From: Microvirga sp.
Lineage (GTDB): Bacteria > Pseudomonadota > Alphaproteobacteria > Rhizobiales > Beijerinckiaceae
NCBI GenBank assembly: GCA_029266525.1
Contig: JAQSWQ010000002.1
Coordinates: 1-64,000 of the forward strand
DNA: 64,000 bases
Direction of reading: 5' to 3'
How positions within the stretch are numbered: position 1 is the stretch's first letter; each line of letters starts with the position of its first letter. Shown piece after piece: positions 1 to 64,000 of the stretch. Below the pieces are notes generated by a model that saw only the letters and a program-made list of their open reading frames with translations, had not been told where the DNA came from and ran no database searches. A program made the translations under genes and the position numbers.

Positions 1-359
1 CTGGGACCGCGCCAGTGACCGGGAGCGGGGACCCTGAGGATCCGGGGATCGTGACTCCCGGGCTCAGCGCCGCATCAACCCTGTGCCTCGACCTTGCGGC
101 TTGACCCCGAGCCACCCGGGGGCCGCTCGCGCCTTTTGAGCACGAGCCTTCCCCTGAATGCCGCCCCACGACCAGACACCTCCGGAGGTGCCCCTCTGCC
201 GGGCGGGACCCTCGCAGTGGAAGCACAAACCGGCGATGCAAGAGTTTTATCCTAGTCGCTGCTGGAGCGCGCGTATGATCGATTGCTGAAGAGACGCGGT
301 GGTCTGTTTCGGAAGCGGCTGTGTCGAAGCCCGAAGCCACCGAGCCATGGCTCCCGGCT
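1..359. other. Gap without a recognised gene
   Basis: No reading frame here has a recognisable product. The sequence is GC-rich at first and less so after about 240. It lies downstream of the minus-strand VTT-domain gene, so it may hold that gene's terminator and the end of a neighbouring locus outside the window. Confidence 0.5.
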
Positions 360-968
360 CTACGCTTCGCCTCGGCCCGGATGACCTGCAAGGATGATGC
401 GCGTCCGCCGCACCACGAGCGCCATGGCGATGCCCATCAGCAGGAGCCCCAATACCAGGAAGGCGAGCTGCGCCTGCGGGTTCAGGCCGTAGCGCAGGAC
501 CGCGTCGCCGACGACGCCGAGATAGACGTAGAGCACGACCTGGGGCGCGATGCCGGCAAGCGTCGCCGTGGAAAAGGAGAGCACGCTCATATGGGTGAGG
601 CCGCAGAGATAGCTCACGAGGCTCCCTGGCAGCGGGCTGTGCAGCCGCAGGAGCGCGACGAGACGCCAGCCTTCTTGGTCGACCGCCTGGAGCGGCGCCT
701 TGAGGCGAGGCTTCTCGGCGATGAGACGCTCGAAGCGGCGGCGGAAGAGGTAGCGGGCGAGAAGGAACGCCAATGTCGAGCCGGCCGTCGAGCCGACCAG
801 GATCGGCGCCACGCTCGAGAAGCCGAACACCCAGCCGCTGATCGCGCTCATGATCGGTCGCGGCACGAAGATCATGGCGCCGACCGCAAAGAGGATGGTC
901 AACGCGACGAGGCCCGCCAAGCCAGCGTCCCGCAACGCCTCGACGAGATGGAGCAGCGAGTCGAACAC
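360..968 (-). CDS. TVP38/TMEM64 family (VTT/DedA-like) membrane protein
   Basis: This encodes a 202-residue integral inner-membrane protein of the VTT (SNARE-associated Golgi protein) superfamily. The family is linked to lipid scrambling or ion transport, but no exact role is assigned in bacteria. Five to six hydrophobic segments are visible. Family hallmarks are the N-terminal stretch with FVPRP and SGWVFG, the AGSTLAFLLARY segment near residue 65, and the central LRLHSPLPGSLVSYLCGL segment, matching the family's R-x-SP-P motif. The start is GTG at 968, with an AGAGG-like ribosome site a few bases upstream. The length is usual for the family. It sits alone, tail to head with the racemase-like gene, 48 bp away on the same strand, so co-transcription is possible. 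Family assignment is firm; function is not. Confidence 0.85.
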   Translation of the reverse strand: MFDSLLHLVEALRDAGLAGLVALTILFAVGAMIFVPRPIMSAISGWVFGFSSVAPILVGSTAGSTLAFLLARYLFRRRFERLIAEKPRLKAPLQAVDQEGWRLVALLRLHSPLPGSLVSYLCGLTHMSVLSFSTATLAGIAPQVVLYVYLGVVGDAVLRYGLNPQAQLAFLVLGLLLMGIAMALVVRRTRIILAGHPGRGEA

Positions 969-1016
969 CGCGCCTCTGTAGCGGCGGGGAATGCCTTTTT
1001 GAAGGTGTGAAGCCGC

Positions 1017-1748
1017 TTAGCGCCGCGAAAGCAGACGCGCGAGCGCCTCGCTCAGGCCGACCGATGCCGTCGGCGGGCATGCCCCGGAAGGGGCGGTCCG
1101 GCCCTGCCTTGCAAGAGCGACCGCAGCCCGCATGCCCGCCTCGACCGAGCAGATCAGCGGCACGGGCACCTCGGAGGCGAGCCGTCCCGCAAGGCCGGCG
1201 AGCGCGGCGCCGCCGAGGATCACGACGTCGGCGCCGTCCTCCTCGGCACAGCGCCGGCAGGCCTCGGCGAGAAGCGCGAGGGCGCCTTCGCGATCGCGCG
1301 CGATCTCGCCCCCGGTCGGCGCGACCGTGCGGATGCCGGCCAGGCGCTCGGAGAGGCCCTGCCCGGCCACGAACTCCTCGAGCATCGGTATCCACCGCTC
1401 GCCGCCGGTGACGATCGAGAAGCGCCGGCCGAGCATGCAGGCGAGGTGGCAGGAGGCTTCCGCCATGCCGACCACCGGCACTGCCGAGACCTCCTTCAGC
1501 GCGAGGAGCCCCGGATCGCCGAAGCAGGCGAGATAGACCCCGTCGCACCCCTTCCCATGCTCGGCCAAGCCATCGAGCGCGGCATGGGCGGCGATCGCGG
1601 CGGCGGCGCGGGTCGAGATGTAGCGCGCGCCGAAGCGGCCGGTCGCCGGCACGATCTCGACGCCCTGCCCGGCGATCGTCCTCGCGTGGCCGGCAACCAG
1701 CTCCGTGATCTCCGGCGTGGTGTTCGGATTGATCAAAAGAATGCGCAT
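1017..1748 (-). CDS. Asp/Glu/hydantoin racemase family protein, one catalytic Cys missing
   Basis: A 243-residue cytosolic protein of the aspartate/glutamate/hydantoin racemase superfamily. The N-terminus MRILLINPNTT is the family's typical opening and decides the start at 1748. Racemases of this family use two cysteines. The first is present at about residue 75 in ACFGDPG. The second is expected in a GCAG-type motif near residue 180, where this protein has LGGAALAG. It therefore probably lacks the second acid/base and may not be a two-base racemase. Single-cysteine relatives such as arylmalonate decarboxylase exist in the superfamily. It is divergent from the peptide-type ABC operon that starts at 1923, which suggests a link to imported amino acids, hydantoins or other acids. 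The substrate cannot be read from sequence. Confidence 0.8.
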   Translation of the reverse strand: MRILLINPNTTPEITELVAGHARTIAGQGVEIVPATGRFGARYISTRAAAAIAAHAALDGLAEHGKGCDGVYLACFGDPGLLALKEVSAVPVVGMAEASCHLACMLGRRFSIVTGGERWIPMLEEFVAGQGLSERLAGIRTVAPTGGEIARDREGALALLAEACRRCAEEDGADVVILGGAALAGLAGRLASEVPVPLICSVEAGMRAAVALARQGRTAPSGACPPTASVGLSEALARLLSRR

Positions 1749-1922
1749 CACCACTCCTCGCGCGCCGGCGGATGCGCCGGCGGGCATCCTGCTCGATCCT
1801 CAGGCACTACCCCCGGGCTCTTTCCAAGCCACCGGATTGCAATAAGCTGACCCGCGACTGGCACGGCGGTTGCTGCCCCGGGACCGGTCCAACGGTACGG
1901 GAAAATCGAACGGGAGAGGACG

Positions 1923-3566
1923 ATGACATCACTCGGCAAGGTTCTTTGCGGTCTAGCGCTCACGACGGCGCTCGTCACCGCCGCAGCGGCGCAGGAGAAG
2001 ACCCTGCGCATCGGCATGACGGCCGCCGATATTCCGCGCACCTTGGGCCAGCCAGACCAGGGCTTCGAAGGCAACCGCTTCACCGGCATCCCAATCTATG
2101 ACGGCCTGACCCAGTGGGACCTTTCCAAGGAGAAGGAGCCGTCCGGCGTCATCCCGGGAGCCGCGACCGAGTGGAAAGCCGACGACGCCGACAAGACCAA
2201 ATGGGTGTTCAAGCTCCGCCCCGGCGTCAAATTCCATGACGGCTCGAGCCTGAATGCGGACGCCATCGTCTGGAACGTCCAGAAGGTGCTCGACAAGGCG
2301 GCGCCGCATTTCGACCCGAGCCAGGTCGGCGTCACGGCTTCGCGCATGCCGACGCTTCGCACGGCGCGCAAGATCGACGACATGACGGTCGAGCTCACGA
2401 CCTCCGAGCCCGACGCCTTCCTGCCGATCAACCTCACGAACCTGTTCATTGCCTCGCCGGCCCATTGGGATGCGAAGCTCAAGGCCGTGCCGGCCTCGGT
2501 GACCGATCCGGCCGAGCGCTCGAAGCAGGCCTGGGCGGCCTTCGCGGCCGACCCCTCCGGCTCCGGCCCGTTCCGCGTCACGCGCTTCGTGCCGCGCGAG
2601 CGGCTCGAGCTCGCGAAGTTCCCGGAGTATTGGGATGAGAAGCGCCGCCCGAAGATCGACAAGGTCGTGCTGCTGCCCCTGCCCGAGGCCAACGCGCGGA
2701 CCGCCGCCCTGCTCTCCGGCCAGGTCGACTGGATCGAGGCACCGGCGCCCGACGCCGTGCCGCAGATCAAGAGCCGAGGCTTCGTCCTGTACCAGAACGC
2801 CCAGCCGCATGTCTGGCCGTGGCAGCTCTCCTTCGCCGAAGGCTCGCCCTGGCTCGACAAGCGCGTGCGCCACGCCGCGAACCTCTGCGTCAATCGCGCC
2901 GAGCTGAAGGAGCTCCTCGGCGGCATGATGGCCGAGGCGACCGGCACCTACGAGCCCGGCCACCCCTGGCACGGCAATCCGAAATTCCAGATCAAGTACG
3001 ATCCGGCGGCGGCGAAGAAGCTGATGCAGGAGGCCGGCCATTCGGCCGCAAAGCCGCTGAAGGTGAAGGTGCAGACCTCGGCCTCCGGCTCCGGCCAGAT
3101 GCAGCCGATCCCGATGAACGAGTACATGCAGCAGGCGCTGAAGGAGTGCTTCTTCGACGTCGAGCTCGACGTGATCGAGTGGAACACGCTCTTCACCAAC
3201 TGGCGCCACGGGGCCAAGGACCAGTCGGCGCGCGGCGCGAACGCCATCAACGTGACCTACGCCGCGATGGACCCGTTCTTCGGCATGGTGCGCTTCACCT
3301 CGACCAAGACCTTCCCGCCGGTGTCGAACAACTGGGGTTATTTCGGCAACGACGAGTTCGACAAGCTCATCGCCGACGCCCGCACGGCGTTCGAGGCGAA
3401 GGCGCGCGATGCGGCGCTCGCGAAGCTCCACGCGCGCATCGTCGAGGAGGCCCCGTTCGTCTGGGTCGCGCACGACGTCGGCCCGCGCGCCATGTCGACC
3501 AAGGTGAAGGGCGTGGTGCAGCCGCAGAGCTGGTTCATCGATCTTGCGACGATGTCGATGGAGTGA
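1923..3566 (+). CDS. ABC transporter substrate-binding protein, dipeptide/oligopeptide family 5
   Basis: A 547-residue periplasmic binding protein that captures ligand for the permease pair encoded downstream. A cleavable signal peptide occupies about residues 1-23, ending AAAAQ. The mature protein shows SBP_bac_5 features: TEWKADDADKTKWVFKLRPGVKFHDG near residue 80, here in parts, and a long C-terminal lobe. The length is normal for DppA/OppA relatives. The ATG at 1923 has a strong purine-rich GGGAGAGGA ribosome site. It heads an operon with two permeases and two ATPases. A 270-bp palindrome-rich gap separates it from the permease gene, which could lower downstream expression relative to the binding protein. 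The ligand could be a peptide, opine, glutathione or another amide; this family name alone does not decide. Confidence 0.9.
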   Translation: MTSLGKVLCGLALTTALVTAAAAQEKTLRIGMTAADIPRTLGQPDQGFEGNRFTGIPIYDGLTQWDLSKEKEPSGVIPGAATEWKADDADKTKWVFKLRPGVKFHDGSSLNADAIVWNVQKVLDKAAPHFDPSQVGVTASRMPTLRTARKIDDMTVELTTSEPDAFLPINLTNLFIASPAHWDAKLKAVPASVTDPAERSKQAWAAFAADPSGSGPFRVTRFVPRERLELAKFPEYWDEKRRPKIDKVVLLPLPEANARTAALLSGQVDWIEAPAPDAVPQIKSRGFVLYQNAQPHVWPWQLSFAEGSPWLDKRVRHAANLCVNRAELKELLGGMMAEATGTYEPGHPWHGNPKFQIKYDPAAAKKLMQEAGHSAAKPLKVKVQTSASGSGQMQPIPMNEYMQQALKECFFDVELDVIEWNTLFTNWRHGAKDQSARGANAINVTYAAMDPFFGMVRFTSTKTFPPVSNNWGYFGNDEFDKLIADARTAFEAKARDAALAKLHARIVEEAPFVWVAHDVGPRAMSTKVKGVVQPQSWFIDLATMSME

Positions 3567-3582
3567 TGACCGGAAGGTCGTC

Positions 3583-3605
3583 ATCCCCGGGCTTGACCCG
3601 GGGAT
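3583..3605. repeat. Perfect 9-bp palindrome with CTTGA loop
   Basis: ATCCCCGGG and CCCGGGGAT flank the loop CTTGA, just after the binding-protein gene stop. It could act as a terminator or attenuating stem-loop, or protect the 3' end of the binding-protein mRNA. The same design with the complementary loop TCAAG occurs at 10172-10194, which marks it as part of a repeat family rather than a one-off terminator. Confidence 0.75.
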
Positions 3606-3633
3606 CTCGTGCCGGAAGCGCCGGGCAAGAAAT

Positions 3634-3812
3634 CCCCTCCCCCTTGTGGGGAGGGGTAGGGGTGGGGGGCGAAGTGTCAGGCTCTGATATCAGTCGCTCG
3701 ATCACAGGCGCCGCTACAACGTTTCACTCTCTCGCACCGAGCTCTGCGCCGACGCCTCCCACCCCGCTCGGGCTTCGCCCGAGTCGGCCCTCCCCTCCGG
3801 GGGGAGGGGAGC
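3634..3812. repeat. Bipartite palindromic intergenic repeat (CCCCTCCCC type)
   Basis: The left arm is a perfect hairpin, CCCCTCCCC at 3634-3642 and GGGGAGGGG at 3648-3656, followed by a G-rich stretch. The right arm, about 3755-3812, contains CTCGGGCTTCGCCCGAG and a second CCCCTCC/GGAGGGG hairpin in the opposite sense. Between them is a less GC-rich centre of about 90 bp. The same arrangement recurs at 6757-6951, and a single half at 39468-39490. This is a dispersed non-coding repeat inside the transporter operon. Confidence 0.75.
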
Positions 3813-3836
3813 AGGCCGGCGCCTGGGAAAACTGAT

Positions 3837-4790
3837 TTGCTCTCCTATCTCGCCCGCCGCTTCGTCTACACGGTCCCGATCCTGATCGGGGTGTCGCTCG
3901 TTTGCTTTGGGCTGGTGCATATCGCGCCGGGCGATCCGCTCGTCTCGGTGCTGCCGCCGGACGCCTCGGCCGACCTCCAGAAGGTCATGCTCGCGATCTA
4001 CGGCTTCGACCGGCCTTACGCCGAGCAGTTCGCGAAATGGATCTGGCGGGCGCTCAACGGCGATCTCGGGTCCTCGATCGCGACCGGCCGGCCGGTGACC
4101 GACGAGGTGATCAAGGCGGTCGGCAACACGCTGCGGCTCGCCGTGGTCGCGACCTTCATCGGGTTCCTGCTCGGCTCGCTGTTCGGCTTCGTCGCCGGCT
4201 ATTTCCGCGACACCTTCGTCGACAAGCTCGCTTCGGCGCTTTCGGTGCTCGGGGTGAGCGTGCCGCATTACTGGCTCGGCATGGTGCTGGTGATCATCTT
4301 CGCGGCGCAGCTCGGCTGGCTGCCGCCGACCGGCGCCGGCCCTGGAGGCTCGAGCGATTGGGAATGGGACTGGGCGCATATCCGCCACATGGTCCTGCCC
4401 GCCATCACCATGTCGGTGATCCCGATGGGCATCGTGGCGCGCACCGTGCGGGCTTTGGTCGCCGACATCCTGAATCAGGAATTCATCGTCGGATTGCGCG
4501 CCAAGGGGCTGACCGATGTCGGCGTGCTCCTGCACGTGATCAAGAACGCCGCCCCGACCGCGCTCGCGGTGATGGGCCTCCAGCTTGGCTACCTGCTCGG
4601 CGGCTCGATCCTGATCGAGACCGTCTTCTCCTGGCCCGGCACCGGCAATCTCCTCAACGCCGCAATCTTCCAGCGCGACCTGCCGCTGCTGCAGGGCACG
4701 ATCCTCGTGCTGGCGCTGTTCTTCGTGTTCCTCAATCTCGCCGTCGACGTGCTCCAGACCGCGCTCGACCCGCGTATCCAGCGGGCCTGA
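3837..4790 (+). CDS. ABC transporter permease, DppB/OppB family
   Basis: A 317-residue inner-membrane permease, one of two channel subunits of the peptide-type importer. The N-terminus LSYLARRFVYTVPILIG is the classic DppB opening, a first transmembrane helix preceded by basic residues. About six hydrophobic segments follow. The cytoplasmic EAA-type loop that contacts the ATPases lies near residues 205-225 (VGLRAKGLTDVGVL), and the C-terminus ends with the usual DPRIQ. The start is TTG at 3837, which fits the conserved N-terminus; no ATG or GTG is nearby. One base separates its stop from the start of the next permease gene, so the two are translationally coupled. Family and role are clear; substrate is not. 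Confidence 0.88.
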   Translation: MLSYLARRFVYTVPILIGVSLVCFGLVHIAPGDPLVSVLPPDASADLQKVMLAIYGFDRPYAEQFAKWIWRALNGDLGSSIATGRPVTDEVIKAVGNTLRLAVVATFIGFLLGSLFGFVAGYFRDTFVDKLASALSVLGVSVPHYWLGMVLVIIFAAQLGWLPPTGAGPGGSSDWEWDWAHIRHMVLPAITMSVIPMGIVARTVRALVADILNQEFIVGLRAKGLTDVGVLLHVIKNAAPTALAVMGLQLGYLLGGSILIETVFSWPGTGNLLNAAIFQRDLPLLQGTILVLALFFVFLNLAVDVLQTALDPRIQRA

Positions 4791-4791
4791 G

Positions 4792-5682
4792 ATGGCGACG
4801 CTCGTCGGCAGCGCGCGCGAGATCGAGGCCGCACCCGCGAAGGCGACCGGCTACTGGACCGGCGTCTGGCGGCGCCTGCGCCGCGACCCGGTCGCGATCG
4901 GGGCCGCGATCGTCATCCTCCTCATCGTGCTCATGGCGGCTTTCGCCGAGTACATCGCGCCGGCCGATCCCTATCGCGGCGTGAGCCTGCGGCGGCTTCG
5001 CCCGATCGGCACGCCGGGCTACCCGCTCGGCTCGGACGAGCTCGGCCGCGACATGCTTTCGCGCCTCATCTACGGGGCGCGGCTCTCGCTCTTCATGGGC
5101 GTGACGCCGGTGTTCATCGCCTTCTTCCTCGGCTCGAGCATCGGCATCTTCGCCGGCTACGTAGGCGGCCGGCTGAACACCGTGATCATGCGCACCATCG
5201 ACGTGTTCTACGCCTTCCCGTCGGTGCTGCTCGCGGTCGCGCTCTCGGGCGCGCTCGGGGCGGGGTTCGGCAATGCGCTGTTGTCGCTCACCGTGGTCTT
5301 CATTCCGCCGATCGCCCGCGTCGCCGAGGCGGTCACGACGCAGGTGCGCTCGCGCGACTACGTCGAGGCGGCGCGGGCGTCGGGCGCGGGCGCTCTCGCG
5401 ATCATCCGCGCCCATGTCCTCGGCAACGTGCTCGGGCCGATCTTCGTCTACGCGACGAGCCTGATCTCGGTCTCGATGATCCTCGCGTCGGGCTTGTCCT
5501 TCCTCGGCCTCGGCACCCGCCCGCCCGAGCCCGAATGGGGCCTGATGCTCAACACGCTGCGCACCGCGATCTACGTCCAGCCCTGGGTCGCGGCACTGCC
5601 CGGCACCATGATCTTCGTGACCTCGATCTCCTTCAACCTGCTCTCCGACGGGCTCAGGTCGGCGATGGACGTGAAGCAGTGA
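4792..5682 (+). CDS. ABC transporter permease, DppC/OppC family
   Basis: A 296-residue inner-membrane permease, the second channel subunit. The soluble N-terminal tail with basic residues (WRRLRRDPVAIGAA) precedes the first helix, as in DppC proteins. The segment GSDELGRDMLSRLIYGAR near residues 80-98 is the family's conserved periplasmic signature, and VEAARASGAGALAIIRAH near residue 193 is the EAA loop. The C-terminus SFNLLSDGLRSAMDVK is typical. The ATG lies one base after the preceding stop. The final TGA overlaps the GTG start of the following ATPase gene, a GTGA overlap, so permease and ATPase synthesis is probably coupled. Confidence 0.9.
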   Translation: MATLVGSAREIEAAPAKATGYWTGVWRRLRRDPVAIGAAIVILLIVLMAAFAEYIAPADPYRGVSLRRLRPIGTPGYPLGSDELGRDMLSRLIYGARLSLFMGVTPVFIAFFLGSSIGIFAGYVGGRLNTVIMRTIDVFYAFPSVLLAVALSGALGAGFGNALLSLTVVFIPPIARVAEAVTTQVRSRDYVEAARASGAGALAIIRAHVLGNVLGPIFVYATSLISVSMILASGLSFLGLGTRPPEPEWGLMLNTLRTAIYVQPWVAALPGTMIFVTSISFNLLSDGLRSAMDVKQ

Positions 5683-6725
5683 ACGCCCCCGTGCTGGTGC
5701 CGTCCGACCGCGGCGGGCCGGGGCAGCCGTTGTTGTCGGTGCGCGGGCTCGTGAAGCACTTCCCGGTCAAGAAAGGCCTGTTCGGAACCTCCGCAACGGT
5801 GCGCGCCGTCGACGGCATCGACTTCGACGTGCTCAAAGGCGAGACGCTCGGCGTCGTCGGCGAGTCGGGCTGTGGCAAATCCACCACGGCGCGGCTTTTG
5901 CTGGACCTCATCCACCCCGACCGAGGCGAGATCCTCTTCGACGGCGAGCGCCTCGGCTCGAGCGCGCTGCCGCTCGGCGAGTACCGCCGCCAGGCCCAGA
6001 TGGTGTTCCAGGACTCGTACTCGTCGCTCAACCCGCGGATGACCGTCGAGGCTTCGATTGCTTTCGGACCGCGCGTGCACGGTGTGCCGCAGCGCGAGGC
6101 GCTCGCCCGCTCCCGCGACCTCCTCGCCCGGGTCGGGCTCGATCCGCGACGCTTCGCCGAGCGCTATCCGCACGAATTGTCGGGCGGCCAGCGCCAGCGG
6201 GTCAACATCGCTCGCGCGTTGGCCTTGCAACCGCGGCTGATCATCCTCGACGAGGCTGTGTCGGCGCTCGACAAGTCGGTCGAGGCGCAGGTGTTGAACC
6301 TGCTCCTCGACCTCAAGGAGGAGTTCGGGCTGACCTATCTCTTCATTTCCCACGACCTTAACGTGGTGCGCTTCATCTCAGACCGGGTGCTCGTGATGTA
6401 TCTCGGCAAAGTCGCCGAGATCGGCGCTGCCGAGGACGTCTTCGAGCGCGCCCGCCACCCCTATACGGCGGCGCTTCTGTCCTCGATGCCCTCGCTCGAC
6501 CCGGACCGGCGCACCGAGGAGGCGCCGCTCGCCGGCGACCCGCCGAACCCGATCGACCCGCCCCCCGGCTGCCGCTTCCACACCCGCTGCACCTATGCCG
6601 AGGCGGTCTGCGCCGAAAAGGAGCCGGCGCTCTACGAGGCCGGCGGACTCCACCGCGCCGCCTGCCTCATGGTGCCGCCGAACTCCGGCCATTCGCGCGC
6701 GCCGAAGATGGAGGCGGCGGCGTGA
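5679..6725 (+). CDS. ABC transporter ATP-binding protein, DppF/OppF-like
   Basis: A 348-residue cytoplasmic ATPase that powers the peptide-type importer. Walker A GESGCGKST lies at about residues 61-69, the signature LSGGQRQR near 165, and the Walker B region LIILDEAVSALD near 185. The C-terminal oligopeptide-transport extension carries paired cysteines in GCRFHTRCTY and AVCAEKEP, typical of this subfamily. The start was chosen as GTG 5679, which overlaps the stop of the preceding permease as GTGA and gives the usual length. Longer frames starting upstream would run through the permease gene. It is followed by a 241-bp repeat-filled gap before the second ATPase. Confidence 0.9.
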   Translation: MNAPVLVPSDRGGPGQPLLSVRGLVKHFPVKKGLFGTSATVRAVDGIDFDVLKGETLGVVGESGCGKSTTARLLLDLIHPDRGEILFDGERLGSSALPLGEYRRQAQMVFQDSYSSLNPRMTVEASIAFGPRVHGVPQREALARSRDLLARVGLDPRRFAERYPHELSGGQRQRVNIARALALQPRLIILDEAVSALDKSVEAQVLNLLLDLKEEFGLTYLFISHDLNVVRFISDRVLVMYLGKVAEIGAAEDVFERARHPYTAALLSSMPSLDPDRRTEEAPLAGDPPNPIDPPPGCRFHTRCTYAEAVCAEKEPALYEAGGLHRAACLMVPPNSGHSRAPKMEAAA

Positions 6726-6756
6726 GGGCGTTCTCGAACGCGCAGGCGTTTGTTCC

Positions 6757-6951
6757 CTCCCCCTTGTGGGGAGGGCGGACTCGGGCGAAGCCCGAGCCGG
6801 TTGGGGGGCGCAGGGTCGGACTCTTCCGCCTCCGTTTCCAGCGCAGGCGCCGGTACGGCGCTCTACCGTCTACCGCCGCGCTCTACGCCGATGCCCCCCA
6901 CCCCGCTCGGGCTGCGCCCGAGTCGGCCCTCCCCTCATGGGCGAGGGAAAA
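6757..6951. repeat. Second copy of the bipartite palindromic repeat
   Basis: A CCCTCCCCC-TTGT-GGGGAGGG hairpin opens the element, followed by CGGGCGAAGCCCG. The right end mirrors it with CTCGGGCTGCGCCCGAG and CCCTCCCCT. The centre again includes a CGCTCTACGCCGATGCC-like stretch, similar to the copy at 3634-3812. It lies between the two ATPase genes of one operon, so it has been tolerated within a transcript. Confidence 0.75.
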
Positions 6952-6966
6952 CGAGCGGCACTCGCC

Positions 6967-7974
6967 ATGACGGCTCCGCTCGTCTCGATCCGCGGCCTGA
7001 AGGTCGCCTTCGCCAACGGCGCCGTACGGGCGGTCGACGGCGTCGATCTCGATCTTGCGCGGGGCGAGGTCGTGGCCCTCATCGGCGAATCCGGCTCGGG
7101 CAAGAGCGTTACCTTGCGTTCGCTCCTGCGCCTCAATCCGGAGCGGCGGACGCAGATCGAAGGCGCGATGAGCGTGGACGGGCGCGACGTGCTCGCCATG
7201 GGCCGGCGCGAGCTCGCGCAATATCGCGGCGGCGTCGCCTCGATGATCTTCCAGGAGCCGCTGCTTGCGCTCGATCCGGTCTACACCCTCGGCCAGCAGA
7301 TCGTGGAGTCGATCCGCCGCCACGAGAGCGTGGGGGCGGCCGAGGCGCGGGCGCGGGCCCTTGCGCTATTCGAGCGCGTGCGGATTCCGAGCCCCGAGCG
7401 CCGGCTCGACTCCTATCCGCACGAGATGTCCGGCGGCATGCGCCAGCGCGCGATGATCGCGCTCGCGCTTGCCTGCCGGCCGAAGCTGCTCCTCGCCGAC
7501 GAGCCGACCACCGCCCTCGACGCGACCGTGCAGATCCAGATCCTCCTCTTGCTCCGCGAGCTGCAGCGCGACCTTGGCCTGTCGATCATCTTCGTGACCC
7601 ACGACATCGGCGCCGCGGTCGAGGTCGCCGACCGCATCCTCGTCATGTATGCCGGCCGCATCGTCGAGGAGGGCTCGGCGCGCGACCTCATCCGCACGCC
7701 GCGCCACCCCTACACGATCGGGCTCCTGAAGAGCCGGGCGCACGGGGCGCTCTCCAAGGGTTCGCGGCTCGAAGCCATTCCCGGCTCGCCGCCGGATCTC
7801 GCCAACCTCCCGCCCGGATGCACCTTCGCGCCGCGCTGTCCGCTGGTCATCGAGGCCTGCCAAGCCGAGCGTCCGCCGCCGATCCCGGTCGGGCCGGGGC
7901 ACCGCGCCCGCTGCATCCGCGTCAACGAGGCGGCCGCGATCGCGCCGACCGCCGAGGAGCTGCTCGGCGTTTGA
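6967..7974 (+). CDS. ABC transporter ATP-binding protein, DppD/OppD-like
   Basis: A 335-residue cytoplasmic ATPase, partner of the DppF-like subunit. Walker A GESGSGKS is at about residues 40-47, the Q-loop at MIFQEPLLALDP, the signature MSGGMRQR near 157, and Walker B LLLADEPTTALD near 180. The oligopeptide C-terminal domain with GCTFAPRCPL is present. The ATG at 6967 was chosen because it begins the conserved region (MTAPLVSIRGLKVAF), while the frame upstream is repeat sequence with no homology. The usual gene order would place DppD before DppF; here F precedes D and a repeat element separates them. The stop is 3 bp from the end of the convergent MFS gene. Confidence 0.9.
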   Translation: MTAPLVSIRGLKVAFANGAVRAVDGVDLDLARGEVVALIGESGSGKSVTLRSLLRLNPERRTQIEGAMSVDGRDVLAMGRRELAQYRGGVASMIFQEPLLALDPVYTLGQQIVESIRRHESVGAAEARARALALFERVRIPSPERRLDSYPHEMSGGMRQRAMIALALACRPKLLLADEPTTALDATVQIQILLLLRELQRDLGLSIIFVTHDIGAAVEVADRILVMYAGRIVEEGSARDLIRTPRHPYTIGLLKSRAHGALSKGSRLEAIPGSPPDLANLPPGCTFAPRCPLVIEACQAERPPPIPVGPGHRARCIRVNEAAAIAPTAEELLGV

Positions 7975-7977
7975 CGT

Positions 7978-9177
7978 TCAGGCCGGCACGGGCGCGGGGG
8001 CGTGCCGCTTGACCAGGAACGCGCTCGCGATCGTCACCACAAGCATACCGCCCATCACCGCGAAGGTCGCGCGCGCGAGATCCCGGTCGAGCATCGCGCC
8101 GATGATGAGGGGCGCGAGCACCGAGCCGAGATCGAGCCCCGAATAGACGAAGCCGAAGACCTTGCCGGTCGCGCCGGGCGGCGTCGCGGCCCGCACCAAC
8201 ATGTCGCGCGAGGGCGTGGTCGCGCCGGTGAGGAAGCCGGCAAGCGCGACGGCGGCAAAAAGGATCACGGCGGGCATCGTCACATAGCCGAGGATGAGCG
8301 TGACGAGGCCGGCGCCGGCAAGGCCGAGCCCGACGATGCGGGCATGGTTCGGCGTCATGTCGGCCACGACCCCGCCCGCGACGTTCCCGGCCGCGCTGCC
8401 GATGAGGTACATCGTCGTGGCTGAGGCAGCGGCGACATAGGAGACGTTCTGAACGAGCGGCAGCAGGGTCGGCAGGAAGTTCTGCGTCCCGCCCTGAGCG
8501 ACCGAGAGCAGGGCAAAGTAGAGGAAGCAGGACAGGATCGGCGCAGTCAGGAGCAGGCGCCAGTCGTAAGGACCGGCGTCATGCGCTTGGTGGCTCTCGG
8601 CGCGCAGCTGCCGGTGCTCGAGCGAGATCAGCGCCGCGAAGCCGATCCCGGCGAGTCCCACCGCGATCAGCGCCGTGCGCCAGCCGAAGCGCTCGGCAAG
8701 TCCGATCATCGTCACGGGAGCCGCGGCCCAGCCGAGCGTGCCCATCACCGAATGCACGCTGTAGGCCTTCGCCATGCGGCTCGGCGTGACCCGCGCTGAA
8801 AGAACCGCGTAGTCCGCCGGATGGAAGACGCTGTTGCCGATGCCCAGCAGCACCGCGAAGGGTAGAAGCGTCCAGAAGCCTTGCGCGAATCCGGCGACCA
8901 CTGCCGCGAAGCCGATAAGCGCGATCCCGCCCGGCAGCACCCGCTGCGGTCCGAAGCGGTCGACCACGAACCCGGCCGCGACCTGCGCGAAACCCGATAT
9001 CGTGAACACGACCGCCATCACGAGCCCGAGCTCGGTGTAGCTCACGCCGAGCGCGTCCTTCACGAGCGGGAAGAGCGGCGGCAGCACGAGCTGGAAGAAA
9101 TGGCTCACCCCATGGGCGAGCCCGATCAGCGACATCACGCGGACATCGCGGGCGGGCACGGATGCGGCTTCGGGCAT
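7978..9177 (-). CDS. MFS transporter, fosmidomycin-resistance (Fsr)-like
   Basis: A 399-residue twelve-helix major facilitator protein. The first helix region LIGLAHGVSHFFQLVLPPL and the segment GNSVFHPADYAVLS near residue 115 are typical of the Fsr/YfnC-like branch, which contains proton-driven drug and small-molecule exporters. The start ATG at 9177 has an AGGAAAG ribosome site 5-6 bases upstream; the longer upstream frame reads through promoter sequence. It is divergent from the polar amino acid ABC operon at 9367 and convergent with the peptide-type operon. The actual substrate is unknown; Fsr-type names rest on one characterised drug phenotype. Confidence 0.85.
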   Translation of the reverse strand: MPEAASVPARDVRVMSLIGLAHGVSHFFQLVLPPLFPLVKDALGVSYTELGLVMAVVFTISGFAQVAAGFVVDRFGPQRVLPGGIALIGFAAVVAGFAQGFWTLLPFAVLLGIGNSVFHPADYAVLSARVTPSRMAKAYSVHSVMGTLGWAAAPVTMIGLAERFGWRTALIAVGLAGIGFAALISLEHRQLRAESHQAHDAGPYDWRLLLTAPILSCFLYFALLSVAQGGTQNFLPTLLPLVQNVSYVAAASATTMYLIGSAAGNVAGGVVADMTPNHARIVGLGLAGAGLVTLILGYVTMPAVILFAAVALAGFLTGATTPSRDMLVRAATPPGATGKVFGFVYSGLDLGSVLAPLIIGAMLDRDLARATFAVMGGMLVVTIASAFLVKRHAPAPVPA

Positions 9178-9366
9178 GCTTCTTTCCTGTTCGTGCCCTG
9201 CCGCGGGAAACGCCGCTCCCGCCGCTTTCGGCGGCATTCCTCCCATATTTTGCGGCGGGCCGCCGGGCAATCACGGCATTCGGACCTGCTCTCCTTGAAA
9301 CTTGGTGGCGCTCGGATAGCTTCTCGGCCTCGGCGGGACCCCGCCTCAAGAAACGGAGAGGACCCC

Positions 9367-10098
9367 ATGCTTAAACGCGTTCTCGGAGCAGGCCTTGCAG
9401 CCCTCGCCGGCGTCGCCCTCGCCGCCACCCCGATTGCCGCCCAGACGCTCGACAAGATCAAGCAGCGCGGCGTGCTCGTCGTCGGCACCAAGGCCGACTA
9501 CAAGCCGTTCGGCTTCCGCGACCCCTCCGGCGCGATCGTCGGCTTGGAGCCGGACCTCGCCAAGGATGTCGCCGACAAGCTCGGCGTGAAGCTCGAGCTC
9601 GAGCCGGTCGTGTCCTCGAACCGCATGCAGTTCCTGCAGCAGGGCAAGATCGATCTCATGATCGCGACCATGAACGACAAGCCGGATCGCCGGCAGGTCG
9701 TCGGCATCGTCGAGCCGCTCTATTACGCATCCGGCGTCAACGTGCTGGCGAGCAAGAAGGCCAACCTGAAGAGCTGGGAGCAGCTCAAGGGCCAGAAGGT
9801 TTGCGGCATCCAGGGCGCCTGGTACAACAAGCCGGTGGCCGAGAAGTACGGCGCCGATTTCATCTCCTTCAAGGGACAGTCGGAGGCCGAGACGGCGCTC
9901 ATGCAGGGCAACTGCATCGGATGGGTCTATGACGACACGGCCTTCGCCGAGCGCCTCGCCGACGCCAAGTGGAAGGATTTCGAGATGCCGCTCGAGACCA
10001 TCCTCGAGGAGCCCTGGGGCATCGCCGTGAAGCTCGAGGCCTCCGCCTACCTCAAGAAGATGCAGGCCGAGATGAAGGCGAAAACCAAGACGAACTGA
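9367..10098 (+). CDS. Amino acid ABC transporter substrate-binding protein, family 3
   Basis: A 243-residue periplasmic binding protein of the SBP_bac_3 family for polar amino acids. A signal peptide spans about residues 1-26, ending PIAAQ. The mature start LDKIKQRGVLVVGTKADYKPFGF is the family signature. The ATG at 9367 follows a GGAGAGGA-type site. It heads a four-gene transporter operon (two permeases at 10229 and 10978, ATPase at 11820) followed by an M20 peptidase, which suggests uptake and then cleavage of an acylated or peptide-linked amino acid. The ligand is not determinable from sequence. Confidence 0.9.
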   Translation: MLKRVLGAGLAALAGVALAATPIAAQTLDKIKQRGVLVVGTKADYKPFGFRDPSGAIVGLEPDLAKDVADKLGVKLELEPVVSSNRMQFLQQGKIDLMIATMNDKPDRRQVVGIVEPLYYASGVNVLASKKANLKSWEQLKGQKVCGIQGAWYNKPVAEKYGADFISFKGQSEAETALMQGNCIGWVYDDTAFAERLADAKWKDFEMPLETILEEPWGIAVKLEASAYLKKMQAEMKAKTKTN

Positions 10099-10108
10099 TT
10101 GCTCGCCT

Positions 10109-10198
10109 TGTCATCGCCAGGGCTTGTCCCGGCGATCTCGATGGGTCGAGGCTCAAACCCTTGGGATCGGGATGGCCGGGTCAAGCCCGGCCATGACA
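10109..10198. repeat. Intergenic repeat with TGTCAT...ATGACA ends
   Basis: Terminal inverted TGTCAT and ATGACA bound two hairpins. The right one is perfect: ATGGCCGGG (10172-10180), loop TCAAG, CCCGGCCAT (10186-10194). The left one is imperfect around GGGCTTGTCCC. The same outline is seen at 21097-21199. It lies between a binding-protein gene and its permease gene, the same context as the repeat at 3583. Confidence 0.75.
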
Positions 10199-10228
10199 GG
10201 CGGGGCAGTCTCGACCGGCACCCCTGAC

Positions 10229-10981
10229 ATGGACCTTCAACCCGTGTGGGACTGGTTCCGGTGGCTGCACGAGGCCACCGGCATCAAGCTCACGATCTTC
10301 TACGACGCCTTCGACCGCGCCCGCTTCTGGAACGGCTTTCTCACCTCCGTCCGGCTGATGGCGATCTGCATCGTCGCGAGCGTCGCGATCGGGATCGTCG
10401 GGGCGTGGCTCCAGGGCGCACGCTTCCGGATCGTGCGCCTCCTCGTGCAGGGCTACATCCAGTTCTTCCGCAACACGCCGCCTTTGGTGCAGCTCTATTT
10501 CTTCTACTTCGCGCTCGGCTCCTATTTGCGCATCACCACCGAGGCAGGTCTGTCGGTGCCGCTCGTCTCGAGCTTCAGCTGGGCGGTGATCGGGCTTTCA
10601 CTCTATGCCGGCGCCTTCAACGTCGAGATCTTCCGGGCCGGGATCGAGGCGGTGCCGAAGGAGACGGTCGAGGCGGCCGAGTCACTCGGCTACAGCCGGC
10701 TCAAGGCCTATGTTTATGTCCTCCTCCCCCTCGCCTTCCGCATCTCGCTGCCGGCGCTCAACAACAACCTCGTCAACCTCGTGAAGACCACGACCGTCGC
10801 CTACGCGATCGCGGTACCCGAGATGCTCTATGTCGCAAACCAGATCTGGTCCGACGAGCTCAACGTGCCCGAGATGATGAACACGCTCCTCATCCTCTAC
10901 GTCGGGCTCGTCGGCGTGGTGGTCTACGTCATGGGGAAATGGGAGCGGGCCATGCGCATTCCCGGATACTCGCCGGCGTGA
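10229..10981 (+). CDS. Amino acid ABC transporter permease (HisM/GlnP type), first subunit
   Basis: A 250-residue inner-membrane permease with about five hydrophobic segments. The segment YIQFFRNTPPLVQLYFFYF near residue 73 and the EAA loop EAVPKETVEAAESLGYSRLKAY near residue 140 are the standard polar-amino-acid permease hallmarks. The ATG at 10229 was chosen because the frame upstream is repeat sequence. Its TGA stop overlaps the GTG start of the second permease (GTGA). Together the two form the heterodimeric channel for the binding protein at 9367. Confidence 0.9.
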   Translation: MDLQPVWDWFRWLHEATGIKLTIFYDAFDRARFWNGFLTSVRLMAICIVASVAIGIVGAWLQGARFRIVRLLVQGYIQFFRNTPPLVQLYFFYFALGSYLRITTEAGLSVPLVSSFSWAVIGLSLYAGAFNVEIFRAGIEAVPKETVEAAESLGYSRLKAYVYVLLPLAFRISLPALNNNLVNLVKTTTVAYAIAVPEMLYVANQIWSDELNVPEMMNTLLILYVGLVGVVVYVMGKWERAMRIPGYSPA

Positions 10982-11820
10982 TCGCGAACCGCAGCGATCT
11001 CCCGGTCGTTCTGCCGTTCCGGCTCGGCGCGGGAACGGGCGCCGCAGGGGCGTGGCGACCGGGGCCGCCGCATGCCGTCGCGCTCGCCATCGCGCTTGCG
11101 GTATTCGTCGTGGTCGGCGACGCGCAGGCCGCGCCGGGCACGCCGTCGATCCTGACGACGCTTCTCAAATGGACCCCGCTGCTTGCGACCGGGTTCCTGC
11201 TCAATATCGCCATCAGCTTCATTGCGATGGCGGCCGGCACCGTCGCGGGCACCTTTCTCGGCCTGATGCAGATTTCGCTCTTGGCGCCGGTGCGCGGCGT
11301 CGCCTGGTTTTTCACCCAGTTCTTTCGCAACGCGCCTTGGCTCGTGCTGCTGTTCTACTGCATGCTCCTCCTGCCGTTCGAACTTCAGATCGGCGGCACG
11401 GTGATCCCGCTCCCGGCCTGGATGAAGGCGACCGCCGGCCTCGCGCTTGCCGTGATGGCCAACGTCTCCGAGCTGGTGCGCGGCGCCGTGCAGTCGATCC
11501 CGTTCGGGCAGTGGGAAGCCTCGGAAGCGCTCGCCTTCTCCCGCCGCCAGACGCTGTGGATGATCATCCTGCCGCAATGCGTGAAGCGGATGCTGCCGCC
11601 CTGGATGAATCTCTACGCCATCCTGGTCGTCGGCACCGCGCTCGCCTCGATCGTCGGCGTCAACGAGTCGATGACGCTCACCGGCGACATCCTCGCGGCC
11701 GAGAACCGCACCGAGCTCCTCGTTCCGATGTATCTTTATCTGCTGCTGTGGTTCTTCGCCTATTGCTACCCGATCGCCCGCGCGACGGTGTCGCTCGAGC
11801 GCCGGTTCCAGGTGCGCTGA
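10978..11820 (+). CDS. Amino acid ABC transporter permease, second subunit
   Basis: A 280-residue inner-membrane permease of the His/Glu/Gln/Arg family. The GTG start at 10978 overlaps the previous stop by GTGA. An N-terminal tail of about 60 residues precedes helix one (TPLLATGFLLNIAISFIAM). FFRNAPWLVLLFY near residue 115 is the FxRxxPxLV signature. The EAA loop is visible at SIPFGQWEASEALAFSRRQTLW. The C-terminus MYLYLLLWFFAYCYPIARA is the last helix. The stop overlaps the ATPase start by one base (TGATG). Confidence 0.88.
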   Translation: MIANRSDLPVVLPFRLGAGTGAAGAWRPGPPHAVALAIALAVFVVVGDAQAAPGTPSILTTLLKWTPLLATGFLLNIAISFIAMAAGTVAGTFLGLMQISLLAPVRGVAWFFTQFFRNAPWLVLLFYCMLLLPFELQIGGTVIPLPAWMKATAGLALAVMANVSELVRGAVQSIPFGQWEASEALAFSRRQTLWMIILPQCVKRMLPPWMNLYAILVVGTALASIVGVNESMTLTGDILAAENRTELLVPMYLYLLLWFFAYCYPIARATVSLERRFQVR

Positions 11821-12578
11821 TGGCGACGGCCCCCGCTTGGACGCCGGCGGAGCCGCTGATCCGCATCGCCGACGTGCACAAGGCGTTCGGCGCCGTCACC
11901 GTGCTCAGCGGCGTCTCGCTCGAGGTGATGAAGGGCGAGGTCATCTGCGTCATCGGCCCCTCGGGATCGGGCAAGTCGACGCTGCTTCGCTGCATCAACG
12001 CGCTCGTGCCGATCGAGAAGGGATCGATCCAGGTCGAGGGCCAGGAGGTGAACGACCCGAAGCTCGACAAGCTTGCGCTGAGGCGGAAGGTCGGCATGGT
12101 TTTCCAGCAGTATAATCTCTTCCCGCACAAGACGGCGCTGCAGAACGTCATGATGGCGCCGGTCCACGTGCTGAGAGAGGACAAGGCCGAAGTCGAGGCG
12201 CGGGCGCGCCGGCTCCTCAAGAAGGTGCGGCTCGAAGGCAAGGAGGCATCCTATCCGGGCGAGCTTTCCGGCGGCCAGCAGCAGCGGGTCGCCATCGCCC
12301 GTTCGCTCGCCATGAACCCCGACGTGATGCTGTTCGACGAGGTCACCGCCGCGCTCGACCCCGAGACCGTCAAGGAGGTGCTGGTCACCATCCGCGAATT
12401 GGCCGAGGAGGGCATGACCTGCCTGATCGTCACTCACGAGATGGGCTTTGCCCGCGAGGTCGCCGGCCACATTTACTTCACGGACCGGGGCGTCATCGTC
12501 GAGCACGGCCCGCCGAAGGAGTTCTTCGCCAACGCCCGCGACCCGCGCACCCAGCAGTTCCTCAGCCAGATCCTGTGA
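11820..12578 (+). CDS. Amino acid ABC transporter ATP-binding protein (GlnQ/HisP type)
   Basis: A 252-residue cytoplasmic ATPase. Walker A GPSGSGKST at residues 46-54, Q-loop GMVFQQYNLFPHKTALQNVM, signature LSGGQQQRVAIARSLAMNP, and a Walker B region with DEVTAALDPE where most relatives have DEPTSALDPE. The catalytic Glu is present. C-terminal VTHEMGFAREVA contains the switch His. The start ATG overlaps the permease stop by one base. It completes the amino acid importer that starts at 9367, and the M20 peptidase gene begins 7 bases after its stop. Confidence 0.92.
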   Translation: MATAPAWTPAEPLIRIADVHKAFGAVTVLSGVSLEVMKGEVICVIGPSGSGKSTLLRCINALVPIEKGSIQVEGQEVNDPKLDKLALRRKVGMVFQQYNLFPHKTALQNVMMAPVHVLREDKAEVEARARRLLKKVRLEGKEASYPGELSGGQQQRVAIARSLAMNPDVMLFDEVTAALDPETVKEVLVTIRELAEEGMTCLIVTHEMGFAREVAGHIYFTDRGVIVEHGPPKEFFANARDPRTQQFLSQIL

Positions 12579-12585
12579 GCACCCC

Positions 12586-13716
12586 ATGAACCCCACAAAC
12601 CTTCCCTTCGACGCCGACGAGATGCTCGAGGGGCTCCGTCCCTGGATCGAATGCGAGAGCCCGACCTACGACGCGGCCGCGGTGAACCGGATGATGGATG
12701 TCGCCGCCCGCGACCTCGCGCTGATGGGCGCGCGCCTCGAACGCATCCCGGGACGGATGGGGTTCGGCGACTGCGTGCGGGCGCGCTTCCCGCACCCGAA
12801 GGAGGATGAGCCGGGCATTCTCATCATGGGCCACATGGACACGGTCCATCCCGTGGGCACCCTGGCGAAGCTGCCGTTCCGGCGCGAGGGCGAGCGCTGC
12901 TACGGGCCCGCGATCTGCGACATGAAGGGCGGCAACTACGTGGCTCTCGAGGCGATCCGGCAGCTCGCGCGGGCCGGCATCGAGACGCCGCTTGCCATCA
13001 CGGTGCTGTTCACGCCGGACGAGGAGGTCGGAACGCCGAGCACGCGGGACCTCGTCGAGGCGGAGGCCGCACGCCACAGCTACGTGCTGGTTCCCGAGCC
13101 GGCGACATCGGAAGGCGGCGTGGTCACCGGCCGCTACGCCATCGCCCGCTTCAACCTCGAGACAATCGGCCGGCCGAGCCACGCCGGCGCGCGCTTGGCG
13201 GAAGGGCGCTCGGCCATCCGCGCCATGGCCCGCAAGGTCATCGAGATCGAGAGCATGAGCGCCGAGGACTGCACCTTCAGCGTCGGCGTCATCCATGGCG
13301 GGCAATGGGTCAACTGCGTCGCCACCACCTGCCGGGCCGAGGCCTTGTCGATGGCGAAGCGCCAGGCCGACCTCGACGATGGCGTCGAGCGGATGCTCGC
13401 GCTCTCGGGCACGGCGGATGACGTGACCTTCACCGTCACGCGCGGAGTCACCCGCCCGGTCTGGGAGCCGGACGACGCGACCATGGCGCTCTACGAGACC
13501 GCGCGCCGGATCGCGAAGTCGCTCGGCTTCGACATCCCGCACAAGAGCGCCGGCGGCGGCTCGGACGGCAACTTCACCGGGGCTATGGGCATCCGGACGC
13601 TCGACGGGCTCGGCGTCCAGGGCGCCGGCTACCACACGCTCGAGGAGCACATCCTGGTCGACAGCCTCGTCGAGCGCGGCAAGCTGATGGCCGGGCTGCT
13701 CGCTACGCTCGAGTGA
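12586..13716 (+). CDS. M20 family metallopeptidase (glutamate carboxypeptidase/ArgE-like)
   Basis: A 376-residue zinc hydrolase of the M20 family, which cleaves N-acyl or peptide bonds of small substrates. Metal and catalytic motifs are visible: HMDTVHPVG (first zinc His and bridging Asp), CDMKGG (bridging region), DEEVGTPST (general base Glu pair) and the C-terminal AGGGSDGN plus a late His (GYHTLEEH). No signal peptide is seen, so it is probably cytoplasmic. It starts 7 bases after the amino acid importer's ATPase gene and is likely co-transcribed, consistent with hydrolysis of an imported conjugate. The start ATG 12586 matches the family N-terminus. Confidence 0.87.
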   Translation: MNPTNLPFDADEMLEGLRPWIECESPTYDAAAVNRMMDVAARDLALMGARLERIPGRMGFGDCVRARFPHPKEDEPGILIMGHMDTVHPVGTLAKLPFRREGERCYGPAICDMKGGNYVALEAIRQLARAGIETPLAITVLFTPDEEVGTPSTRDLVEAEAARHSYVLVPEPATSEGGVVTGRYAIARFNLETIGRPSHAGARLAEGRSAIRAMARKVIEIESMSAEDCTFSVGVIHGGQWVNCVATTCRAEALSMAKRQADLDDGVERMLALSGTADDVTFTVTRGVTRPVWEPDDATMALYETARRIAKSLGFDIPHKSAGGGSDGNFTGAMGIRTLDGLGVQGAGYHTLEEHILVDSLVERGKLMAGLLATLE

Positions 13717-13724
13717 GCGGGCCA

Positions 13725-13880
13725 CCTCTCCCCGCTTGCGGGGAGAGGCCGACTCGGCAAAGCCGAGCGGGTGAGGGGCTGTCGACGATCGAGCACAAGC
13801 GTCGACAACCCCTCACCTTCGCCCTTCGGGCTCGCTTCGCGGCCTCGCCGCGAAGCCCTCTCCCCGCAAGCGGGGAGAGG
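13725..13880. repeat. Nested fold-back element between convergent genes
   Basis: Two perfect 11-bp hairpins, CCTCTCCCCGC-TT-GCGGGGAGAGG (13725-13748) and the same with an AA loop (13857-13880), are inverted with respect to each other. Inside them GGTGAGGGG-CT-GTCGAC (13770-13786) pairs with GTCGAC-AA-CCCCTCACC (13801-13817). The position between convergent gene ends suits a two-way terminator. The gluconokinase reading frame runs into it and ends at 13813. Confidence 0.85.
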
Positions 13881-14400
13881 CGCTGGCACCAGGCCCGAGC
13901 CCGAGTTCCTTCAGAATAAACTCCACCACCTCGCCGGGCTGGGCCGCCACCGGCGCAACGAGCGGGCTCTCGTCGGCTCCCGGCTCCTCGAGCGCCGCGA
14001 ACTGGCTGTCGAGGAGGGCCGGCGGCATGAAATGGTCGAGGCGCGCCGCCATGCGCTTGGCGATCAGCGCCTTCTCGCCCTTGAGGTAGACGAGCCGCAC
14101 GCCGGCGCGCCCGGCCACGATCGCGTCGCGGTAGGCGCGCTTCAGCGCCGAGCAGGACACGATCCCCTGCGCCCCCGCCGCGAGACGTTCGTCGATCCAG
14201 GCCGCGATCGCCGCGAGCCAGGGCGCACGGTCCTCGTCGGTCAGCGGCGTGCCGCGGCTCATCTTCTCGATGTTGGCCGGCGGGTGGAAGGAGTCCGCGT
14301 CGCGGAACGGCCAGCCGAGCCGGCCGGCAAGGAGCGCCCCGGTCGTGCTCTTGCCGCAGCCCGAGACGCCCATCAGGACCAGCACGGAAGGCGGGCTCAT
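13813..14400 (-). CDS. gntK: Gluconokinase with repeat-derived C-terminal tail
   Basis: A 195-residue cytoplasmic kinase that phosphorylates gluconate to 6-phosphogluconate. The P-loop GVSGCGKST lies at residues 11-19, [20 protein letters not shown] follows with the family's substrate-binding residues, and [10 protein letters not shown] is the conserved lid region. The start ATG 14400 overlaps the gnd stop (ATGA), so the two genes are coupled. The natural domain ends near residue 168. The last 25 or so residues ([12 protein letters not shown] onward) are encoded by the fold-back repeat at 13725-13880, so the original stop appears to have been lost or displaced by the element. The product is the next enzyme's substrate. 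Confidence 0.9.
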
Positions 14401-15383
14401 CCGCGGGTCTTCTTCGGCTCGACATGGCCGCCGAAGCCCTTGCGCATCGCCGAGAGCACCTTCTCGGCGAAGGTGTGGTCCTGGCGCGAGCGGAAGCGCG
14501 CGTAGAGCGCCGCCGAGAGCACCTCGGCCGGCACCGCCTCCTCGATCGCCGCCATCACGGTCCAGCGGCCCTCGCCCGAATCCTCGACATGGCCCGAATA
14601 GTCCGAAAGGTCGCCGTCGGCCGCGAGGGCCTCGGCGGTGAGGTCGAGAAGCCAGGAGGTCACGACGCTGCCGCGGCGCCAGACCTCGGCCACGTCGGCG
14701 AGCTCGAAGGAGAAGCGGTGCTCGGCCGGCAGCTTGGGGCTTGCGGCGTTCTTGAGGATGTCGAAGCCCTCGGCCATCGCCTGCATCATGCCGTACTCGA
14801 TGCCGTTGTGGATCATCTTCACGAAATGCCCGGCCCCGTTCGGGCCGGCATGGAGGTAGCCCTGCTCGACCCGGGCATCGCGCCCTTCGCGCCCCCCGGT
14901 GCGCGGGATATTGCCCCGGCCCGGCGCGAGCGCCGAAAAGATCGTGTCGAGCCGCTCGACCACCGCGGCATCGCCGCCGATCATCAGGCAATAGCCGCGC
15001 TCGAGCCCCCACACCCCACCGCTGGTGCCCACGTCGAGATAATGAAGGTCTTTCAGCGCGAGCTCCTCGGCGCGCCGCACGTCGTCCTTCCAGAAGGAGT
15101 TGCCGCCGTCGATGATCACGTCGCCGGGCTCGAGGAGATCGGCGAGGTCGCCGATGGCGCTTTCGGTGATCTCGCCCGACGGCAGCATCACCCAGACGGC
15201 GCGCGGCGCTCGAAGCGCGCCAACCAGCCCGGCGAGATCGCCCGCGGCTTCAGCGCCTTCGCCTTCGAGCTGCCGGCCCGGCGCCGGATCGCGGTCGAAC
15301 ACGACGCAGTCGTGCCCTTCGCGCATCAGCCGCCGGGCGATGTTCGCCCCCATCCGCCCGAGACCGACGATGCCGAGCTGCAT
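14397..15383 (-). CDS. gnd: 6-phosphogluconate dehydrogenase (decarboxylating), short form
   Basis: A 328-residue cytosolic enzyme that oxidatively decarboxylates 6-phosphogluconate to ribulose 5-phosphate. The Rossmann motif GLGRMG lies at residues 7-12. The substrate motif [10 protein letters not shown] is near 117-126, and [20 protein letters not shown] at about 180-199 contains the catalytic Lys and Asn. The length of about 330 marks the short YqeC/GndA-like type, which often prefers NAD, rather than the 470-residue form. It is the upstream gene of a two-gene operon with gntK, giving a gluconate-to-pentose-phosphate route. Confidence 0.93.
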
Positions 15384-15518
15384 GCATGTCCCCCGCTCGC
15401 GGCCAGCGCGAGCCGCATCGTCACGAAAGCGAAGCGGCGGGAGCTGTCAACAGGGCAAGAAGAACCCCGCCGGCGCGCGCGGGCGGGGTCGGTTCCGGGT
15501 CGGCGGAGGCAGGAAGCG

Positions 15519-16013
15519 TCAAGCGGCCTTCTGGTTCACCCGCGCCTCGGCGAGCTTGGAGAGGGCTTCGTCGGTCTTCTTCTCCTCTTGGAGCGTCTGC
15601 TCGAGAAGCTTGGCGGCGTCCTTCATCCCAAGCTCCTGGGCCCAGCTGCGCAGCGTGCCGTAGCGGCTGATCTCGTAGTGCTCGACGGCTTGCGCGGCGG
15701 CAACGAGGCCGGCGTCGAGGGCCTCGCTGTCGGCAAAGTCCTCCATGATCTCCTTGCCTTCGTCGATGATGCCCTGGATCGCCTCGCAGGTCTTGCCTTG
15801 AGCCTTCTTGCCCATGCCTTCGAACACCTGCTCCAGGCGCTTGACCTGGCCCTCGGTTTCGGCGCGATGCTTCTCGAACGCTGCCCGCAGCTCTTCGGAT
15901 TCCGCCGCCTTGGCCATCTTCGGCAGGGCGCGCAGGATCTGCTTCTCGGCGTAATAGATGTCCTTCAAGGTCGTGAGGAACAGGTCTTCGAGCGTCTTCT
16001 CTTTGGCGGCCAT
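15519..16013 (-). CDS. DUF892 ferritin-like stress protein (YciE/YciF family)
   Basis: A 164-residue all-helical protein of the DUF892 family, ferritin-like and often induced by general or osmotic stress. The opening EKTLEDLFLTTLKDIYYAEKQILRALPKM is the family signature, and helices carrying E and H residues (YAEKQ, HRAETE, VEHYEISRYG) supply probable di-metal ligands. The start ATG 16013 has a strong GGAGGGAGA ribosome site about 8 bases upstream; an upstream in-frame ATG lacks one. A GGAAC-N16-GGTT sequence on the same strand, 35 bp upstream of the start, resembles an EcfG stress promoter. It stands alone, divergent from the cold-shock gene. Confidence 0.9.
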   Translation of the reverse strand: MAAKEKTLEDLFLTTLKDIYYAEKQILRALPKMAKAAESEELRAAFEKHRAETEGQVKRLEQVFEGMGKKAQGKTCEAIQGIIDEGKEIMEDFADSEALDAGLVAAAQAVEHYEISRYGTLRSWAQELGMKDAAKLLEQTLQEEKKTDEALSKLAEARVNQKAA

Positions 16014-16047
16014 CGACGGATCTCCCTCCACATGCGGGTGACGACTC

Positions 16048-16072
16048 AACCGGAATTGTGAAGGTTGGTTCC
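16048..16072 (-). promoter_or_regulatory. Candidate EcfG (general stress sigma) promoter for the DUF892 gene
   Basis: Read on the minus strand, GGAAC (16072-16068) is followed after 16 bases by GGTT (16051-16048). It satisfies the rhizobial GGAAC-N18-TT rule, with one mismatch to GGAAC-N16-CGTT. DUF892 genes are common members of this stress regulon, which adds context support. Confidence 0.55.
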
Positions 16073-16239
16073 TGTCATTTGCCGAGGCGCGCGAAAGGAT
16101 TGCTCAGGCGAAAGCGCAGAAGTTTGCCCGACCCCGTTGCCCTCTCGGCCAAGGTCATTACAATGGCGCCGCCGCGACCGAGGTGGCCGCCTAACTTATG
16201 TTCGTTGACCAGTTTCGATCGCATCGCCTTGCCGGGGAG

Positions 16240-16264
16240 GGAACCGCGCCCCCCGGCGCCGGTT
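16240..16264 (+). promoter_or_regulatory. Possible EcfG-type promoter upstream of the cold-shock gene
   Basis: GGAAC at 16240-16244, 16 bases, then GGTT at 16261-16264, about 105 bases ahead of the cold-shock start. It fits GGAAC-N18-TT but has one mismatch in the -10 element. The 16014-16369 interval otherwise shows no gene; it must hold both divergent promoters and probably a cold-shock 5' leader. Confidence 0.35.
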
Positions 16265-16369
16265 TGCGCCTGAGCGAACCGCAACCGAAACGCTTGCATC
16301 GTCATTCCCGGCAAGGTTGGAGACGGTGAGCCAAGCCTGCAACCCCCTAGCCTCTGCCTGGATCCTACC

Positions 16370-17131
16370 ATGAACCGCAATCGAGATTTTCGTCCACCGC
16401 GCGGCCGCGGCGGCCGCGATGACTTCGGCAACGACCGTCGCTCCTTCGGCGACAGCCCGCAACCCAGCTGGGGCGAGGCCCCGGCCGCGCCGCGCATGCC
16501 GGTGAGTTCCGGCCCGCCGCAGGACGCCACGGTGAAGTGGTTCAACGGCGAGAAGGGCTTCGGCTTCGTCGAGATGGCCGACGGGTCAGGCGACGCCTTC
16601 CTGCACATCCGCGTCGTCGAATCGGCCGGCCAGACCGACATGCAGCCCGGGACGAAGCTCGTCATCCGCACGGCCCAGGGCCAGAAGGGCCCGCAAGTCA
16701 CCGAGATCCTCGAGGTCGACACCTCGACCGCCGAGGCCCCACGGCCGCGCGGCGACCGCTTCGGAGGCCCGCCCCGCGATCGCTTCGGCGGCGGCGACCG
16801 CTTCGGAGGCGGCGGCGGCGGAGACCGGTTTGGCGGGGGAGACCGCTTCGGCGGCGGCGGGCCGCGTTTCGGCGGCGGCGGCGGAGGCGGAGGTGCCGGC
16901 AGGGGGCCGACCGGCCCGATGTCCGACGAGCAGCCCGGAACCGTGAAGTGGTACAATCCGGCCAAAGGTTTCGGCTTCATCGCGGTCGAGGACGGCGGAA
17001 AGGACGTGTTCGTTCATCGCTCCGCCCTGATGCGCGCCGGGCTGCCGGACCTCCAGGAAGGCCAGCGGGTCATCGTCCAGACGGTGGAAGGCCAGAAGGG
17101 CCGCGAGGTCGCGACGATCTCTCTCGGCTGA
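16370..17131 (+). CDS. Double cold-shock-domain protein with Gly/Arg-rich linker
   Basis: A 253-residue predicted RNA-binding protein. Residues 1-50 are Arg/Gly/Asp-rich and disordered. The first cold-shock domain (about 54-117) has the RNP1 motif KGFGFV but a degenerate RNP2, DAFLHIRV. Residues about 125-180 are low complexity with five DRFGG repeats and long glycine runs. The second domain (about 189-252) has intact KGFGFI and DVFVHRSAL motifs. Most bacterial Csps are about 70 residues with one domain; two-domain versions are known in alphaproteobacteria, but the RGG-like spacer is unusual. A role as RNA chaperone with self-association is an inference. Repetitive GGCGGC codons could also slip in length between strains. 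Confidence 0.88.
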   Translation: MNRNRDFRPPRGRGGRDDFGNDRRSFGDSPQPSWGEAPAAPRMPVSSGPPQDATVKWFNGEKGFGFVEMADGSGDAFLHIRVVESAGQTDMQPGTKLVIRTAQGQKGPQVTEILEVDTSTAEAPRPRGDRFGGPPRDRFGGGDRFGGGGGGDRFGGGDRFGGGGPRFGGGGGGGGAGRGPTGPMSDEQPGTVKWYNPAKGFGFIAVEDGGKDVFVHRSALMRAGLPDLQEGQRVIVQTVEGQKGREVATISLG

Positions 17132-17134
17132 TCG

Positions 17135-19090
17135 CTACGATCCCGCGCGCTCCGGCTCTCGGGCGGGCGGGCTCGCCCGCTCCTCGCTCGTCGGAATGGG
17201 CTCGCGCTGCGGTGCGTCGGCGACCGTCGGTGCAGCGAGGGTGACGTTCGCCGGCGGATTGCGGCGCAACCGTTGCAGAAGATTGCGGAAGCGCGGCAGA
17301 CGCCGATGGGTCGCCGTTGCGGGCCCGCCGCCTTCCAGCCGGACGAGCTGGATCTCCCGGTCGAAATACTCCTCGAGGTTTGGCCGGTGCGCGACGCAAA
17401 GCACCGTCGCGTGCGCGAGATCGGTGCGCAGGAACTCCAACATGCGCGCCTGGCTCTCTTCGTCGAGGGCCGCCGTCGATTCGTCCATGATGATGATGTC
17501 GGGCGGGTTCACAAGGAGGCGCGCGAAAGCGAGGCGCTGCTTCTCGCCCCCGGACAGGATGCCCTCCCACTGGTCCTCGTCATCAAGGCGGGGAACGAGA
17601 TGCGAGAGGCCGCAACGCTTGAGCGCGTCCGCCAAGTGCTCATCCGGGTGCTCGGCATCGACGACCGGATACATCAGCGCGTGCCGCAGCGTGCCGAGCG
17701 GCAGGTAGGGCCGCTGCGGCATGAAGGCGATGGTCGCATCCTCGGGCCGCAATATCTGGCCGGAGCCCCAAGGCCACAAGCCCGCCATGGCGCGGATCAG
17801 CGTGCTCTTGCCGGTGCCCGACTGCCCCTTGACCAGGACCTTCTCGCCTCGTGGGATGACCACGTCGGCGCCCTCGATCATCAGCTTGCCGTCGAGCTGC
17901 GTGATCGACACGTCGCGGAAATGGATGGCGTCGTCCGGGCTCGGACCGAGAACGACGGTCGTATCCGATCCGTGCCGGCCGATCGTCGCCTCGAGATTCT
18001 CGAGCATCCGCCTGAGCTCCACCACGCGCTGCGCCGAGGCGAACCATTCGGCGAGACGGATCGCGTTGTCGGCGAGCCAGTTCAGCGCAATCTGGACCTG
18101 GGCGAAGGCGGTCGCGACCTGCATCAGCTCGCCGAGCGAGAGCTCGCCAGCCAAGTATTTGGGCGCCCCAAGCAGCAGGGGCACGGCGGGCGAGAGCACG
18201 GTCGAGCCGTTGAAGATCCAGGTCATCCGGGCCTGCCGCACGATGACCCGGATCCAGCGCGTCGCGAGATCGCCGAAGGTCTCCTTGAGCCGCAGCCGCT
18301 CGTCCTCGTCGCCGCCGATGAGCGCAATGTTCTCCGCAGAGTCTCGCACCCGCGTGAGCTCGTAGCGCAGCTGCGCCTCGCCGGTGTTCTTGCTCTCGAC
18401 CGCTGCGATGAGCGGCCGGCCGAGGAAGTACATGCCGAGCGAGGTGATCGTCGAATAGACGATCGCCGCCCAGACCATGTAGCCCGGGATGACGTGCTCC
18501 GAGCCGCCGGCGCCGATGCGGAGCGATCCGCCCACTGCCCACAGCACGCCGAGGAACGCAACTGCCGCGAGGATCGCGTTGGTCAGCCCGATGAGGAAGT
18601 CGACGAGCGGCTCGGTCGCAAGCCGAACGTCGTCGGCGATGCGGTATTCCGGGTTCGAGGCGTCGCCTCCGACGATGTTGAGCTGGTAGAAGCGCCGGTC
18701 GGCGAGCCAGCGCTCGATGAGATGGCCGGTGATCCATTGCCGCCAGCGCAGCGCAAAGCGCATGCGCATATGAACGAGGCCGACGGAAGCCGCGGCTGAG
18801 GCCACGGCGAGCAGGACGATGATCCCGACGCCGAGATAGACCAGGCCGACCTGCTTGTTCTCGATCGCGTCGAAGAAGAAGCGGTTCCAGCGGTTGACCC
18901 CAAGCGCCGCGGCAAGGTTCGCGAGCGCAAAGACCAGCACCCCGGTGATCAGGAACCAGGCGCGCCGCCGGGTCGGGCCGCCCCAAAAGCCGCGGGCAAT
19001 GCGGAAATAGGCTCGGGCGACGGTTCCCGGCGGAATCTTCGGCACATCGGAAGCGCGGGCCTCGGCGGGGCCGTCGGGAGTGGTACTCAT
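17135..19090 (-). CDS. ABC transporter permease-ATPase fusion, SbmA/BacA-YddA-like
   Basis: A 651-residue inner-membrane half-transporter. Residues about 45-350 carry six hydrophobic segments of the SbmA/BacA-like type (NRWNRFFFDAIENKQ and RWRQWITGHLIERWL are characteristic). The C-terminal ATPase has Walker A GQSGTGKST near residue 425, signature LSGGEKQRLAFARLLV and Walker B IIIMDESTAALDEE. Relatives move peptides, B12 or very-long-chain lipids. In rhizobia, BacA-related proteins matter for tolerance of host antimicrobial peptides and for lipid A fatty acid; YddA-like ABC forms are less studied. The start ATG 19090 precedes the conserved region; the frame upstream overlaps the neighbouring gene. 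It ends 4 bases from the convergent cold-shock gene. Confidence 0.87.
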   Translation of the reverse strand: MSTTPDGPAEARASDVPKIPPGTVARAYFRIARGFWGGPTRRRAWFLITGVLVFALANLAAALGVNRWNRFFFDAIENKQVGLVYLGVGIIVLLAVASAAASVGLVHMRMRFALRWRQWITGHLIERWLADRRFYQLNIVGGDASNPEYRIADDVRLATEPLVDFLIGLTNAILAAVAFLGVLWAVGGSLRIGAGGSEHVIPGYMVWAAIVYSTITSLGMYFLGRPLIAAVESKNTGEAQLRYELTRVRDSAENIALIGGDEDERLRLKETFGDLATRWIRVIVRQARMTWIFNGSTVLSPAVPLLLGAPKYLAGELSLGELMQVATAFAQVQIALNWLADNAIRLAEWFASAQRVVELRRMLENLEATIGRHGSDTTVVLGPSPDDAIHFRDVSITQLDGKLMIEGADVVIPRGEKVLVKGQSGTGKSTLIRAMAGLWPWGSGQILRPEDATIAFMPQRPYLPLGTLRHALMYPVVDAEHPDEHLADALKRCGLSHLVPRLDDEDQWEGILSGGEKQRLAFARLLVNPPDIIIMDESTAALDEESQARMLEFLRTDLAHATVLCVAHRPNLEEYFDREIQLVRLEGGGPATATHRRLPRFRNLLQRLRRNPPANVTLAAPTVADAPQREPIPTSEERASPPAREPERAGS

Positions 19091-19163
19091 CAAGACTGGT
19101 CTGCTGGTCCCGTTGGGTAATGCGCCGCAGCAAAGCACGTTCCGCCCTGCGGCGTCCCGGGTC

Positions 19164-20042
19164 TCAGGGCTTGGGGCGGTATCGAGCCTCGGCGGCGTCG
19201 AAACGACCCTTGCGCAGCACGCGCTGGCGCTCCTCGAAGCTCGCGAGACGGCCTGCGACATCGGCGAGCGACCCGTCGCGCTTGAGCGCGCCGAGCACCT
19301 CCTGCGCGCCCTTGATCGCCGCCTGCAGCGCGGCATTGGCATAGAGCGCGGCGCCGGCGCCCATCTTGGCGAGTTCCGGCTGCGGGACCTCCGGGGTGCG
19401 CCCGCCGAACACGATATTGACGATCTGGGGCGCCGGAAGCTCGGTAAGGATGCGAGCGATCTCCTCGTGCGAGGTCGGTGCCTCGACGAAGGTGGCATCG
19501 GCGCCGGCCTCGATCATCGCATGGGCGCGCTCCAGCGCCGCATCGAGCCCGAGCGACGAACGCGCGTCGGTCCGGGCGACGATCTGGAAATCCCGGTCGC
19601 GGCGCGCGTCGACCGCGGCCCTGACCTTGCCGAGCATCTCCGGCAAGGGCACGACCTCCTTCCCGTCGAAATGGCCGCAGCGCTTCGGGAAGACCTGGTC
19701 CTCGAGCTGGATCCCCGCCGCGCCGGCGCGCTCCAGCATAGTGACCGTGCGGATCACGTTGAGCGCGTTGCCGAAGCCCGTGTCGGCGTCGACGAGGAGC
19801 GGGATCGCGACCGCGTCGGCCATGGCCGCGACATGGTCCACGATCTCGGCAAGCGTGGTGAGCCCGATGTCGGGCGCGCCGAGATGCATGTTGGCGATGC
19901 CGGCGCCCGTGACGTAGCAGGCCTCGAAGCCGAGATCCTCCACGATGCGCGCGAACAGCGCGTTGGCAGCGCCGGGGAGGAGGGCAGCGTTGCGCCGCGC
20001 CAGGATTGACTTGAGCCGGGTCGTCGTTCGAACCTGCGCCAC
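19164..20042 (-). CDS. Isocitrate lyase/PEP mutase family enzyme (first copy)
   Basis: A 292-residue cytosolic TIM-barrel enzyme of the isocitrate lyase/PEP mutase superfamily, which makes or breaks C-C or P-C bonds of 2-oxo or dicarboxylic acids using Mg2+. DADTGFGN provides metal-binding Asp residues, QLEDQVFPKRCGHF contains the K-R-CGH catalytic loop with the lyase-type Cys, and ARTDARSS follows. The size fits methylisocitrate lyase, dimethylmalate lyase or oxaloacetate decarboxylase types, which cannot be told apart here. The start was chosen as GTG 20042, which has an AAGGTGA site just upstream; a TTG at 20087 is the alternative. It is divergent from the NitT/TauT-type importer and has a homologue on that operon's far side. 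Confidence 0.85.
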   Translation of the reverse strand: MAQVRTTTRLKSILARRNAALLPGAANALFARIVEDLGFEACYVTGAGIANMHLGAPDIGLTTLAEIVDHVAAMADAVAIPLLVDADTGFGNALNVIRTVTMLERAGAAGIQLEDQVFPKRCGHFDGKEVVPLPEMLGKVRAAVDARRDRDFQIVARTDARSSLGLDAALERAHAMIEAGADATFVEAPTSHEEIARILTELPAPQIVNIVFGGRTPEVPQPELAKMGAGAALYANAALQAAIKGAQEVLGALKRDGSLADVAGRLASFEERQRVLRKGRFDAAEARYRPKP

Positions 20043-20119
20043 GTCTTCACCTTGCTTGAGGCCGGGCTGAAGCGAGAGCGCGACCAACGCGCCGGCCTTT
20101 ACGACAGATGGAGGAAACC

Positions 20120-21091
20120 GTGCGCAAATTCGCTCTTGCAGCCGTGCTCGCGCTCGCCGTCGCCCCGGCCGGGGCCGTCGAGCTCAACGTGACGCATTTC
20201 GGCACCGGCATGTATGGCGTGCCCTACGCCGTCGCCAAGGAGAAGGGCTACTTCAAGGAGATCGGGCTCGACGTCACCGGCTTCCTCACCTCGGCCGGCG
20301 GCGGCACGACCGTCAGGAACGCGCTCGCCTCCGAGCTGCCCTACGGCGAGGTCGCGCTGCCGGCCGTGATTGCGGCCGCGCAGCAGGGGCTGGAGCTGAC
20401 GATCGTCCATGCCGGCGTGCTCAGCGTCGCCGACCAGGTCTGGATCACCAAGAAGGGCGACGAACGCATCAAGACGGTGCAGGACCTGAAGGGCAAGAAG
20501 CTCGGCTATTCGAGCCCGAAATCCGTCACCGACATGATCACCACGATGATGATCGAGGACAACAAGCTCACGGGCCAGGTCGAGCGGCGCTCGGTCGGCG
20601 CGATCGGCGCCGGCGTCGCGGCGCTGCGCGAGGGCGGTGTCGACATGACCTACGTCACGCAGCCGGTCTGGGCGAAGGAGAAGGACAATTTCCGGCCGGT
20701 GTTCAACTCGGCGGAGTGGCAGCCGCGCGTGACGCAGACGGTCGGCGTCGTGAAGACCGATTTCCTCAAGAAGAACCCCGACCTGATCCGCGGCATCATC
20801 CAGGCCCGCCGCAAGGGGGTCGAGTTCATCAAGGCGAACCCCGACGAGGCCGCCGCGATTATGGCCAAGGAGTACAAGATCGAGCCGGCGCATGCGAAGG
20901 CCGCGATCGCCGACATCCTCGCCGTGAAGGGCACCTATTGGAGCGCCGGCGATTTCGACTACGAGGGCATGGAGGTCATGCTGCGCGGTCTCCAGCTCGT
21001 GAAGGCGATCGAGCCCGGCCCGTTCGACTGGTCGAAGGTCGTGGACGAGAGCTACCTGCCGGAGGATCTGCGGCGCAAGCCGAAGAGCTGA
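20120..21091 (+). CDS. NitT/TauT-type ABC transporter substrate-binding protein
   Basis: A 323-residue periplasmic binding protein of the NMT1/SsuA-like class. The signal peptide is about residues 1-19 (RKFALAAVLALAVAPAGA). The mature domain starts VELNVTHFGTGMYGVPYAVAKEKGYFKEIGLDV, the usual family opening. GTG 20120 is preferred because GGAGG lies 5 bases upstream; an in-frame ATG at 20108 sits within that ribosome site. It heads an operon with ATPase (21205) and two permeases (22005, 22735). The class covers sulfonates, nitrate, thiamine precursors and aromatic acids, so the ligand is open; flanking lyases suggest an organic acid. Confidence 0.88.
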   Translation: MRKFALAAVLALAVAPAGAVELNVTHFGTGMYGVPYAVAKEKGYFKEIGLDVTGFLTSAGGGTTVRNALASELPYGEVALPAVIAAAQQGLELTIVHAGVLSVADQVWITKKGDERIKTVQDLKGKKLGYSSPKSVTDMITTMMIEDNKLTGQVERRSVGAIGAGVAALREGGVDMTYVTQPVWAKEKDNFRPVFNSAEWQPRVTQTVGVVKTDFLKKNPDLIRGIIQARRKGVEFIKANPDEAAAIMAKEYKIEPAHAKAAIADILAVKGTYWSAGDFDYEGMEVMLRGLQLVKAIEPGPFDWSKVVDESYLPEDLRRKPKS

Positions 21092-21096
21092 CGCCA

Positions 21097-21199
21097 TGTC
21101 ATCATGGTCTTCCCGGGCTCGCGAAGCGAGACCCGGGATCTTCGGACGCCTTGCGCCCGGAAGGTCCCGGATAGCCGCTGCGCGGCTTCCGGGATGACA
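21097..21199. repeat. Intergenic repeat with TGTCATC...GATGACA ends
   Basis: Terminal inverted heptamers TGTCATC and GATGACA enclose two hairpins, CCCGGGCTCGCGAAGCGAGACCCGGG (imperfect) and a CCGGGA-type arm with GCCGCTGCGCGGC. It lies between binding-protein and ATPase genes, the same relative position as the repeat at 10109-10198. Confidence 0.75.
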
Positions 21200-21204
21200 C
21201 GTGG

Positions 21205-22004
<800 letters not shown>

Positions 22005-22008
<4 letters not shown>

Positions 22009-22757
22009 CGCGGGCCAGCTGGATCCGGCTTGCCGTGCTCGGCAGCGCGGTGGCGCTGCTCGAAGTCACCTGCCGGCTCGGCTGGGTGAGCCGGCACGCG
22101 GTCATCGCGCCGAGCGAGATGGTGCGCGGCGCCTGGCGTGCGCTCGGGCAGGCAGACGTTCGCCGGGACATGCTCCTGACACTCTCGACCGTCGCTCAGT
22201 CCTTCGTGCTTGCGATCCTGGTCGGCTTTGCGATCGGCGTCGCGCTGCACCGGATGCCGCGGCTGCGGCGGGCTTTGGATCCCTTCCTCGCGAGCTACTA
22301 TGCGGTTCCGACCTTTGTGTTCTATCCGGTGTTCATCGTGCTGTTCGGCCTGAATCGGTGGCCGCTCGTCGCGATCGGATTCCTCTTTGCCGTCGTGGCG
22401 GTCGCGATCAACACGCTCGACGGGCTTTCCCGCGTCCCGCGCGCCTTCTTGCGCACCGCCCGCGCGATGAAGCTCTCGGGCGCGCAGACGCTCGCCCGCA
22501 TCGTCCTCCCTGCCGCCGCGCCATGGCTCTTCACCGGGGCGAAGTTCGCGGTGGCCTATTCCTTCATCGGGGTGATCGCGGGCGAGTTCGTGCAGGCCGG
22601 CGCCGGCATCGGCTTCGCCATTGCGTTCGCGTACAACTCCTTCGATTCGCTCACCATGTACGGATTGATGATCCTGCTCTTCGGCATCGTCGGCACCATC
22701 AACATGACGCTCTGGTCCTACGAGCGCAGGCTCTATGCACGGCGCGGCGGACGTTGA
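22005..22757 (+). CDS. NitT/TauT-type ABC transporter permease, first subunit
   Basis: A 250-residue inner-membrane permease of the SsuC/TauC class with about six hydrophobic segments. AVPTFVFYPVFIVLFGLNRWP near residue 100 is the class hallmark, and the EAA-like loop is AFLRTARAMKLSGAQTLARIVLPAAAPW near residue 145. GTG 22005 overlaps the ATPase stop. Its last 23 bases overlap the start of the second permease gene, an unusually deep overlap that suggests coupled synthesis of a heterodimeric channel, whereas many transporters of this class use one permease gene as a homodimer. Confidence 0.88.
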
Positions 22758-23538
22758 GCCGGTCGTCACGGCCGAGGCGCCGCCCGGGCCGCGGTCGACG
22801 GCGCTTGCCGACACCACGCTCGTCATCATCGCCTTCGTGGCGATCTGGCAGCTCGCGAGCTGGATCATCGGCCGCGACATCCTGCCCGCGCCGGTCGCGA
22901 CCCTCCGCAGGCTCGGCGCGATCATGGCCGACGAGGATTTCTCGCGGCACGCTTGGGAGACCGGCCGCGCCTTCGGCACCGCCCTCGTCATCGCGCTCCT
23001 CGGCGGGCTTGCGATCGGGCTCGCGCTCGGCGCACACCGGCTCTCGGGCGAGGTCGCCGAGCCGATCCTGGTTGCGCTCTACTCGATCCCAAAGATCACC
23101 CTTTATCCTGTGATCCTGCTCCTGTTCGGCCTCGGCATCTCGGCGAAGATCGCTTTCGGCGTGATCCACGGCATCATCCCGGTCGCGATCTTCACCATGA
23201 ACGCCGTGCGCAGCCTGCGCGGCGTCTATTTCCGGGCGGCCAAGGCGATGCGCCTGTCGCCTCTGCAGACCGCGGCGACCATCATCATCCCGGCGACCAT
23301 CCCGGAGATCGTCTCGGGCTTCCGGCTGGGCTTCGCGCTGACGCTGCTCGGCACGTTGATCGGCGAGATGTTCGCGTCTCAACGCGGCATCGGCTACATG
23401 CTGGTCAAGGCCATGGAAACGAACGACGTGCTGACCGTGATGGCGCTCGCGCTGCTCCTCATCACGCTCGCGACCATCGCCTCCGCGATCCTCCTCTCCC
23501 TCGACCGCAAGCTCCACAAGCGCGCGCTTCCCACGTGA
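22735..23538 (+). CDS. NitT/TauT-type ABC transporter permease, second subunit
   Basis: A 267-residue inner-membrane permease paralogous to the preceding one. The cytoplasmic N-terminal 25 residues are followed by a first helix (LVIIAFVAIWQLASWIIG). YSIPKITLYPVILLLFGLG and the loop YFRAAKAMRLSPLQTAATIIIP match the SsuC class. ATG 22735 lies inside the upstream gene; the start is supported by good family alignment from about residue 28. It ends 7 bases before the second lyase gene, whose start has the same strand, so that enzyme is probably part of this operon. Confidence 0.88.
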   Translation: MHGAADVEPVVTAEAPPGPRSTALADTTLVIIAFVAIWQLASWIIGRDILPAPVATLRRLGAIMADEDFSRHAWETGRAFGTALVIALLGGLAIGLALGAHRLSGEVAEPILVALYSIPKITLYPVILLLFGLGISAKIAFGVIHGIIPVAIFTMNAVRSLRGVYFRAAKAMRLSPLQTAATIIIPATIPEIVSGFRLGFALTLLGTLIGEMFASQRGIGYMLVKAMETNDVLTVMALALLLITLATIASAILLSLDRKLHKRALPT

Positions 23539-23545
23539 GACCGCC

Positions 23546-24415
23546 ATGACCGCCAGCACCCGCCTCAAGGACCTTCTCGATCGCGGCGAGTTCATCCTCG
23601 CTCCGGGAGTCTTCGAGATGTTCTCGGCGAAGGTCGCCGACCGCATCGGCTTCAAGGCCCTCTACATGACGGGCTACGGCGTCTCGGGCTCCCATCTCGG
23701 CGCAGCCGACGCCGGGCTCGTGACCTATCGCGACATGGTCGAGCGGGCCCGCACCATCGCATCCGGCATCTCGGCGCCGCTGATCGCCGACGCCGACACC
23801 GGTTTCGGCGGGCTCATCAACGTGCGCGAGACGGTGCGCGGCTACGAGGCTACCGGCGTCCAGGCGATCCAGATCGAGGATCAGGAGATGCCCAAGAAGT
23901 GCGGGCACACGCCGAACCGGCGCGTGATCGCGACCCGCGACATGTGCCGCAAGATCGAGGTCGCCGTGAACGCACGCGCGCGTGACGACACGCTCATCGT
24001 CGCCCGCACCGACGCGCGCACCGGTCTCGGGCTCGACGAGGCGATCGCGCGCGGCAAGGAATTCGCCAAGGCGGGCGCCGACGTGATCTTCGTCGAGGCG
24101 CCGGAATCGGAGGAGGAGTTCAGGCGCGTCGGCGCGGCGATCGAGGCGCCGCTCCTTGCCAACATGGTACCGACCGGCAAGTCGCCCGTGGTCTCGGCCG
24201 AGAAGCTCAAGAGCTTCGGCTTCGACATCGCGATCTACCCCGCCGCCGGCATGGCGGTCGCCTGTGCGGCCTTCGAGGCGAACTACCGCTACCTCAAGGA
24301 GCACGGCTCGACGGATGGCTCTCCCGTGCCCGCCTATACGATGGCGGAGCTCCACGACCTCGTCGGCTTCCCCGACGTGTGGGAGTTCGAAAAGCGCTAC
24401 GCCGAGGCTGGATAA
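23546..24415 (+). CDS. Isocitrate lyase/PEP mutase family enzyme (second copy)
   Basis: A 289-residue TIM-barrel lyase of the isocitrate lyase/PEP mutase superfamily. Metal-binding DADTGFGG, the catalytic loop EDQEMPKKCGHTPNRRVI with KKCGH, and ARTDARTG are all intact, so it is probably an active carboxylate lyase (methylisocitrate-, dimethylmalate- or oxaloacetate-decarboxylase-like). It is the last gene of the NitT/TauT-type importer operon, 7 bases after the second permease. A divergent copy lies at 19164-20042. The two share the same active-site layout but only moderate overall similarity, so they are paralogues rather than a recent duplication. Genomic linkage suggests the imported compound is an organic acid that this enzyme cleaves; that is inference. 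Confidence 0.87.
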   Translation: MTASTRLKDLLDRGEFILAPGVFEMFSAKVADRIGFKALYMTGYGVSGSHLGAADAGLVTYRDMVERARTIASGISAPLIADADTGFGGLINVRETVRGYEATGVQAIQIEDQEMPKKCGHTPNRRVIATRDMCRKIEVAVNARARDDTLIVARTDARTGLGLDEAIARGKEFAKAGADVIFVEAPESEEEFRRVGAAIEAPLLANMVPTGKSPVVSAEKLKSFGFDIAIYPAAGMAVACAAFEANYRYLKEHGSTDGSPVPAYTMAELHDLVGFPDVWEFEKRYAEAG

Positions 24416-24432
24416 TCCCCGGCCCGGTGGGG

Positions 24433-25203
24433 CTAAAGACCTTTCGTCGCGCCGCCGTCCAGCTCGACGATGGCGCCGTGCAGGTAGGCCCCGGCGGGCG
24501 AATCCATATAGACGACGAGCTCCGCGACCTCCTCGGGGCGGCCGAAGCGGATCACGCGCTGGTCCTTGATCATCTGCCGGCGGGCCTCCGGTTGGCTCAC
24601 CGCCCGCTCCTTCGCGACCTCGGCGATCCGCCGCGTCAGGCGCTCGGTCTCGATCGGGCCGGGATGGATGGCGTTGACCCGCACGCCCTCGTCGCGGCCC
24701 CGGTCGGCCATGGCCTTGGTGAAGTTCTCGAAGGCGCTGTTGACCGAGCCGCCGATGGTGAAGTCGGCCGAAGGCGTGCGGGCTCCCGCGCCGATGATGT
24801 TGACGACATGCCCGGCGCCGGCCTTGCGCAGATGCGGCCAGGCGGCGCGCGTCAGCTCCACGGCGCCGAAGAACTTCAGGGCGAAGCCGTCGAGGAAATC
24901 CTGATGCGGCAGCCCGAAGAAGTCGCCGCGCTTCGTCGCCCCGGCACAGTTCACAAGAAGATCGAGGCCCCCGAAACGCGAGGCCGCCGCGCCGATCAGC
25001 TCGGGCGCGCGCTGCACGTCGCGAAGATCGGCAGCGAGCGGGAGCACGTCGGCCCCGCCCGCGCCGAGCTCGCGCGCGAGCCCCTCGAGCAGGTCCTGCG
25101 AGCGCGCGGCGACCGCGACCGCATAGCCCCGGTCGGCGAGAAGGGTCGCGATGGCGCGCCCGATCCCCTTGCTCGCCCCGGTCACGAAGGCGCGGCGGGT
25201 CAT
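24433..25203 (-). CDS. SDR family protein lacking the usual Ser-Tyr-Lys triad
   Basis: A 256-residue short-chain dehydrogenase/reductase fold protein. The cofactor motif TGASKGIG (residues 8-15), NCAG (85-88) and the C-terminal VELDGGATKGL are present. The catalytic positions are not: aligned on TKAMA, the active-site Tyr corresponds to Gly152, the Lys to Ser156, and the catalytic Ser to Gly138. A subfamily with this GGSxNxA pattern exists and is intact in sequence, so this is not decay; the reaction is unknown. It ends 17 bases from the convergent lyase gene. The start ATG 25203 is the only sensible choice. Confidence 0.82.
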   Translation of the reverse strand: MTRRAFVTGASKGIGRAIATLLADRGYAVAVAARSQDLLEGLARELGAGGADVLPLAADLRDVQRAPELIGAAASRFGGLDLLVNCAGATKRGDFFGLPHQDFLDGFALKFFGAVELTRAAWPHLRKAGAGHVVNIIGAGARTPSADFTIGGSVNSAFENFTKAMADRGRDEGVRVNAIHPGPIETERLTRRIAEVAKERAVSQPEARRQMIKDQRVIRFGRPEEVAELVVYMDSPAGAYLHGAIVELDGGATKGL

Positions 25204-25264
25204 AGGCAGGCTCCCGGAAGGGTGAGGCTGGCGGCTCGCATGCGTAGCCGCTCGGGGCGCGCCG

Positions 25265-27364
25265 TCAAGCGATGCGGACGATCCGCGGCTCGGCGAGGGC
25301 TGGAGCCGTGCGGGATTCGAGGAGCTCGTGCATCCGCTCGGCGAGCTCCGTCACGCGATACGGCTTGAAGATGACCTCGAACTGCTCGACGTCGGCTTCC
25401 GCCTCGATATAGCCCGAGGTGAGAAGCACCTTGATCCATGGCCATTCGGCCCCAACGCGCCGGGCGAGGTCGATGCCCGAGGTCGCGCCAGGCATCTTCA
25501 CATCGCTGAGCACGAGATCGATGCCGCTCCCGTCGCGCAGCACCGAAAGCGCCTCATCGCCGGTCTCGGCCTCGATGACCTCGTAGCCGAGGGTGCCGAG
25601 CGCCGATACGGTGACCTGCCGGACCTTATCGTCGTCCTCGACGACGAGAATGGTTTCGCCATTGCCGCGCCGCGGCGCCGGGCTGAGCGCACGCACGGAT
25701 CCCGCGCTCCGCTCCGCCTTTTCCGAGCGCGGCAGGAGGATGCGCACGGTCGTGCCCTCGTCGACCGCGCTGTCGATTTCGATATGCCCCTCGGACTGGC
25801 GCACGAAGCCGTACACCATGCTGAGGCCAAGCCCGGTACCCTTGCCGCTTTCCTTGGTGGTGAAGAAAGGCTCGAAGACCCGCTGCTTCACTTCGGGCGC
25901 CATCCCGACGCCCGTGTCGGTCACCGCGATGACGACGTATTCGCCGCGCGGCTCGGGGGCCCCGTCCTGCTCGGCCGCGCCGCGGTTCGCCATCCCGACC
26001 GTGAGGCTGCCGCCGTCCGGCATGGCGTCGCGGGCGTTGACGGCGAGGTTGACGAGCGCCGCCTCGAGCTGGTTCGGGTCGACCTCGACCGGCCAGAGAT
26101 CCTGGTCGGCGTCGAAGCGGACCTCGATATGCTCGCCGAGCGTCCGCTGGAGAAGCTCCATCATGCCCGGCACGAGGTCCCGCAGATCGAGGACGCTCGT
26201 CTGCAGGGATTGACGGCGGGAGAAGGTGAGAAGGCGGTTCGTGAGGTCGGCGCAGCGCTGCGCGCCCTCGATGGCAAGCCGCGTGCGGCGGCTTGCCTTC
26301 TCGTTGCCGTCGAGCGAGTTCTGCAGCAGGTCGAGGTTGCCGATCACGACGCTCAGCATGTTGTTGAAGTCGTGCGCGATGCCGCCGGTGAGGCGGCCGA
26401 TCGCCTCGAGCTTCGACGCATGGAGGAGGCGCTCCTCGAGCTGACGGCGCTCGGTCACGTCGAACATCGTGCCGAATATCTCGCGGCTGTGCCCGGCCTC
26501 CTCGGGCGACAGGACTCCTTGGTCCAGGAACGACCGGTACCCTCCGTCGGCGCATTGCCAGCGGTACTCGCAGGCATAGGTTCCGTTCTCGACGGCTGCC
26601 GCAAGCTCGCGGCAGACGCGATCCCGATCCTCCGGATGGATTCGGCTGAGCCCGAACTCCGCGTCCTCCGTGAAGCGGGCGGCCGGAAAGCCCGTCAGGC
26701 GCTCGACATTGTCGCTGACGAACAGCGCCGGGAACGGCCGCTCGACGCCGCGGGAGGTCACGACCACCGGCAGCGAGCTCAGGATCGCTTCCTGGCGCTC
26801 GAGCGCCCGGCGCAGCTCCCGCTCGGCCTGCAGCTTCTCGCCGCGAACCTGTAGGTTCTCGACCAGGAGGCGCCGTTCGTCTTCGCCTTTGCGGCGGATT
26901 TCCTCGGTCTTGCGGTAGAGGTCGACGAACACGTCGACCTTCGATTTGAGGATCAGCGGCTCGATCGGCTTGAGGACGTAGTCGACCGCGCCGGCGGAGT
27001 AGCCCCGGAAGACGTGCAACTCGTCCTTGTTGTAGGCGGTCAGGAAGATGATTGGCATGCGCGACGAGCGCGGCCGGCCGCGGATCATGGTCGCGACCTC
27101 ATAGCCGTCGATCCGCGGCATCCGCACGTCGAGGAGGATGACCGCGAAATCGTCCCTCAGCACGTGGCGCAGCGCCGCCTCGCCGGATTCGGCGAGAACG
27201 ATCTCGATGCCCGGCGACCGCAGCATCTCCTCGACCGCGAAGAGGTTACGCGGATCATCGTCGACCACGAGGATCTTCGCCGCGACCAGGCCCGAGACGG
27301 CGCTCAGCGACACGTATTCGGATCCGTGCGCCGTGAGAGAGCCGACACGCGGCTGGATCACCAT
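25265..27364 (-). CDS. Hybrid sensor histidine kinase: REC-PAS-HisKA-HATPase-REC
   Basis: A 699-residue soluble kinase. An N-terminal receiver (about 28-145) has DVRMPRIDG. A short coiled coil follows. A PAS domain with a PAC-like end (about 200-310) contains the RIHPEDRDRV segment. HisKA has the phosphorylatable His331 in GGIAHDFNNML. The ATPase domain (about 430-555) has NLAVNARDAMPDGG, DTGVGM and GTGLGLSMVYGF. A C-terminal receiver carries SDVKMPGATSG. No membrane helices are seen. ATG 27364 has GAGGG upstream. Its start lies 13 bases after the stop of the 1943-residue kinase gene, so they form one operon and one may phosphorylate the other's receivers. The C-terminal receiver fused to a HDFNN-type kinase resembles phytochrome-related or FixL-like hybrids. 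Confidence 0.9.
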   Translation of the reverse strand: MVIQPRVGSLTAHGSEYVSLSAVSGLVAAKILVVDDDPRNLFAVEEMLRSPGIEIVLAESGEAALRHVLRDDFAVILLDVRMPRIDGYEVATMIRGRPRSSRMPIIFLTAYNKDELHVFRGYSAGAVDYVLKPIEPLILKSKVDVFVDLYRKTEEIRRKGEDERRLLVENLQVRGEKLQAERELRRALERQEAILSSLPVVVTSRGVERPFPALFVSDNVERLTGFPAARFTEDAEFGLSRIHPEDRDRVCRELAAAVENGTYACEYRWQCADGGYRSFLDQGVLSPEEAGHSREIFGTMFDVTERRQLEERLLHASKLEAIGRLTGGIAHDFNNMLSVVIGNLDLLQNSLDGNEKASRRTRLAIEGAQRCADLTNRLLTFSRRQSLQTSVLDLRDLVPGMMELLQRTLGEHIEVRFDADQDLWPVEVDPNQLEAALVNLAVNARDAMPDGGSLTVGMANRGAAEQDGAPEPRGEYVVIAVTDTGVGMAPEVKQRVFEPFFTTKESGKGTGLGLSMVYGFVRQSEGHIEIDSAVDEGTTVRILLPRSEKAERSAGSVRALSPAPRRGNGETILVVEDDDKVRQVTVSALGTLGYEVIEAETGDEALSVLRDGSGIDLVLSDVKMPGATSGIDLARRVGAEWPWIKVLLTSGYIEAEADVEQFEVIFKPYRVTELAERMHELLESRTAPALAEPRIVRIA

Positions 27365-27377
27365 GCCCTCCCCCCCG

Positions 27378-30300
27378 TCACACCTGCCCGAACGCCTCCG
27401 CCGATGCGCCACCGTTCGGCCGCGACGCCTGACCGTTCGGGAAGCCATGCTCGCTTCGCTCGAGCTGGACGCGCAGCACTGCGAGGAGCTGGTCCACATC
27501 GACGGGCTTCGACACGTAGTCGGTGGCGCCCGCCTCGAGGCACTTCTCGCGATCGCCTTTCATGGCCTTCGCCGTGACCGCGATGATCGGCAGCGCCGCA
27601 TACTCGGCATGGCGCCTAATCTCCCGCATGGTCTCGTAGCCGTCCATCTCCGGCATCATGATGTCCACCAGCATCGCGTCAATGTCCGGCGTCGCGTGCA
27701 GGCGCTCGATGCCCTCGCGGCCGTTCTCGGCAAAGACCACCGCCATGCCATGCTGCTCGAGCGCGCTCGTGAGCGAGAAGATGTTGCGAACGTCGTCGTC
27801 GACGATCAGCACCTTGCGGCCGGCCAGCGCCGCGTCGTCCTTGCGCTGGACGACGATCTGCCTTTCCTCGGGGATCGTGGCAATGGTCCGGTGGAGGAAC
27901 AGGGCCGTCTCGTCGAGGAGCGTCTCGGACGAGTTCGTGTCCTTGACGATCACGGTCGAGGCGATCTGCTCGAGACGGTCTTCCTCCTCGGGCGTGAGCG
28001 CCTTGCCGGTGTAGACGACGATCGGAAGATCGGCCCCGCCGGCTGCGCGACGGATACGCTCGATGAGCTCGGCGCCGGGAATGTCCGGCAGCCCGAGATC
28101 CACGATCACGCAATCGAAGCGCCCGCCCTGGATCGCCTCGAGCGCGGCCTCGGCCGTGCCGACCGAGGTGACGTTGACGTCGCCGTCGCCGAGGAGCGCG
28201 GTGATCGAGAGGCGCTGGCCTTCGTCGTCCTCGACAAGCAGGAGGTTCTTCACCGGACGGTCGATGAACTCCTTGGTCTTTGAGAGCGCCTCCATGAGCG
28301 CGTCGCGGTCGACAGGCTTCTCGAGATAGCCGAAGGCGCCGGCACGCATGCCGCGCTTCCTCTGCTCGGCGACCGAGATCACGTGGATCGGGACGTGGCG
28401 GGTGCGCGGGTCGTGCTTCATGAGATCGAGCAGCGCCCAGCCGTCCATGTCGGGCAGGCCGAGGTCGAGCGTGATCGCATGCGGCTTGTAGCGATGGGCA
28501 AGGGCAAGCGCCGTCGCCCCGTCCGCCGCGATAAGTCCCTTGAAGCCCTTCTCCCGCGCGAGCTCGAGCAGCACAGAGGCGAACATGGCGTCGTCCTCAA
28601 CGATGAGGACGACGTGGTCGCCTGCGGCGATGGCGTGCCGGTCGTCCGAGGAGGCCGAAAGGGCCATCGGCGCCGACGGGGGCCGCCCCATCACGCTGCC
28701 GTTGCCTTCCGAGGCTGCCGCTCCGTGGCTCGAGAGGCGGCCGAAGCTCGCGGCAACGGCCGGAGGCTCGAGCGGCAGGAACAGCGTGAAGGTCGACCCG
28801 CGCCCGGGCTGGCTCGACACCACGATCTCGCCGCCGAGGAGCCGCGCGATCTCGCGGCTGATCGCAAGGCCCAGGCCCGTGCCGCCATATTTGCGGCTCG
28901 TGGTGCCGTCGGCCTGCTGGAACGCCTCGAAGATGATGCGCTGCTTGTCCTCGGGGATGCCGATGCCGGTGTCGACGACCGAGAACGCGATCCAGTCGGC
29001 GCCGGCGCGCAGCGGAGAGCCCTCGGCCGAGCCGATCTTCAACGTCACGCCTCCCTTCTCCGTGAACTTGAAGGCGTTCGAGAGGAGGTTGCGCAGCACC
29101 TGCTGCAGACGCTTCGAGTCGCTGCGCATCGAGACCGGCAGCTTCGATTCGACATCCACCACGAAGTTGAGCCCGCGCTCGTCCGCGATCTGCCGGAAGG
29201 TGCGCTCCATGTTGTCGATCACGTCGCGGAAGCCGATGTCGGTGACCTCGAGGCTGACCGTGCCGGACTCGATCTTCGAGAGGTCGAGGATGTCGTTGAT
29301 CAGGGCAAGGAGGTCCGAGCCCGCCGCGTGGATCGTCTTGGCGAACTCCTTCTGCCTGTCCGAAAGATTGCCTTCCGGGTTGTCGGTCAGGAGCTTCGAG
29401 AGGATCAGCAGCGAGTTCAGCGGCGTGCGCAGCTCGTGGCTCATATTGGCGAGGAACTGCGACTTGTAGCGCGAGGTCAGCGAGAGCTGCTCGGCCTTCT
29501 CCTCGAGCGCCGTCTTGGCGAGCGAGACCTCGCGGTTCTTGGTCTCGACCTCCCGCTTCTGGATCTCGAGCAGGCGCGCCTTCTCCTCGAGCTCCTCGTT
29601 CGTGGTCTGCAGCTTGTCCTGCTGCTGGCGCAGGAGCTCTTCCGACTGGCGCAGGGACGCCGCCTGCTGCTCCAGGCGTTCGTTCGTCTTCTTCAGCTCC
29701 TCCTGCTGGCTCTGCAGCTCGCTCGTGAGCAGCTGCGACTGCTTGAGGAGCCCTTCCGTCCGCATGTTGGCGGCGATCGTGTTGAGCACGATGCCGATCG
29801 ATTCGGTGAGCTGGTCGAGGAAGGCCTGGTGGGTCTCGGAAAAGCGCGAGAACGAGGCGAGCTCGATCACCGCCTTCACCTCCTGCTCGAACAGGACCGG
29901 CAGCACGATGATGTTGAGGGGCGCCGCCTCGCCGAGCGCCGAGCCGATGGTGACGTAGTCCGGCGGCACGTTGGTGAGGAGGATGCGCTTCTTCTCGAAG
30001 GCGCACTGGCCGACCAGGCCCTGGCGCATGCGGAAGCGGTTCGAGATGTTCTTGCGCTCGGTGAAGGCATACGAAGCGACGAGATCGAGCACCGGATCGC
30101 CGCCGTCACTCTCGACGATGTAGAACACGCCGCGTTGGGCGTTCACGAGCGGCGCGATCTCGGACAGGATCAGGTTCGAGACCGTGACGAGGTCGCGCTC
30201 GCCCTGCAGCATGCGGGTGAAGCGGGCGAGATTCGTCTTGAGCCAGTCCTGCTCCGCGTTCTTGAGCGTCGTGTCGCGCAGGTTGCGGATCATCTCGTTG

Positions 30301-33209
30301 ATGTTGTCCTTCAGCGCCGCGACCTCGCCGGAGGCCTCGACGGTGATCGACCGGGTGAGGTCGCCCTTGGTCACGGCCGTCGCCACGTCGGCGATGGCGC
30401 GTACCTGGGTGGTAAGGTTCGCGGCGAGCTGGTTCACGTTGTCGGTGAGGTCGCGCCACAGCCCGGCGGCGCCGGGCACGCGGGCCTGACCGCCGAGCTT
30501 GCCCTCGACGCCCACCTCGCGCGCGACATTCGTCACCTGGTCGGCGAAGGTCGCGAGCGTGTCGATCATCTCGTTGATGGTGTCGGCGAGGGCCGCGATC
30601 TCGCCCTTGGCGTCCACGGTCAGCTTGCGCTTGAGATCGCCCTCGGCAACCGCCGTGACGACGCTCGCGATGCCGCGAACCTGACCGGTTAGGTTGTTCG
30701 CCATCATGTTCACGTTGTCGGTCAGGTCCTTCCAGGTGCCGGCAACCCCGCGCACCTGGGCCTGACCGCCGAGCTTGCCTTCGGTGCCGACCTCGCGCGC
30801 GACGCGCGTCACCTCGCTCGCGAAGCTATTGAGCTGGTCCACCATGGTGTTGATCGTGGATTTCAGCTCCAGGATTTCCCCGCGCACATCGACGGTGATC
30901 TTCTTGGAGAGGTCGCCGTTCGCGACCGCGGTCGTGACCTCGGCGATGTTGCGGACCTGGCCCGTGAGGTTCGAGGCCATCATGTTCACGTTGTCGGTCA
31001 GGTCCTTCCAGGTGCCGGCGACCCCGCGCACCTGGGCTTGGCCGCCGAGCTTGCCCTCGATGCCGACCTCGCGCGCGACGCGCGTCACCTCGCTCGCGAA
31101 GCTATTGAGCTGGTCCACCATGGTGTTGATCGTGGACTTCAGCTCGAGGATCTCGCCCTCCACCGCCACGGTGATCTTCTTCGAAAGGTCGCCGTTCGCG
31201 ACGGCGGTCGTGACCTCTGCGATGTTGCGGACCTGGCCGGTCAGGTTCGCGGCCATCATGTTGACGTTGTCGGTCAGACCCTTCCAGACGCCTCCGACGC
31301 CCTTGACCTGAGCCTGGCCGCCGAGCTTGCCTTCCGTTCCCACCTCCTTCGCGACGCGGGTCACCTCGCCGGCGAAAGAGTTGAGCTGGTCCACCATGGT
31401 GTTGATGGTGTTCTTCAGCTCCAGGATCTCGCCCTTGACGTCGACGGTGATCTTCTTCGACAGATCGCCCATCGCGACCGCGGTCGTCACCTCGGCGATG
31501 TTGCGGACCTGTCCGGTGAGGTTCGCGGCCATCAGGTTGACGTTGTCGGTGAGGTCCTTCCAGGTGCCAGCGACGCCTTCGACGCGCGCCTGACCGCCGA
31601 GCTTGCCCTCGATGCCGACCTCGCGCGCGACGCGCGTCACCTCGCCGGCGAAGGAGTTGAGCTGGTCCACCATGGTGTTGATGGTGTTCTTCAGCTCCAG
31701 GAGCTCACCCCGAACCTCGGCCGTGATCTTCTTGGAAAGGTCGCCATTCGCGACCGCGGTCGTCACCTCGGCGATGTTGCGGACCTGACCGGTCAGGTTC
31801 GCGGCCATGAAGTTCACGTTGTTGGTCAGATCGGCCCAGGTGCCCGCGACGCCCTTCACCTGCGCCTGACCGCCGAGCTTGCCTTCCGAGCCGACCTCGC
31901 GTGCAACGCGCGTCACCTCGCTCGCGAACGAGTTGAGCTGGTCCACCATGGTGTTGATGGTGTTCTTCAGCTCAAGGAGCTCGCCGCGCACGTCGACGGT
32001 GATCTTCTTGGAGAGATCGCCGTTCGCGACCGCGGTCGTGACCTCCGCGATGTTTCGGACCTGTCCGGTCAGGTTCGACGCCATCAGGTTCACGTTGTCG
32101 GTGAGGTCCTTCCAGGTGCCGCCGACGCCCTCGACCTGGGCCTGGCCGCCGAGCTTGCCCTCCGTGCCGACCTCGCGCGCGACGCGCGTCACCTCGCCGG
32201 CGAACGAGTTGAGCTGGTCGACCATGGTGTTGATGGTGAGCTTCAGGGCCAGGATCTCGCCCTTCACGTCGACGGTGATCTTCTTCGAAAGGTCGCCGCG
32301 CGCGACCGCGGTCGTCACCTCGGCGATGTTTCGGACCTGGCCGGTGAGGTTCGCGGCCATCATGTTGACGTTGTCGGTGAGGTCCTTCCAGACGCCGCCG
32401 ACGCCCTTGACCTGAGCCTGGCCGCCGAGCTTGCCTTCGGTGCCCACTTCCTTCGCGACGCGGGTCACCTCGCTCGCGAAGGAGTTGAGCTGGTCCACCA
32501 TGGTGTTGATGGTGTCCTTGAGCTCGAGGATCTCGCCCTTCACGTCGACGGTGATCTTCTTCGAGAGGTCGCCGTTGGCGACCGCGGTCGTTACCTCGGC
32601 GATGTTGCGGACCTGCCCGGTAAGATTCGCGGCCATGAGGTTGACGTTGTCGGTGAGGTCCTTCCAGGTGCCGGCGACGCCCTTCACCTTGGCCTGGCCG
32701 CCGAGCTTGCCCTCGGAACCCACCTCGCGCGCGACGCGGGTCACCTCCGAGGCGAAGGAGCCGAGCTGGCCGACCATCGTGTTCACGACCTTGCCGATGC
32801 GCAGGAACTCGCCGCGCAAGGGGCGTCCGTCGATGTCGAGCTGCATGGTCTGGGAGAGGTCGCCCTTGGCGACCGCCCCGATGACCCGGGCCACCTCGGT
32901 CGTCGGCTGCACGAGGTCTCCGATCATGGAGTTGACCGAGTCGATGCAGTCGGCCCAGCAGCCGGTGGCGGAGGGCAGCTTGCCGCGTTCGCCGATCTGG
33001 CCTTCCTTGCCGACGACCCGCGCCATGCGGTCGAGCTCGCGCGAGAGGCCCTGGTTGAGCTCGGCGATGTCGTTGAAGGCCTGCGCGATCTCGCCGTCGA
33101 TACCGGTCAGGTCCAAGGCCAGGCGGGCCGAGAAGTCGCCCTTGCGGAAGGCGCGCAGCGCCTTGAGCAGCGCCTTCGGATCGAGTTGCGCGACGGATTC
33201 TACCTGCAT
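27378..33209 (-). CDS. Giant poly-HAMP hybrid histidine kinase with GAF and three receivers
   Basis: A 1943-residue soluble kinase. Residues about 1-980 hold ten 92-residue HAMP units: nine carry the EGKLGGQA and LTDNVN motifs and the first is degenerate. A GAF domain lies at about 990-1140, then a long coiled coil (about 1150-1245). HisKA has His1258 in [14 protein letters not shown]; ATPase motifs are [23 protein letters not shown] and [10 protein letters not shown]. Three receivers follow, with [11 protein letters not shown] (about 1583), [11 protein letters not shown] and [13 protein letters not shown]. No membrane segment is present. The HAMP array resembles that of fungal group III (Nik1/Os-1) osmosensing kinases. 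A perfect EcfG-type promoter lies about 105 bases upstream. The downstream hybrid kinase begins 13 bases after the stop. Confidence 0.95.
30290..32960. repeat. Tandem 276-bp coding repeats (HAMP units)
   Basis: About nine and a half copies of a 276-bp unit lie inside the giant kinase gene. The CCGAGCTTGCC landmark recurs every 276 bases: about 30491, 30767, 31043, 31319, 31595, 31871, 32147, 32423 and 32699. Units are highly similar in DNA as well as protein, so copy number can change by recombination, and assemblies of this gene from short reads deserve caution. Confidence 0.93.
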
Positions 33210-33313
33210 CGATCATCCCCTTGCGACGTCCCCGGGCGAGGCTTCTTCCTCGCTCCGGATTTATTTGAAACGCTCCCGCCCCGCAGCGCTATCGACGCAA
33301 CATGGCCTTTGGC

Positions 33314-33338
33314 AACGTGGCAGCTCCCGCGCAGTTCC
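33314..33338 (-). promoter_or_regulatory. EcfG-type general stress promoter for the poly-HAMP kinase operon
   Basis: On the minus strand GGAAC (33338-33334), 16 bases, CGTT (33317-33314). It is a full match to the alphaproteobacterial EcfG consensus. Transcription would begin near 33307, leaving about a 100-base leader before the ATG at 33209. The surrounding 33210-33467 gap has no gene. Confidence 0.7.
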
Positions 33339-33467
33339 GGGCCTGTCAAAAAAAATTTGAGGAGCTGGGCCGAGGCGCGCCGCGGCAGGCGGCCCGCCGG
33401 TGTGTGGCGAACAGGGGATGGCCGCGAACTACGATCAAATCATGGCTTGGGAGTTGGCGGAAGTCCT

Positions 33468-33581
33468 TCAGGACGCGAGAACGCGCTTGAGAGCGTAGAT
33501 GATCACAGCAAACACGGTTAAGCTTACCGCATAGAGCCCGACGAACCAGGCAAGGCGCGCCCAGCGGCCGGCGAGCCGCAT
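33468..33581 (-). CDS. Small cytochrome bd accessory subunit (DUF2474, CydX/CioZ-like)
   Basis: A 37-residue single-helix membrane protein starting MRLAGRWARLAWFVGLYAVS. It matches the pattern of DUF2474 proteins that follow cydB in cyanide-insensitive oxidase operons: a short basic N-terminus with W residues, one transmembrane helix and a basic C-terminus. Its ATG overlaps the cydB stop by one base (TGATG), so it is translationally coupled. Such small subunits stabilise the haems of bd oxidase. It is easy to miss because of its size. Position and topology support the call; a sequence search would firm it. Confidence 0.8.
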   Translation of the reverse strand: MRLAGRWARLAWFVGLYAVSLTVFAVIIYALKRVLAS

Positions 33582-34624
33582 CAATGGTAACCGCCGCCGG
33601 TGATCTCCTCGGCGACCTTGCCGCGGAAGACCCAGTAGGCATAGCCGGTATATATCAGCATCAGCGGCATCACGACGGCGAAGCCGATGAGCGCGAAGAG
33701 CTGGGAATGGACCGTGTTCGCGGCCTGCCAAACCGTCACGTTGGGCGGGACGGCATACGGGAATAGGCTGATCGCAAGACCGAGATAGCCCAAGAGGAAA
33801 AGCGCGACGGCGAGCAGGAACGGCGTGCGGCGGCTTCCGTTCTGGAGCCCCCGGTACAGGGCGAACGCGGCCAGCGCCGTCAGGAGCGGGACCGGGGCGA
33901 GATAGGCGATATTCGGCCAGCTGAACCAGCGCAGCTCGATCTCACGCCCGAGGAAGGGCACGCATAGGCTCACGACCGCCATCGCGGCGATCACGCCGAC
34001 GAGAAAGCGCAGCGCCATGCGCCGCGCCCACAGCTCGAGCTCGCCGCTCGTCTTCATCACGCACCAGGTCGCGCCGAGGAGCCCGTAGCCGGCCACGAGG
34101 CTCGCTCCCGTGAGCACGCTGAACGGCGTCAGGAAGTCGAAGGTGCGGCCGGTGAAGGCGCGGCCGTCGTTCGAGAAGCCCTGCACGAAAGCGCCGAGCA
34201 CCACGCCCTGCGAGAAGGTCGCCACGAGCGAGCCGTAGTGGAAGGCGTGGTCCCAGATGCGCTTCGAGCTGTCGGCCTTGAAGCGGAACTCGAAGGCGAC
34301 GCCGCGGAAGATGAGCGCTATCAGCATCGCGATCAGCGGCACGTACAGCGCCGGCATCAGGATGGCATAGGCGATGTGGAAGACCGCGAACAGCCCGGCC
34401 CCGCCGAGCACCAGCCAGGTCTGGTTGCCGTCCCAGATCGGGGCGACCGAGAACATCATGCGGTCGCGCCAGTTCTCTTCGCGCGCCGCGTTGAACAGGA
34501 TGCCGATGCCAAGGTCGAACCCGTCGGCGATCACGTACATGGCGACCGCGAAGGCGAGAGCCCCGGCCCAGATCAGCGGTAGCCAGAAGGCGAGGCCCTC
34601 GTATTCCGTGCCGTAGCCGAACAT
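33581..34624 (-). CDS. cydB: Cytochrome bd ubiquinol oxidase subunit II
   Basis: A 347-residue, eight- to nine-helix inner-membrane subunit of cytochrome bd, which oxidises quinol and reduces oxygen to water without pumping protons. FAVAMYVIADGFDLGIGIL near residue 25 and APIWDGNQTWLVLGGAGLFAVFH near residue 60 are CydB signatures. It follows cydA by 9 bases and overlaps the small subunit gene by one base. The oxidase gives high-affinity or cyanide-tolerant respiration and resistance to nitric oxide. Regulation is not visible in sequence: there is no clear FNR or NtrC box. Confidence 0.94.
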   Translation of the reverse strand: MFGYGTEYEGLAFWLPLIWAGALAFAVAMYVIADGFDLGIGILFNAAREENWRDRMMFSVAPIWDGNQTWLVLGGAGLFAVFHIAYAILMPALYVPLIAMLIALIFRGVAFEFRFKADSSKRIWDHAFHYGSLVATFSQGVVLGAFVQGFSNDGRAFTGRTFDFLTPFSVLTGASLVAGYGLLGATWCVMKTSGELELWARRMALRFLVGVIAAMAVVSLCVPFLGREIELRWFSWPNIAYLAPVPLLTALAAFALYRGLQNGSRRTPFLLAVALFLLGYLGLAISLFPYAVPPNVTVWQAANTVHSQLFALIGFAVVMPLMLIYTGYAYWVFRGKVAEEITGGGYH

Positions 34625-34633
34625 GAACCCCTC

Positions 34634-36082
34634 CTACGGCGCGGCCGGGGCGCGGCGCCCGGGCCCGCCTTCGAGGCGTTCGGCCGGCACGGACAGAGGC
34701 CGTCGCGCCGCCTTGCCCTGCTCGCCGCCGAAATCCGCGCCGCGCGCAGCCTCTTCGAGCGGCTCAGGCCCCTTCCGCAGGAGCTTGGCGAGGTAGTAGC
34801 TGCCGAAGCCGAAGATAAAAGCGTAGACCACGACGAAGGTCGTAAGCGAGGTCGCAACCGCGCCGCGCGAGACCGGCGACACCGCGTCGGCGGTGCGCAG
34901 AAGGCCGTAGACGACATAAGGCTGGCGCCCGATCTCGGCCGTGTACCAGCCGAACAGCACCGCGCCGAAGCCGGACGGAGTCATCGCCATGGCGGCGCGC
35001 AGAAACCACTTGCTCTCGTAGAGCCCGCCCTTCCAGCGCAGCCACAGGCTCCACAGGCCGAGGCCGAGCATGGCGAAGCCGATCGCCACCATGATGCGGA
35101 AGGAGAAGAACACCGGCCAGACCGGCGGCCGCTGGTCGGGCGGCACGTCCTTCAGCCCGGGCACGACGCCGCCGAACTCGTGCGTGAGGATGTAGCTGCC
35201 GAGCTTCGGAATTCCGATCTCGTAATGGTTCTTTTCGGCCTTCTCGTCGGGGATGGCGAACAGCAGAAGCGGCATGTTGGCCCGCCGCTCCCAATTCGCC
35301 TCGATCGCGGCGAGCTTGGTCGGCTGCTCCTTGAGCACGTTGAGGCCGTGCAGGTCGCCGAGCACGATCTGGACCGGCGCGAAGATCGCGGCGAACCACA
35401 TCGCCATGGACAGCGAGCGTTGCGCGCCAATCACCTTCTCGGGCGGCTCCTCACGCGCCCGCAGGATCATCCACGCCGACATGCCGGCGACCGCGAAGGC
35501 GGTGGTGAGATATGCCGCCAGCACCATGTGGGCGAAGCGGTTGGGGAAGGACGGGTTGAAGACGATCTTCCACCAATCGACCGGCACTGCGATCCCATTC
35601 TGGATCGCGTGGCCGGCGGGCGTCTGCATCCAGGAATTGGCCGAGAGGATCCAGAACGCGGAGAGAAGCGTGCCGAGCGCCACCATGCAGGTGGCGAAGA
35701 AATGCAGCCGGTTTCCCACCCTTTCCCAGCCGAACAGCATGATGCCGAGGAAGGACGCTTCGAGGAAGAAGGCGGTGACGACCTCATAGGCGAGCAACGG
35801 GCCGACGACGTTGCCTGCGAATTCCGAGAAGCGCGACCAGTTGGTGCCGATCTGGTAGCTCAGCACGATCCCCGAGACGACGCCGAGGCCGAAGGAGACC
35901 GCAAAAACCTTGACCCAGAACTGAAACAGGTTGCGGTAGAGGAGATTGCCCGTGCGCAGCCACTGGAACTCGAGCGCCGCGAGCCAGCTCGCGAGCCCGA
36001 TGGTGAAGGCCGGGAAGATGATGTGGAACGAGATCGTGAACGCGAACTGGACGCGTGAGAGAAACAGCGCGTCGAGTTCCAT
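34634..36082 (-). CDS. cydA: Cytochrome bd ubiquinol oxidase subunit I (CIO type)
   Basis: A 482-residue, nine-helix inner-membrane subunit carrying haems b558, b595 and d. His20 in FHIIFPAFTIG is the family's N-terminal haem ligand. QIGTNWSRFSEFAGNVVGPLLAYEV, the GWYTAEIGRQPYVVYG motif and WLRWKGGL are all recognisable. The periplasmic Q loop is short, which marks the cyanide-insensitive CioA-like type rather than the long-loop E. coli form. It heads a three-gene operon cydA-cydB-small subunit. No promoter motif was recognised in the 41-bp gap to the preceding same-strand gene, so transcription may come through from further upstream. Confidence 0.94.
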   Translation of the reverse strand: MELDALFLSRVQFAFTISFHIIFPAFTIGLASWLAALEFQWLRTGNLLYRNLFQFWVKVFAVSFGLGVVSGIVLSYQIGTNWSRFSEFAGNVVGPLLAYEVVTAFFLEASFLGIMLFGWERVGNRLHFFATCMVALGTLLSAFWILSANSWMQTPAGHAIQNGIAVPVDWWKIVFNPSFPNRFAHMVLAAYLTTAFAVAGMSAWMILRAREEPPEKVIGAQRSLSMAMWFAAIFAPVQIVLGDLHGLNVLKEQPTKLAAIEANWERRANMPLLLFAIPDEKAEKNHYEIGIPKLGSYILTHEFGGVVPGLKDVPPDQRPPVWPVFFSFRIMVAIGFAMLGLGLWSLWLRWKGGLYESKWFLRAAMAMTPSGFGAVLFGWYTAEIGRQPYVVYGLLRTADAVSPVSRGAVATSLTTFVVVYAFIFGFGSYYLAKLLRKGPEPLEEAARGADFGGEQGKAARRPLSVPAERLEGGPGRRAPAAP

Positions 36083-36123
36083 GCCGCCCTCCGCCGAGGC
36101 TTCAGCTCCGGTCCTCCCGAAGC

Positions 36124-37038
36124 TTAGGCGGAAGCGCGCCGGGCGTCACCGGCGGCGCGCGCTCCCGCCGCAGCACGATACGGCGCAGCCGCGCGCGGCG
36201 TGAGCCCGGAGATGTTCATGTCGCGCAGCGCCTGGAACTCCACGATGTCGTGCGTGCAGAAGACGGCGATCGGCGCGCGCGGGTCCTGGTAGAGCTCGCG
36301 CAGGCGGGCCTGGTTGTGGAGGTGGAGCCCGTAGTCGACCGCCATCAGGCGCTGGTAGGCGCGCGTCGCCGCGGGGCAGCGGCGCTCGGGCCCGTCCATC
36401 TCGTGCCGGAAGAAATAGCTGTCGCCCGCGTGCAGGAGCCAGCCCCCGCCGGTGTCGATCGCGACGCCGCAATGGCCGGCGGTATGGCCGGGCAGCGAGA
36501 CGAGCAGGATCTCGGGCGGAAGGCCGCGCAGCCCGCGCACGGCCTCGAAGCCGAACCAGCGCTCCCCGCCGCTGCGGTAGCTGCGCCAGTTGCGCACGCC
36601 GTCGAGATGCCCCTTCGGATAGCGCCGCGTGTCGCGGAAGCCGGTCGCGCGCGAGGCGGCGTCGAGCTCGCGCTGCATCACATGGACCTCGGCCCAGGGG
36701 AAGTCCTCGAGGCCCCCGGTGTGGTCGAAATCAAGGTGCGTCATCACGATGTGGCGCACGTCCCACGTAGAGAAGCCGAGGCGCTCGATCTGGCTCATCG
36801 CCGTCAGCTCGGGATCGAACTGAATGTTGTCGAGCCAGATGAAGAAGGGGCTGATCCGCGCATGCGGATGGCGAACGTCCTTCATGCCGAAGCCGGTATC
36901 GACGAGGACGAGACCCTGGCCCGTCTCGATCAGCAGGCAGTGGCAGGCGAGCTTCGCGGTCGGGCCGGCGCTCACGCCGTCGAACAGGGCGCCGCCCAAA
37001 GGCGCCATGAGCCCGCAATTGAGATGATGAACCCGCAT
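36124..37038 (-). CDS. MBL-fold metallo-hydrolase with HxDxDH variant motif
   Basis: A 304-residue metallo-beta-lactamase fold hydrolase, cytoplasmic. The metal motif reads HLDFDHTGG (His101-Asp103-Asp105-His106), so the second His of the common HxHxDH motif is Asp. LPGHTAGHCGV (third His near 186) and HAGDSYF (later Asp) follow, and VFCTHD near the end provides the last His. Distant relatives include AHL lactonases (AttM/AiiA-like), but the variant motif means lactonase activity should not be assumed. The start ATG 37038 matches the family N-terminus (MRVHHLNCG). Neighbours are a serine hydrolase and cydA on the same strand. Confidence 0.83.
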   Translation of the reverse strand: MRVHHLNCGLMAPLGGALFDGVSAGPTAKLACHCLLIETGQGLVLVDTGFGMKDVRHPHARISPFFIWLDNIQFDPELTAMSQIERLGFSTWDVRHIVMTHLDFDHTGGLEDFPWAEVHVMQRELDAASRATGFRDTRRYPKGHLDGVRNWRSYRSGGERWFGFEAVRGLRGLPPEILLVSLPGHTAGHCGVAIDTGGGWLLHAGDSYFFRHEMDGPERRCPAATRAYQRLMAVDYGLHLHNQARLRELYQDPRAPIAVFCTHDIVEFQALRDMNISGLTPRAAAPYRAAAGARAAGDARRASA

Positions 37039-37093
37039 GCCCGCCTCTCCCGCGACGACGGAAAACGCGGCGGGCTCGGGGAAGGTTGCGCCC

Positions 37094-38128
37094 TTACTCG
37101 CCCGGGTGCGCAGCCACGATGAGGCGCAGAAGCTGGAGGAAGTGCGACGCGTTGAGCTCGACGAGGCTGTCATGCCGGTCGGCGGTCTGTGCCACGACGA
37201 GGCGCTTCGACGGAATCACGGCGACCGCCTGGCCGCGGAAGCCGAGCGCCGCGAAGCCGGGTCCGCCGAGACCCAAGTCGCTCGGCAGCTCCCACCACAT
37301 GTAGCCGTAGCCCATGGCCCAGGAAGCGTCGGACCAGCGCTTGGTCGACTCCTTCACCCAGGAGGACGGAACCACCTGCCTCCCGGCCCACGCACCCTCG
37401 TTGAGATACAGCAGGCCGAAACGCGCGAGATCCCGCGCGCTGAAGAGCATCACGTAGGCGGGGTGCTGCGACACCGACTCGTAGGTCAGCCTGCCGTCCC
37501 GCCAGCCCTCGTAATCCTCCATCCCGATCGGCCGGGCGATGCGCTTCTCGACCGCCTCGAAGATGCTCTCCCGCGTCAGGCGGGTATAGATCGTGCCAAG
37601 CGCGTTGAAGTCCCAGTTGTTGTAGTACCAGAACGCGCCGGGCGGGTGGCTGCCGCGCGGCGGTCGAGCGGCTCCCATGTCGCGCGTCTCGTAGGCCGCG
37701 CCGTGATAGACCCCGGAGCGCGACATCAGGAGGTCGCGGACCGTCGCCTCCCGCTCCTCCGTCGTGAGCCCGGGCTCGTTGTCCTGGATGCCCAGCTCCG
37801 CGAGCGTCCGCTTGAGATTGATGCGGCCCTCGGCGACGGCGATCCCGTAAAGCGCGCTCAGCACGCTCTTGCGCACCGAGGCCACGGCGACGGTTCGCGC
37901 TACGTCGCCCCAGGCGGCAACGACGCGACCGTCGTGCACCACCATGACGGCGGTCGGCCTCGTCGCGTGAAAACGCGCCTCGGCGATCCGCAGCCGCTCG
38001 GCGCTCCAGCCCGCGGGCGGGTCCGGGCCGGGCATCTCCCAGGTCTTGCCGGGAAAGGCCGCCTCGCCCGCCGCGAGCGGCGCTGAGACCAGGGCGAGCA
38101 GAAGCGCAAGGGCGGCGCGCATCGACAT
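37094..38128 (-). CDS. Exported serine hydrolase, beta-lactamase class C/esterase family
   Basis: A 344-residue protein with a signal peptide (residues 1-20, LALLLALVSAPLAA). The penicillin-recognising fold motifs are Ser84-Val-Arg-Lys87 (SxxK nucleophile), Tyr169-Asn170-Asn171 (YxN) and a C-terminal GFRGQ in place of KTG/HxG. Such proteins may be esterases, D-aminopeptidases or peptidoglycan-related enzymes rather than antibiotic-hydrolysing lactamases. The start ATG 38128 has a GGAAGGG site; a second ATG two codons later is possible. It is divergent from the toxin-antitoxin operon. Confidence 0.83.
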   Translation of the reverse strand: MSMRAALALLLALVSAPLAAGEAAFPGKTWEMPGPDPPAGWSAERLRIAEARFHATRPTAVMVVHDGRVVAAWGDVARTVAVASVRKSVLSALYGIAVAEGRINLKRTLAELGIQDNEPGLTTEEREATVRDLLMSRSGVYHGAAYETRDMGAARPPRGSHPPGAFWYYNNWDFNALGTIYTRLTRESIFEAVEKRIARPIGMEDYEGWRDGRLTYESVSQHPAYVMLFSARDLARFGLLYLNEGAWAGRQVVPSSWVKESTKRWSDASWAMGYGYMWWELPSDLGLGGPGFAALGFRGQAVAVIPSKRLVVAQTADRHDSLVELNASHFLQLLRLIVAAHPGE

Positions 38129-38335
38129 GTGAGCCCTTCCGGCGCTGGGCGATCCCCGATCATGACGGAACGGCAAGCGTCGGGGAAGGCTCGTCTGGTC
38201 CTCCTCCCGCTTGCGATCTGATCGAGGAAAATGACGAATGGCGCCGCCAGCAACCCGACCTCCCCTCGCGCTCCGGAGTCATCCGCCGCCTTGTCGAGCA
38301 CCCTCAAGCCGAAGCGCCGCCAGGGTGCATCTCTT

Positions 38336-38377
38336 TTGACGTGCGCCATTGACGCACGTGCGCTACTGGCGTATATA
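38336..38377 (+). promoter_or_regulatory. Toxin-antitoxin promoter with overlapping palindromic operator
   Basis: A near-consensus sigma70 promoter: -35 TTGACG at 38349-38354, 17-base spacer, -10 TATATA at 38372-38377. A perfect inverted repeat ACGTGCG-N7-CGCACGT (38339-38359) covers the -35 box and is a likely operator for the antitoxin or the toxin-antitoxin complex. A second TTGACG occurs at 38336-38341. Predicted transcription starts about 38384, immediately ahead of the TTG start codon. Confidence 0.75.
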
Positions 38378-38385
38378 AGCGCCCA

Positions 38386-38745
38386 TTGGCCGCCGCGCTC
38401 CACACCGTTGCCGAAACCGGCCCGTACCTCGCGGATGCCGCGAAGGCCGGGATCAGCGAGCAAGAGCTGCAGGACATCGTGAATGCGGTCGCAGCGAACC
38501 CGGATCAAGGCGATCTGGTCGTCGGCTCGGGCGGCGTTCGTAAGGCACGCATCGCGGCGCGCGGTAAGGGCAAGCGGGGCGGCTACCGGGTGATGATCGC
38601 CTATGTCGGCCCCGAAGCCCCGGCTTACCTTCTGGCCGTACTTGGCAAGGGTGACCGGGAGAACTTCACAAAGAGCGAAGTCGCTCAGATGAACACCATC
38701 ACGACGACCATCAAGCGGCACTGGCGAAAGAGGCAGAAACCATGA
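38386..38745 (+). CDS. RelE/HigB-like toxin of a type II toxin-antitoxin system
   Basis: A 119-residue protein of the RelE/ParE superfamily, HigB2-like branch, which normally cleaves ribosome-bound mRNA. The pattern HTVAETGPYLADA at the N-terminus, NPDQGDLVVGSGGVRKARIA in the middle and GYRVMIAY follow the family's fold. The C-terminus is basic (IKRHWRKRQK), as in active toxins. The start is TTG 38386, chosen because the conserved N-terminus begins there and no ATG or GTG is near. The stop overlaps the antitoxin start by ATGA. The toxin-first order is typical of HigBA systems. Confidence 0.85.
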   Translation: MAAALHTVAETGPYLADAAKAGISEQELQDIVNAVAANPDQGDLVVGSGGVRKARIAARGKGKRGGYRVMIAYVGPEAPAYLLAVLGKGDRENFTKSEVAQMNTITTTIKRHWRKRQKP

Positions 38746-39137
38746 GCACCTTCGACCGGGTAATGGCGGGCCTGAACGAGGCCCTTGAGCACGCTAAGGG
38801 TAATGAGGTCCCCGGCATGCGAGTGCATGTGCCGGATCAGCTCGACGTGGCCTCGATCCGCAAGCGGGCCGGGCTCTCTCAGGAGGCGTTCGCCAACACC
38901 ATCGGCGTGCCCGGCGGCACCCTCAAGAATTGGGAGCAGAAGCGGCGCCAGCCTGAAGGGTCGGCACGGGTGCTCCTAGCTATGCTGGATCGCAACCCCA
39001 GCGTGGTGGTTGAGATGCTTGGGGCACCGGCCGATGTTCCCGTTGATAAGCCCGCCGATACTGCAAGGAAGACCGCTCGGAACCGACAAAAACCTCCCGC
39101 CCGAACCAGGGCCCTTCGCGCACAGCCCGGCCATTGA
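38742..39137 (+). CDS. HigA-like helix-turn-helix antitoxin
   Basis: A 131-residue XRE-type DNA-binding antitoxin. The helix-turn-helix lies at about residues 38-75 (IRKRAGLSQEAFANTIGVPGGTLKNWEQKRRQP), given here in outline. LNEALEHAKG at the N-terminus is common in HigA2-like proteins. It neutralises the upstream toxin and probably represses the operon by binding the palindrome at 38339-38359. After about residue 95 the protein has a basic, low-complexity tail (PADTARKTARNRQKPPARTR), longer than most HigA proteins and possibly read-through into former non-coding sequence. The ATG overlaps the toxin stop. Confidence 0.88.
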   Translation: MSTFDRVMAGLNEALEHAKGNEVPGMRVHVPDQLDVASIRKRAGLSQEAFANTIGVPGGTLKNWEQKRRQPEGSARVLLAMLDRNPSVVVEMLGAPADVPVDKPADTARKTARNRQKPPARTRALRAQPGH

Positions 39138-39167
39138 TTCCGGTGACGGGGCCTTGACCGGGTCCCG

Positions 39168-39440
39168 TCACTTCCGTTTCGCCTCGGCCTCTTCGGCGTC
39201 GGCCTTTTGCTTTTCGTTGAGCCCATCGAGGTATTCGGCGTCCATCGCTCGATCAGCCGGATGAGCCGCTCGACCTCGTCCACCCCGCGATGCCGCAGTC
39301 CCGCGCGTAGTCCTTGATGGGCGCGCGCGGGATGTAGCCAGGCCCCCCGTCGCGCCCAATGGACGTTCTGTGGTCAGCGCGTCGAACGCTTCCAGGTAGA
39401 ACTCGCTTTCGGGGAGAAGCCTCGGCCGATCGGGCAGATC
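39168..39440 (-). pseudogene. Frameshifted prophage-like gene remnant
   Basis: On the minus strand three reading frames must be joined to give one protein-like sequence: LPESEFYLEAFDALTTERPLG, then GYIPRAPIKDYARDCGIAG, then DEVERLIRLI, then AMDAEYLDGLNEKQKADAEE. The order and style match small prophage genes that lie by tail-assembly genes in alphaproteobacteria (a ...IPxxxIxxYA...GI...Fxxlir.MD pattern). At least three single-base indels are needed, one in a run of six Gs. The 5' end runs into a palindromic repeat, with no start codon. I regard it as a decayed fragment; the exact family name is uncertain. Confidence 0.7.
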
Positions 39441-39467
39441 AGCCTCGGCCAAGAGACCCCACCCCTG

Positions 39468-39490
39468 CCCCTCCCGCCAAGGGGGAGGGG
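39468..39490. repeat. CCCCTCCC palindrome at the topoisomerase gene end
   Basis: CCCCTCCC (39468-39475) pairs with GGGAGGGG (39483-39490) across a 7-base loop. It is a half copy of the bipartite repeat at 3634 and 6757. It lies 3 bases beyond the topoisomerase stop, so it may serve as that gene's terminator, and it truncates the prophage-like remnant. Confidence 0.7.
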
Positions 39491-39492
39491 AC

Positions 39493-40713
39493 TTAAGCCC
39501 GCGCCTCGGCTTGCGCGGTTCGCGAGAGGCGAGCCTTCCGCCCGACGGCGCTCTTCTTGGCTCGCTTCGATTTCTTCGCCTTGCCCTTCCCACCCTCGAG
39601 CAGCGCGACGCTGTCCTCGAGCTTGTCCTTCAGCGTGCGCTTCAGGCGCGCCTCGAGGAAGGTCAGGACAGCGGCCTCCTCGGGCCGCAGGTCCGGCAGG
39701 TTCTCGCGCAGCTCGGCTTCGACCTCGCCCTTGATCTGGAAGAGCAGCTGGCCTTCGGCATAGGCCGTCAGCACCTCCGGATGGACGTAGCATTTACGGC
39801 AGATGGTCGGCGTGTTGCCGAGGCGCGAGGCGACGCGCTCGATCGCCGCCTTTACGTTCTTCTTGAGCGCCGCCTTGGTGTCGAAGTCCTGGAACTCCTG
39901 CAGCGCCATGGCGGCAAGCACAGTGCCTTGCCAGGTGCGGAAGTCCTTCGCCGTGATGTCGCGGCCGGTGATCTCGCGCAGATAGGCGTTCACGTCGGAA
40001 GACGTGACGTCGCGGTGCTCGCCGTCCTCGTCGACATAGCCGAACAGCTCCTGCCCGGGCAGGTCCTGACAAGCGCGCACGATCTTGGCGATGCGCCGGT
40101 CCTTCACCTGCAGGCGCCAGACCTTGCCGCTCTTGCCCTTGAACTCGAAGCGCAGCTCGGAGCCGTTCACCTTCACATGCCGGTTCTTGAGGGTCGTGAG
40201 GCCATAGCTCTTGTTCTGCTTCGCGTAGTCGTCGTTGCCGACGCGGATCAGCGTCGACTCGAGAAGGTGCACCACAGTGGCCAGCACCTTCTCGCGCGGC
40301 AGGCCGGGCAGGGCCATGTGCTCGGCGAGCTTCGCTCGCACCGCCGGCAGCGCCTTCGCGAATTCGAGCATGTGCTCGTATTTCGTGCTCTCGCGGACGG
40401 CGCGGAAATCGGGGTGGTAGCGGTACTGCTTGCGGCCTCTCGCATCGCGGCCCGTGGCCTGGATGTGGCCGTTCGGCTTCCGGCAGATCCAGACGTCGGT
40501 GTAGGCGGGCGGGATGGCGAGCTTGCGGATGCGCTTCAGCGTCGCCTCGTCCTCGACCTTGGCCCCGCCCGGGCCGATGTAGGTGAAGCCCTTGCCGGCC
40601 TTCTTGCGGCGTATGCCGGGCTCCTCGTCGGAGACGTAGGTCAGCCCCACGCTCTCGGCCGCATCGCGCGGGTCGACGATGGCCTCGGCGGACAGGGACG
40701 GATCGAGGAGCAT
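39493..40713 (-). CDS. DNA topoisomerase IB (poxvirus-like)
   Basis: A 406-residue type IB topoisomerase that relaxes DNA by a 3'-phosphotyrosine link. The N-terminal domain (to about residue 100) contains GKGFTYIGPGG and IPPAYTDVWIC. The catalytic domain has STLIRVGNDDYAKQNKSYGL with the first catalytic Arg, GKVWRLQVKD with the Lys region, FRTWQGT with the second Arg, and the nucleophile Tyr309 in CRKCYVHPE. The Lys/Arg-rich C-terminal tail is not conserved. Such enzymes occur in many alphaproteobacteria in addition to TopA and gyrase, often under stress control. A GGAAC-N17-GGTT promoter-like site lies 30-55 bp upstream. Confidence 0.92.
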   Translation of the reverse strand: MLLDPSLSAEAIVDPRDAAESVGLTYVSDEEPGIRRKKAGKGFTYIGPGGAKVEDEATLKRIRKLAIPPAYTDVWICRKPNGHIQATGRDARGRKQYRYHPDFRAVRESTKYEHMLEFAKALPAVRAKLAEHMALPGLPREKVLATVVHLLESTLIRVGNDDYAKQNKSYGLTTLKNRHVKVNGSELRFEFKGKSGKVWRLQVKDRRIAKIVRACQDLPGQELFGYVDEDGEHRDVTSSDVNAYLREITGRDITAKDFRTWQGTVLAAMALQEFQDFDTKAALKKNVKAAIERVASRLGNTPTICRKCYVHPEVLTAYAEGQLLFQIKGEVEAELRENLPDLRPEEAAVLTFLEARLKRTLKDKLEDSVALLEGGKGKAKKSKRAKKSAVGRKARLSRTAQAEARA

Positions 40714-40742
40714 GGGGCTGGGACTCTCGTAGGGCGGTCGTC

Positions 40743-40768
40743 AACCGGTCCGGAAGGAGGAAGGTTCC
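40743..40768 (-). promoter_or_regulatory. Candidate EcfG promoter for topoisomerase IB
   Basis: On the minus strand GGAAC (40768-40764), 17 bases, GGTT (40746-40743). It fits the GGAAC-N19-TT form of the rhizobial stress-promoter rule, with one mismatch in CGTT. The distance to the ATG at 40713 is suitable. Confidence 0.45.
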
Positions 40769-40778
40769 GTAAGGGCGA

Positions 40779-41052
40779 TCAAGCCGCGCGGCGGTCGTTG
40801 CGGATCTCGAGGAATAGGATCGTGCCGCTGAGCGCGAGCGACAGCGAGTTGAAGACGATCAGGGGCAGCGCGCCGATGACGAAGCCGTAGGCGGATCCAG
40901 AGCACGAAGGCCGTCACGGTCACCATGTACATGCGCTTCGAGATCGCCGCGGTGTCGCCCTCGCGGATCGCCTTCATCACCTGCGGCACGAAGCTCGAGG
41001 TCGACAGAAGCCCTGCAATCGATCCCAGCACCGTCGGCAGCCAATGCTCCAT
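40779..41052 (-). pseudogene. SemiSWEET-type sugar transporter, single-base frameshift
   Basis: SemiSWEETs are about 90-residue, three-helix, PQ-loop sugar uniporters that work as dimers. The first part reads MEHWLPTVLGSIAGLLSTSS, then FVPQVMKAIREGDTAAISKR and MYMVTVTAFVLWI, matching helix one, the PQ motif and helix two. The frame is then lost. Removing one C (or G on the plus strand) near 40893 restores AYGFVIGALPLIVFNSLSLA and ILFLEIRNDRRAA, the rest of helix two and helix three, with the usual N-terminal start and a stop at 40779. Either the gene is recently broken or the base is a sequencing error. ATG 41052 has a GGAGAGGG site. Confidence 0.75.
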
Positions 41053-41146
41053 CGCCCTCTCCGCTCGCTCCGCCGGCCAGCACGGGAGCGCGGCCGCGCG
41101 GCGCACAAGGTTCCCGCGCCCTTCCTCTCCCTCCGCGCGAGAAGGA

Positions 41147-42087
41147 TTAAAATATTACAGCTCTTCGTATCGGGTGGGTACTATCAAAGGTCGTCTCAAA
41201 GACCTTTAAGAGCTCTCGAGTGAAGTGGTGGACTTCGTTCTTCAACTCTCGAAAGAGTGGATCGCTTCGCTCAGAACGCTTCAGCCTTTTGAGCCTTTCA
41301 CGAACTGATGCGTTTTCCAGTTTTTCCAGGAATCTGTCGTAGCTGGCCCACACTCTCTCAAGGTTTGCAGTTCCACAAATCCTGTTCATTCGCTGCATTA
41401 CGGGAAGGTCAAATAGTTCTTCTAGTAATTCTATTTTTCTTTCCCGATCACGATCAGCTGTGACAGCTACACTGAAAAGGCCACTTGCATAAAGTAGCTT
41501 GCGTGAAAAAATGAGCTTTATATTTCGAATATCCCAGGGTTTCGGACTTCTCCCTTCGGTAGTTTTGAATTCATAATCCACCGCTATCGTCCGATAATAA
41601 CGGATCACGTCGTTAAGAAGAAACAGAGCAAGTTGGTGATCGGTCATCTCCTCGGAGATATATCGCTCCAACATGGAGCGCCTAAGTTTTCGTAGCCCCT
41701 CCGCATTAAACATCCACTCTCCCTCTAGAAGAAACAACATTCTACGAGTTATCTTGAGATTCGTATCATTCTCCCCTCCAATATTTTGTAACATTGACTC
41801 TGGCGTTTCGACGTTGGCGAAAGCGCCGCCTTCCGCGGGCTCGACAGGGACGATCGTTGCAATCAGATCCTTTGCTTCCTTAATCCACGACGCCGCAGGG
41901 TCACCTGGATCCCGCGGTAGGTGGTCGGTGACGATAAAGAAGTCGATATCCGACTCCGCCGACGCTTCGCGGCGAGCGTATGACAAGTAAGAACTATGTT
42001 TGCGCTAGGTACCACCGGCTCTAATACCGCCCTGAGAGCCTTCAACTTCTTGTTTGAATGCTCCTTAGCTCGTTCTGTCGCTGTCAT
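41147..42087 (-). pseudogene. Nucleotidyltransferase-fold gene with an apparent frameshift
   Basis: The 3' frame (41147-41986) encodes SYARREASAESDIDFFIV, the nucleotidyltransferase GS-x-SDID motif, then a helical C-terminal domain with LFLLNDVIRYYRTIAVDYEFK and RNIKLIFSRKLLYASG, known from uncharacterised NTase proteins. The family's upstream part, MTATERAKEHSNKKLKALRA and PSANIVLT, lies in the frame of the neighbouring HD gene; joining the two near 41985 needs one inserted base. A possible start is ATG 42087 with AGGA upstream. The codon use and base composition are markedly AT-richer than the surroundings, a sign of transfer. Product function is unknown; a broken gene, an error or a joint HD-NTase polypeptide are all possible. 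Confidence 0.7.
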
Positions 42088-43293
42088 CGAAAAAATCCTA
42101 ATCGGCCTTGAGTGGACGGTGTGAACGGTGTGATCGCTCCGAGAAATGGCGAGTCGGCGAAGCTCCTTCCGTTGGCGGTACCGCCGCGTATCGTCTCGAG
42201 CAAAAAAATTTGTAGCCGGATCAACGAAGAAAGTTCGCTCCATGAACGGTAACTCTGCGGGAACGTACTCGGCGGCTTCGGCAGTGAATATCCGACTTCT
42301 TAGCAAGCGTCGCAGCCCGGGAAGTTTGGAGAAAACCTCTCGTTCCGTCGACAAATAATCTACGGCGGAAAATCGTGCAATATTGGATCGCATAAAGGCC
42401 TGACACACGGCATCCGACAGCACCCCTGCCGGAGAATTTATGAGGTATCGGTACATCTGGTCCTTGTAAGCCCAAAAAGAGTCTACTAACCGTCGATCCA
42501 TTTCCGAGGCCCGCCGCAAGGCGGCGCAAGTAACCTCCTCAGGGGTTGGCAAGTGCTCGACGGGTCCCACCATTACGCGGCATCGTAGGATTGCTTCGAT
42601 AGTGTCGAAATTGATTGGGCCGCCAAAAAAATCGTGAAATCCACTTTCCCGGCCAGTGGCGAGCGCCGCCACGTGCTCCACATCGACGTGGTATGCGCGG
42701 AGGTAGTTGTAAACGTCCCTACCGATTGGCACGCGTCCACAGATGATGTCCTCTGACGTGCGATGATGTTCGACGCCGAAGTACTCATAAAAGATGGGCT
42801 CGAGAGAGTGGGATAACGGCGCGTGCCCCACGTCGTGCAGAAGTGCAGCGGCGCAAACGACACGAAATTCGTGCTCCGAAAGCTGCTGCTCGGCGGAATA
42901 GAGAGCGGCGAGGCGCGTCACTCCAAGGCTGTGCTGATGGCGTGTGTATCTTTTGTTTCGTCCTGACGCGTTCGGCCAGGGTACCAGGACATAATCAATG
43001 CCGCCCAAAAAGCGGATGCTTTTGAGCCTCCTCACGGCGCGCGTTGTCAACAGCAGCTTCAGGAAAGGGTCATCGCGAACGACCCCGTCCGCGAGAGGGT
43101 CAGCGTAGCTGTATCCGAGCGCACCTGCGGGGCGACTTAGGTGCATTTCCATTCGCAAATCCAGGGATGGGAACCCAAGGCGTGTTAAAGGTAGCGGAAG
43201 CGTAGTCAGAGCACTACTGATCCTCATGGCGAGCGCTGCGGCTCTGCTGCTATCCGGTGCGAATAAGCGACGCAACGTCGGCGAATCCCTCAC
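41863..43293 (-). CDS. HD-domain phosphohydrolase, SAMHD1/dGTPase-like
   Basis: A frame of 476 codons whose first 390 or so residues form an HD-superfamily protein of the SAMHD1/dNTPase type. The N-terminal YADPLADGVVRDDPFLKLLLTT and RRLKSIRFLGG match the family's opening. Metal ligands are visible: TRHQHSLGV (His121), ALLHDVGHAPLSHSLE (His153-Asp154), and a later Asp in NFDTIEAIL. Relatives hydrolyse dNTPs or other nucleotides and some act in phage defence. The frame does not stop before the NTase region but continues through its first 35 residues, then out of frame to 41863. The start is GTG 43293 (GGGTGA site) or ATG 43227/43152. The sequence is AT-richer than its neighbours. Confidence 0.78.
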   Translation of the reverse strand: MRDSPTLRRLFAPDSSRAAALAMRISSALTTLPLPLTRLGFPSLDLRMEMHLSRPAGALGYSYADPLADGVVRDDPFLKLLLTTRAVRRLKSIRFLGGIDYVLVPWPNASGRNKRYTRHQHSLGVTRLAALYSAEQQLSEHEFRVVCAAALLHDVGHAPLSHSLEPIFYEYFGVEHHRTSEDIICGRVPIGRDVYNYLRAYHVDVEHVAALATGRESGFHDFFGGPINFDTIEAILRCRVMVGPVEHLPTPEEVTCAALRRASEMDRRLVDSFWAYKDQMYRYLINSPAGVLSDAVCQAFMRSNIARFSAVDYLSTEREVFSKLPGLRRLLRSRIFTAEAAEYVPAELPFMERTFFVDPATNFFARDDTRRYRQRKELRRLAISRSDHTVHTVHSRPIRIFSMTATERAKEHSNKKLKALRAVLEPVVPSANIVLTCHTLAAKRRRSRISTSLSSPTTYRGIQVTLRRRGLRKQRI

Positions 43294-43404
43294 GTTTCAC
43301 CCGCTACTTCGCACGCAGCCTTCCCGGGGGCTTTCGCAACGAAGCCAGCGCCCAACGAGGGCGGCGTGGCCCTCTGCCCATGGTTGCTCTAGAAGCGCGG
43401 GGGC

Positions 43405-44541
43405 ATGAACGCGCCCGCCAAGAGAATCGCCTTCATCGTCACGGAGGACTGGTTCTTCGCCTCGCATTTCCTGCCGATGGCCCGGGCGGCGCGGGAGGTG
43501 GGGCTCGAGGTGGCGGTGATCGCGCGGGTGCGCGAGCACCGCGCCGCGATCGAGGCGGCGGGGGCGAAAGTGATCGCGCTCGAGGCCGAGCGGCGCAGCC
43601 TCAATCCTGCCGCGGCCGGCTACTCGGCCGGACGGCTCGCGGCGATCCTCAAGGCCTGGAAGCCCGACATCGTCCACTGCATCGCGCTGCGCCCGATCCT
43701 GATCGGCGGCGCGGCGGCGCTGATGGCCGGCATTCCCCGTCGCGTGTTCGCGCTCACCGGCACCGGCTTCCTCGGCGCGCGGCAAGATATCGTCGGAGGC
43801 GGTGCGCGAAGCGCGATCCGCATGCTGGTGCGCGGCCTGGCGACGAAGCAGACGCATTACCTTTTCGAGAACCCCGACGACGCGGCGCTGCTCGGGCTCG
43901 ATCCGGCCGACAGCGGGCGGGTGACGATCCTCGGCGGCGCAGGGGTCGATGCCGATCATCTTCGCGCGGCGCCGCTGCCGGTGCAGCCGCCGCTGAAGGT
44001 CGCGGTTGTCGCCCGCATGCTCTGGTCGAAGGGCATCGACCTCGCGGTCGAGGCCGCGAAGCTCGCCCGGGCGAGGGGCGCCCCGGTGGAGCTGTCGCTC
44101 TACGGCGCGCCCGACCCTTCGAACCCGAAGGCGATCCCGGAAGAGACCCTGCGCGCCTGGAGTGGCGAGCCCGGTATCGCCTGGCGCGGGCGGACCGAGG
44201 ACGTGGCCGCGGTCTGGCGCGAGCATCACGTCTGCTGCCTGCCCTCGCGGGGGGGCGAGGGGCTGCCGCGCACGCTTCTCGAAGGCGCGGCCTGCGGACG
44301 CGCGCTCGTCACGACCGACGTACCGGGCTGCCGCACCCTGGTGCGGGACGGCATCGAGGGCTTCGTCGTGCCGTCGAACGATGCGGCGGCGCTGGCCGAC
44401 GCCTTCGTGAGGCTCGCGGCCGATCCGGCGCTCGTCGCCGGCATGGGCGAGGCCGCCCGGGCGCGCATCCTCGACGGCTTCACCGAGCGCGACGTGATGG
44501 AAGCCGTGAAGCGCGTCTATGCGGCGATGCTCGAGCGATGA
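43405..44541 (+). CDS. Glycosyltransferase family 4/1 (GT-B fold)
   Basis: A 378-residue cytoplasmic or membrane-associated glycosyltransferase. The N-terminal domain opens IAFIVTEDWFFASHFLPMARAAREVG with a GTB-type fold. The C-terminal domain has PPLKVAVVARMLWSKGIDLAVEAA (donor domain start, K in WSKGI), and the acceptor/donor E motif is SRGGEGLPRTLLEGAACGRALVTTDVPGCRTLV, here in outline, with the EG..RTLLEG glutamates. It probably transfers a sugar from a nucleotide donor during capsule, LPS or glycolipid synthesis. The stop overlaps the next gene's ATG (ATGA). Base composition returns to the chromosomal norm here. Confidence 0.88.
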   Translation: MNAPAKRIAFIVTEDWFFASHFLPMARAAREVGLEVAVIARVREHRAAIEAAGAKVIALEAERRSLNPAAAGYSAGRLAAILKAWKPDIVHCIALRPILIGGAAALMAGIPRRVFALTGTGFLGARQDIVGGGARSAIRMLVRGLATKQTHYLFENPDDAALLGLDPADSGRVTILGGAGVDADHLRAAPLPVQPPLKVAVVARMLWSKGIDLAVEAAKLARARGAPVELSLYGAPDPSNPKAIPEETLRAWSGEPGIAWRGRTEDVAAVWREHHVCCLPSRGGEGLPRTLLEGAACGRALVTTDVPGCRTLVRDGIEGFVVPSNDAAALADAFVRLAADPALVAGMGEAARARILDGFTERDVMEAVKRVYAAMLER

Positions 44542-45218
44542 TCGGAAGCGCCGGCCGCGCCGGCTTCATCCGCGCCCATACGCGCCTCCTGCCGGTGCCG
44601 CATGCGCCCGAGATCGTGCTGCATGTCGCCGACGAGGCGACCGAGCTTTGGCAGAAGACCGAGGAGGAGCTCGGGCGGATGGGCCTGCCGCCGCCCTTCT
44701 GGGCTTTCGCTTGGGCCGGCGGACAGGCGCTCGCGCGATATCTCCTCGACCATCCCGCAGCGGTCGCCGGCCGGCGCGTGCTGGATTTCGCCGCAGGTTC
44801 CGGGCTCGTGGCGATCGCCGCTGCGAAAGCCGGCGCGGCGACGGTCGAGGCGAGCGAGATCGACCGGTTCGCGGTTGCGGCAATGGAGCTCAACGCCGCC
44901 GCGAACCGCGTCGCTATCGCGGTGCGCCCGGACGATCTCGTCGGCGCCGACGAGGGCTGGGATGCCGTGCTCGCCGGCGACATCTTCTACGAACGCGACA
45001 CGGCCGAGCGCGCGACCGAATGGCTCTTTGCGCTCGCCCGACGCGGAGCGACGGTGCTGATCGGCGACCCAGGCCGAAGCTACCTGCCGACGGAGCGGCT
45101 CGAGCGGCTCGCCGAATACGAGGTGCCGGTAACGCGGACGCTCGAGGATGCCGAGGTCAAGCGCTCAAGCGTGTGGCGCTTTTCCGTCGCGAGCGCCTGC
45201 CGGAGAGGGCTCGGGTGA
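44538..45218 (+). CDS. Class I SAM methyltransferase, ETF-beta lysine methyltransferase-like
   Basis: A 226-residue SAM-dependent methyltransferase. Motif I is LDFAAGSGLVAIAAAKAG (about residues 82-99), motif post-I ASEID, and the catalytic-site motif is VLAGDIFYE. PPPFWAFAWAGGQALARYLL is the signature shared by ETFBKMT and alphaproteobacterial homologues, which methylate lysines of the electron-transfer flavoprotein beta subunit; L11 methyltransferase-like proteins are related. The assignment to that activity is likely but not certain. It is coupled to the glycosyltransferase by an ATGA overlap. Its last 54 bases overlap the convergent XRE gene. Confidence 0.85.
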   Translation: MIGSAGRAGFIRAHTRLLPVPHAPEIVLHVADEATELWQKTEEELGRMGLPPPFWAFAWAGGQALARYLLDHPAAVAGRRVLDFAAGSGLVAIAAAKAGAATVEASEIDRFAVAAMELNAAANRVAIAVRPDDLVGADEGWDAVLAGDIFYERDTAERATEWLFALARRGATVLIGDPGRSYLPTERLERLAEYEVPVTRTLEDAEVKRSSVWRFSVASACRRGLG

Positions 45219-45587
45219 AGGCCGCGAGCGCGCGGCGGCGCTGTCGAGAACGCCCAGAATTGCGCGCACATCGACATCGCTCAGCGCCCGCAGCTCGCGG
45301 GCGAGGCGGTTCGCGAGCAGCACGGCTTGGGGGTCGCAGGCCGAAGCGTCCAGCTTGACCTTGGGATCGGAGAGGTCGGCAAGCCGCAGCAGCTCGTCCG
45401 CCTCGTCCCAGATGATGTGGAAATAGTGCAGGACGCCCTGCAGCAGGGTCCAGGTCGGCTTGCCGCGCTCGCCGCGCTCGAGCGCCGAGAGATAGGCGCT
45501 GGAGACGCCGAGATGGGCGGCCATGTCCTTCAGGAGCAGCCCGCGCTCCCGCCGAAGCTCGCGCACCCGCGCGCCGAAGGGCGTCAT
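45165..45587 (-). CDS. XRE-family transcriptional regulator
   Basis: A 140-residue DNA-binding protein. The helix-turn-helix (about residues 6-45) reads ARVRELRRERGLLLKDMAAH and LGVSSAYLSALERGERG. A middle helical region (LLQGVLHYFHIIWDEADELLRLADLSDPKVKLD) follows and is conserved in alphaproteobacteria. The Pro/Ser-rich C-terminus overlaps the convergent methyltransferase gene. ATG 45587 has a strong GGGAGGGAGCG site and overlaps the Smr stop by ATGA. It closes the Tim44-MltA-Smr-XRE order that is widespread in Hyphomicrobiales; the targets are unknown. Confidence 0.88.
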   Translation of the reverse strand: MTPFGARVRELRRERGLLLKDMAAHLGVSSAYLSALERGERGKPTWTLLQGVLHYFHIIWDEADELLRLADLSDPKVKLDASACDPQAVLLANRLARELRALSDVDVRAILGVLDSAAARSRPSPEPSPAGARDGKAPHA

Positions 45588-46150
45588 CGCTCCCTCCCCG
45601 CCCGGCGCTTGCGCAGCCGCACGTAGAGGGCGCCGGCGCCGCCGTGATGCGGGGCCGCCTCCTCGAAGCCCAGGACCAGCGGCCGCAGCTCGGGCAGGCG
45701 CAGCCAGTGCGGCACGACCCGGCGCAGCACCCCGCGCTCCTCGAAGAGACTCGCGCCGGTGGCCGCGGCGCCCTTGCCGGTGATCACCAGCACGACCTCG
45801 TGGCCGAGATCGCGCGACCGCCCGAGAAAGGCGACGAGCGCGCCATGGGCCTCGGCCTGCCGCATGCCGTGGAGGTCGATCGCGGCGTCGGCCCGCCGGC
45901 TGCGGCGGCGAAGCTGGGCAAGGGTCCTGCGCTCGAGCGGGGCAAGCGGCGCGAGCCTCGGCTCGTCGACGCGCGGCGCCGGCCGGGCAGCCATGCGCGC
46001 GGCGGCCTCGCCCGGCGGCAGCTCGGGCTTTCGCTCCGGCTCCGGCTCGGACAGCGCACGGCCGGGCAGCGGCTTCACGGCCCCGACCACGACCGCCCAG
46101 AGCCGGCGCTCCTCGGCCGTGAGCTGGCGCGCGCGGCGCGGCCGCGTCAC
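45584..46150 (-). CDS. Smr-domain protein
   Basis: A 188-residue protein with a C-terminal Smr (small MutS-related) domain at about residues 90-185. The domain motifs are IDLHGMRQAEA, VLVITGKGAA and HHGGAGALYVRLRKR, matching LDxHG, TGxG and HGGxGALxV. Smr domains are nicking nucleases or ribosome-associated RNA endonucleases. The N-terminal 85 residues are Pro/Glu/Arg-rich and less conserved. It starts ATG 46150 overlapping the MltA stop (ATGA) and stops overlapping the XRE start. The order Tim44-MltA-Smr is conserved in this order of bacteria, but the functional link is obscure. Confidence 0.9.
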   Translation of the reverse strand: MTRPRRARQLTAEERRLWAVVVGAVKPLPGRALSEPEPERKPELPPGEAAARMAARPAPRVDEPRLAPLAPLERRTLAQLRRRSRRADAAIDLHGMRQAEAHGALVAFLGRSRDLGHEVVLVITGKGAAATGASLFEERGVLRRVVPHWLRLPELRPLVLGFEEAAPHHGGAGALYVRLRKRRAGRER

Positions 46151-47310
46151 GGCGCCTCGGCCTTCGGCAGGAGCACGACGAAGCGCACCGGCTGGCGGGT
46201 GAGCCCGGCCCGCGTGCCCGCCTGCGGGCCGCTGCCGAAGAACAAGTCGCCACGGGCGGGACCTACGATCGCGGTGCCCGTATCCTGTGACACCAGGATG
46301 CGCCTCAGCGGCTCCGAGCCGCCGCCGGCGAGCGGCAGTTCCCCTTCGAGCCAGAAGGGCAGGCCGTAGCTCCAGAGATTGCGGTCGGTCGCGAGGCTGC
46401 GGGCAGGGGTCAGCGGCACGCCGGCCGCGCCGATCGGTCCGTCCTTCGCGTCGAGCTCCTCGGCGAGGCGGAAGAACACGTAGGATCGGTTGAGGCGCAT
46501 GATCTCGCGCGCCTCCTCGGGATTGGCGCGCAGCCAGGCGGTCAAGCGGTCGAGGTTCATCTCGGCGAGCGGCACATGGCCGCGCTCGACGATGATGCGG
46601 CCCGGGGCCGTGAAAGGATGGCCGTTCTTGCCGGCATAGGCGAGGCCGACCGTGCGGCCGTCGAGCAGGCGGATGCGCGCCGATCCCTGCACCTGGACGA
46701 CGAGGGCATCGACCGCATCGCGCAGGAAGATCACGGGTCGTGCGCGCTCGCCGAGCGCCCCGTCCTCGATCGCGGCGCGATCCGGGTAGGGCTCATGGCC
46801 GTTCTCGGTCCTGCGCGCGGCCTGCAAGCCGTCGAGGCCCGGCCAGCTCTCGCCCTGCGGGATCGGGACGAGGTCGTCGGGGCGCGCGAGGAGCGGCGTC
46901 GGAAAGGCTTCGGTCGCGACGAGCGAGCCTTCGTATTCGGGCTCGAAATAGCCGGTGAGGAAGCCGCGTCCCGCGGGCGGGAGCACCTCAAACGGTGCGA
47001 AGAAGCTTTCGAAGAACTCGCGTGGGCCAAAGCTGGAGGCAACCTCGAGCGCGGCCGCGCAGGCGCCCTTCAGCCCGGGACTTGCCGGCAACGCCGTACG
47101 CAGCGCCCGGGCGTCCTTGACGATCTCGGCGCAGCTGCGGCGGAAGGTCGTGAGCGCGGCGGCGTGATCGTCTTGAGCCCAGCCGGCAAGATCCGAAAAG
47201 CCAAGGCGTGAAAGCCGCGCGTCGCCCACGCCGCGGGGCTCCTCGGAAGCCGCGGGCGAAGAAAGGACGAAGGCGAGGACCAGCAAGAGCCCTCGCGCCG
47301 TCCCGCTCAC
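46147..47310 (-). CDS. mltA: Membrane-bound lytic murein transglycosylase A
   Basis: A 387-residue exported enzyme that cleaves peptidoglycan glycan strands to 1,6-anhydromuropeptides. The N-terminal signal GLLLVLAFVLSSPAASEE has no lipobox Cys, so it may be periplasmic and not lipid-anchored. MltA domain motifs: FLTGYFEPEYEGS, QVQGSARIRLLDGRTVGLAYAGKNG and NRSYVFFR; the 3D domain with the catalytic Asp is near VSQDTGTAIVGPARGDLFFGSG. The GTG start at 47310 overlaps the Tim44 stop (GTGA). It works in cell wall turnover. Confidence 0.92.
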   Translation of the reverse strand: MSGTARGLLLVLAFVLSSPAASEEPRGVGDARLSRLGFSDLAGWAQDDHAAALTTFRRSCAEIVKDARALRTALPASPGLKGACAAALEVASSFGPREFFESFFAPFEVLPPAGRGFLTGYFEPEYEGSLVATEAFPTPLLARPDDLVPIPQGESWPGLDGLQAARRTENGHEPYPDRAAIEDGALGERARPVIFLRDAVDALVVQVQGSARIRLLDGRTVGLAYAGKNGHPFTAPGRIIVERGHVPLAEMNLDRLTAWLRANPEEAREIMRLNRSYVFFRLAEELDAKDGPIGAAGVPLTPARSLATDRNLWSYGLPFWLEGELPLAGGGSEPLRRILVSQDTGTAIVGPARGDLFFGSGPQAGTRAGLTRQPVRFVVLLPKAEAP

Positions 47311-48032
47311 TGGGCGGATTCGGTCGCGACGAGCTGCCAGTTCGGGTCCCGGGTCCCCAATGTGCGGGCGAAGGTCCACACGTCGGTGACGTCGACCACG
47401 GCCTCCGGGCTGCCGTCGACGATGTTGCCCTGGGCGTCGCGGGTCGCGGTGATGAGCTTTGAGAGGAAACGTACCGTAATCTGGGCGACGCGATTGCGGA
47501 GCTCGACCGTCTCGAGATCGGCGCGATCGATCGACACGAAGGTGGTCTCGGCCTTCTCACCGCGCTTTTCACGATCGGCGATCGCCCGGTCGAAGCCTTC
47601 GTAGACCTCGCGCGCGAGGAGGTTCTTCAGCGTCTTGCGGTCGCCCTGCGCGAAGGCCGTGACGATCATCTCGTAGGCCATCTTGGCGCCTTCGATGAAC
47701 TCGCGGACCGAAAAGCTCGGCTCGATGCGCAGGATCTCGTCAAGACCCGTTGCGACCGGAGAACCGAGCTCGGCCACGCCCTTCCAACGATCCGGCGACA
47801 GCTCCGCGGCCGCTGCGGCCGGGCTGTTCCCGGATCCGGGCAGGCGCACGACATTATCGGCCTGCGCTTGGCGAGGGCCGCTGCGCTGGGCGGGGGCGTC
47901 GCGCCGTGAGAACGGATCGAAGGGCGGCTTCTCGCTGCCGGTCTTCTGGCCGAGCACCGAGCGCAGCCGCCAGATCACGAAGACCGCGAGCGCGAGGAAG
48001 ATGATGGTCGTGACGTCGAGCGAATCCTGCAT
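47307..48032 (-). CDS. Tim44/TimA family membrane-anchored protein
   Basis: A 241-residue protein with a single N-terminal transmembrane helix (TTIIFLALAVFVIWRL, about residues 8-23), a Pro/Ser/Arg-rich linker and a C-terminal Tim44-like domain (about 95-235; FIEGAKMAYEMIVTAFAQGDRKTLKNLL, outline, and VTDVWTFARTLGTRDPNWQLVAT). It is the bacterial relative of the mitochondrial import motor anchor Tim44; the Caulobacter homologue TimA is inner-membrane and peripheral to translocation or lipoprotein export. ATG 48032 starts the helix region. It is coupled to mltA by GTGA. Confidence 0.9.
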   Translation of the reverse strand: MQDSLDVTTIIFLALAVFVIWRLRSVLGQKTGSEKPPFDPFSRRDAPAQRSGPRQAQADNVVRLPGSGNSPAAAAAELSPDRWKGVAELGSPVATGLDEILRIEPSFSVREFIEGAKMAYEMIVTAFAQGDRKTLKNLLAREVYEGFDRAIADREKRGEKAETTFVSIDRADLETVELRNRVAQITVRFLSKLITATRDAQGNIVDGSPEAVVDVTDVWTFARTLGTRDPNWQLVATESAQ

Positions 48033-48245
48033 CGTCGATCCGGTGTGCCCCCCGGCCCCGCCCGCCGTTTCGCATCCGCCCCTGCCGAAAGCAACAGTGA
48101 ATGCCCGGCGGGCGCCGTCGGCATCTGCGCATATGGGGTGATCGCTGACGAACATCCAGCCGAGCGACGACGTGTTGCTGCGGCCGAGCTTTTCCCCGCG
48201 GCGGGGATGTGGTCAGGCCTGGGCGAACAGGCGCTTTCCTCCGGC

Positions 48246-49199
48246 CTAGAACAGCCTGAAATCCTCGCCGAGATAGAGCCGCCGCACGTCCTCGTTCGCG
48301 ACGATCTCGTCGGGACGGCCTTCGGTCAGCACCTTGCCCGAATGAATGATGTAGGCGCGGTCGGTCAGCGCGAGCGTCTCGCGGACGTTGTGGTCGGTGA
48401 TGAGGACGCCGATGCCGCGGCCGGTCAGGTGGCGCACGAGATTCTGGATGTCGCCGACCGCGATCGGGTCGATGCCGGCGAAGGGCTCGTCGAGGAGCAT
48501 GAAGGAGGGATCGCCGGCAAGCGCCCGGGCGATCTCGCAGCGCCGGCGCTCGCCCCCCGACAGAGCGATCGAAGGCGCCTTCCGGAGACGCGCGATGTTG
48601 AACTCCTCGAGCAGCGCGTCGAGCTTCTTTTCGCGGGCCTTGCGATCGGCCTCCACGACCTCGAGCACGCCGCGGATATTGTCCTCCACATTGAGCCCCC
48701 GGAAGATCGAGGCCTCCTGCGGCAAATACCCGATGCCGAGCCGGGCCCGGCGGTACATCGGCATGTGGGTCACGTCGTGGCCGTCCAGGCTGACCGTGCC
48801 CTTGTCGGGCGAGACGAGCCCGGTGACCATGTAGAAGATGGTCGTCTTGCCGGCGCCGTTCGGGCCGAGGAGCCCGACCGCCTCGCCGTTTCGGACGTGG
48901 AGCTCGGCGCCCTGGACCACGGTTCGGCCGCGATAGCTCTTCTGGAGGCCGCGAACCGCGAGCACGCCGGGTCCGCCGAACGGCGCCTCACCTCCGGAGC
49001 GCCGCGCCTTCGGGCCGAAGCCGAAGATCCGCGCGGCAAGGCTCCGTCGCTCGGGGCGCTCGGTTGGCCGGGTCGGCTCGGGCGCTCGCGCCGCCTCGCG
49101 CAAGGTGCGAGAGCCCGGCAACTCCTCAGGCGCGTATCCGAAATCCGGACCCTCGGCTGCCAGAGGCCGGCGAACGGAACGGTTGAGGAGCGGTTTCAC
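48246..49199 (-). CDS. lptB: LPS export ABC transporter ATP-binding protein, extended N-terminus
   Basis: A 317-residue ATPase that drives LPS extraction from the inner membrane with LptFG. Walker A GPNGAGKTT at residues 112-120, PQEASIFRGLNVEDNI (Q-loop), signature LSGGERRRCEIARAL, Walker B FMLLDEPFAGIDPIAV, and the C-terminal LYLGEDFRLF of the LptB family. The first 75 residues, Pro/Arg-rich and probably disordered, precede the normal LptB start; the conserved part begins GVLAVRGLQKSY. Such extensions occur in some alphaproteobacteria. It follows lptA by 56 bases. The usual downstream rpoN is not here; Tim44-mltA follow instead. Confidence 0.94.
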   Translation of the reverse strand: MKPLLNRSVRRPLAAEGPDFGYAPEELPGSRTLREAARAPEPTRPTERPERRSLAARIFGFGPKARRSGGEAPFGGPGVLAVRGLQKSYRGRTVVQGAELHVRNGEAVGLLGPNGAGKTTIFYMVTGLVSPDKGTVSLDGHDVTHMPMYRRARLGIGYLPQEASIFRGLNVEDNIRGVLEVVEADRKAREKKLDALLEEFNIARLRKAPSIALSGGERRRCEIARALAGDPSFMLLDEPFAGIDPIAVGDIQNLVRHLTGRGIGVLITDHNVRETLALTDRAYIIHSGKVLTEGRPDEIVANEDVRRLYLGEDFRLF

Positions 49200-49255
49200 G
49201 GTCAGCTTCTTCCGTCGCGGCGGAGTCTAGCCCGAGCCATGCTCGAGCCTCTTGT

Positions 49256-50056
49256 TCAGTTCGTCTGGGCGCGCTGCTTCTGCGCGGGCTTCGGGGCGGC
49301 GGTCTGGGCCGGGGAAGCGGGCTTCGGCCCTGCCGCGACGGCGGGGGCCTGCTGGGCGGGCTGGCTGGCCGTCTGCGGCTGCTGACAGGCCTGCTGCTTC
49401 TGCTTGTCCTCGTCATTGTTCGGCACGAAGAGCGCGCGCACGCGGCCGCCCGGCCCCGTCTCGACATTCGCGACCTGGGTGTTGAGGTCGTAGACGATCT
49501 TTTCGCCGCGGGTCACGTTCTGGCACTGGCTGAGCGCCGCGTTGCCGGTGAGCACGACCTTGTTCGCGGCGCGGTCGAAGCTGGCGTTGTCGCTCGTCGC
49601 GACCTGGTCCTTGGACACGACCGTAACCGGCCCGGCGCAGTCGATCTGCTTGATCGAATCGTTTTGAGATCCGCCCTGCGACGCCGGCTGCGCGCGCTGC
49701 TGCCCGCCCGCGCCCTTCTGCCCCCCTTGGCTCTGGCGCTCGTAGAACACCGTCATCGCGCTGCAGCGGATCGTCGTTTCACCCTGAACCGCCACGACGT
49801 TGCCGCGGAAGATCGCGCGCTGCTCCTTGTCGTAGACGTCCAGCCGATCGGCGTCGATGTTGATCGGCTCCTTGTTGCCGGTCCCGATGTTGCCGAGCGG
49901 GTTCGAGCGGTCCTTCTCCTTCCTGGCCGGGGTCTCGACGGCGGGCTTCGCGCCCTGCACGGCCCCGCCGCGCGCGGGCTGCTGGGCGACCGCATGAGCG
50001 GACGAGATGCTGACGGCGAGGGCGACGGCGAGGCCGCCGAGGAGCGGACGGATCAT
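49256..50056 (-). CDS. lptA: LptA, periplasmic LPS bridge protein
   Basis: A 266-residue periplasmic protein that forms the beta-jellyroll bridge for LPS. The signal peptide is about residues 1-24 (LAVALAVSISSAHAVA). The OstA/LptA domain (about 60-200) contains INIDADRLDVYDKEQRAIFRGNVVAVQGE, in outline, typical of the family. The C-terminal 60 residues are Gln/Pro/Ala-rich (QKQQACQQPQTASQPAQQ), and there is a glycine/glutamine insert (RQSQGGQKGAGGQQ) in mid domain. The start ATG 50056 overlaps the LptC stop (ATGA). Confidence 0.92.
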   Translation of the reverse strand: MIRPLLGGLAVALAVSISSAHAVAQQPARGGAVQGAKPAVETPARKEKDRSNPLGNIGTGNKEPINIDADRLDVYDKEQRAIFRGNVVAVQGETTIRCSAMTVFYERQSQGGQKGAGGQQRAQPASQGGSQNDSIKQIDCAGPVTVVSKDQVATSDNASFDRAANKVVLTGNAALSQCQNVTRGEKIVYDLNTQVANVETGPGGRVRALFVPNNDEDKQKQQACQQPQTASQPAQQAPAVAAGPKPASPAQTAAPKPAQKQRAQTN

Positions 50057-50772
50057 TGACGCAAACTCGCGGGCTCGACCTGGATCGTACGCTCGGCGAC
50101 CGATGCGGCAGGCGATTTTTTTTCAGGAGGCAGGGTCGCGCCGTTCTCGAACATCGTTTTCACGCGTCCGATGAAGGAGATGACCTTGCCGTTATCGGTA
50201 ATATCGAGCGCGTCCGCCTCGATGGTTGTGCCGGGCATCGCCACCCGCACCGGGTCCTTCGAGGCGAGCGTGCCGGCTTTGAGATCGATCCGCGCCGATT
50301 TGAGCCAGGCCTGCTGGTTGTTGTCGGTGCGGACATAGACCTCTTGCTGGAGTTCGAGCTGCTCCTTCTGACTGTCGAATATGCCGAAGGCCGCCTCGAG
50401 ATGGGCCTGGCTCCCGGATTCGTCCATGGTCATTCGGCCGCGCATGTCCTTGAGCTCGACCACGGTCGGCTTGCGTATGTCCTGGAAGGCGGCGACGGCA
50501 GTGACCTCGTAGCCGCGGTTGTCCTTGCGGTAGCCCGTGAGCTTCGGCTTTTCCATGGTGATCTTGGTGCCGCTCAAGCTCACCGGGCCGAGGCTCAAGC
50601 CGGCGATCTTGCCGAACGGATCGAAGATCGCCACCACGGCGACCGCTCCGATCGCCCCCGCCGCCCCGAGCGGGATCGCAATCCGGAAGACCCGCACCAG
50701 CAACGAGTGGCGGCGAGCCTTGCCGTAGGCGCGCGAACGCGCCCGCACGGAGCCTGCGGTCGGCGCCGTCAT
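50053..50772 (-). CDS. lptC: LPS export protein LptC
   Basis: A 239-residue bitopic inner-membrane protein that passes LPS from LptBFG to LptA. Basic N-terminus (RARSRAYGKARRHS), one transmembrane helix (about residues 29-51, IAIPLGAAGAIGAVAVVAIF), then the periplasmic domain with KPKLTGYRKDNRGYEVTAVAAFQD. The start ATG 50772 was preferred; a GTG six codons upstream (50790) is also in frame and neither has a strong ribosome site. It heads lptC-lptA-lptB, the standard order. It diverges from the kinase gene at 51053. Confidence 0.9.
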   Translation of the reverse strand: MTAPTAGSVRARSRAYGKARRHSLLVRVFRIAIPLGAAGAIGAVAVVAIFDPFGKIAGLSLGPVSLSGTKITMEKPKLTGYRKDNRGYEVTAVAAFQDIRKPTVVELKDMRGRMTMDESGSQAHLEAAFGIFDSQKEQLELQQEVYVRTDNNQQAWLKSARIDLKAGTLASKDPVRVAMPGTTIEADALDITDNGKVISFIGRVKTMFENGATLPPEKKSPAASVAERTIQVEPASLRQ

Positions 50773-50972
50773 CGCAACCCGCTGATCCACCGGCGACTAT
50801 CCCCACCCTTGTTCCAAGAACCCGTGCCTCACTGCCATGGCGAAGTTGTGGCCGGTCTCGACTGGCGCCCCTTCCACGTCGCGCGCCCTCGTTCGAACTC
50901 TAGGACGGGGTTAACCTTGGCACCGGACGCGGCTCCGGCATCCCCCCGGGCTTCATTCGGCTAAATCTGTAC

Positions 50973-50997
50973 GGAACCGAACGCAGTATCATACGTT
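50973..50997 (+). promoter_or_regulatory. Perfect EcfG general stress promoter for the HWE kinase operon
   Basis: GGAAC at 50973-50977, 16 bases, CGTT at 50994-50997, an exact match to the alphaproteobacterial EcfG consensus. The ATG is 56 bases downstream. The remainder of the 50791-51052 gap shows no gene; it should also hold the lptC promoter. Confidence 0.75.
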
Positions 50998-51052
50998 AAG
51001 TCCAGTTGCCGCCAGCGGCGAGTCAGGCCACCGGCGCGGGGGAGTTGCGTTC

Positions 51053-52495
51053 ATGGACAATCTGGCGTTCCGCGGGCGGGCGGCTTCGGAGCCCCTGGTC
51101 TCCCTGGCCATGCAGCGTGCTCTGCAGTCCTGGGACGGGCTGATCAAGAGTCTACCGATCGGGGTCTACACCTGTGACCGCGAAGGCGTCCTCGTCCAAT
51201 ATAATCGGCGCGCCGCCGAGCTGTGGGGCCACGCACCGATCCCCGGAGACACGCAGTTCCGCTTCTGCGGCACCTACCGTGCCTTCAAGCCCGACGGCAC
51301 GCCGCTCGACCCCGCCGAGGCTCCGGTGGCAGAGGTTCTGCGCACCGGCCGGCCGGTGCGGAACCGAGAGGTCGTCATCGAACGGCCCGACGGGCAGCGC
51401 CTGTTCATTCTCGCGAATGTCGATCCGCTGCTCGACGAGCACGGCGAAATCCTCGGCGGCGTGAACTGTTTCCAGGACATCACCGCCCTCAAGGAGGCTG
51501 AGGCTGCGAAGGCGGAGCGGGAGCGTCGGACGCGCGAGCTCCTCGAGGCGCTGCCGGCCGCGATCTATACCACCGACGCGTCCGGACGGATCACCTTCTA
51601 CAACCAGGCTGCGATCGACCTGTGGGGCTGCCGCCCTGAGATCGGCTCGAGCGAATGGTGCGGGTCTTGGCGCCTGTGGTGGCCGGACGGCACGGCGCTC
51701 CCGCACGACGAATGCCCGATGGCCGTGGCCCTCAAGCAGAATCGCCCGGTGCGCGGCTACGAAGCCGTCGCCGAGCGGCCCGACGGCACGCGCGTGCCCT
51801 TCATCCCGTTCCCGACGCCGCTCCGGAACGAGGAAGGAGAGCTGATCGGCGCGGTCAACATGCTTGTCGACGTGAGCGAGCGGAAAGTGGCGGAGACGCG
51901 CCAGCGCGCGCTGGTCGACGAGCTCAACCATCGCGTCAAGAACACCCTCGCGACCGTCCAATCGCTCGCCGCGCAAACGATTCGCGGCTCCGATGTTCCG
52001 GGTGGGGTGCGCGAAGCCTTCGAGGCACGGATCGTCGCGCTGTCGCGCGCCCACGACCAGCTCACCCGTGGCGCTTGGGAATCGGCCGACCTTGCGGCGA
52101 TAGCGGACGCGGTTGTCGCCCCCTTCGGCGATGGCACTGACCGGCTATCGATCAAAGGCCCGCCCGTCCGCCTCCCGCCGCAATCGGCACTGACGCTTGC
52201 CATCGTCCTGCACGAGCTTGCGACCAACGCCGCGAAGTACGGTGCTCTGTCGAACAGCGCCGGCACCGTTGGGCTCTCCTGGAGCGTGACCGCGAACGGC
52301 GCTGGCCCACGACTCGAGATAGAGTGGCGCGAGGTGTGCGGCCGCGCGATCGGCGCGCCCGCTCGCAAGGGCTTTGGGACGCGTCTCATCGAGCGCGGCA
52401 TCCGGCAGGAGCTGAAGGGCGCCGCCGAGATCGCCTACGATCGGACGGGCCTGCGTTGCCGCATCGAGATTCCGGTGGCATCCACGGGGACATGA
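51053..52495 (+). CDS. PAS-PAS HWE-family sensor histidine kinase
   Basis: A 480-residue soluble sensor kinase. Two PAS domains (about 30-150 and 160-285), each with a CGTYRAF/WRLWWPDGTALP-like and PAC pattern, precede the HWE kinase core. The phosphorylatable His293 lies in ELNHRVKNTLATVQS, typical of the HWE/HisKA_2 group. The ATPase domain has HELATNAAKYGALS and a C-terminal GFGTRLIERGI. Such kinases in alphaproteobacteria feed the PhyR/NepR/EcfG stress cascade or light/oxygen sensing. The PAS ligand is unknown: no LOV cysteine motif (NCRFLQ) is seen. ATG 51053 follows GGGGGAG. The stop overlaps the response regulator start (ATGA). Confidence 0.92.
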   Translation: MDNLAFRGRAASEPLVSLAMQRALQSWDGLIKSLPIGVYTCDREGVLVQYNRRAAELWGHAPIPGDTQFRFCGTYRAFKPDGTPLDPAEAPVAEVLRTGRPVRNREVVIERPDGQRLFILANVDPLLDEHGEILGGVNCFQDITALKEAEAAKAERERRTRELLEALPAAIYTTDASGRITFYNQAAIDLWGCRPEIGSSEWCGSWRLWWPDGTALPHDECPMAVALKQNRPVRGYEAVAERPDGTRVPFIPFPTPLRNEEGELIGAVNMLVDVSERKVAETRQRALVDELNHRVKNTLATVQSLAAQTIRGSDVPGGVREAFEARIVALSRAHDQLTRGAWESADLAAIADAVVAPFGDGTDRLSIKGPPVRLPPQSALTLAIVLHELATNAAKYGALSNSAGTVGLSWSVTANGAGPRLEIEWREVCGRAIGAPARKGFGTRLIERGIRQELKGAAEIAYDRTGLRCRIEIPVASTGT

Positions 52496-52878
52496 GCGAA
52501 CCCGCTCCGCGCGGCGCGTCCCCTCTCGCAGGCTTGACCGTCCTCATCGTCGAGGACGAGACCATCATCTCGTTCCTGATCGAGGATATGGCACTGGAGC
52601 TCGGCGCGGGCGAGATCTGCCACGCAGCGGGCGTTGCGGAGGCGCTGGCGTTCCTGGCCGAGCGCCGGCCCGACACCGCGATCGTCGACGTCAATCTCGG
52701 CGGCGAGCTTGCCTATCCGGTCGCCGAGCGTCTCGCCGCGCTCGGCGTGCCGTTCGTCTTCGCGACCGGCTACGGCCGGCAGGGCGTGTCGGCCGGCTGG
52801 GACAGCCACCCGGTGTTGCAGAAGCCGTTTCCCGTCGAGACGCTAGCGCGGGAGATGCGGGAGGTGCTGGCGCGGTAG
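52492..52878 (+). CDS. Single-domain response regulator, FAT GUY type
   Basis: A 128-residue receiver-only protein. VLIVEDET supplies the acidic pocket, Asp66 in IVDVNLGG is the phosphorylation site, and the beta4 motif is FVFATGYGRQG (Phe90-Ala-Thr-Gly-Tyr95 region), close to the FAT GUY motif. Lys111 in LQKPF is the conserved lysine. FAT GUY receivers such as SdrG and MrrA act in the general stress response of alphaproteobacteria. It is coupled to the HWE kinase by ATGA overlap and is probably its direct partner, acting as phosphate sink or adaptor toward PhyR. Confidence 0.9.
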   Translation: MSEPAPRGASPLAGLTVLIVEDETIISFLIEDMALELGAGEICHAAGVAEALAFLAERRPDTAIVDVNLGGELAYPVAERLAALGVPFVFATGYGRQGVSAGWDSHPVLQKPFPVETLAREMREVLAR

Positions 52879-53054
52879 GCTCTTCAGAGTTCGTGCCGTA
52901 CCCGAGCGTCGGGGCGCTGGGGGCGAGGCGGTCGCCTAGCTGGCGAGCTGGACGCGAACCTCCGCGACCAAGACGCCCATCAATCTTCGGGCGACGACCC
53001 TGATCCTCCGGGAACCGCGGCAGGTACGGTAGCTACACGGTCAACATCCGATCC

Positions 53055-54320
53055 TTACGTATTCATCGAATCGAAGAACTCGCTGTTGCTCTTGGTCTGG
53101 CGCAGCTTGTCCTGGAGGAACTCGATCGCATCGATTACGCCCATCGGGTTGAGGATGCGGCGCAGCACGTACATCTTCTTCAGCGTGTCCTTCTCGACCA
53201 GCAGCTCCTCCTTGCGGGTGCCGGAGCGGGTGATGTCGATCGCCGGGAAGACGCGCTTGTCGGAGACCTTGCGGTCGAGGATGATCTCCGAGTTGCCGGT
53301 GCCCTTGAACTCCTCGAAGATGACCTCGTCCATGCGCGAGCCGGTATCGATCAGCGCCGTCGCGATGATGGTCAGCGACCCGCCTTCCTCGATGTTGCGC
53401 GCCGCGCCGAAGAAGCGCTTCGGGCGCTGCAGCGCATTGGCATCGACGCCGCCGGTCAGCACCTTGCCCGAGGACGGCACCACGGTGTTGTAGGCGCGCC
53501 CGAGCCGGGTGATCGAATCGAGCAGGATGATCACGTCGCGGGAATGCTCGACGAGGCGCTTCGCCTTCTCGATCACCATCTCGGCGACCTGCACGTGACG
53601 CGAGGCCGGCTCGTCGAAGGTCGAGGACACGACCTCGCCCTTGACCGAGCGCTGCATGTCGGTGACCTCCTCCGGCCGCTCGTCGATGAGGAGCACGATG
53701 AGATAGGCCTCCGGGTGGTTTGCGGAGATCGACTGGGCGATATTCTGCAGAAGCACCGTCTTGCCGGTGCGCGGTGGCGACACGATAAGGGCACGCTGGC
53801 CTTTGCCGATCGGCGCCACGATGTCGATGACCCGGGCCGAGTAGTCCTTCTTGGTCGGATCCTCGACCTCGAGCTTGAGCCGCTCGTCGGGATAGAGCGG
53901 CGTCAAATTATCGAAATGGACCTTATGCTTGATCTTTTCCGGGTCCTCGAAGTTGATCGTGTTGACCTTGAGCAGCGCGAAGTAGCGCTCGCCCTCCTTT
54001 GGCCCGCGGATCGGCCCGTCGACCGTGTCGCCGGTACGAAGCCCGAAGCGGCGGATCTGCGAGGGCGAGATGTAGATGTCGTCCGGCCCCGGCAGGTAGT
54101 TCGAATCGGCCGAGCGCAGGAAGCCGAAGCCGTCCTGCAGCACCTCGACGACCCCGGCGCCGATGATCTCGGTCTCCTGGGCCGCGAGCTGCTTCAGGAT
54201 CGCGAACATCAGCTCCTGCTTGCGCATGGTCGAGGCGTTCTCGACCTGGAGCTCTTCGGCGAAGGTGAGAAGTTCGGTGGGCGACTTGGACTTCAGGTCC
54301 TGAAGCTTGATTTCCCTCAT
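53055..54320 (-). CDS. rho: Transcription termination factor Rho
   Basis: A 421-residue hexameric RNA-dependent ATPase that ends transcription. The N-terminal Rho-N domain opens [18 protein letters not shown]. The cold-shock-like RNA-binding part (about 55-130) has DGFGFLRS. The P-loop [10 protein letters not shown] is near 181-190, Walker [17 protein letters not shown] near 260, and the R-loop/Q-loop region ([21 protein letters not shown]) is intact. The start ATG 54320 was chosen from the conserved N-terminus; the upstream open frame is the leader. Order hemE-hemJ-rho is conserved in Hyphomicrobiales. The 218-bp gap 54321-54538 has no gene and may serve as an autoregulatory leader. Confidence 0.97.
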
Positions 54321-54538
54321 GGGAAGACTCTCGGGATGTAAGATCGCCTTCAATGCCGGGAGACGGCGGGCGAACGCGGGGAGAGGAACGGGCGACAGAG
54401 CGTCGTTGGTTCGCGCGTCACTCGCGGCTTTGGGAACCGGGCCCGACGCGGCGCGACCTGTCTCAAGGAAGGCGGTCTGCTTAGCCGCTTTTGAGATGGG
54501 CCTCAAGCCCCAGCAAGTCAATCCTCCCGCGCTTCACC

Positions 54539-54964
54539 CTAGAAGGGCTTCACGACGACGAGGATCACGATGCCGATCATGAGGAGCGTGGGGACCTCGT
54601 TCCAGAGGCGGTAAAAGCGGGCGGGCCGGGTGTTGCGGTCGGCGGCGAAGTCCTTGAGCCAGCGCACATAAAGCCCGTGCATGGCGGACATGGCGACCAC
54701 CAGCGCGAGCTTGCCGTGGAGCCAGCCGGCCTTCCACCAGCCTCCGGCGAAGACGAGGTAGAGGCCCAGGAGCCAACTCGCGATCATGGCCGGGTTGATG
54801 ATCGCCTTGAGGAGCCGCCGCTCCATGATCTTGAAGGTCTCCGACCGCACCGAGCCGTTCTCGGTGTCGGCGTGATAGACGAAGAGCCGCGGCAGATAGA
54901 GCATCCCGGCCATCCAGGCGATGATAGCGATGACGTGAAAGGCCTTCAGCCAGTCGTAGAGCAC
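54539..54964 (-). CDS. hemJ: HemJ protoporphyrinogen oxidase
   Basis: A 141-residue, four-helix inner-membrane protein (TIGR00701/UPF0093) that oxidises protoporphyrinogen IX, a late haem-pathway step. VLYDWLKAFHVIAIIAWMAGMLYLPRLFVYH (outline) contains the conserved His and Trp-x-Ala-Gly-x-x-Tyr-x-Pro-Arg. RRLLKAIINPAMI, WLHGKLALVVAMSAMHG and FYRLWNEVPTLLMIGIVILV complete the family. GTG 54964 was chosen, with AAGGA 8 bases upstream; a TTG two codons earlier is possible. It lies 75 bases after hemE on the same strand. Confidence 0.93.
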   Translation of the reverse strand: MLYDWLKAFHVIAIIAWMAGMLYLPRLFVYHADTENGSVRSETFKIMERRLLKAIINPAMIASWLLGLYLVFAGGWWKAGWLHGKLALVVAMSAMHGLYVRWLKDFAADRNTRPARFYRLWNEVPTLLMIGIVILVVVKPF

Positions 54965-55039
54965 GGGCAAGTCCTTAGCGGCGGGTCGTGATGGCAGGCC
55001 GGCGCTGAGGCGGCAAGGCGGGCCGGCGGCTTGTCCCCG

Positions 55040-56077
55040 CTACGCCCGGATCCGCGCGACCATCGCCTCGACATGGGCGAGCGGCGTTTCCGGCAGGATG
55101 CCGTGGCCGAGATTGAAGATGTGCGGGCGGGCTTGAGCGGCGCGCAGCACCGCATCGACGCCATGGCGGAGCGCGTCCCCGCCGGCGATGAGGGCGAGCG
55201 GGTCGAGGTTGCCCTGCGTCGCGAGCCCGTCGGGCAACTCCGGGAGAACCACATCGAGATCGAGCGACCAGTCGAGCGCGACCGCGTCGGCGAAACTCGC
55301 CTCGACGAGACGCGCGAGGTTCGCACCCGCGCCCCGTACGAACACGATCGCCTTTGCCTGCGGCCGCGCCCCTTTGAGGCCGCGCACGATCGCGCGGATG
55401 GGGTCGAGCGAAAGCGGTCCGAACAGCGCCGGCGGCAGTGCCGCCCCGAAGCTCTCGAAAATCTGCACGGCCTCGGCCCCGGCGTCTATCTGGGCCGTGA
55501 GATAGGCGACCGAGGCCTCGGTGAGACGGTCGATCAGGCTCAGCATGAAGGCCGGATCGCGATAGGCGAGGATGCGTGCCGGTGCCTGATCAGGCGTTCC
55601 CTTGCCGGCGATCATGTAGCTCGCGACCGTCCAGGGAGCGCCGCAGAAGCCGAGCAGCGTCGTCTCGGCCGGGAGCGCGCCTTTGACGCGCTCGAGCGCT
55701 TCCAGGACGGGCCCAAGGCGATCGAGCGGCAGGGTCTCCTCGAGCTGATGCAAATCGCCGAGCGAGCTCACCGGCGCGAGCCGTGGCCCCTCGCCCTCGG
55801 CGAAGGTGATCTCTTGCCCGAGCGCATGCGGGACGACGAGGATGTCGGAGAAGATGATAGCCGCGTCGAAGCCGAAGCGGCGGATCGGCTGAAGCGTCAC
55901 TTCCGCAGCAAGCGTCGGGTTGTAACAGAGATCGAGGAAGGAGCCGGCGCTGGCCCGGATATCGCGGTATTCCGGCAGATAGCGCCCTGCCTGCCGCATA
56001 AGCCAGACCGGCAGAGGCAGGACGACCTCGCCCGACAGCACGCGAAGGATCGCTTTCGAGGAAGGCGCTGCGCTCAC
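55040..56077 (-). CDS. hemE: Uroporphyrinogen decarboxylase
   Basis: A 345-residue cytosolic TIM-barrel enzyme that decarboxylates uroporphyrinogen III to coproporphyrinogen III. The signature PVWLMRQAGRYLPEYRD lies at residues 23-39, with the invariant Arg pair. FSDILVVPHALGQEI, FCGAPWTVASYMIAG and the late LDWSLDLD/ NLDPLALIAGG segments are typical. The start is GTG 56077 with a GGGAGA site. It is transcribed away from the predicted origin at 56078-56462, an arrangement like the hemE-oriC-RP001 locus of Caulobacter and Rickettsia. It heads hemE-hemJ-rho. Confidence 0.95.
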   Translation of the reverse strand: MSAAPSSKAILRVLSGEVVLPLPVWLMRQAGRYLPEYRDIRASAGSFLDLCYNPTLAAEVTLQPIRRFGFDAAIIFSDILVVPHALGQEITFAEGEGPRLAPVSSLGDLHQLEETLPLDRLGPVLEALERVKGALPAETTLLGFCGAPWTVASYMIAGKGTPDQAPARILAYRDPAFMLSLIDRLTEASVAYLTAQIDAGAEAVQIFESFGAALPPALFGPLSLDPIRAIVRGLKGARPQAKAIVFVRGAGANLARLVEASFADAVALDWSLDLDVVLPELPDGLATQGNLDPLALIAGGDALRHGVDAVLRAAQARPHIFNLGHGILPETPLAHVEAMVARIRA

Positions 56078-56462
56078 CGGGAATCTCCCAAAAAGAAAAC
56101 AAAGATTGAATCTTTCTTTTGTTGTTTCTCTTGGGGGCTGAATCCCGGAGCCGCAAGGTCGTCCACAATCCGCTCACAGCGCTGTGGGCTGATTGCGCTG
56201 CGCCATGTGGCGCCGCAGCGGGTCAAAGGGGTTAACAATTCGTAAATCCCGACAGATCGTTAGCGACCCCTGCCGAGCGGCACCCGGGCACGGCAGGAAC
56301 TTGCCTATCCCGGATTCTCCCGTACCGAGTCCATCGGCGCTCCACGTTACGGCTTTGTTGACGCCGGATGGAGCGCGTGCACAGGGCGTCTCGCTGGACC
56401 TTCCGGACCGGCCGAACTATCCACAGCGCTTGACTACTTATGCAGCGCGGCAGGACAGGTTG
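56078..56462. other. Predicted chromosomal origin of replication (oriC)
   Basis: The gap between hemE and the regulatory-kinase gene is where oriC lies in Caulobacter and several other alphaproteobacteria. It is AT-rich near 56090-56130 and includes the palindrome AAAGATT-G-AATCTTT (56101-56115). A CtrA-like site, TTAA-N7-TAAA, lies at 56232-56246. DnaA-box-like sequences are TCGTCCACA (56159-56167) and CTATCCACA (56417-56425; one mismatch to TTATCCACA). GANTC sites occur at 56081, 56108, 56140, 56313 and, just beyond, 56499, about four times more than composition predicts. The weak points are the lack of a perfect DnaA box and no skew data from so short a window. Confidence 0.7.
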
Positions 56463-57293
56463 TTGGGGCGCAGCTACTACCACCTCCATCTCGTCTCGGA
56501 TTCGACCGGCGAGACTCTCATCATGGTCGCCCGCGCTGTCGCGGCCCAATACGAGGGCGTATCGGCGATCGAGCACGTCTATCCGCTTGTGCGCTCGTCG
56601 GCGCAGCTCGAGCGCGTGATCTCCGAGATCGAGCAGGCGCCGGGCATCGTGCTCTACACGCTCGTCGAGACCGAGCTCTCCGCTCGCCTCGAGCAGGCCT
56701 GCCGCGACACCGGCTCGCCGCATCTTTCGGTGCTTGCGCCGGTGCATTCGCTGATCCAGAGCTATCTCGGCACGCATTCGACGGCGCGGCCTGGCGCCCA
56801 GCACATGCTCAACGCCGAGTACTTCAAGCGCATCGACGCGATGAACTTCACGCTGATGCATGATGACGGGCAACTCCCGGCTGACCTCAACGACGCCGAC
56901 GTGGTGCTGATCGGCATCAGCCGCACCTCGAAGACGCCGACCTCGATCTATCTCGCAAACCGGGGCTTGAAGACCGCGAACATCCCTCTCGTGCCGAATG
57001 TGCCCGTGCCGCCGGCACTCGAGGCCGCCAAGAAGCCGCTCGTCGTGGGCCTCGTCGCCTCGCCCGAGCGCATCGTGCAGATCCGGCAGAACAGGCTGCT
57101 CTCGCTCAAGGCCGAGGGCGAGACCGACTACACCGACAAGGACCGGGTCGCCGAGGAGGTTGCGTTCTCGCGCCGCCTGTGCGCCCGCCACAACTGGCCG
57201 CTGATCGACGTGACCCGCCGCTCGATCGAGGAGACCGCCGCGGCGATCCTCGACCTTCATAGCCACCATCGCATGAAGTTCATTGCGGTGTGA
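56463..57293 (+). CDS. Pyruvate phosphate dikinase/PEP synthase regulatory kinase-phosphorylase (DUF299)
   Basis: A 276-residue bifunctional ADP-dependent kinase and phosphorylase of the DUF299 family (Rickettsia RP001 type), which controls PPDK or PEP synthase by threonine phosphorylation. The conserved opening [16 protein letters not shown] starts just after the chosen TTG 56463, with AGGACAGG upstream. The P-loop-like [18 protein letters not shown] is near residue 155, and [25 protein letters not shown] closes the protein. The frame is open upstream to 56193, but this covers origin sequence. The stop overlaps the maf start (GTGA). It diverges from hemE. Confidence 0.9.
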
Positions 57294-57898
57294 TCTCTCC
57301 CTGGCTGGCGCCCGCTCCCCTCCTCCTCGCTTCGACGAGCGCGACACGCCGTATGCTCATCGAAGCGGCAGGGCTGCCGGTCGAGACCGAGGCGCCTGGC
57401 GTTGACGAGCGCGCGATCAAGGCGGTCGTGCGGGGCGGTCCAGACGACCTGGCGCGCCGGCTTGCGGCCGAGAAGGCGCTCGCGGCGAGCCGCCGTCGGC
57501 CTGGCCGCGTGGTGCTCGGCGCCGACCAGGTGCTCGCGATCGATCGCGAGGTGCTGCACAAGCCGGAGGACCGCGAGGCTGCGCGCATGCAGATCGCGCG
57601 GCTCGCGGGACGCACGCACACGCTTCACGCCGCCTTCGCAATCGCATTCGACGGGGAGGTCCGGCGCGAAGGCCGCGACAGCGCGCAGCTGACCATGCGC
57701 CGGCTCGACCATCAGGCGATTGCCCGCTACCTTCATCTTGCCGGCGACGCCGTTACGACGAGCGTCGGCGGCTATCAGCTCGAGGGTGCGGGTATTCATC
57801 TGTTCGAACGGGTCGAAGGCGACCACTCGACCATTCTCGGCCTGCCCCTCATTGCCCTTCTCGCGAGCTTGCGGTCGCTCGACCTCCTGGCAATCTGA
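57290..57898 (+). CDS. Maf-family nucleotide pyrophosphatase
   Basis: A 202-residue cytosolic pyrophosphatase of the Maf family, which hydrolyses non-canonical or canonical nucleoside triphosphates and can delay septation. The family motifs are [20 protein letters not shown] at the N-terminus, [16 protein letters not shown] (acidic residues) and the [23 protein letters not shown] loop, shown in outline. The C-terminal [27 protein letters not shown] is intact. The GTG start at 57290 overlaps the preceding stop. The block DUF299-maf-aroE-coaE-dnaQ is conserved in Hyphomicrobiales. Confidence 0.92.
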
Positions 57899-57902
57899 GC
57901 GC

Positions 57903-58733
57903 ATGCCGATACCTAAAGCCTTCGTGGTCGGCCATCCGATCAAGCATTCGCGCTCGCCGCTGATCCACGGTCATTGGCTGCGCGAACACGGGCTCGAAGG
58001 CTCATACGAGCCGGTCGATGTCGCGCCGGAGGATTTCGCGAGCTTCTTCCGCAGCTTTGCCGAGAGGGGCTTTCGCGGCGGCAACGTGACGATCCCGCAC
58101 AAGGAGGCGGCCTTTCGCCTCGCCGACGCGACGACGGAGCGCGCGCGGCGGCTCGAGGCCGCGAACACGCTGTGGCTCGAGGACGGGCGCATTCATGCGG
58201 ACAACACCGACGTGATCGGCTTCGTCGCCAATCTCGACCAGGAGCTCGGCGCCTGGAGCGCGCGCACAGCGCTGGTGCTTGGCGCCGGCGGCGCCGCGCG
58301 CGGCGTCGTCGCGGCGCTCCTCGATCGTGTCGAGCGGATCGTGGTGGCGAACCGAACCGACGGCAAGGCGCGCGAGCTTGCCGGCTTCGCGCCAGGACGG
58401 ATCGATCCGATCGCCTGGGGCGAGATTCCGGCGCGGCTCGCCGAGGCCGATCTTCTCGTCAATACGACCGCGCTCGGCATGTCAGGTCAGCCGCCGCTCG
58501 AGCTCGAGCTTTCACCGCTGCCCTCGCACGCCGTCGTCACCGACATCGTCTACGTGCCGCTCGAGACCCCGCTCCTCGCCCACGCCAAGGCACGCGCGCT
58601 CCGCGCCGTAGACGGGCTCGGCATGCTGCTGCACCAGGCGGTCCCCGGCTTCGGGCGCTGGTTCGGCGTCACCCCGAAGGTCACGCCGGCGCTGCGCGCC
58701 TTGATCGAGGCCGACATCGTGAGCGGCCGATGA
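57903..58733 (+). CDS. aroE: Shikimate dehydrogenase
   Basis: A 276-residue NADPH-dependent enzyme that reduces 3-dehydroshikimate to shikimate on the aromatic amino acid pathway. The substrate motif [16 protein letters not shown] is at residues 8-23, the catalytic Lys67 in TIPHKEAAF, and Asp in NTDVIGF near 103. The Rossmann motif GAGGAARG is near 128, and VVANRT near 150 contains the NADPH-binding Arg. The start ATG 57903 gives the canonical N-terminus ([10 protein letters not shown]). It begins 4 bases after maf and overlaps coaE (ATGA). Confidence 0.94.
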
Positions 58734-59347
58734 CCTTCGTCCTCGGCCTCACCGGCTCGATCGGCATGGGAAAGTCGGTGACGGCGGGCATGTTCCGGGC
58801 GCTCGGCGTGCCGGTGCACGACGCCGACGCCGCCGTGCACGCGCTCTACCGCGGCGCCGCCGCGCCGCTCATCGCCAAGGCCTTTCCGGGCACCGTCGCG
58901 GACGGCATCGTCGATCGCGAGGCGCTGTCCAAGGAGGTGATAGGCCAGGCCGGCCGGCTGAAGGAACTCGAGTCGATCGTGCATCCGCTCGTGCGCGCCG
59001 AGCGCGACCGATTCCTAGCGCAGGCGATCGCGGCGCGCGCGCCGGTCGCGGTGCTCGACATCCCGCTCCTCTTCGAGACCGGCGGCAACAGGGATTGCGA
59101 CGCGGTGCTGGTCGTCACCGCCGCCGCCGCCGTACAGCGCGAGCGCGTGCTCGCCCGGCCGGGCATGACCAAGGATAAGCTCGAGGCGATCCTCGCAAAG
59201 CAGATGCCGGACGCGCAGAAGCGCGAAAGGGCGCACTTCCTTGTGGACACCGGCCGCGGCCTTGCTGCCGCCGAGCGCCAGGTCCGGGGTATCCTGCGGA
59301 CGCTCGCCGGGCGGCCGGGCCGCGTGCTCGCCCGCTCCGGCGTCTGA
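58730..59347 (+). CDS. coaE: Dephospho-CoA kinase
   Basis: A 205-residue cytosolic kinase for the last step of coenzyme A synthesis. The P-loop [11 protein letters not shown] is at residues 6-16. [11 protein letters not shown] and [12 protein letters not shown] are family motifs, and [10 protein letters not shown] is the conserved substrate segment. The ATG overlaps the aroE stop (ATGA). It is followed after 9 bases by dnaQ. The length is normal. Confidence 0.94.
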
Positions 59348-59356
59348 AGGCCGAGC

Positions 59357-60112
59357 ATGCGCGAGATCGTCCTCGACACCGAGACCACCGGCACAGATGC
59401 GGCCGCGGGCGACCGCGTCATCGAGATCGGCTGCGTCGAGCTCGTGAACCAGTTCCCGACCGGGCGCACCTTCCACGCCTACATCAACCCGAAGCGCGCG
59501 GTCTCGCAGGGCGCCTTCAATGTGCACGGCCTCTCCGAAGCCTTCCTCGCCGACAAGCCGGTCTTCGCCGCGGTCGCCGAGCCGTTCCTCGATTTCGTCG
59601 GCGACGGCCGCCTGGTGATCCACAACGCCGGCTTCGATATCTCCTTCCTCAATGCCGAGTTCGCCCGCACCGGCCACCCCGCCCTCGACATGGTGCGGGT
59701 CGTCGACACGCTCTCGCTTGCGCGTCGGAAGCACCCGGGCGCGCCGGCTTCGCTCGACGCGCTCTGCGCCCGCTACGGTATCGACAATTCCCGCCGCACG
59801 AAGCACGGCGCGCTCCTCGATGCCGAGCTCCTGTCCGAGGTCTATATCGAACTCATCGGGGGCAAGCAGGCCGATCTCGGCCTTTCGCTGCGCCCCTCCG
59901 CTGCCGCCCGGTCGAGCATCGTGGTCGCGAGGCGCGAGCGCGTGACGATCGCGCGCCTGACCGACGCCGAGCGCGAGGCGCACCTGGCCTTCATCGCCAC
60001 GCTCGGCGAAAGTGCCGTCTGGCGCCACTATGTAAGTCCGGAGGAGGGCTCGCGGCTCCGCCCCTCGTGTTCTTCAGTCGAACCGGCCCGGTTTACTCTC
60101 CGGCCCGCCTGA
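59357..60112 (+). CDS. dnaQ: DNA polymerase III epsilon subunit (proofreading exonuclease)
   Basis: A 251-residue 3'-5' exonuclease. The DEDDh residues are visible: Asp7 and Glu9 (VLDTETTG), Asp94 (HNAGFDISFLN), His150 and Asp155 (KHGALLDAELL). The exonuclease domain ends near residue 170. The C-terminal part is expected to bind the polymerase alpha subunit. The last about 30 residues (EEGSRLRPSCSS onward) look non-conserved and overlap by 20 bases the end of the convergent hydrolase gene. SecB commonly follows dnaQ in this order but is not found here. Confidence 0.93.
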   Translation: MREIVLDTETTGTDAAAGDRVIEIGCVELVNQFPTGRTFHAYINPKRAVSQGAFNVHGLSEAFLADKPVFAAVAEPFLDFVGDGRLVIHNAGFDISFLNAEFARTGHPALDMVRVVDTLSLARRKHPGAPASLDALCARYGIDNSRRTKHGALLDAELLSEVYIELIGGKQADLGLSLRPSAAARSSIVVARRERVTIARLTDAEREAHLAFIATLGESAVWRHYVSPEEGSRLRPSCSSVEPARFTLRPA

Positions 60113-60962
60113 GGAACGGCTGCAGCGCGCGAAGCGTCGCCTCCGGGGCCTCCTCCGGCAGATAGTGCCCGCTGTCGATCGCCCCGCCGGAGACGTCGGC
60201 GGCCCAGTTGCGCCACACTCCAAGCACGTCGTACCAGCGCCCGACCTGGCCCTTGGCGCCCCAGAGCGCGAGGAGCGGACACGCGATGCGGCGGCCGGCC
60301 TTGCGGTCGGCCTCGTCGAGCTCGAAGTCGTAGGTGGCGCCGGCGCGGTAGTCCTCGCACATGGCGTGGATGGTGGCGGGATCCGAGTAGCAGCGCCGGT
60401 ACTCGGCCGTGGCCGCCTCGGCGAAGATCTCGCGGCCGCGGTGGAAGTAGAAGCGGTCAGGATCGGCGCCGATCACCCGTTCGGGGAAATCGAAGGGTTG
60501 CGCCAGGAAGAACCAATGCCAGTAGCCGAGGGCGAAATCCATGCCGGCGCGGCGGAAATGTTCGCCGGTCGGCACGATGTCGAGAACGGCGAGCCCGCGC
60601 ACGCGCTCGGGATGGTCGAGCGCCATGCGGTAGGCGACCCGCCCCCCGCGGTCGTGTCCCACGACCGCGAATCGCTCATGCCCGAGTGCCGCCATCACGG
60701 CCACCATGTCGCGCGCCATCGCCCGCTTCGAATAAGGTTCGTGATCGGGCGCGGTCGGCGGCTTTCCGCTGTCGCCGTAGCCGCGCAAATCGGCGCAGAC
60801 GACGCTGTACTCCTCAGCCAGCGCAGGCGCCGTCAGGTGCCACATGACATGGGTCTGCGGGTGCCCATGCAGCAGGAGGAGCGGCGGCCCGCTCCCGCCG
60901 TGGCGGACGCAGATCGTGCTTTCCGGGGTCGGGATGAGGGCGCGAATGAAGCCGGGGAACAT
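60093..60962 (-). CDS. Alpha/beta hydrolase, haloacetate (fluoroacetate) dehalogenase-like
   Basis: A 289-residue alpha/beta-hydrolase. The residue set of fluoroacetate dehalogenase appears in order with matching spacing: nucleophile Asp104 and carboxylate-binding Arg105 and Arg108 (GHDRGGRVAYRMALDHP), halide-pocket His149 and Trp150 (GYWHWFFLAQP) and Tyr211, and catalytic His266 (DSGHYLPEEAP). LLLHGHPQTHVMWH carries the oxyanion HGxPxxxxxW motif. The acid is Asp128 (VLDIVPT). These support dehalogenation of haloacetates, although many homologues are untested. No neighbour links it to a pathway; it is convergent with dnaQ. Confidence 0.87.
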   Translation of the reverse strand: MFPGFIRALIPTPESTICVRHGGSGPPLLLLHGHPQTHVMWHLTAPALAEEYSVVCADLRGYGDSGKPPTAPDHEPYSKRAMARDMVAVMAALGHERFAVVGHDRGGRVAYRMALDHPERVRGLAVLDIVPTGEHFRRAGMDFALGYWHWFFLAQPFDFPERVIGADPDRFYFHRGREIFAEAATAEYRRCYSDPATIHAMCEDYRAGATYDFELDEADRKAGRRIACPLLALWGAKGQVGRWYDVLGVWRNWAADVSGGAIDSGHYLPEEAPEATLRALQPFLRRAGE

Positions 60963-61058
60963 CGGAGCGATCTCACGCGCAGCGCCGCTAGGGAGGCGAA
61001 CGTGATCTGCGCCGTTTTGAATCGGCTGTCGAGCTCGCAGGTAGCCGCTTGAAGGCGG

Positions 61059-61853
61059 TCAGGCGAGGTCCGCCCGCATGAGGCGGCCGAAGCCTTCGAT
61101 CGGTGCCGTGTACCCGGCGAGCCGCAGGCTGTGCCAGGCGAGCGCGTGGTTCGAGGAGGTGACGGGCTTGCCGAGGCGCGCCTCGAGCGTCTCGACCTGC
61201 TCGACGAGGCGCAGGCTCGTGCACGAGACGAACACCGCATCGACCGAAGGGTGGCGCCCGAGCTCCAGCACCGCCGCCTCGACCGAGCCTGCGTCGATCC
61301 GCGCGACCTCGTTGTCGTTCTCGTGGTTGAAGGAGCCCATCACTGGCACCTCGAGCCCGCGCCGGACGAGGTAGTCGCGCATCATGCGATTGATGCGATC
61401 GACATACGGCGTGAGCAGCGCGAGGCGCCCAGCCTCAACCGCCTTCAAGCCCGCCACCGCGGCTGCAATGGGGTTGGTGCAGGGCGTGCCCGGCCGCTCC
61501 TCGTGCACGCGCGCCGCAACCTTGTCGTCGCCGATCACCATGGCGCCCGAGGTGCAGGCGAAGGCGACGACGTCGATGCGCTCGCCCGGGCGGATGAGCT
61601 TCGTCGCGTAGGCGATGTCGCGCTCCATCTCGGCGAGCGTCTCGGGCGTGATCGAAGCCGAGTTCCAGAGCCGGCTCTCGTAAAACGCGAGGCCGTCGAT
61701 GCCGGTCAGCATGGCGCGCCATTCGTGCTCGATGGTGTGGTCGGTCGCGAGCACGATCAGCCCGAGCGCGGCGCGATGGGCGATGCCCCTGTCGAGCGTG
61801 AAGGGGATGTTGCGGCGGTCGACCAGAAGGTCGCTGTCGAGCTCGGCCAGCAT
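61059..61853 (-). CDS. Asp/Glu racemase superfamily: maleate isomerase/EutA-like protein
   Basis: A 264-residue protein of the maleate isomerase/arylmalonate decarboxylase branch of the Asp/Glu racemase superfamily. Both cysteines are present: Cys100 in VVAFACTSGAMVIG and Cys211 in AVFVSCTSLRLVEQ. GRLALLTPYVDRINRM lies between, as in maleate isomerases and ectoine-utilisation EutA proteins. The start ATG 61853 is 9 bases after the dadA-like stop on the same strand, so the genes are likely co-transcribed. A role in isomerising or racemising a dicarboxylate or amino acid that the dehydrogenase then oxidises is an inference. Confidence 0.83.
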   Translation of the reverse strand: MLAELDSDLLVDRRNIPFTLDRGIAHRAALGLIVLATDHTIEHEWRAMLTGIDGLAFYESRLWNSASITPETLAEMERDIAYATKLIRPGERIDVVAFACTSGAMVIGDDKVAARVHEERPGTPCTNPIAAAVAGLKAVEAGRLALLTPYVDRINRMMRDYLVRRGLEVPVMGSFNHENDNEVARIDAGSVEAAVLELGRHPSVDAVFVSCTSLRLVEQVETLEARLGKPVTSSNHALAWHSLRLAGYTAPIEGFGRLMRADLA

Positions 61854-61862
61854 CGCTTGTCC

Positions 61863-63113
61863 TCACGCGGTTCCGTAGATCATGCCGGTGGTGTCGATCT
61901 CAGGGCTGCGCCCAGCCATGAGATCGGCGGTGATGCGGGCTGAGCCGCAGGCCATGGTCCAGCCCATGTGGCCCTGGCCGGTGTTGATCCAGAGGTTCCT
62001 GTGGCGGCCGCGCCCGAAGATCGGCGTGCCTTCCGGCGTCATGGGGCGAAGGCAGGCCCAGTAGGAGGGGCGCTCGTAATCGGCGGCCTGCGGGAAGAGC
62101 TCGCGCGCCGTGCGGATCATGCCCACGAAGTCCGACGGGCTGTGGCCCGTGTCGTAGCCGGAGAACTCGGCCGTCGCGGTCAGGCGGAACCGCTCCCCCA
62201 TCTTGCACCAGGCGACGAGATTGTTCTCGTCGACGCCGCCGACCTCCGGAGTGGCGTTGTACCCGTCGACCGGCAGCGTCACCGAGTAGCCCTTGATGGG
62301 ATAGACCGGCAGGCGCAGCCCGAGCTTTCGCCCGACGATCGGGGAGTAGCTGCCCAGCGCGATGACGATGTTGTCGGCCGCGACCGCGCCCTTGTCGGTC
62401 ACGACCTTCTCGACCTTGTCGCGGTTGGTCTCAAAGCCCGTGATTGTCGTAGAGAAGCGGAACTCGACGCCCCGTTGTTTCAGGCGCTCGGCCAGCCCAC
62501 AGGTGAACTTGTTTGAATCCCCCTGCTCGTCGCCCGGGCAGTAGAGCCCGCCGGCCACGGCTGCGCGGCTCGACTCGAAGGCGGGCTCGACCTTGGCGAC
62601 GCCGGCGCGGTCGAGCGTCTCCATGCGCTGCCCAGCCTCGCGTAGGATCGCCATATTGGCGATGCCGCGCTCGAGCGAAGCCTCGTCGCGATAGACGTAG
62701 AGCAGGCCTTTGCGGATGCCGTCGTATTCGACGCCGGTCTCGGCGACGAGCTCCTGCAGCGCCGTCTGTGAATAGACGCAGAGCTTGAGCTTCCTCAGCG
62801 TGTTTCGCCGCGCGCGCTCGGAGGTGCAGTTGCGCAGGAACTTCATGCACCAGGACCACAGGCGCGGATCGGCGCTGAGCTTCAATCTCAGCGCCTGGTC
62901 GTCCTGGAACAGCGACTTGATCAGGATCTTCGGCGCGCGCGGCGAGGACCAGGTCAGCGCATGGCCGGGCGCGACGAGCCCGGCATTGGCGTAGCTCGTC
63001 TCATTCGCCGCGACCGGCTGCCGGTCGAGGACGACGACCTCATGGCCTTCCCTGGCGAGCTGCCAGGCGGTCGTCACCCCGATGACGCCGCTGCCGAGGA
63101 TCACCGTACGCAT
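61863..63113 (-). CDS. D-amino acid dehydrogenase (DadA family FAD oxidoreductase)
   Basis: A 416-residue FAD-dependent membrane-associated dehydrogenase that deaminates D-amino acids to 2-oxo acids, passing electrons to the quinone pool. The dinucleotide motif GSGVIGVTTAWQLAREGHEV is at residues 7-26, ANETSYANAGLVAPGHA follows, and the C-terminal motif NTGQGHMGWTMACGSARI matches DadA. The start ATG 63113 has GGAGG at a good spacing; a longer frame reads upstream sequence. It heads a two-gene unit with the racemase-superfamily gene and is divergent from a branched-chain-type binding protein, suggesting catabolism of an imported amino acid. Confidence 0.9.
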   Translation of the reverse strand: MRTVILGSGVIGVTTAWQLAREGHEVVVLDRQPVAANETSYANAGLVAPGHALTWSSPRAPKILIKSLFQDDQALRLKLSADPRLWSWCMKFLRNCTSERARRNTLRKLKLCVYSQTALQELVAETGVEYDGIRKGLLYVYRDEASLERGIANMAILREAGQRMETLDRAGVAKVEPAFESSRAAVAGGLYCPGDEQGDSNKFTCGLAERLKQRGVEFRFSTTITGFETNRDKVEKVVTDKGAVAADNIVIALGSYSPIVGRKLGLRLPVYPIKGYSVTLPVDGYNATPEVGGVDENNLVAWCKMGERFRLTATAEFSGYDTGHSPSDFVGMIRTARELFPQAADYERPSYWACLRPMTPEGTPIFGRGRHRNLWINTGQGHMGWTMACGSARITADLMAGRSPEIDTTGMIYGTA

Positions 63114-63295
63114 GCGCCGACCTCCCATGCCGAAACTGGCAAAGGCCGGGCCGAAACTCAACTGCCGTTGCGATATGCGCCGTTGCTGTTGACGCGCCGG
63201 CAGCCGGTGCGCTGCAATGGGCGGCAGCGGGGATCCGAAGCGGAGCGGGCTCGTTCCGGAACCGCAAGAAGCACAGGCCCGATCGGAGGCAGCGA

Positions 63296-64000
63296 ATGAA
63301 GTCGGTCATGATTAGTGCGGCCGTCCTGGCGCTCCTCGCCGGCACGGCGCAGGCCCAGGTGTCCGACGACGTGGTCAAGATCGCGGTGCTCGACGACATG
63401 TCCGGCGTCTATGCCGATCTCACCGGGCCGGGGGGCGTCGCCGCGGTGCGAATGGCGATCGAGGATTTCGGCGGGAAGGTGCTGGGCAAGTCGATCGACC
63501 TCGTGTTCGCTGATCACCAGAACAAGGCAGACGTGGCCGCGGCCGCCGGGCGTCAGTGGTTCGATGTCGACAAGGTCGACATGGTGACGGGCCTCGGCAA
63601 TTCGGCGGTCGCGCTCGCGATCCAGCAGCTCGCCCGCGAGAAGAACAGGATCAATATCGTGTCGGGCGCGGCCTCGACCGATCTGACCGGCAAATCCTGC
63701 TCGCCGAACGGCCTCCATTGGACCTACGACACCTACGCGCTCGCCAAGGGCACCGGCACAGCTGCGGTGAAGGCAGGGGGCGACACCTGGTTCTTCCTCA
63801 CCGCCGACTACGCCTTCGGCCATTCGCTCGAGGCGAACACCGCCAATGTGGTCAGGGCGGCAGGGGGCAAGGTGCTCGGCGCCGTTCGCCATCCGCTCAA
63901 CACGCCCGATTTCTCCTCCTTCCTGCTGCAGGCGCAGGGATCGGGCGCGAAGATCATCGGCCTCGCCAATGCCGGCGGCGACACCATCAACTCGATCAAA
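63296..64000 (+). CDS. ABC transporter substrate-binding protein, LivJ-like (3' end beyond window)
   Basis: The first 235 residues of a periplasmic binding protein of the branched-chain amino acid class (family 6). A signal peptide spans about 1-20 (MISAAVLALLAGTAQA). The mature start VVKIAVLDDMSGVYADLTGPGGVAAVRMAIEDFGG, in outline, the segment VDMVTGLGNSAVALAIQQLA and FFLTADYAFGHSLE are typical. GGAGG precedes the ATG at 63296. Downstream permease and ATPase genes lie beyond the window. The gene is divergent from the dadA-like gene with a 182-bp gap that presumably carries both promoters; I recognise no operator there. Confidence 0.9.
   Translation, partial: MKSVMISAAVLALLAGTAQAQVSDDVVKIAVLDDMSGVYADLTGPGGVAAVRMAIEDFGGKVLGKSIDLVFADHQNKADVAAAAGRQWFDVDKVDMVTGLGNSAVALAIQQLAREKNRINIVSGAASTDLTGKSCSPNGLHWTYDTYALAKGTGTAAVKAGGDTWFFLTADYAFGHSLEANTANVVRAAGGKVLGAVRHPLNTPDFSSFLLQAQGSGAKIIGLANAGGDTINSIK

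Follow-up and report, generated by a model that had tools for sequence, protein, structure and literature searches.

The chromosomal origin of Caulobacter crescentus, Cori, lies between hemE and a COG1806 gene and contains five DnaA boxes, one IHF site and five CtrA sites, and the origin of Rickettsia prowazekii occupies 384 bp (82.55% AT) between the equivalent pair, hemE (RP_885) and RP_001, as described in the cited sections of PMC1914354. The same sections give none to seven CtrA sites for related predicted origins. In the excerpts cited here, CtrA of Brucella abortus bound several promoters and not the origin (PMC2877005), and CtrA of Hyphomonas neptunium binds adjacent to the origin (PMC7200025); to the extent of these three sources, variation of CtrA sites at such origins is thus already published. 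It has also been suggested, in the part of PMC8116508 cited, that parAB may anchor origin position. A literature search covering titles and the openings of abstracts, in which the name of the sister strain was not queried, recognized no experimental origin for the group studied here.

The window analyzed, a stretch of 64,000 nucleotides, comprises bases 1-64000 of a 156,681-bp contig (C108) in an assembly of 4.51 Mb (G000; 135 contigs, 97% complete) from an uncharacterized Hyphomicrobiales bacterium. A sequence-only reading of this window had placed oriC between hemE and the gene for a DUF299 kinase. Our results uphold that placement, which is backed by the conserved boundary genes, the conserved DnaA boxes, the skew and KOPS trough of the complete same-genus sister genome (Rhizobiales bacterium YIM 77505, JQNH01000001.1, 4.19 Mb; G036, loci L037/L003) and the proximity of parS in relatives. 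On these comparative grounds, it is highly probable that the hemE-ppsR gap (56078-56462) is the chromosomal replication origin of this bacterium, of the Caulobacter/Rickettsia type. The gap is very likely an ordinary hemE-COG1806 origin, of an already known kind, with a weakened CtrA site. A likely origin is thereby given for an uncharacterized genome, and hence the direction of its replication.

Boundary genes and sequence elements of the gap

The gap is bounded by two divergent genes, hemE on the reverse strand (55040-56077; uroporphyrinogen decarboxylase, Pfam PF01208, E 7.4e-109) and ppsR on the forward strand (56463-57293; DUF299, COG1806-type kinase-pyrophosphorylase, Pfam PF03618, E 4.5e-93, also over the cut-off of NCBIfam NF003742), the hemE/COG1806 boundary that defines Caulobacter-type origins. 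The TTG at 56463, previously proposed as the ppsR start, aligns with the ppsR starts of relatives, in support of that assignment. The 385-bp intergenic region has a G+C content of 0.59 versus 0.66 in its own flanks and, at 41% AT, shows the elevation above the genome that is another property of this origin type. Adjoining hemE is an AT-rich stretch (56080-56135) that contains the most AT-rich 40-mer of the entire contig (77.5% AT) and is a candidate unwinding element.

All elements listed in the sequence-only reading were recovered at their positions. Two DnaA-box-like sequences on the forward strand, TCGTCCACA (box 1, 56159-56167) and CTATCCACA (box 2, 56417-56425), hold two conserved TCCACA cores, DnaA boxes being a feature of Caulobacter-type origins. 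Neither box matches the strict TTATCCACA, and no TNATCCACA box is present in the 385-bp gap; the two TCCACA occurrences compare with 0.13 in dinucleotide shuffles (P about 0.005). A CtrA-like site, TTAACAATTCGTAAA (56232-56246), has the form TTAA-N7-TAAA, with one mismatch to TTAA-N7-TTAA; it is the only site with at most one mismatch in the 64-kb window, and nine such sites, two of them exact, occur in the contig. Both strands of the gap were scanned for the IHF consensus WATCAN5WTR, a strict pattern that may miss real sites, and contain no match.

Five GANTC sites lie in the 385-bp gap, at 56081, 56108, 56140, 56313 and 56327, where shuffles that preserve dinucleotides give 1.49 (P about 0.01); one more, at 56499, falls inside the DUF299 gene. 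At the density of the window (97 in 64 kb), 0.65 would be expected in 426 bases, and within the 64 kb the 426-base windows with at least five GANTC are found around the hemE-ppsR gap only. Over the contig, five GANTC per 390 bp are reached at four places, one of which (near 117.8-118.1 kb) reaches six. GANTC is over-represented in intergenic regions across the Alphaproteobacteria except Rickettsiales, according to the cited part of PMC7987155, and to that extent some of the GANTC excess seen here is not particular to origins. When at least three GANTC and at least two TCCACA are required within 390 bp, the hemE-ppsR gap is the one place marked in the contig. Applied to 1.34 Mb of sequence samples of the sister genome, this rule marks seven places, the homologous gap among them, and motif counts alone therefore fail to single out the gap.

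Conservation of the gap and of its CtrA-like and GANTC sites

Examination of 105 loci yielded 99 divergent hemE-ppsR gaps, 90 of them distinct; four loci are dnaA- or gcrA-type neighborhoods without ppsR, and two (L029 and L100) have ppsR and no hemE match and were left out of the gap set. The ppsR protein of the window is 86% identical to that of the sister genome, and other close named records belong to Enterovirga, Microvirga, Methylobacterium and Salinarimonas, all of which GTDB places in the Beijerinckiaceae. When the 90 distinct gaps are compared with 664 kb of flanking sequence, TCCACA reaches 4.82 versus 0.35 per kb (about 14-fold), GANTC reaches 10.6 versus 1.7 per kb, and TTAA-N7-TTAA occurs 55 times versus none; the flanks are mostly coding, so these contrasts are partly between intergenic and coding DNA, and shuffled gaps are the better control.

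An alignment of 12 gaps (that of the window and 11 hand-chosen from the other 89) shows that conservation concentrates in the DnaA boxes, which hold 14 invariant columns of 18 versus 62 of 385 gap-wide (hypergeometric 4e-9). In box 1, six of nine columns are invariant and all nine near-invariant, and in box 2 eight of nine are invariant. The longest run of near-invariant columns is a block on the forward strand, TGTTTCTCTTGGG (56123-56135). Two more forward-strand blocks are TTGTTGA (56355-56361), with six of seven columns invariant and all seven near-invariant, and CTGGACC (56394-56400), and the first of two neighboring GANTC sites (56313-56331) coincides with a near-invariant GATTC block. 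These conserved blocks could in part be promoters of hemE and ppsR. The palindrome AAAGATT-G-AATCTTT (56101-56115), which contains one GANTC, was ruled out as a conserved element, with a single invariant column among its 15. A 30-bp imperfect inverted repeat, CAATCCGCTCACAGCGCTGTGGGCTGATTG (56166-56195; 26 of 30 positions matching by eye), overlaps the end of DnaA box 1 and is absent from the aligned relatives.

The 90 gaps were divided by ppsR identity to the window into group A (at least 72%; 50 gaps, the window included) and group B (below 72%; 40 gaps), a cut set after the motif table had been viewed. Of the group B gaps, 31 come from records labelled Hyphomicrobium, Filomicrobium or Hyphomicrobiaceae; one is from Xanthobacteraceae, another from Devosia, and the labels of the remaining seven are broader. 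Like the window, group B gaps have the hemE-ppsR pair, and the DnaA core is enriched in both groups relative to shuffles (129 versus 7.5 expected in A, 73 versus 9.3 in B). In contrast, the TTAA-N7-TTAA motif, when no more than one mismatch is allowed, is present in 50 of 50 group A gaps versus 1 of 40 in group B. Exact sites number 55 in group A (0 expected in shuffles), distributed over 44 of its 50 gaps, and none in group B, and in group A they depend on the spacer, with 55 at N7 versus five at N5, N6, N8 and N9 together. GANTC follows the same division, with 356 sites versus 131 expected in group A and 87 versus 83 in group B, where both signals are thus at chance. Group A also shares sequence blocks: CTGTTGA is found in 31 of its 50 gaps, CTGGACC in 35 of 50 versus 0 of 50 equal-length ppsR coding controls, and TCGACTC, anywhere in the gap, in 38 of 50.

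In group B, the three genomes examined each encode a CtrA with 87-90% identity to that of the window genome and a CcrM with 62-63%. TTAA-N7-TTAA is not enriched in one group B genome (CP051234.1, G149, the genome of locus L089), with one occurrence versus 1.3 expected in 0.64 Mb, and it may therefore be that CtrA uses a different motif in group B, and not that sites were lost at the origin. The sister genome has 15 versus 0 expected in 1.34 Mb, with none at N6 or N8. As a control, near-matches around ctrA were counted: there are none in the sister and window-genome loci, and one with one mismatch in each of the three group B loci. A more speculative reading, somewhat less likely than not, is that CtrA and GANTC marking of the origin is a family-level trait. 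It would be present in all 50 closer gaps and absent from 39 of the 40 more distant ones (mostly Hyphomicrobiaceae), even though CtrA and CcrM are encoded in the three such genomes examined, and would be subject to turnover or erosion in the species of the window. If so, the hemE-ppsR origin would form a natural series for the gain and loss of cell-cycle initiation control at a fixed origin. The 50 of 50 and 1 of 40 counts suggest that the brake on an origin can come and go while its location stays constant.

Position of the probable origin on the chromosome

The sequence-only reading had proposed cumulative GC skew as a check on the location, and the outcome was mixed. In the sister genome (67 samples of 20 kb), cumulative GC skew has its minimum in the 3.72-Mb sample and its maximum in the 1.61-Mb sample, and KOPS in the 3.74-Mb and 1.47-Mb samples, respectively; ppsR, at 3.669 Mb, places the gap inside the skew and KOPS trough, almost across the chromosome from the peaks. 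This trough extends widely (GC skew -1210 at 3.15 Mb versus a minimum of -1270; KOPS -40 at 3.43 Mb versus a minimum of -42), and skew consequently locates the origin to some hundreds of kb only. The gap also lies in a broad trough in a second relative (G141; 3.82 Mb, 40 samples of 16 kb), where ppsR, at 0.285 Mb, falls between the KOPS minimum at 0.10 Mb and the GC-skew minimum at 0.58 Mb, with the maxima at 1.92-2.02 Mb. The contig of the window, on the other hand, has no clean GC-skew switch at 56 kb (-0.003 to the left, -0.007 to the right), and its cumulative skew bottoms out near 104 kb; the KOPS bias has the expected sign, if only weakly (9 versus 12 on the left, 14 versus 10 on the right). 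The record of CP051234.1 could not be used for locating an origin, given that GC skew is positive in 37 of its 40 samples (L234-L273), which is unusual along a record titled chromosome and may reflect artificial contig ordering.

Searches for parS covered 30 of 148 relatives, hand-picked mostly for few contigs or closeness, and found it in 20; 15 of these have it no more than 20 kb from ppsR, and in the other five it is 41-190 kb away. Sixteen carry parS exclusively on the hemE side, three (G035, G075 and G085) exclusively on the ppsR side and one (G072) on both; three group B genomes had none. In the window genome parS is 59-61 kb from the gap, on the ppsR side, and adjoins gidA and parA- and parB-like genes; by profile matches, gidA and ParB are over a cut-off and ParA is below cut-offs only. 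Perfect matches to the parS pattern also occur on four other contigs of the assembly (C18, C30, C128 and C131).

Gene matches to the sister genome indicate that the segment from rho to a dnaQ-like gene (53055-60112), the predicted origin included, is reversed with respect to both flanking blocks, namely the gidA/parAB-like block (contig positions 115365-151561) and a block at 45.6-48.2 kb; this reversal could be an assembly error. The names rho, hemE, ppsR, UPF0093 protein (presumably hemJ) and exonuclease derive from profile matches, and the genes between them read, from their translations, as maf, aroE and coaE. Elsewhere in the window, positions 40001-44000 have a lower G+C content (0.59-0.62) than the neighboring 2-kb windows (0.66 and 0.74) and are possibly acquired DNA, and an HWE-type PAS histidine kinase gene (51053-52495) is followed by a reading frame (52324-52878) that is receiver-domain-like by eye.

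These data bear on whether the gap might be a divergent hemE/ppsR promoter region only, with DnaA, CtrA and CcrM acting there as regulators and the origin located elsewhere, for instance around contig positions 115-120 kb, where gidA, the parAB-like genes and parS are found. Such an arrangement would fit the skew minimum near 104 kb and the distance of 59-63 kb that separates parS and the parAB-like genes from the gap, and the skew of relatives is too coarse to tell the two locations apart. We nevertheless regard it as very improbable: gap and parS are at most 20 kb apart in 15 of the 20 parS-bearing relatives, enrichment of the DnaA core persists in distant gaps that have no CtrA sites, and the motif combination of the gap is found at no other place in the contig.

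Possible CtrA control and comparison with described origins

If the gap is the origin, DnaA would bind at least the two conserved boxes, and probably weaker ones too, and would open the AT-rich stretch beside hemE. Less firmly, CtrA in its phosphorylated form may occupy the region around 56232-56246 and impede initiation. The GANTC sites may report the methylation state after fork passage. The window genome encodes DnaA (contig C103, over the cut-off), CtrA (C69; 84% to a Caulobacter query of approximate sequence, and over the NCBIfam cut-off), a CcrM homolog (C132; a full-length match to the Caulobacter model that scores under its cut-off) and GcrA (C82; passing the Pfam cut-off and not the NCBIfam one). 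The earlier proposal that CtrA can block this origin has weaker backing than the placement: CtrA and a CcrM homolog are encoded and CtrA-like sites occur in all 50 closer gaps, the window included, but the window keeps a single imperfect site beside a degenerate neighbor.

The alignment with the sister genome bears on how that state arose. The sister sequence TTCACGAATCGTAAG aligns with TTAACAATTCGTAAA of the window, and at the adjacent position (56249-56263, by-eye alignment coordinates) the sister (L003) has TTAACAAATCGTTAA, an exact site, where the window has the degenerate CCGACAGATCGTTAG. One site has decayed and its neighbor is the better match, a pattern that resembles site turnover. 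A different account accepts the origin and holds that CtrA control has been lost in this species, leaving the imperfect site as a remnant and control to DnaA. In keeping with it, the gap is without an exact TTAA-N7-TTAA, the adjacent site has degenerated, and the GANTC that 10 of the 12 aligned gaps have after DnaA box 2 (within TCGACTC, by eye) is missing from the window, which has TTGACTA there. We consider this loss unlikely, since the remaining site departs by one mismatch only and is unique in 64 kb, and exact sites are likewise missing from five other group A gaps, yet a near-match is kept in 50 of 50, which suggests turnover, not loss. CtrA control of this origin is plausible from the motif comparison and perhaps weakening here.

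A close counterpart of the gap, that of Rhizobiales bacterium YIM 77505, is 387 bp long, and its DnaA boxes and conserved blocks align with those of the window; it differs in having one exact TTAA-N7-TTAA and seven GANTC, and in a parS 7-9 kb away on the hemE side. Compared with Cori, the window gap is poorer in elements: it has two DnaA cores and a single imperfect CtrA-like site, and the IHF consensus is not matched. Within the sections of PMC1914354 cited, however, the likeness to Cori extends to the boundary genes, the length (404 bp versus 385 bp here), an AT content above that of the genome, the presence of DnaA boxes and, with one mismatch in the window, a CtrA site of the TTAA-N7-TTAA type. 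The R. prowazekii origin, as given in those sections, is far more AT-rich (82.55% versus 41%), and it shares the gene pair with the window gap and is similar in length.
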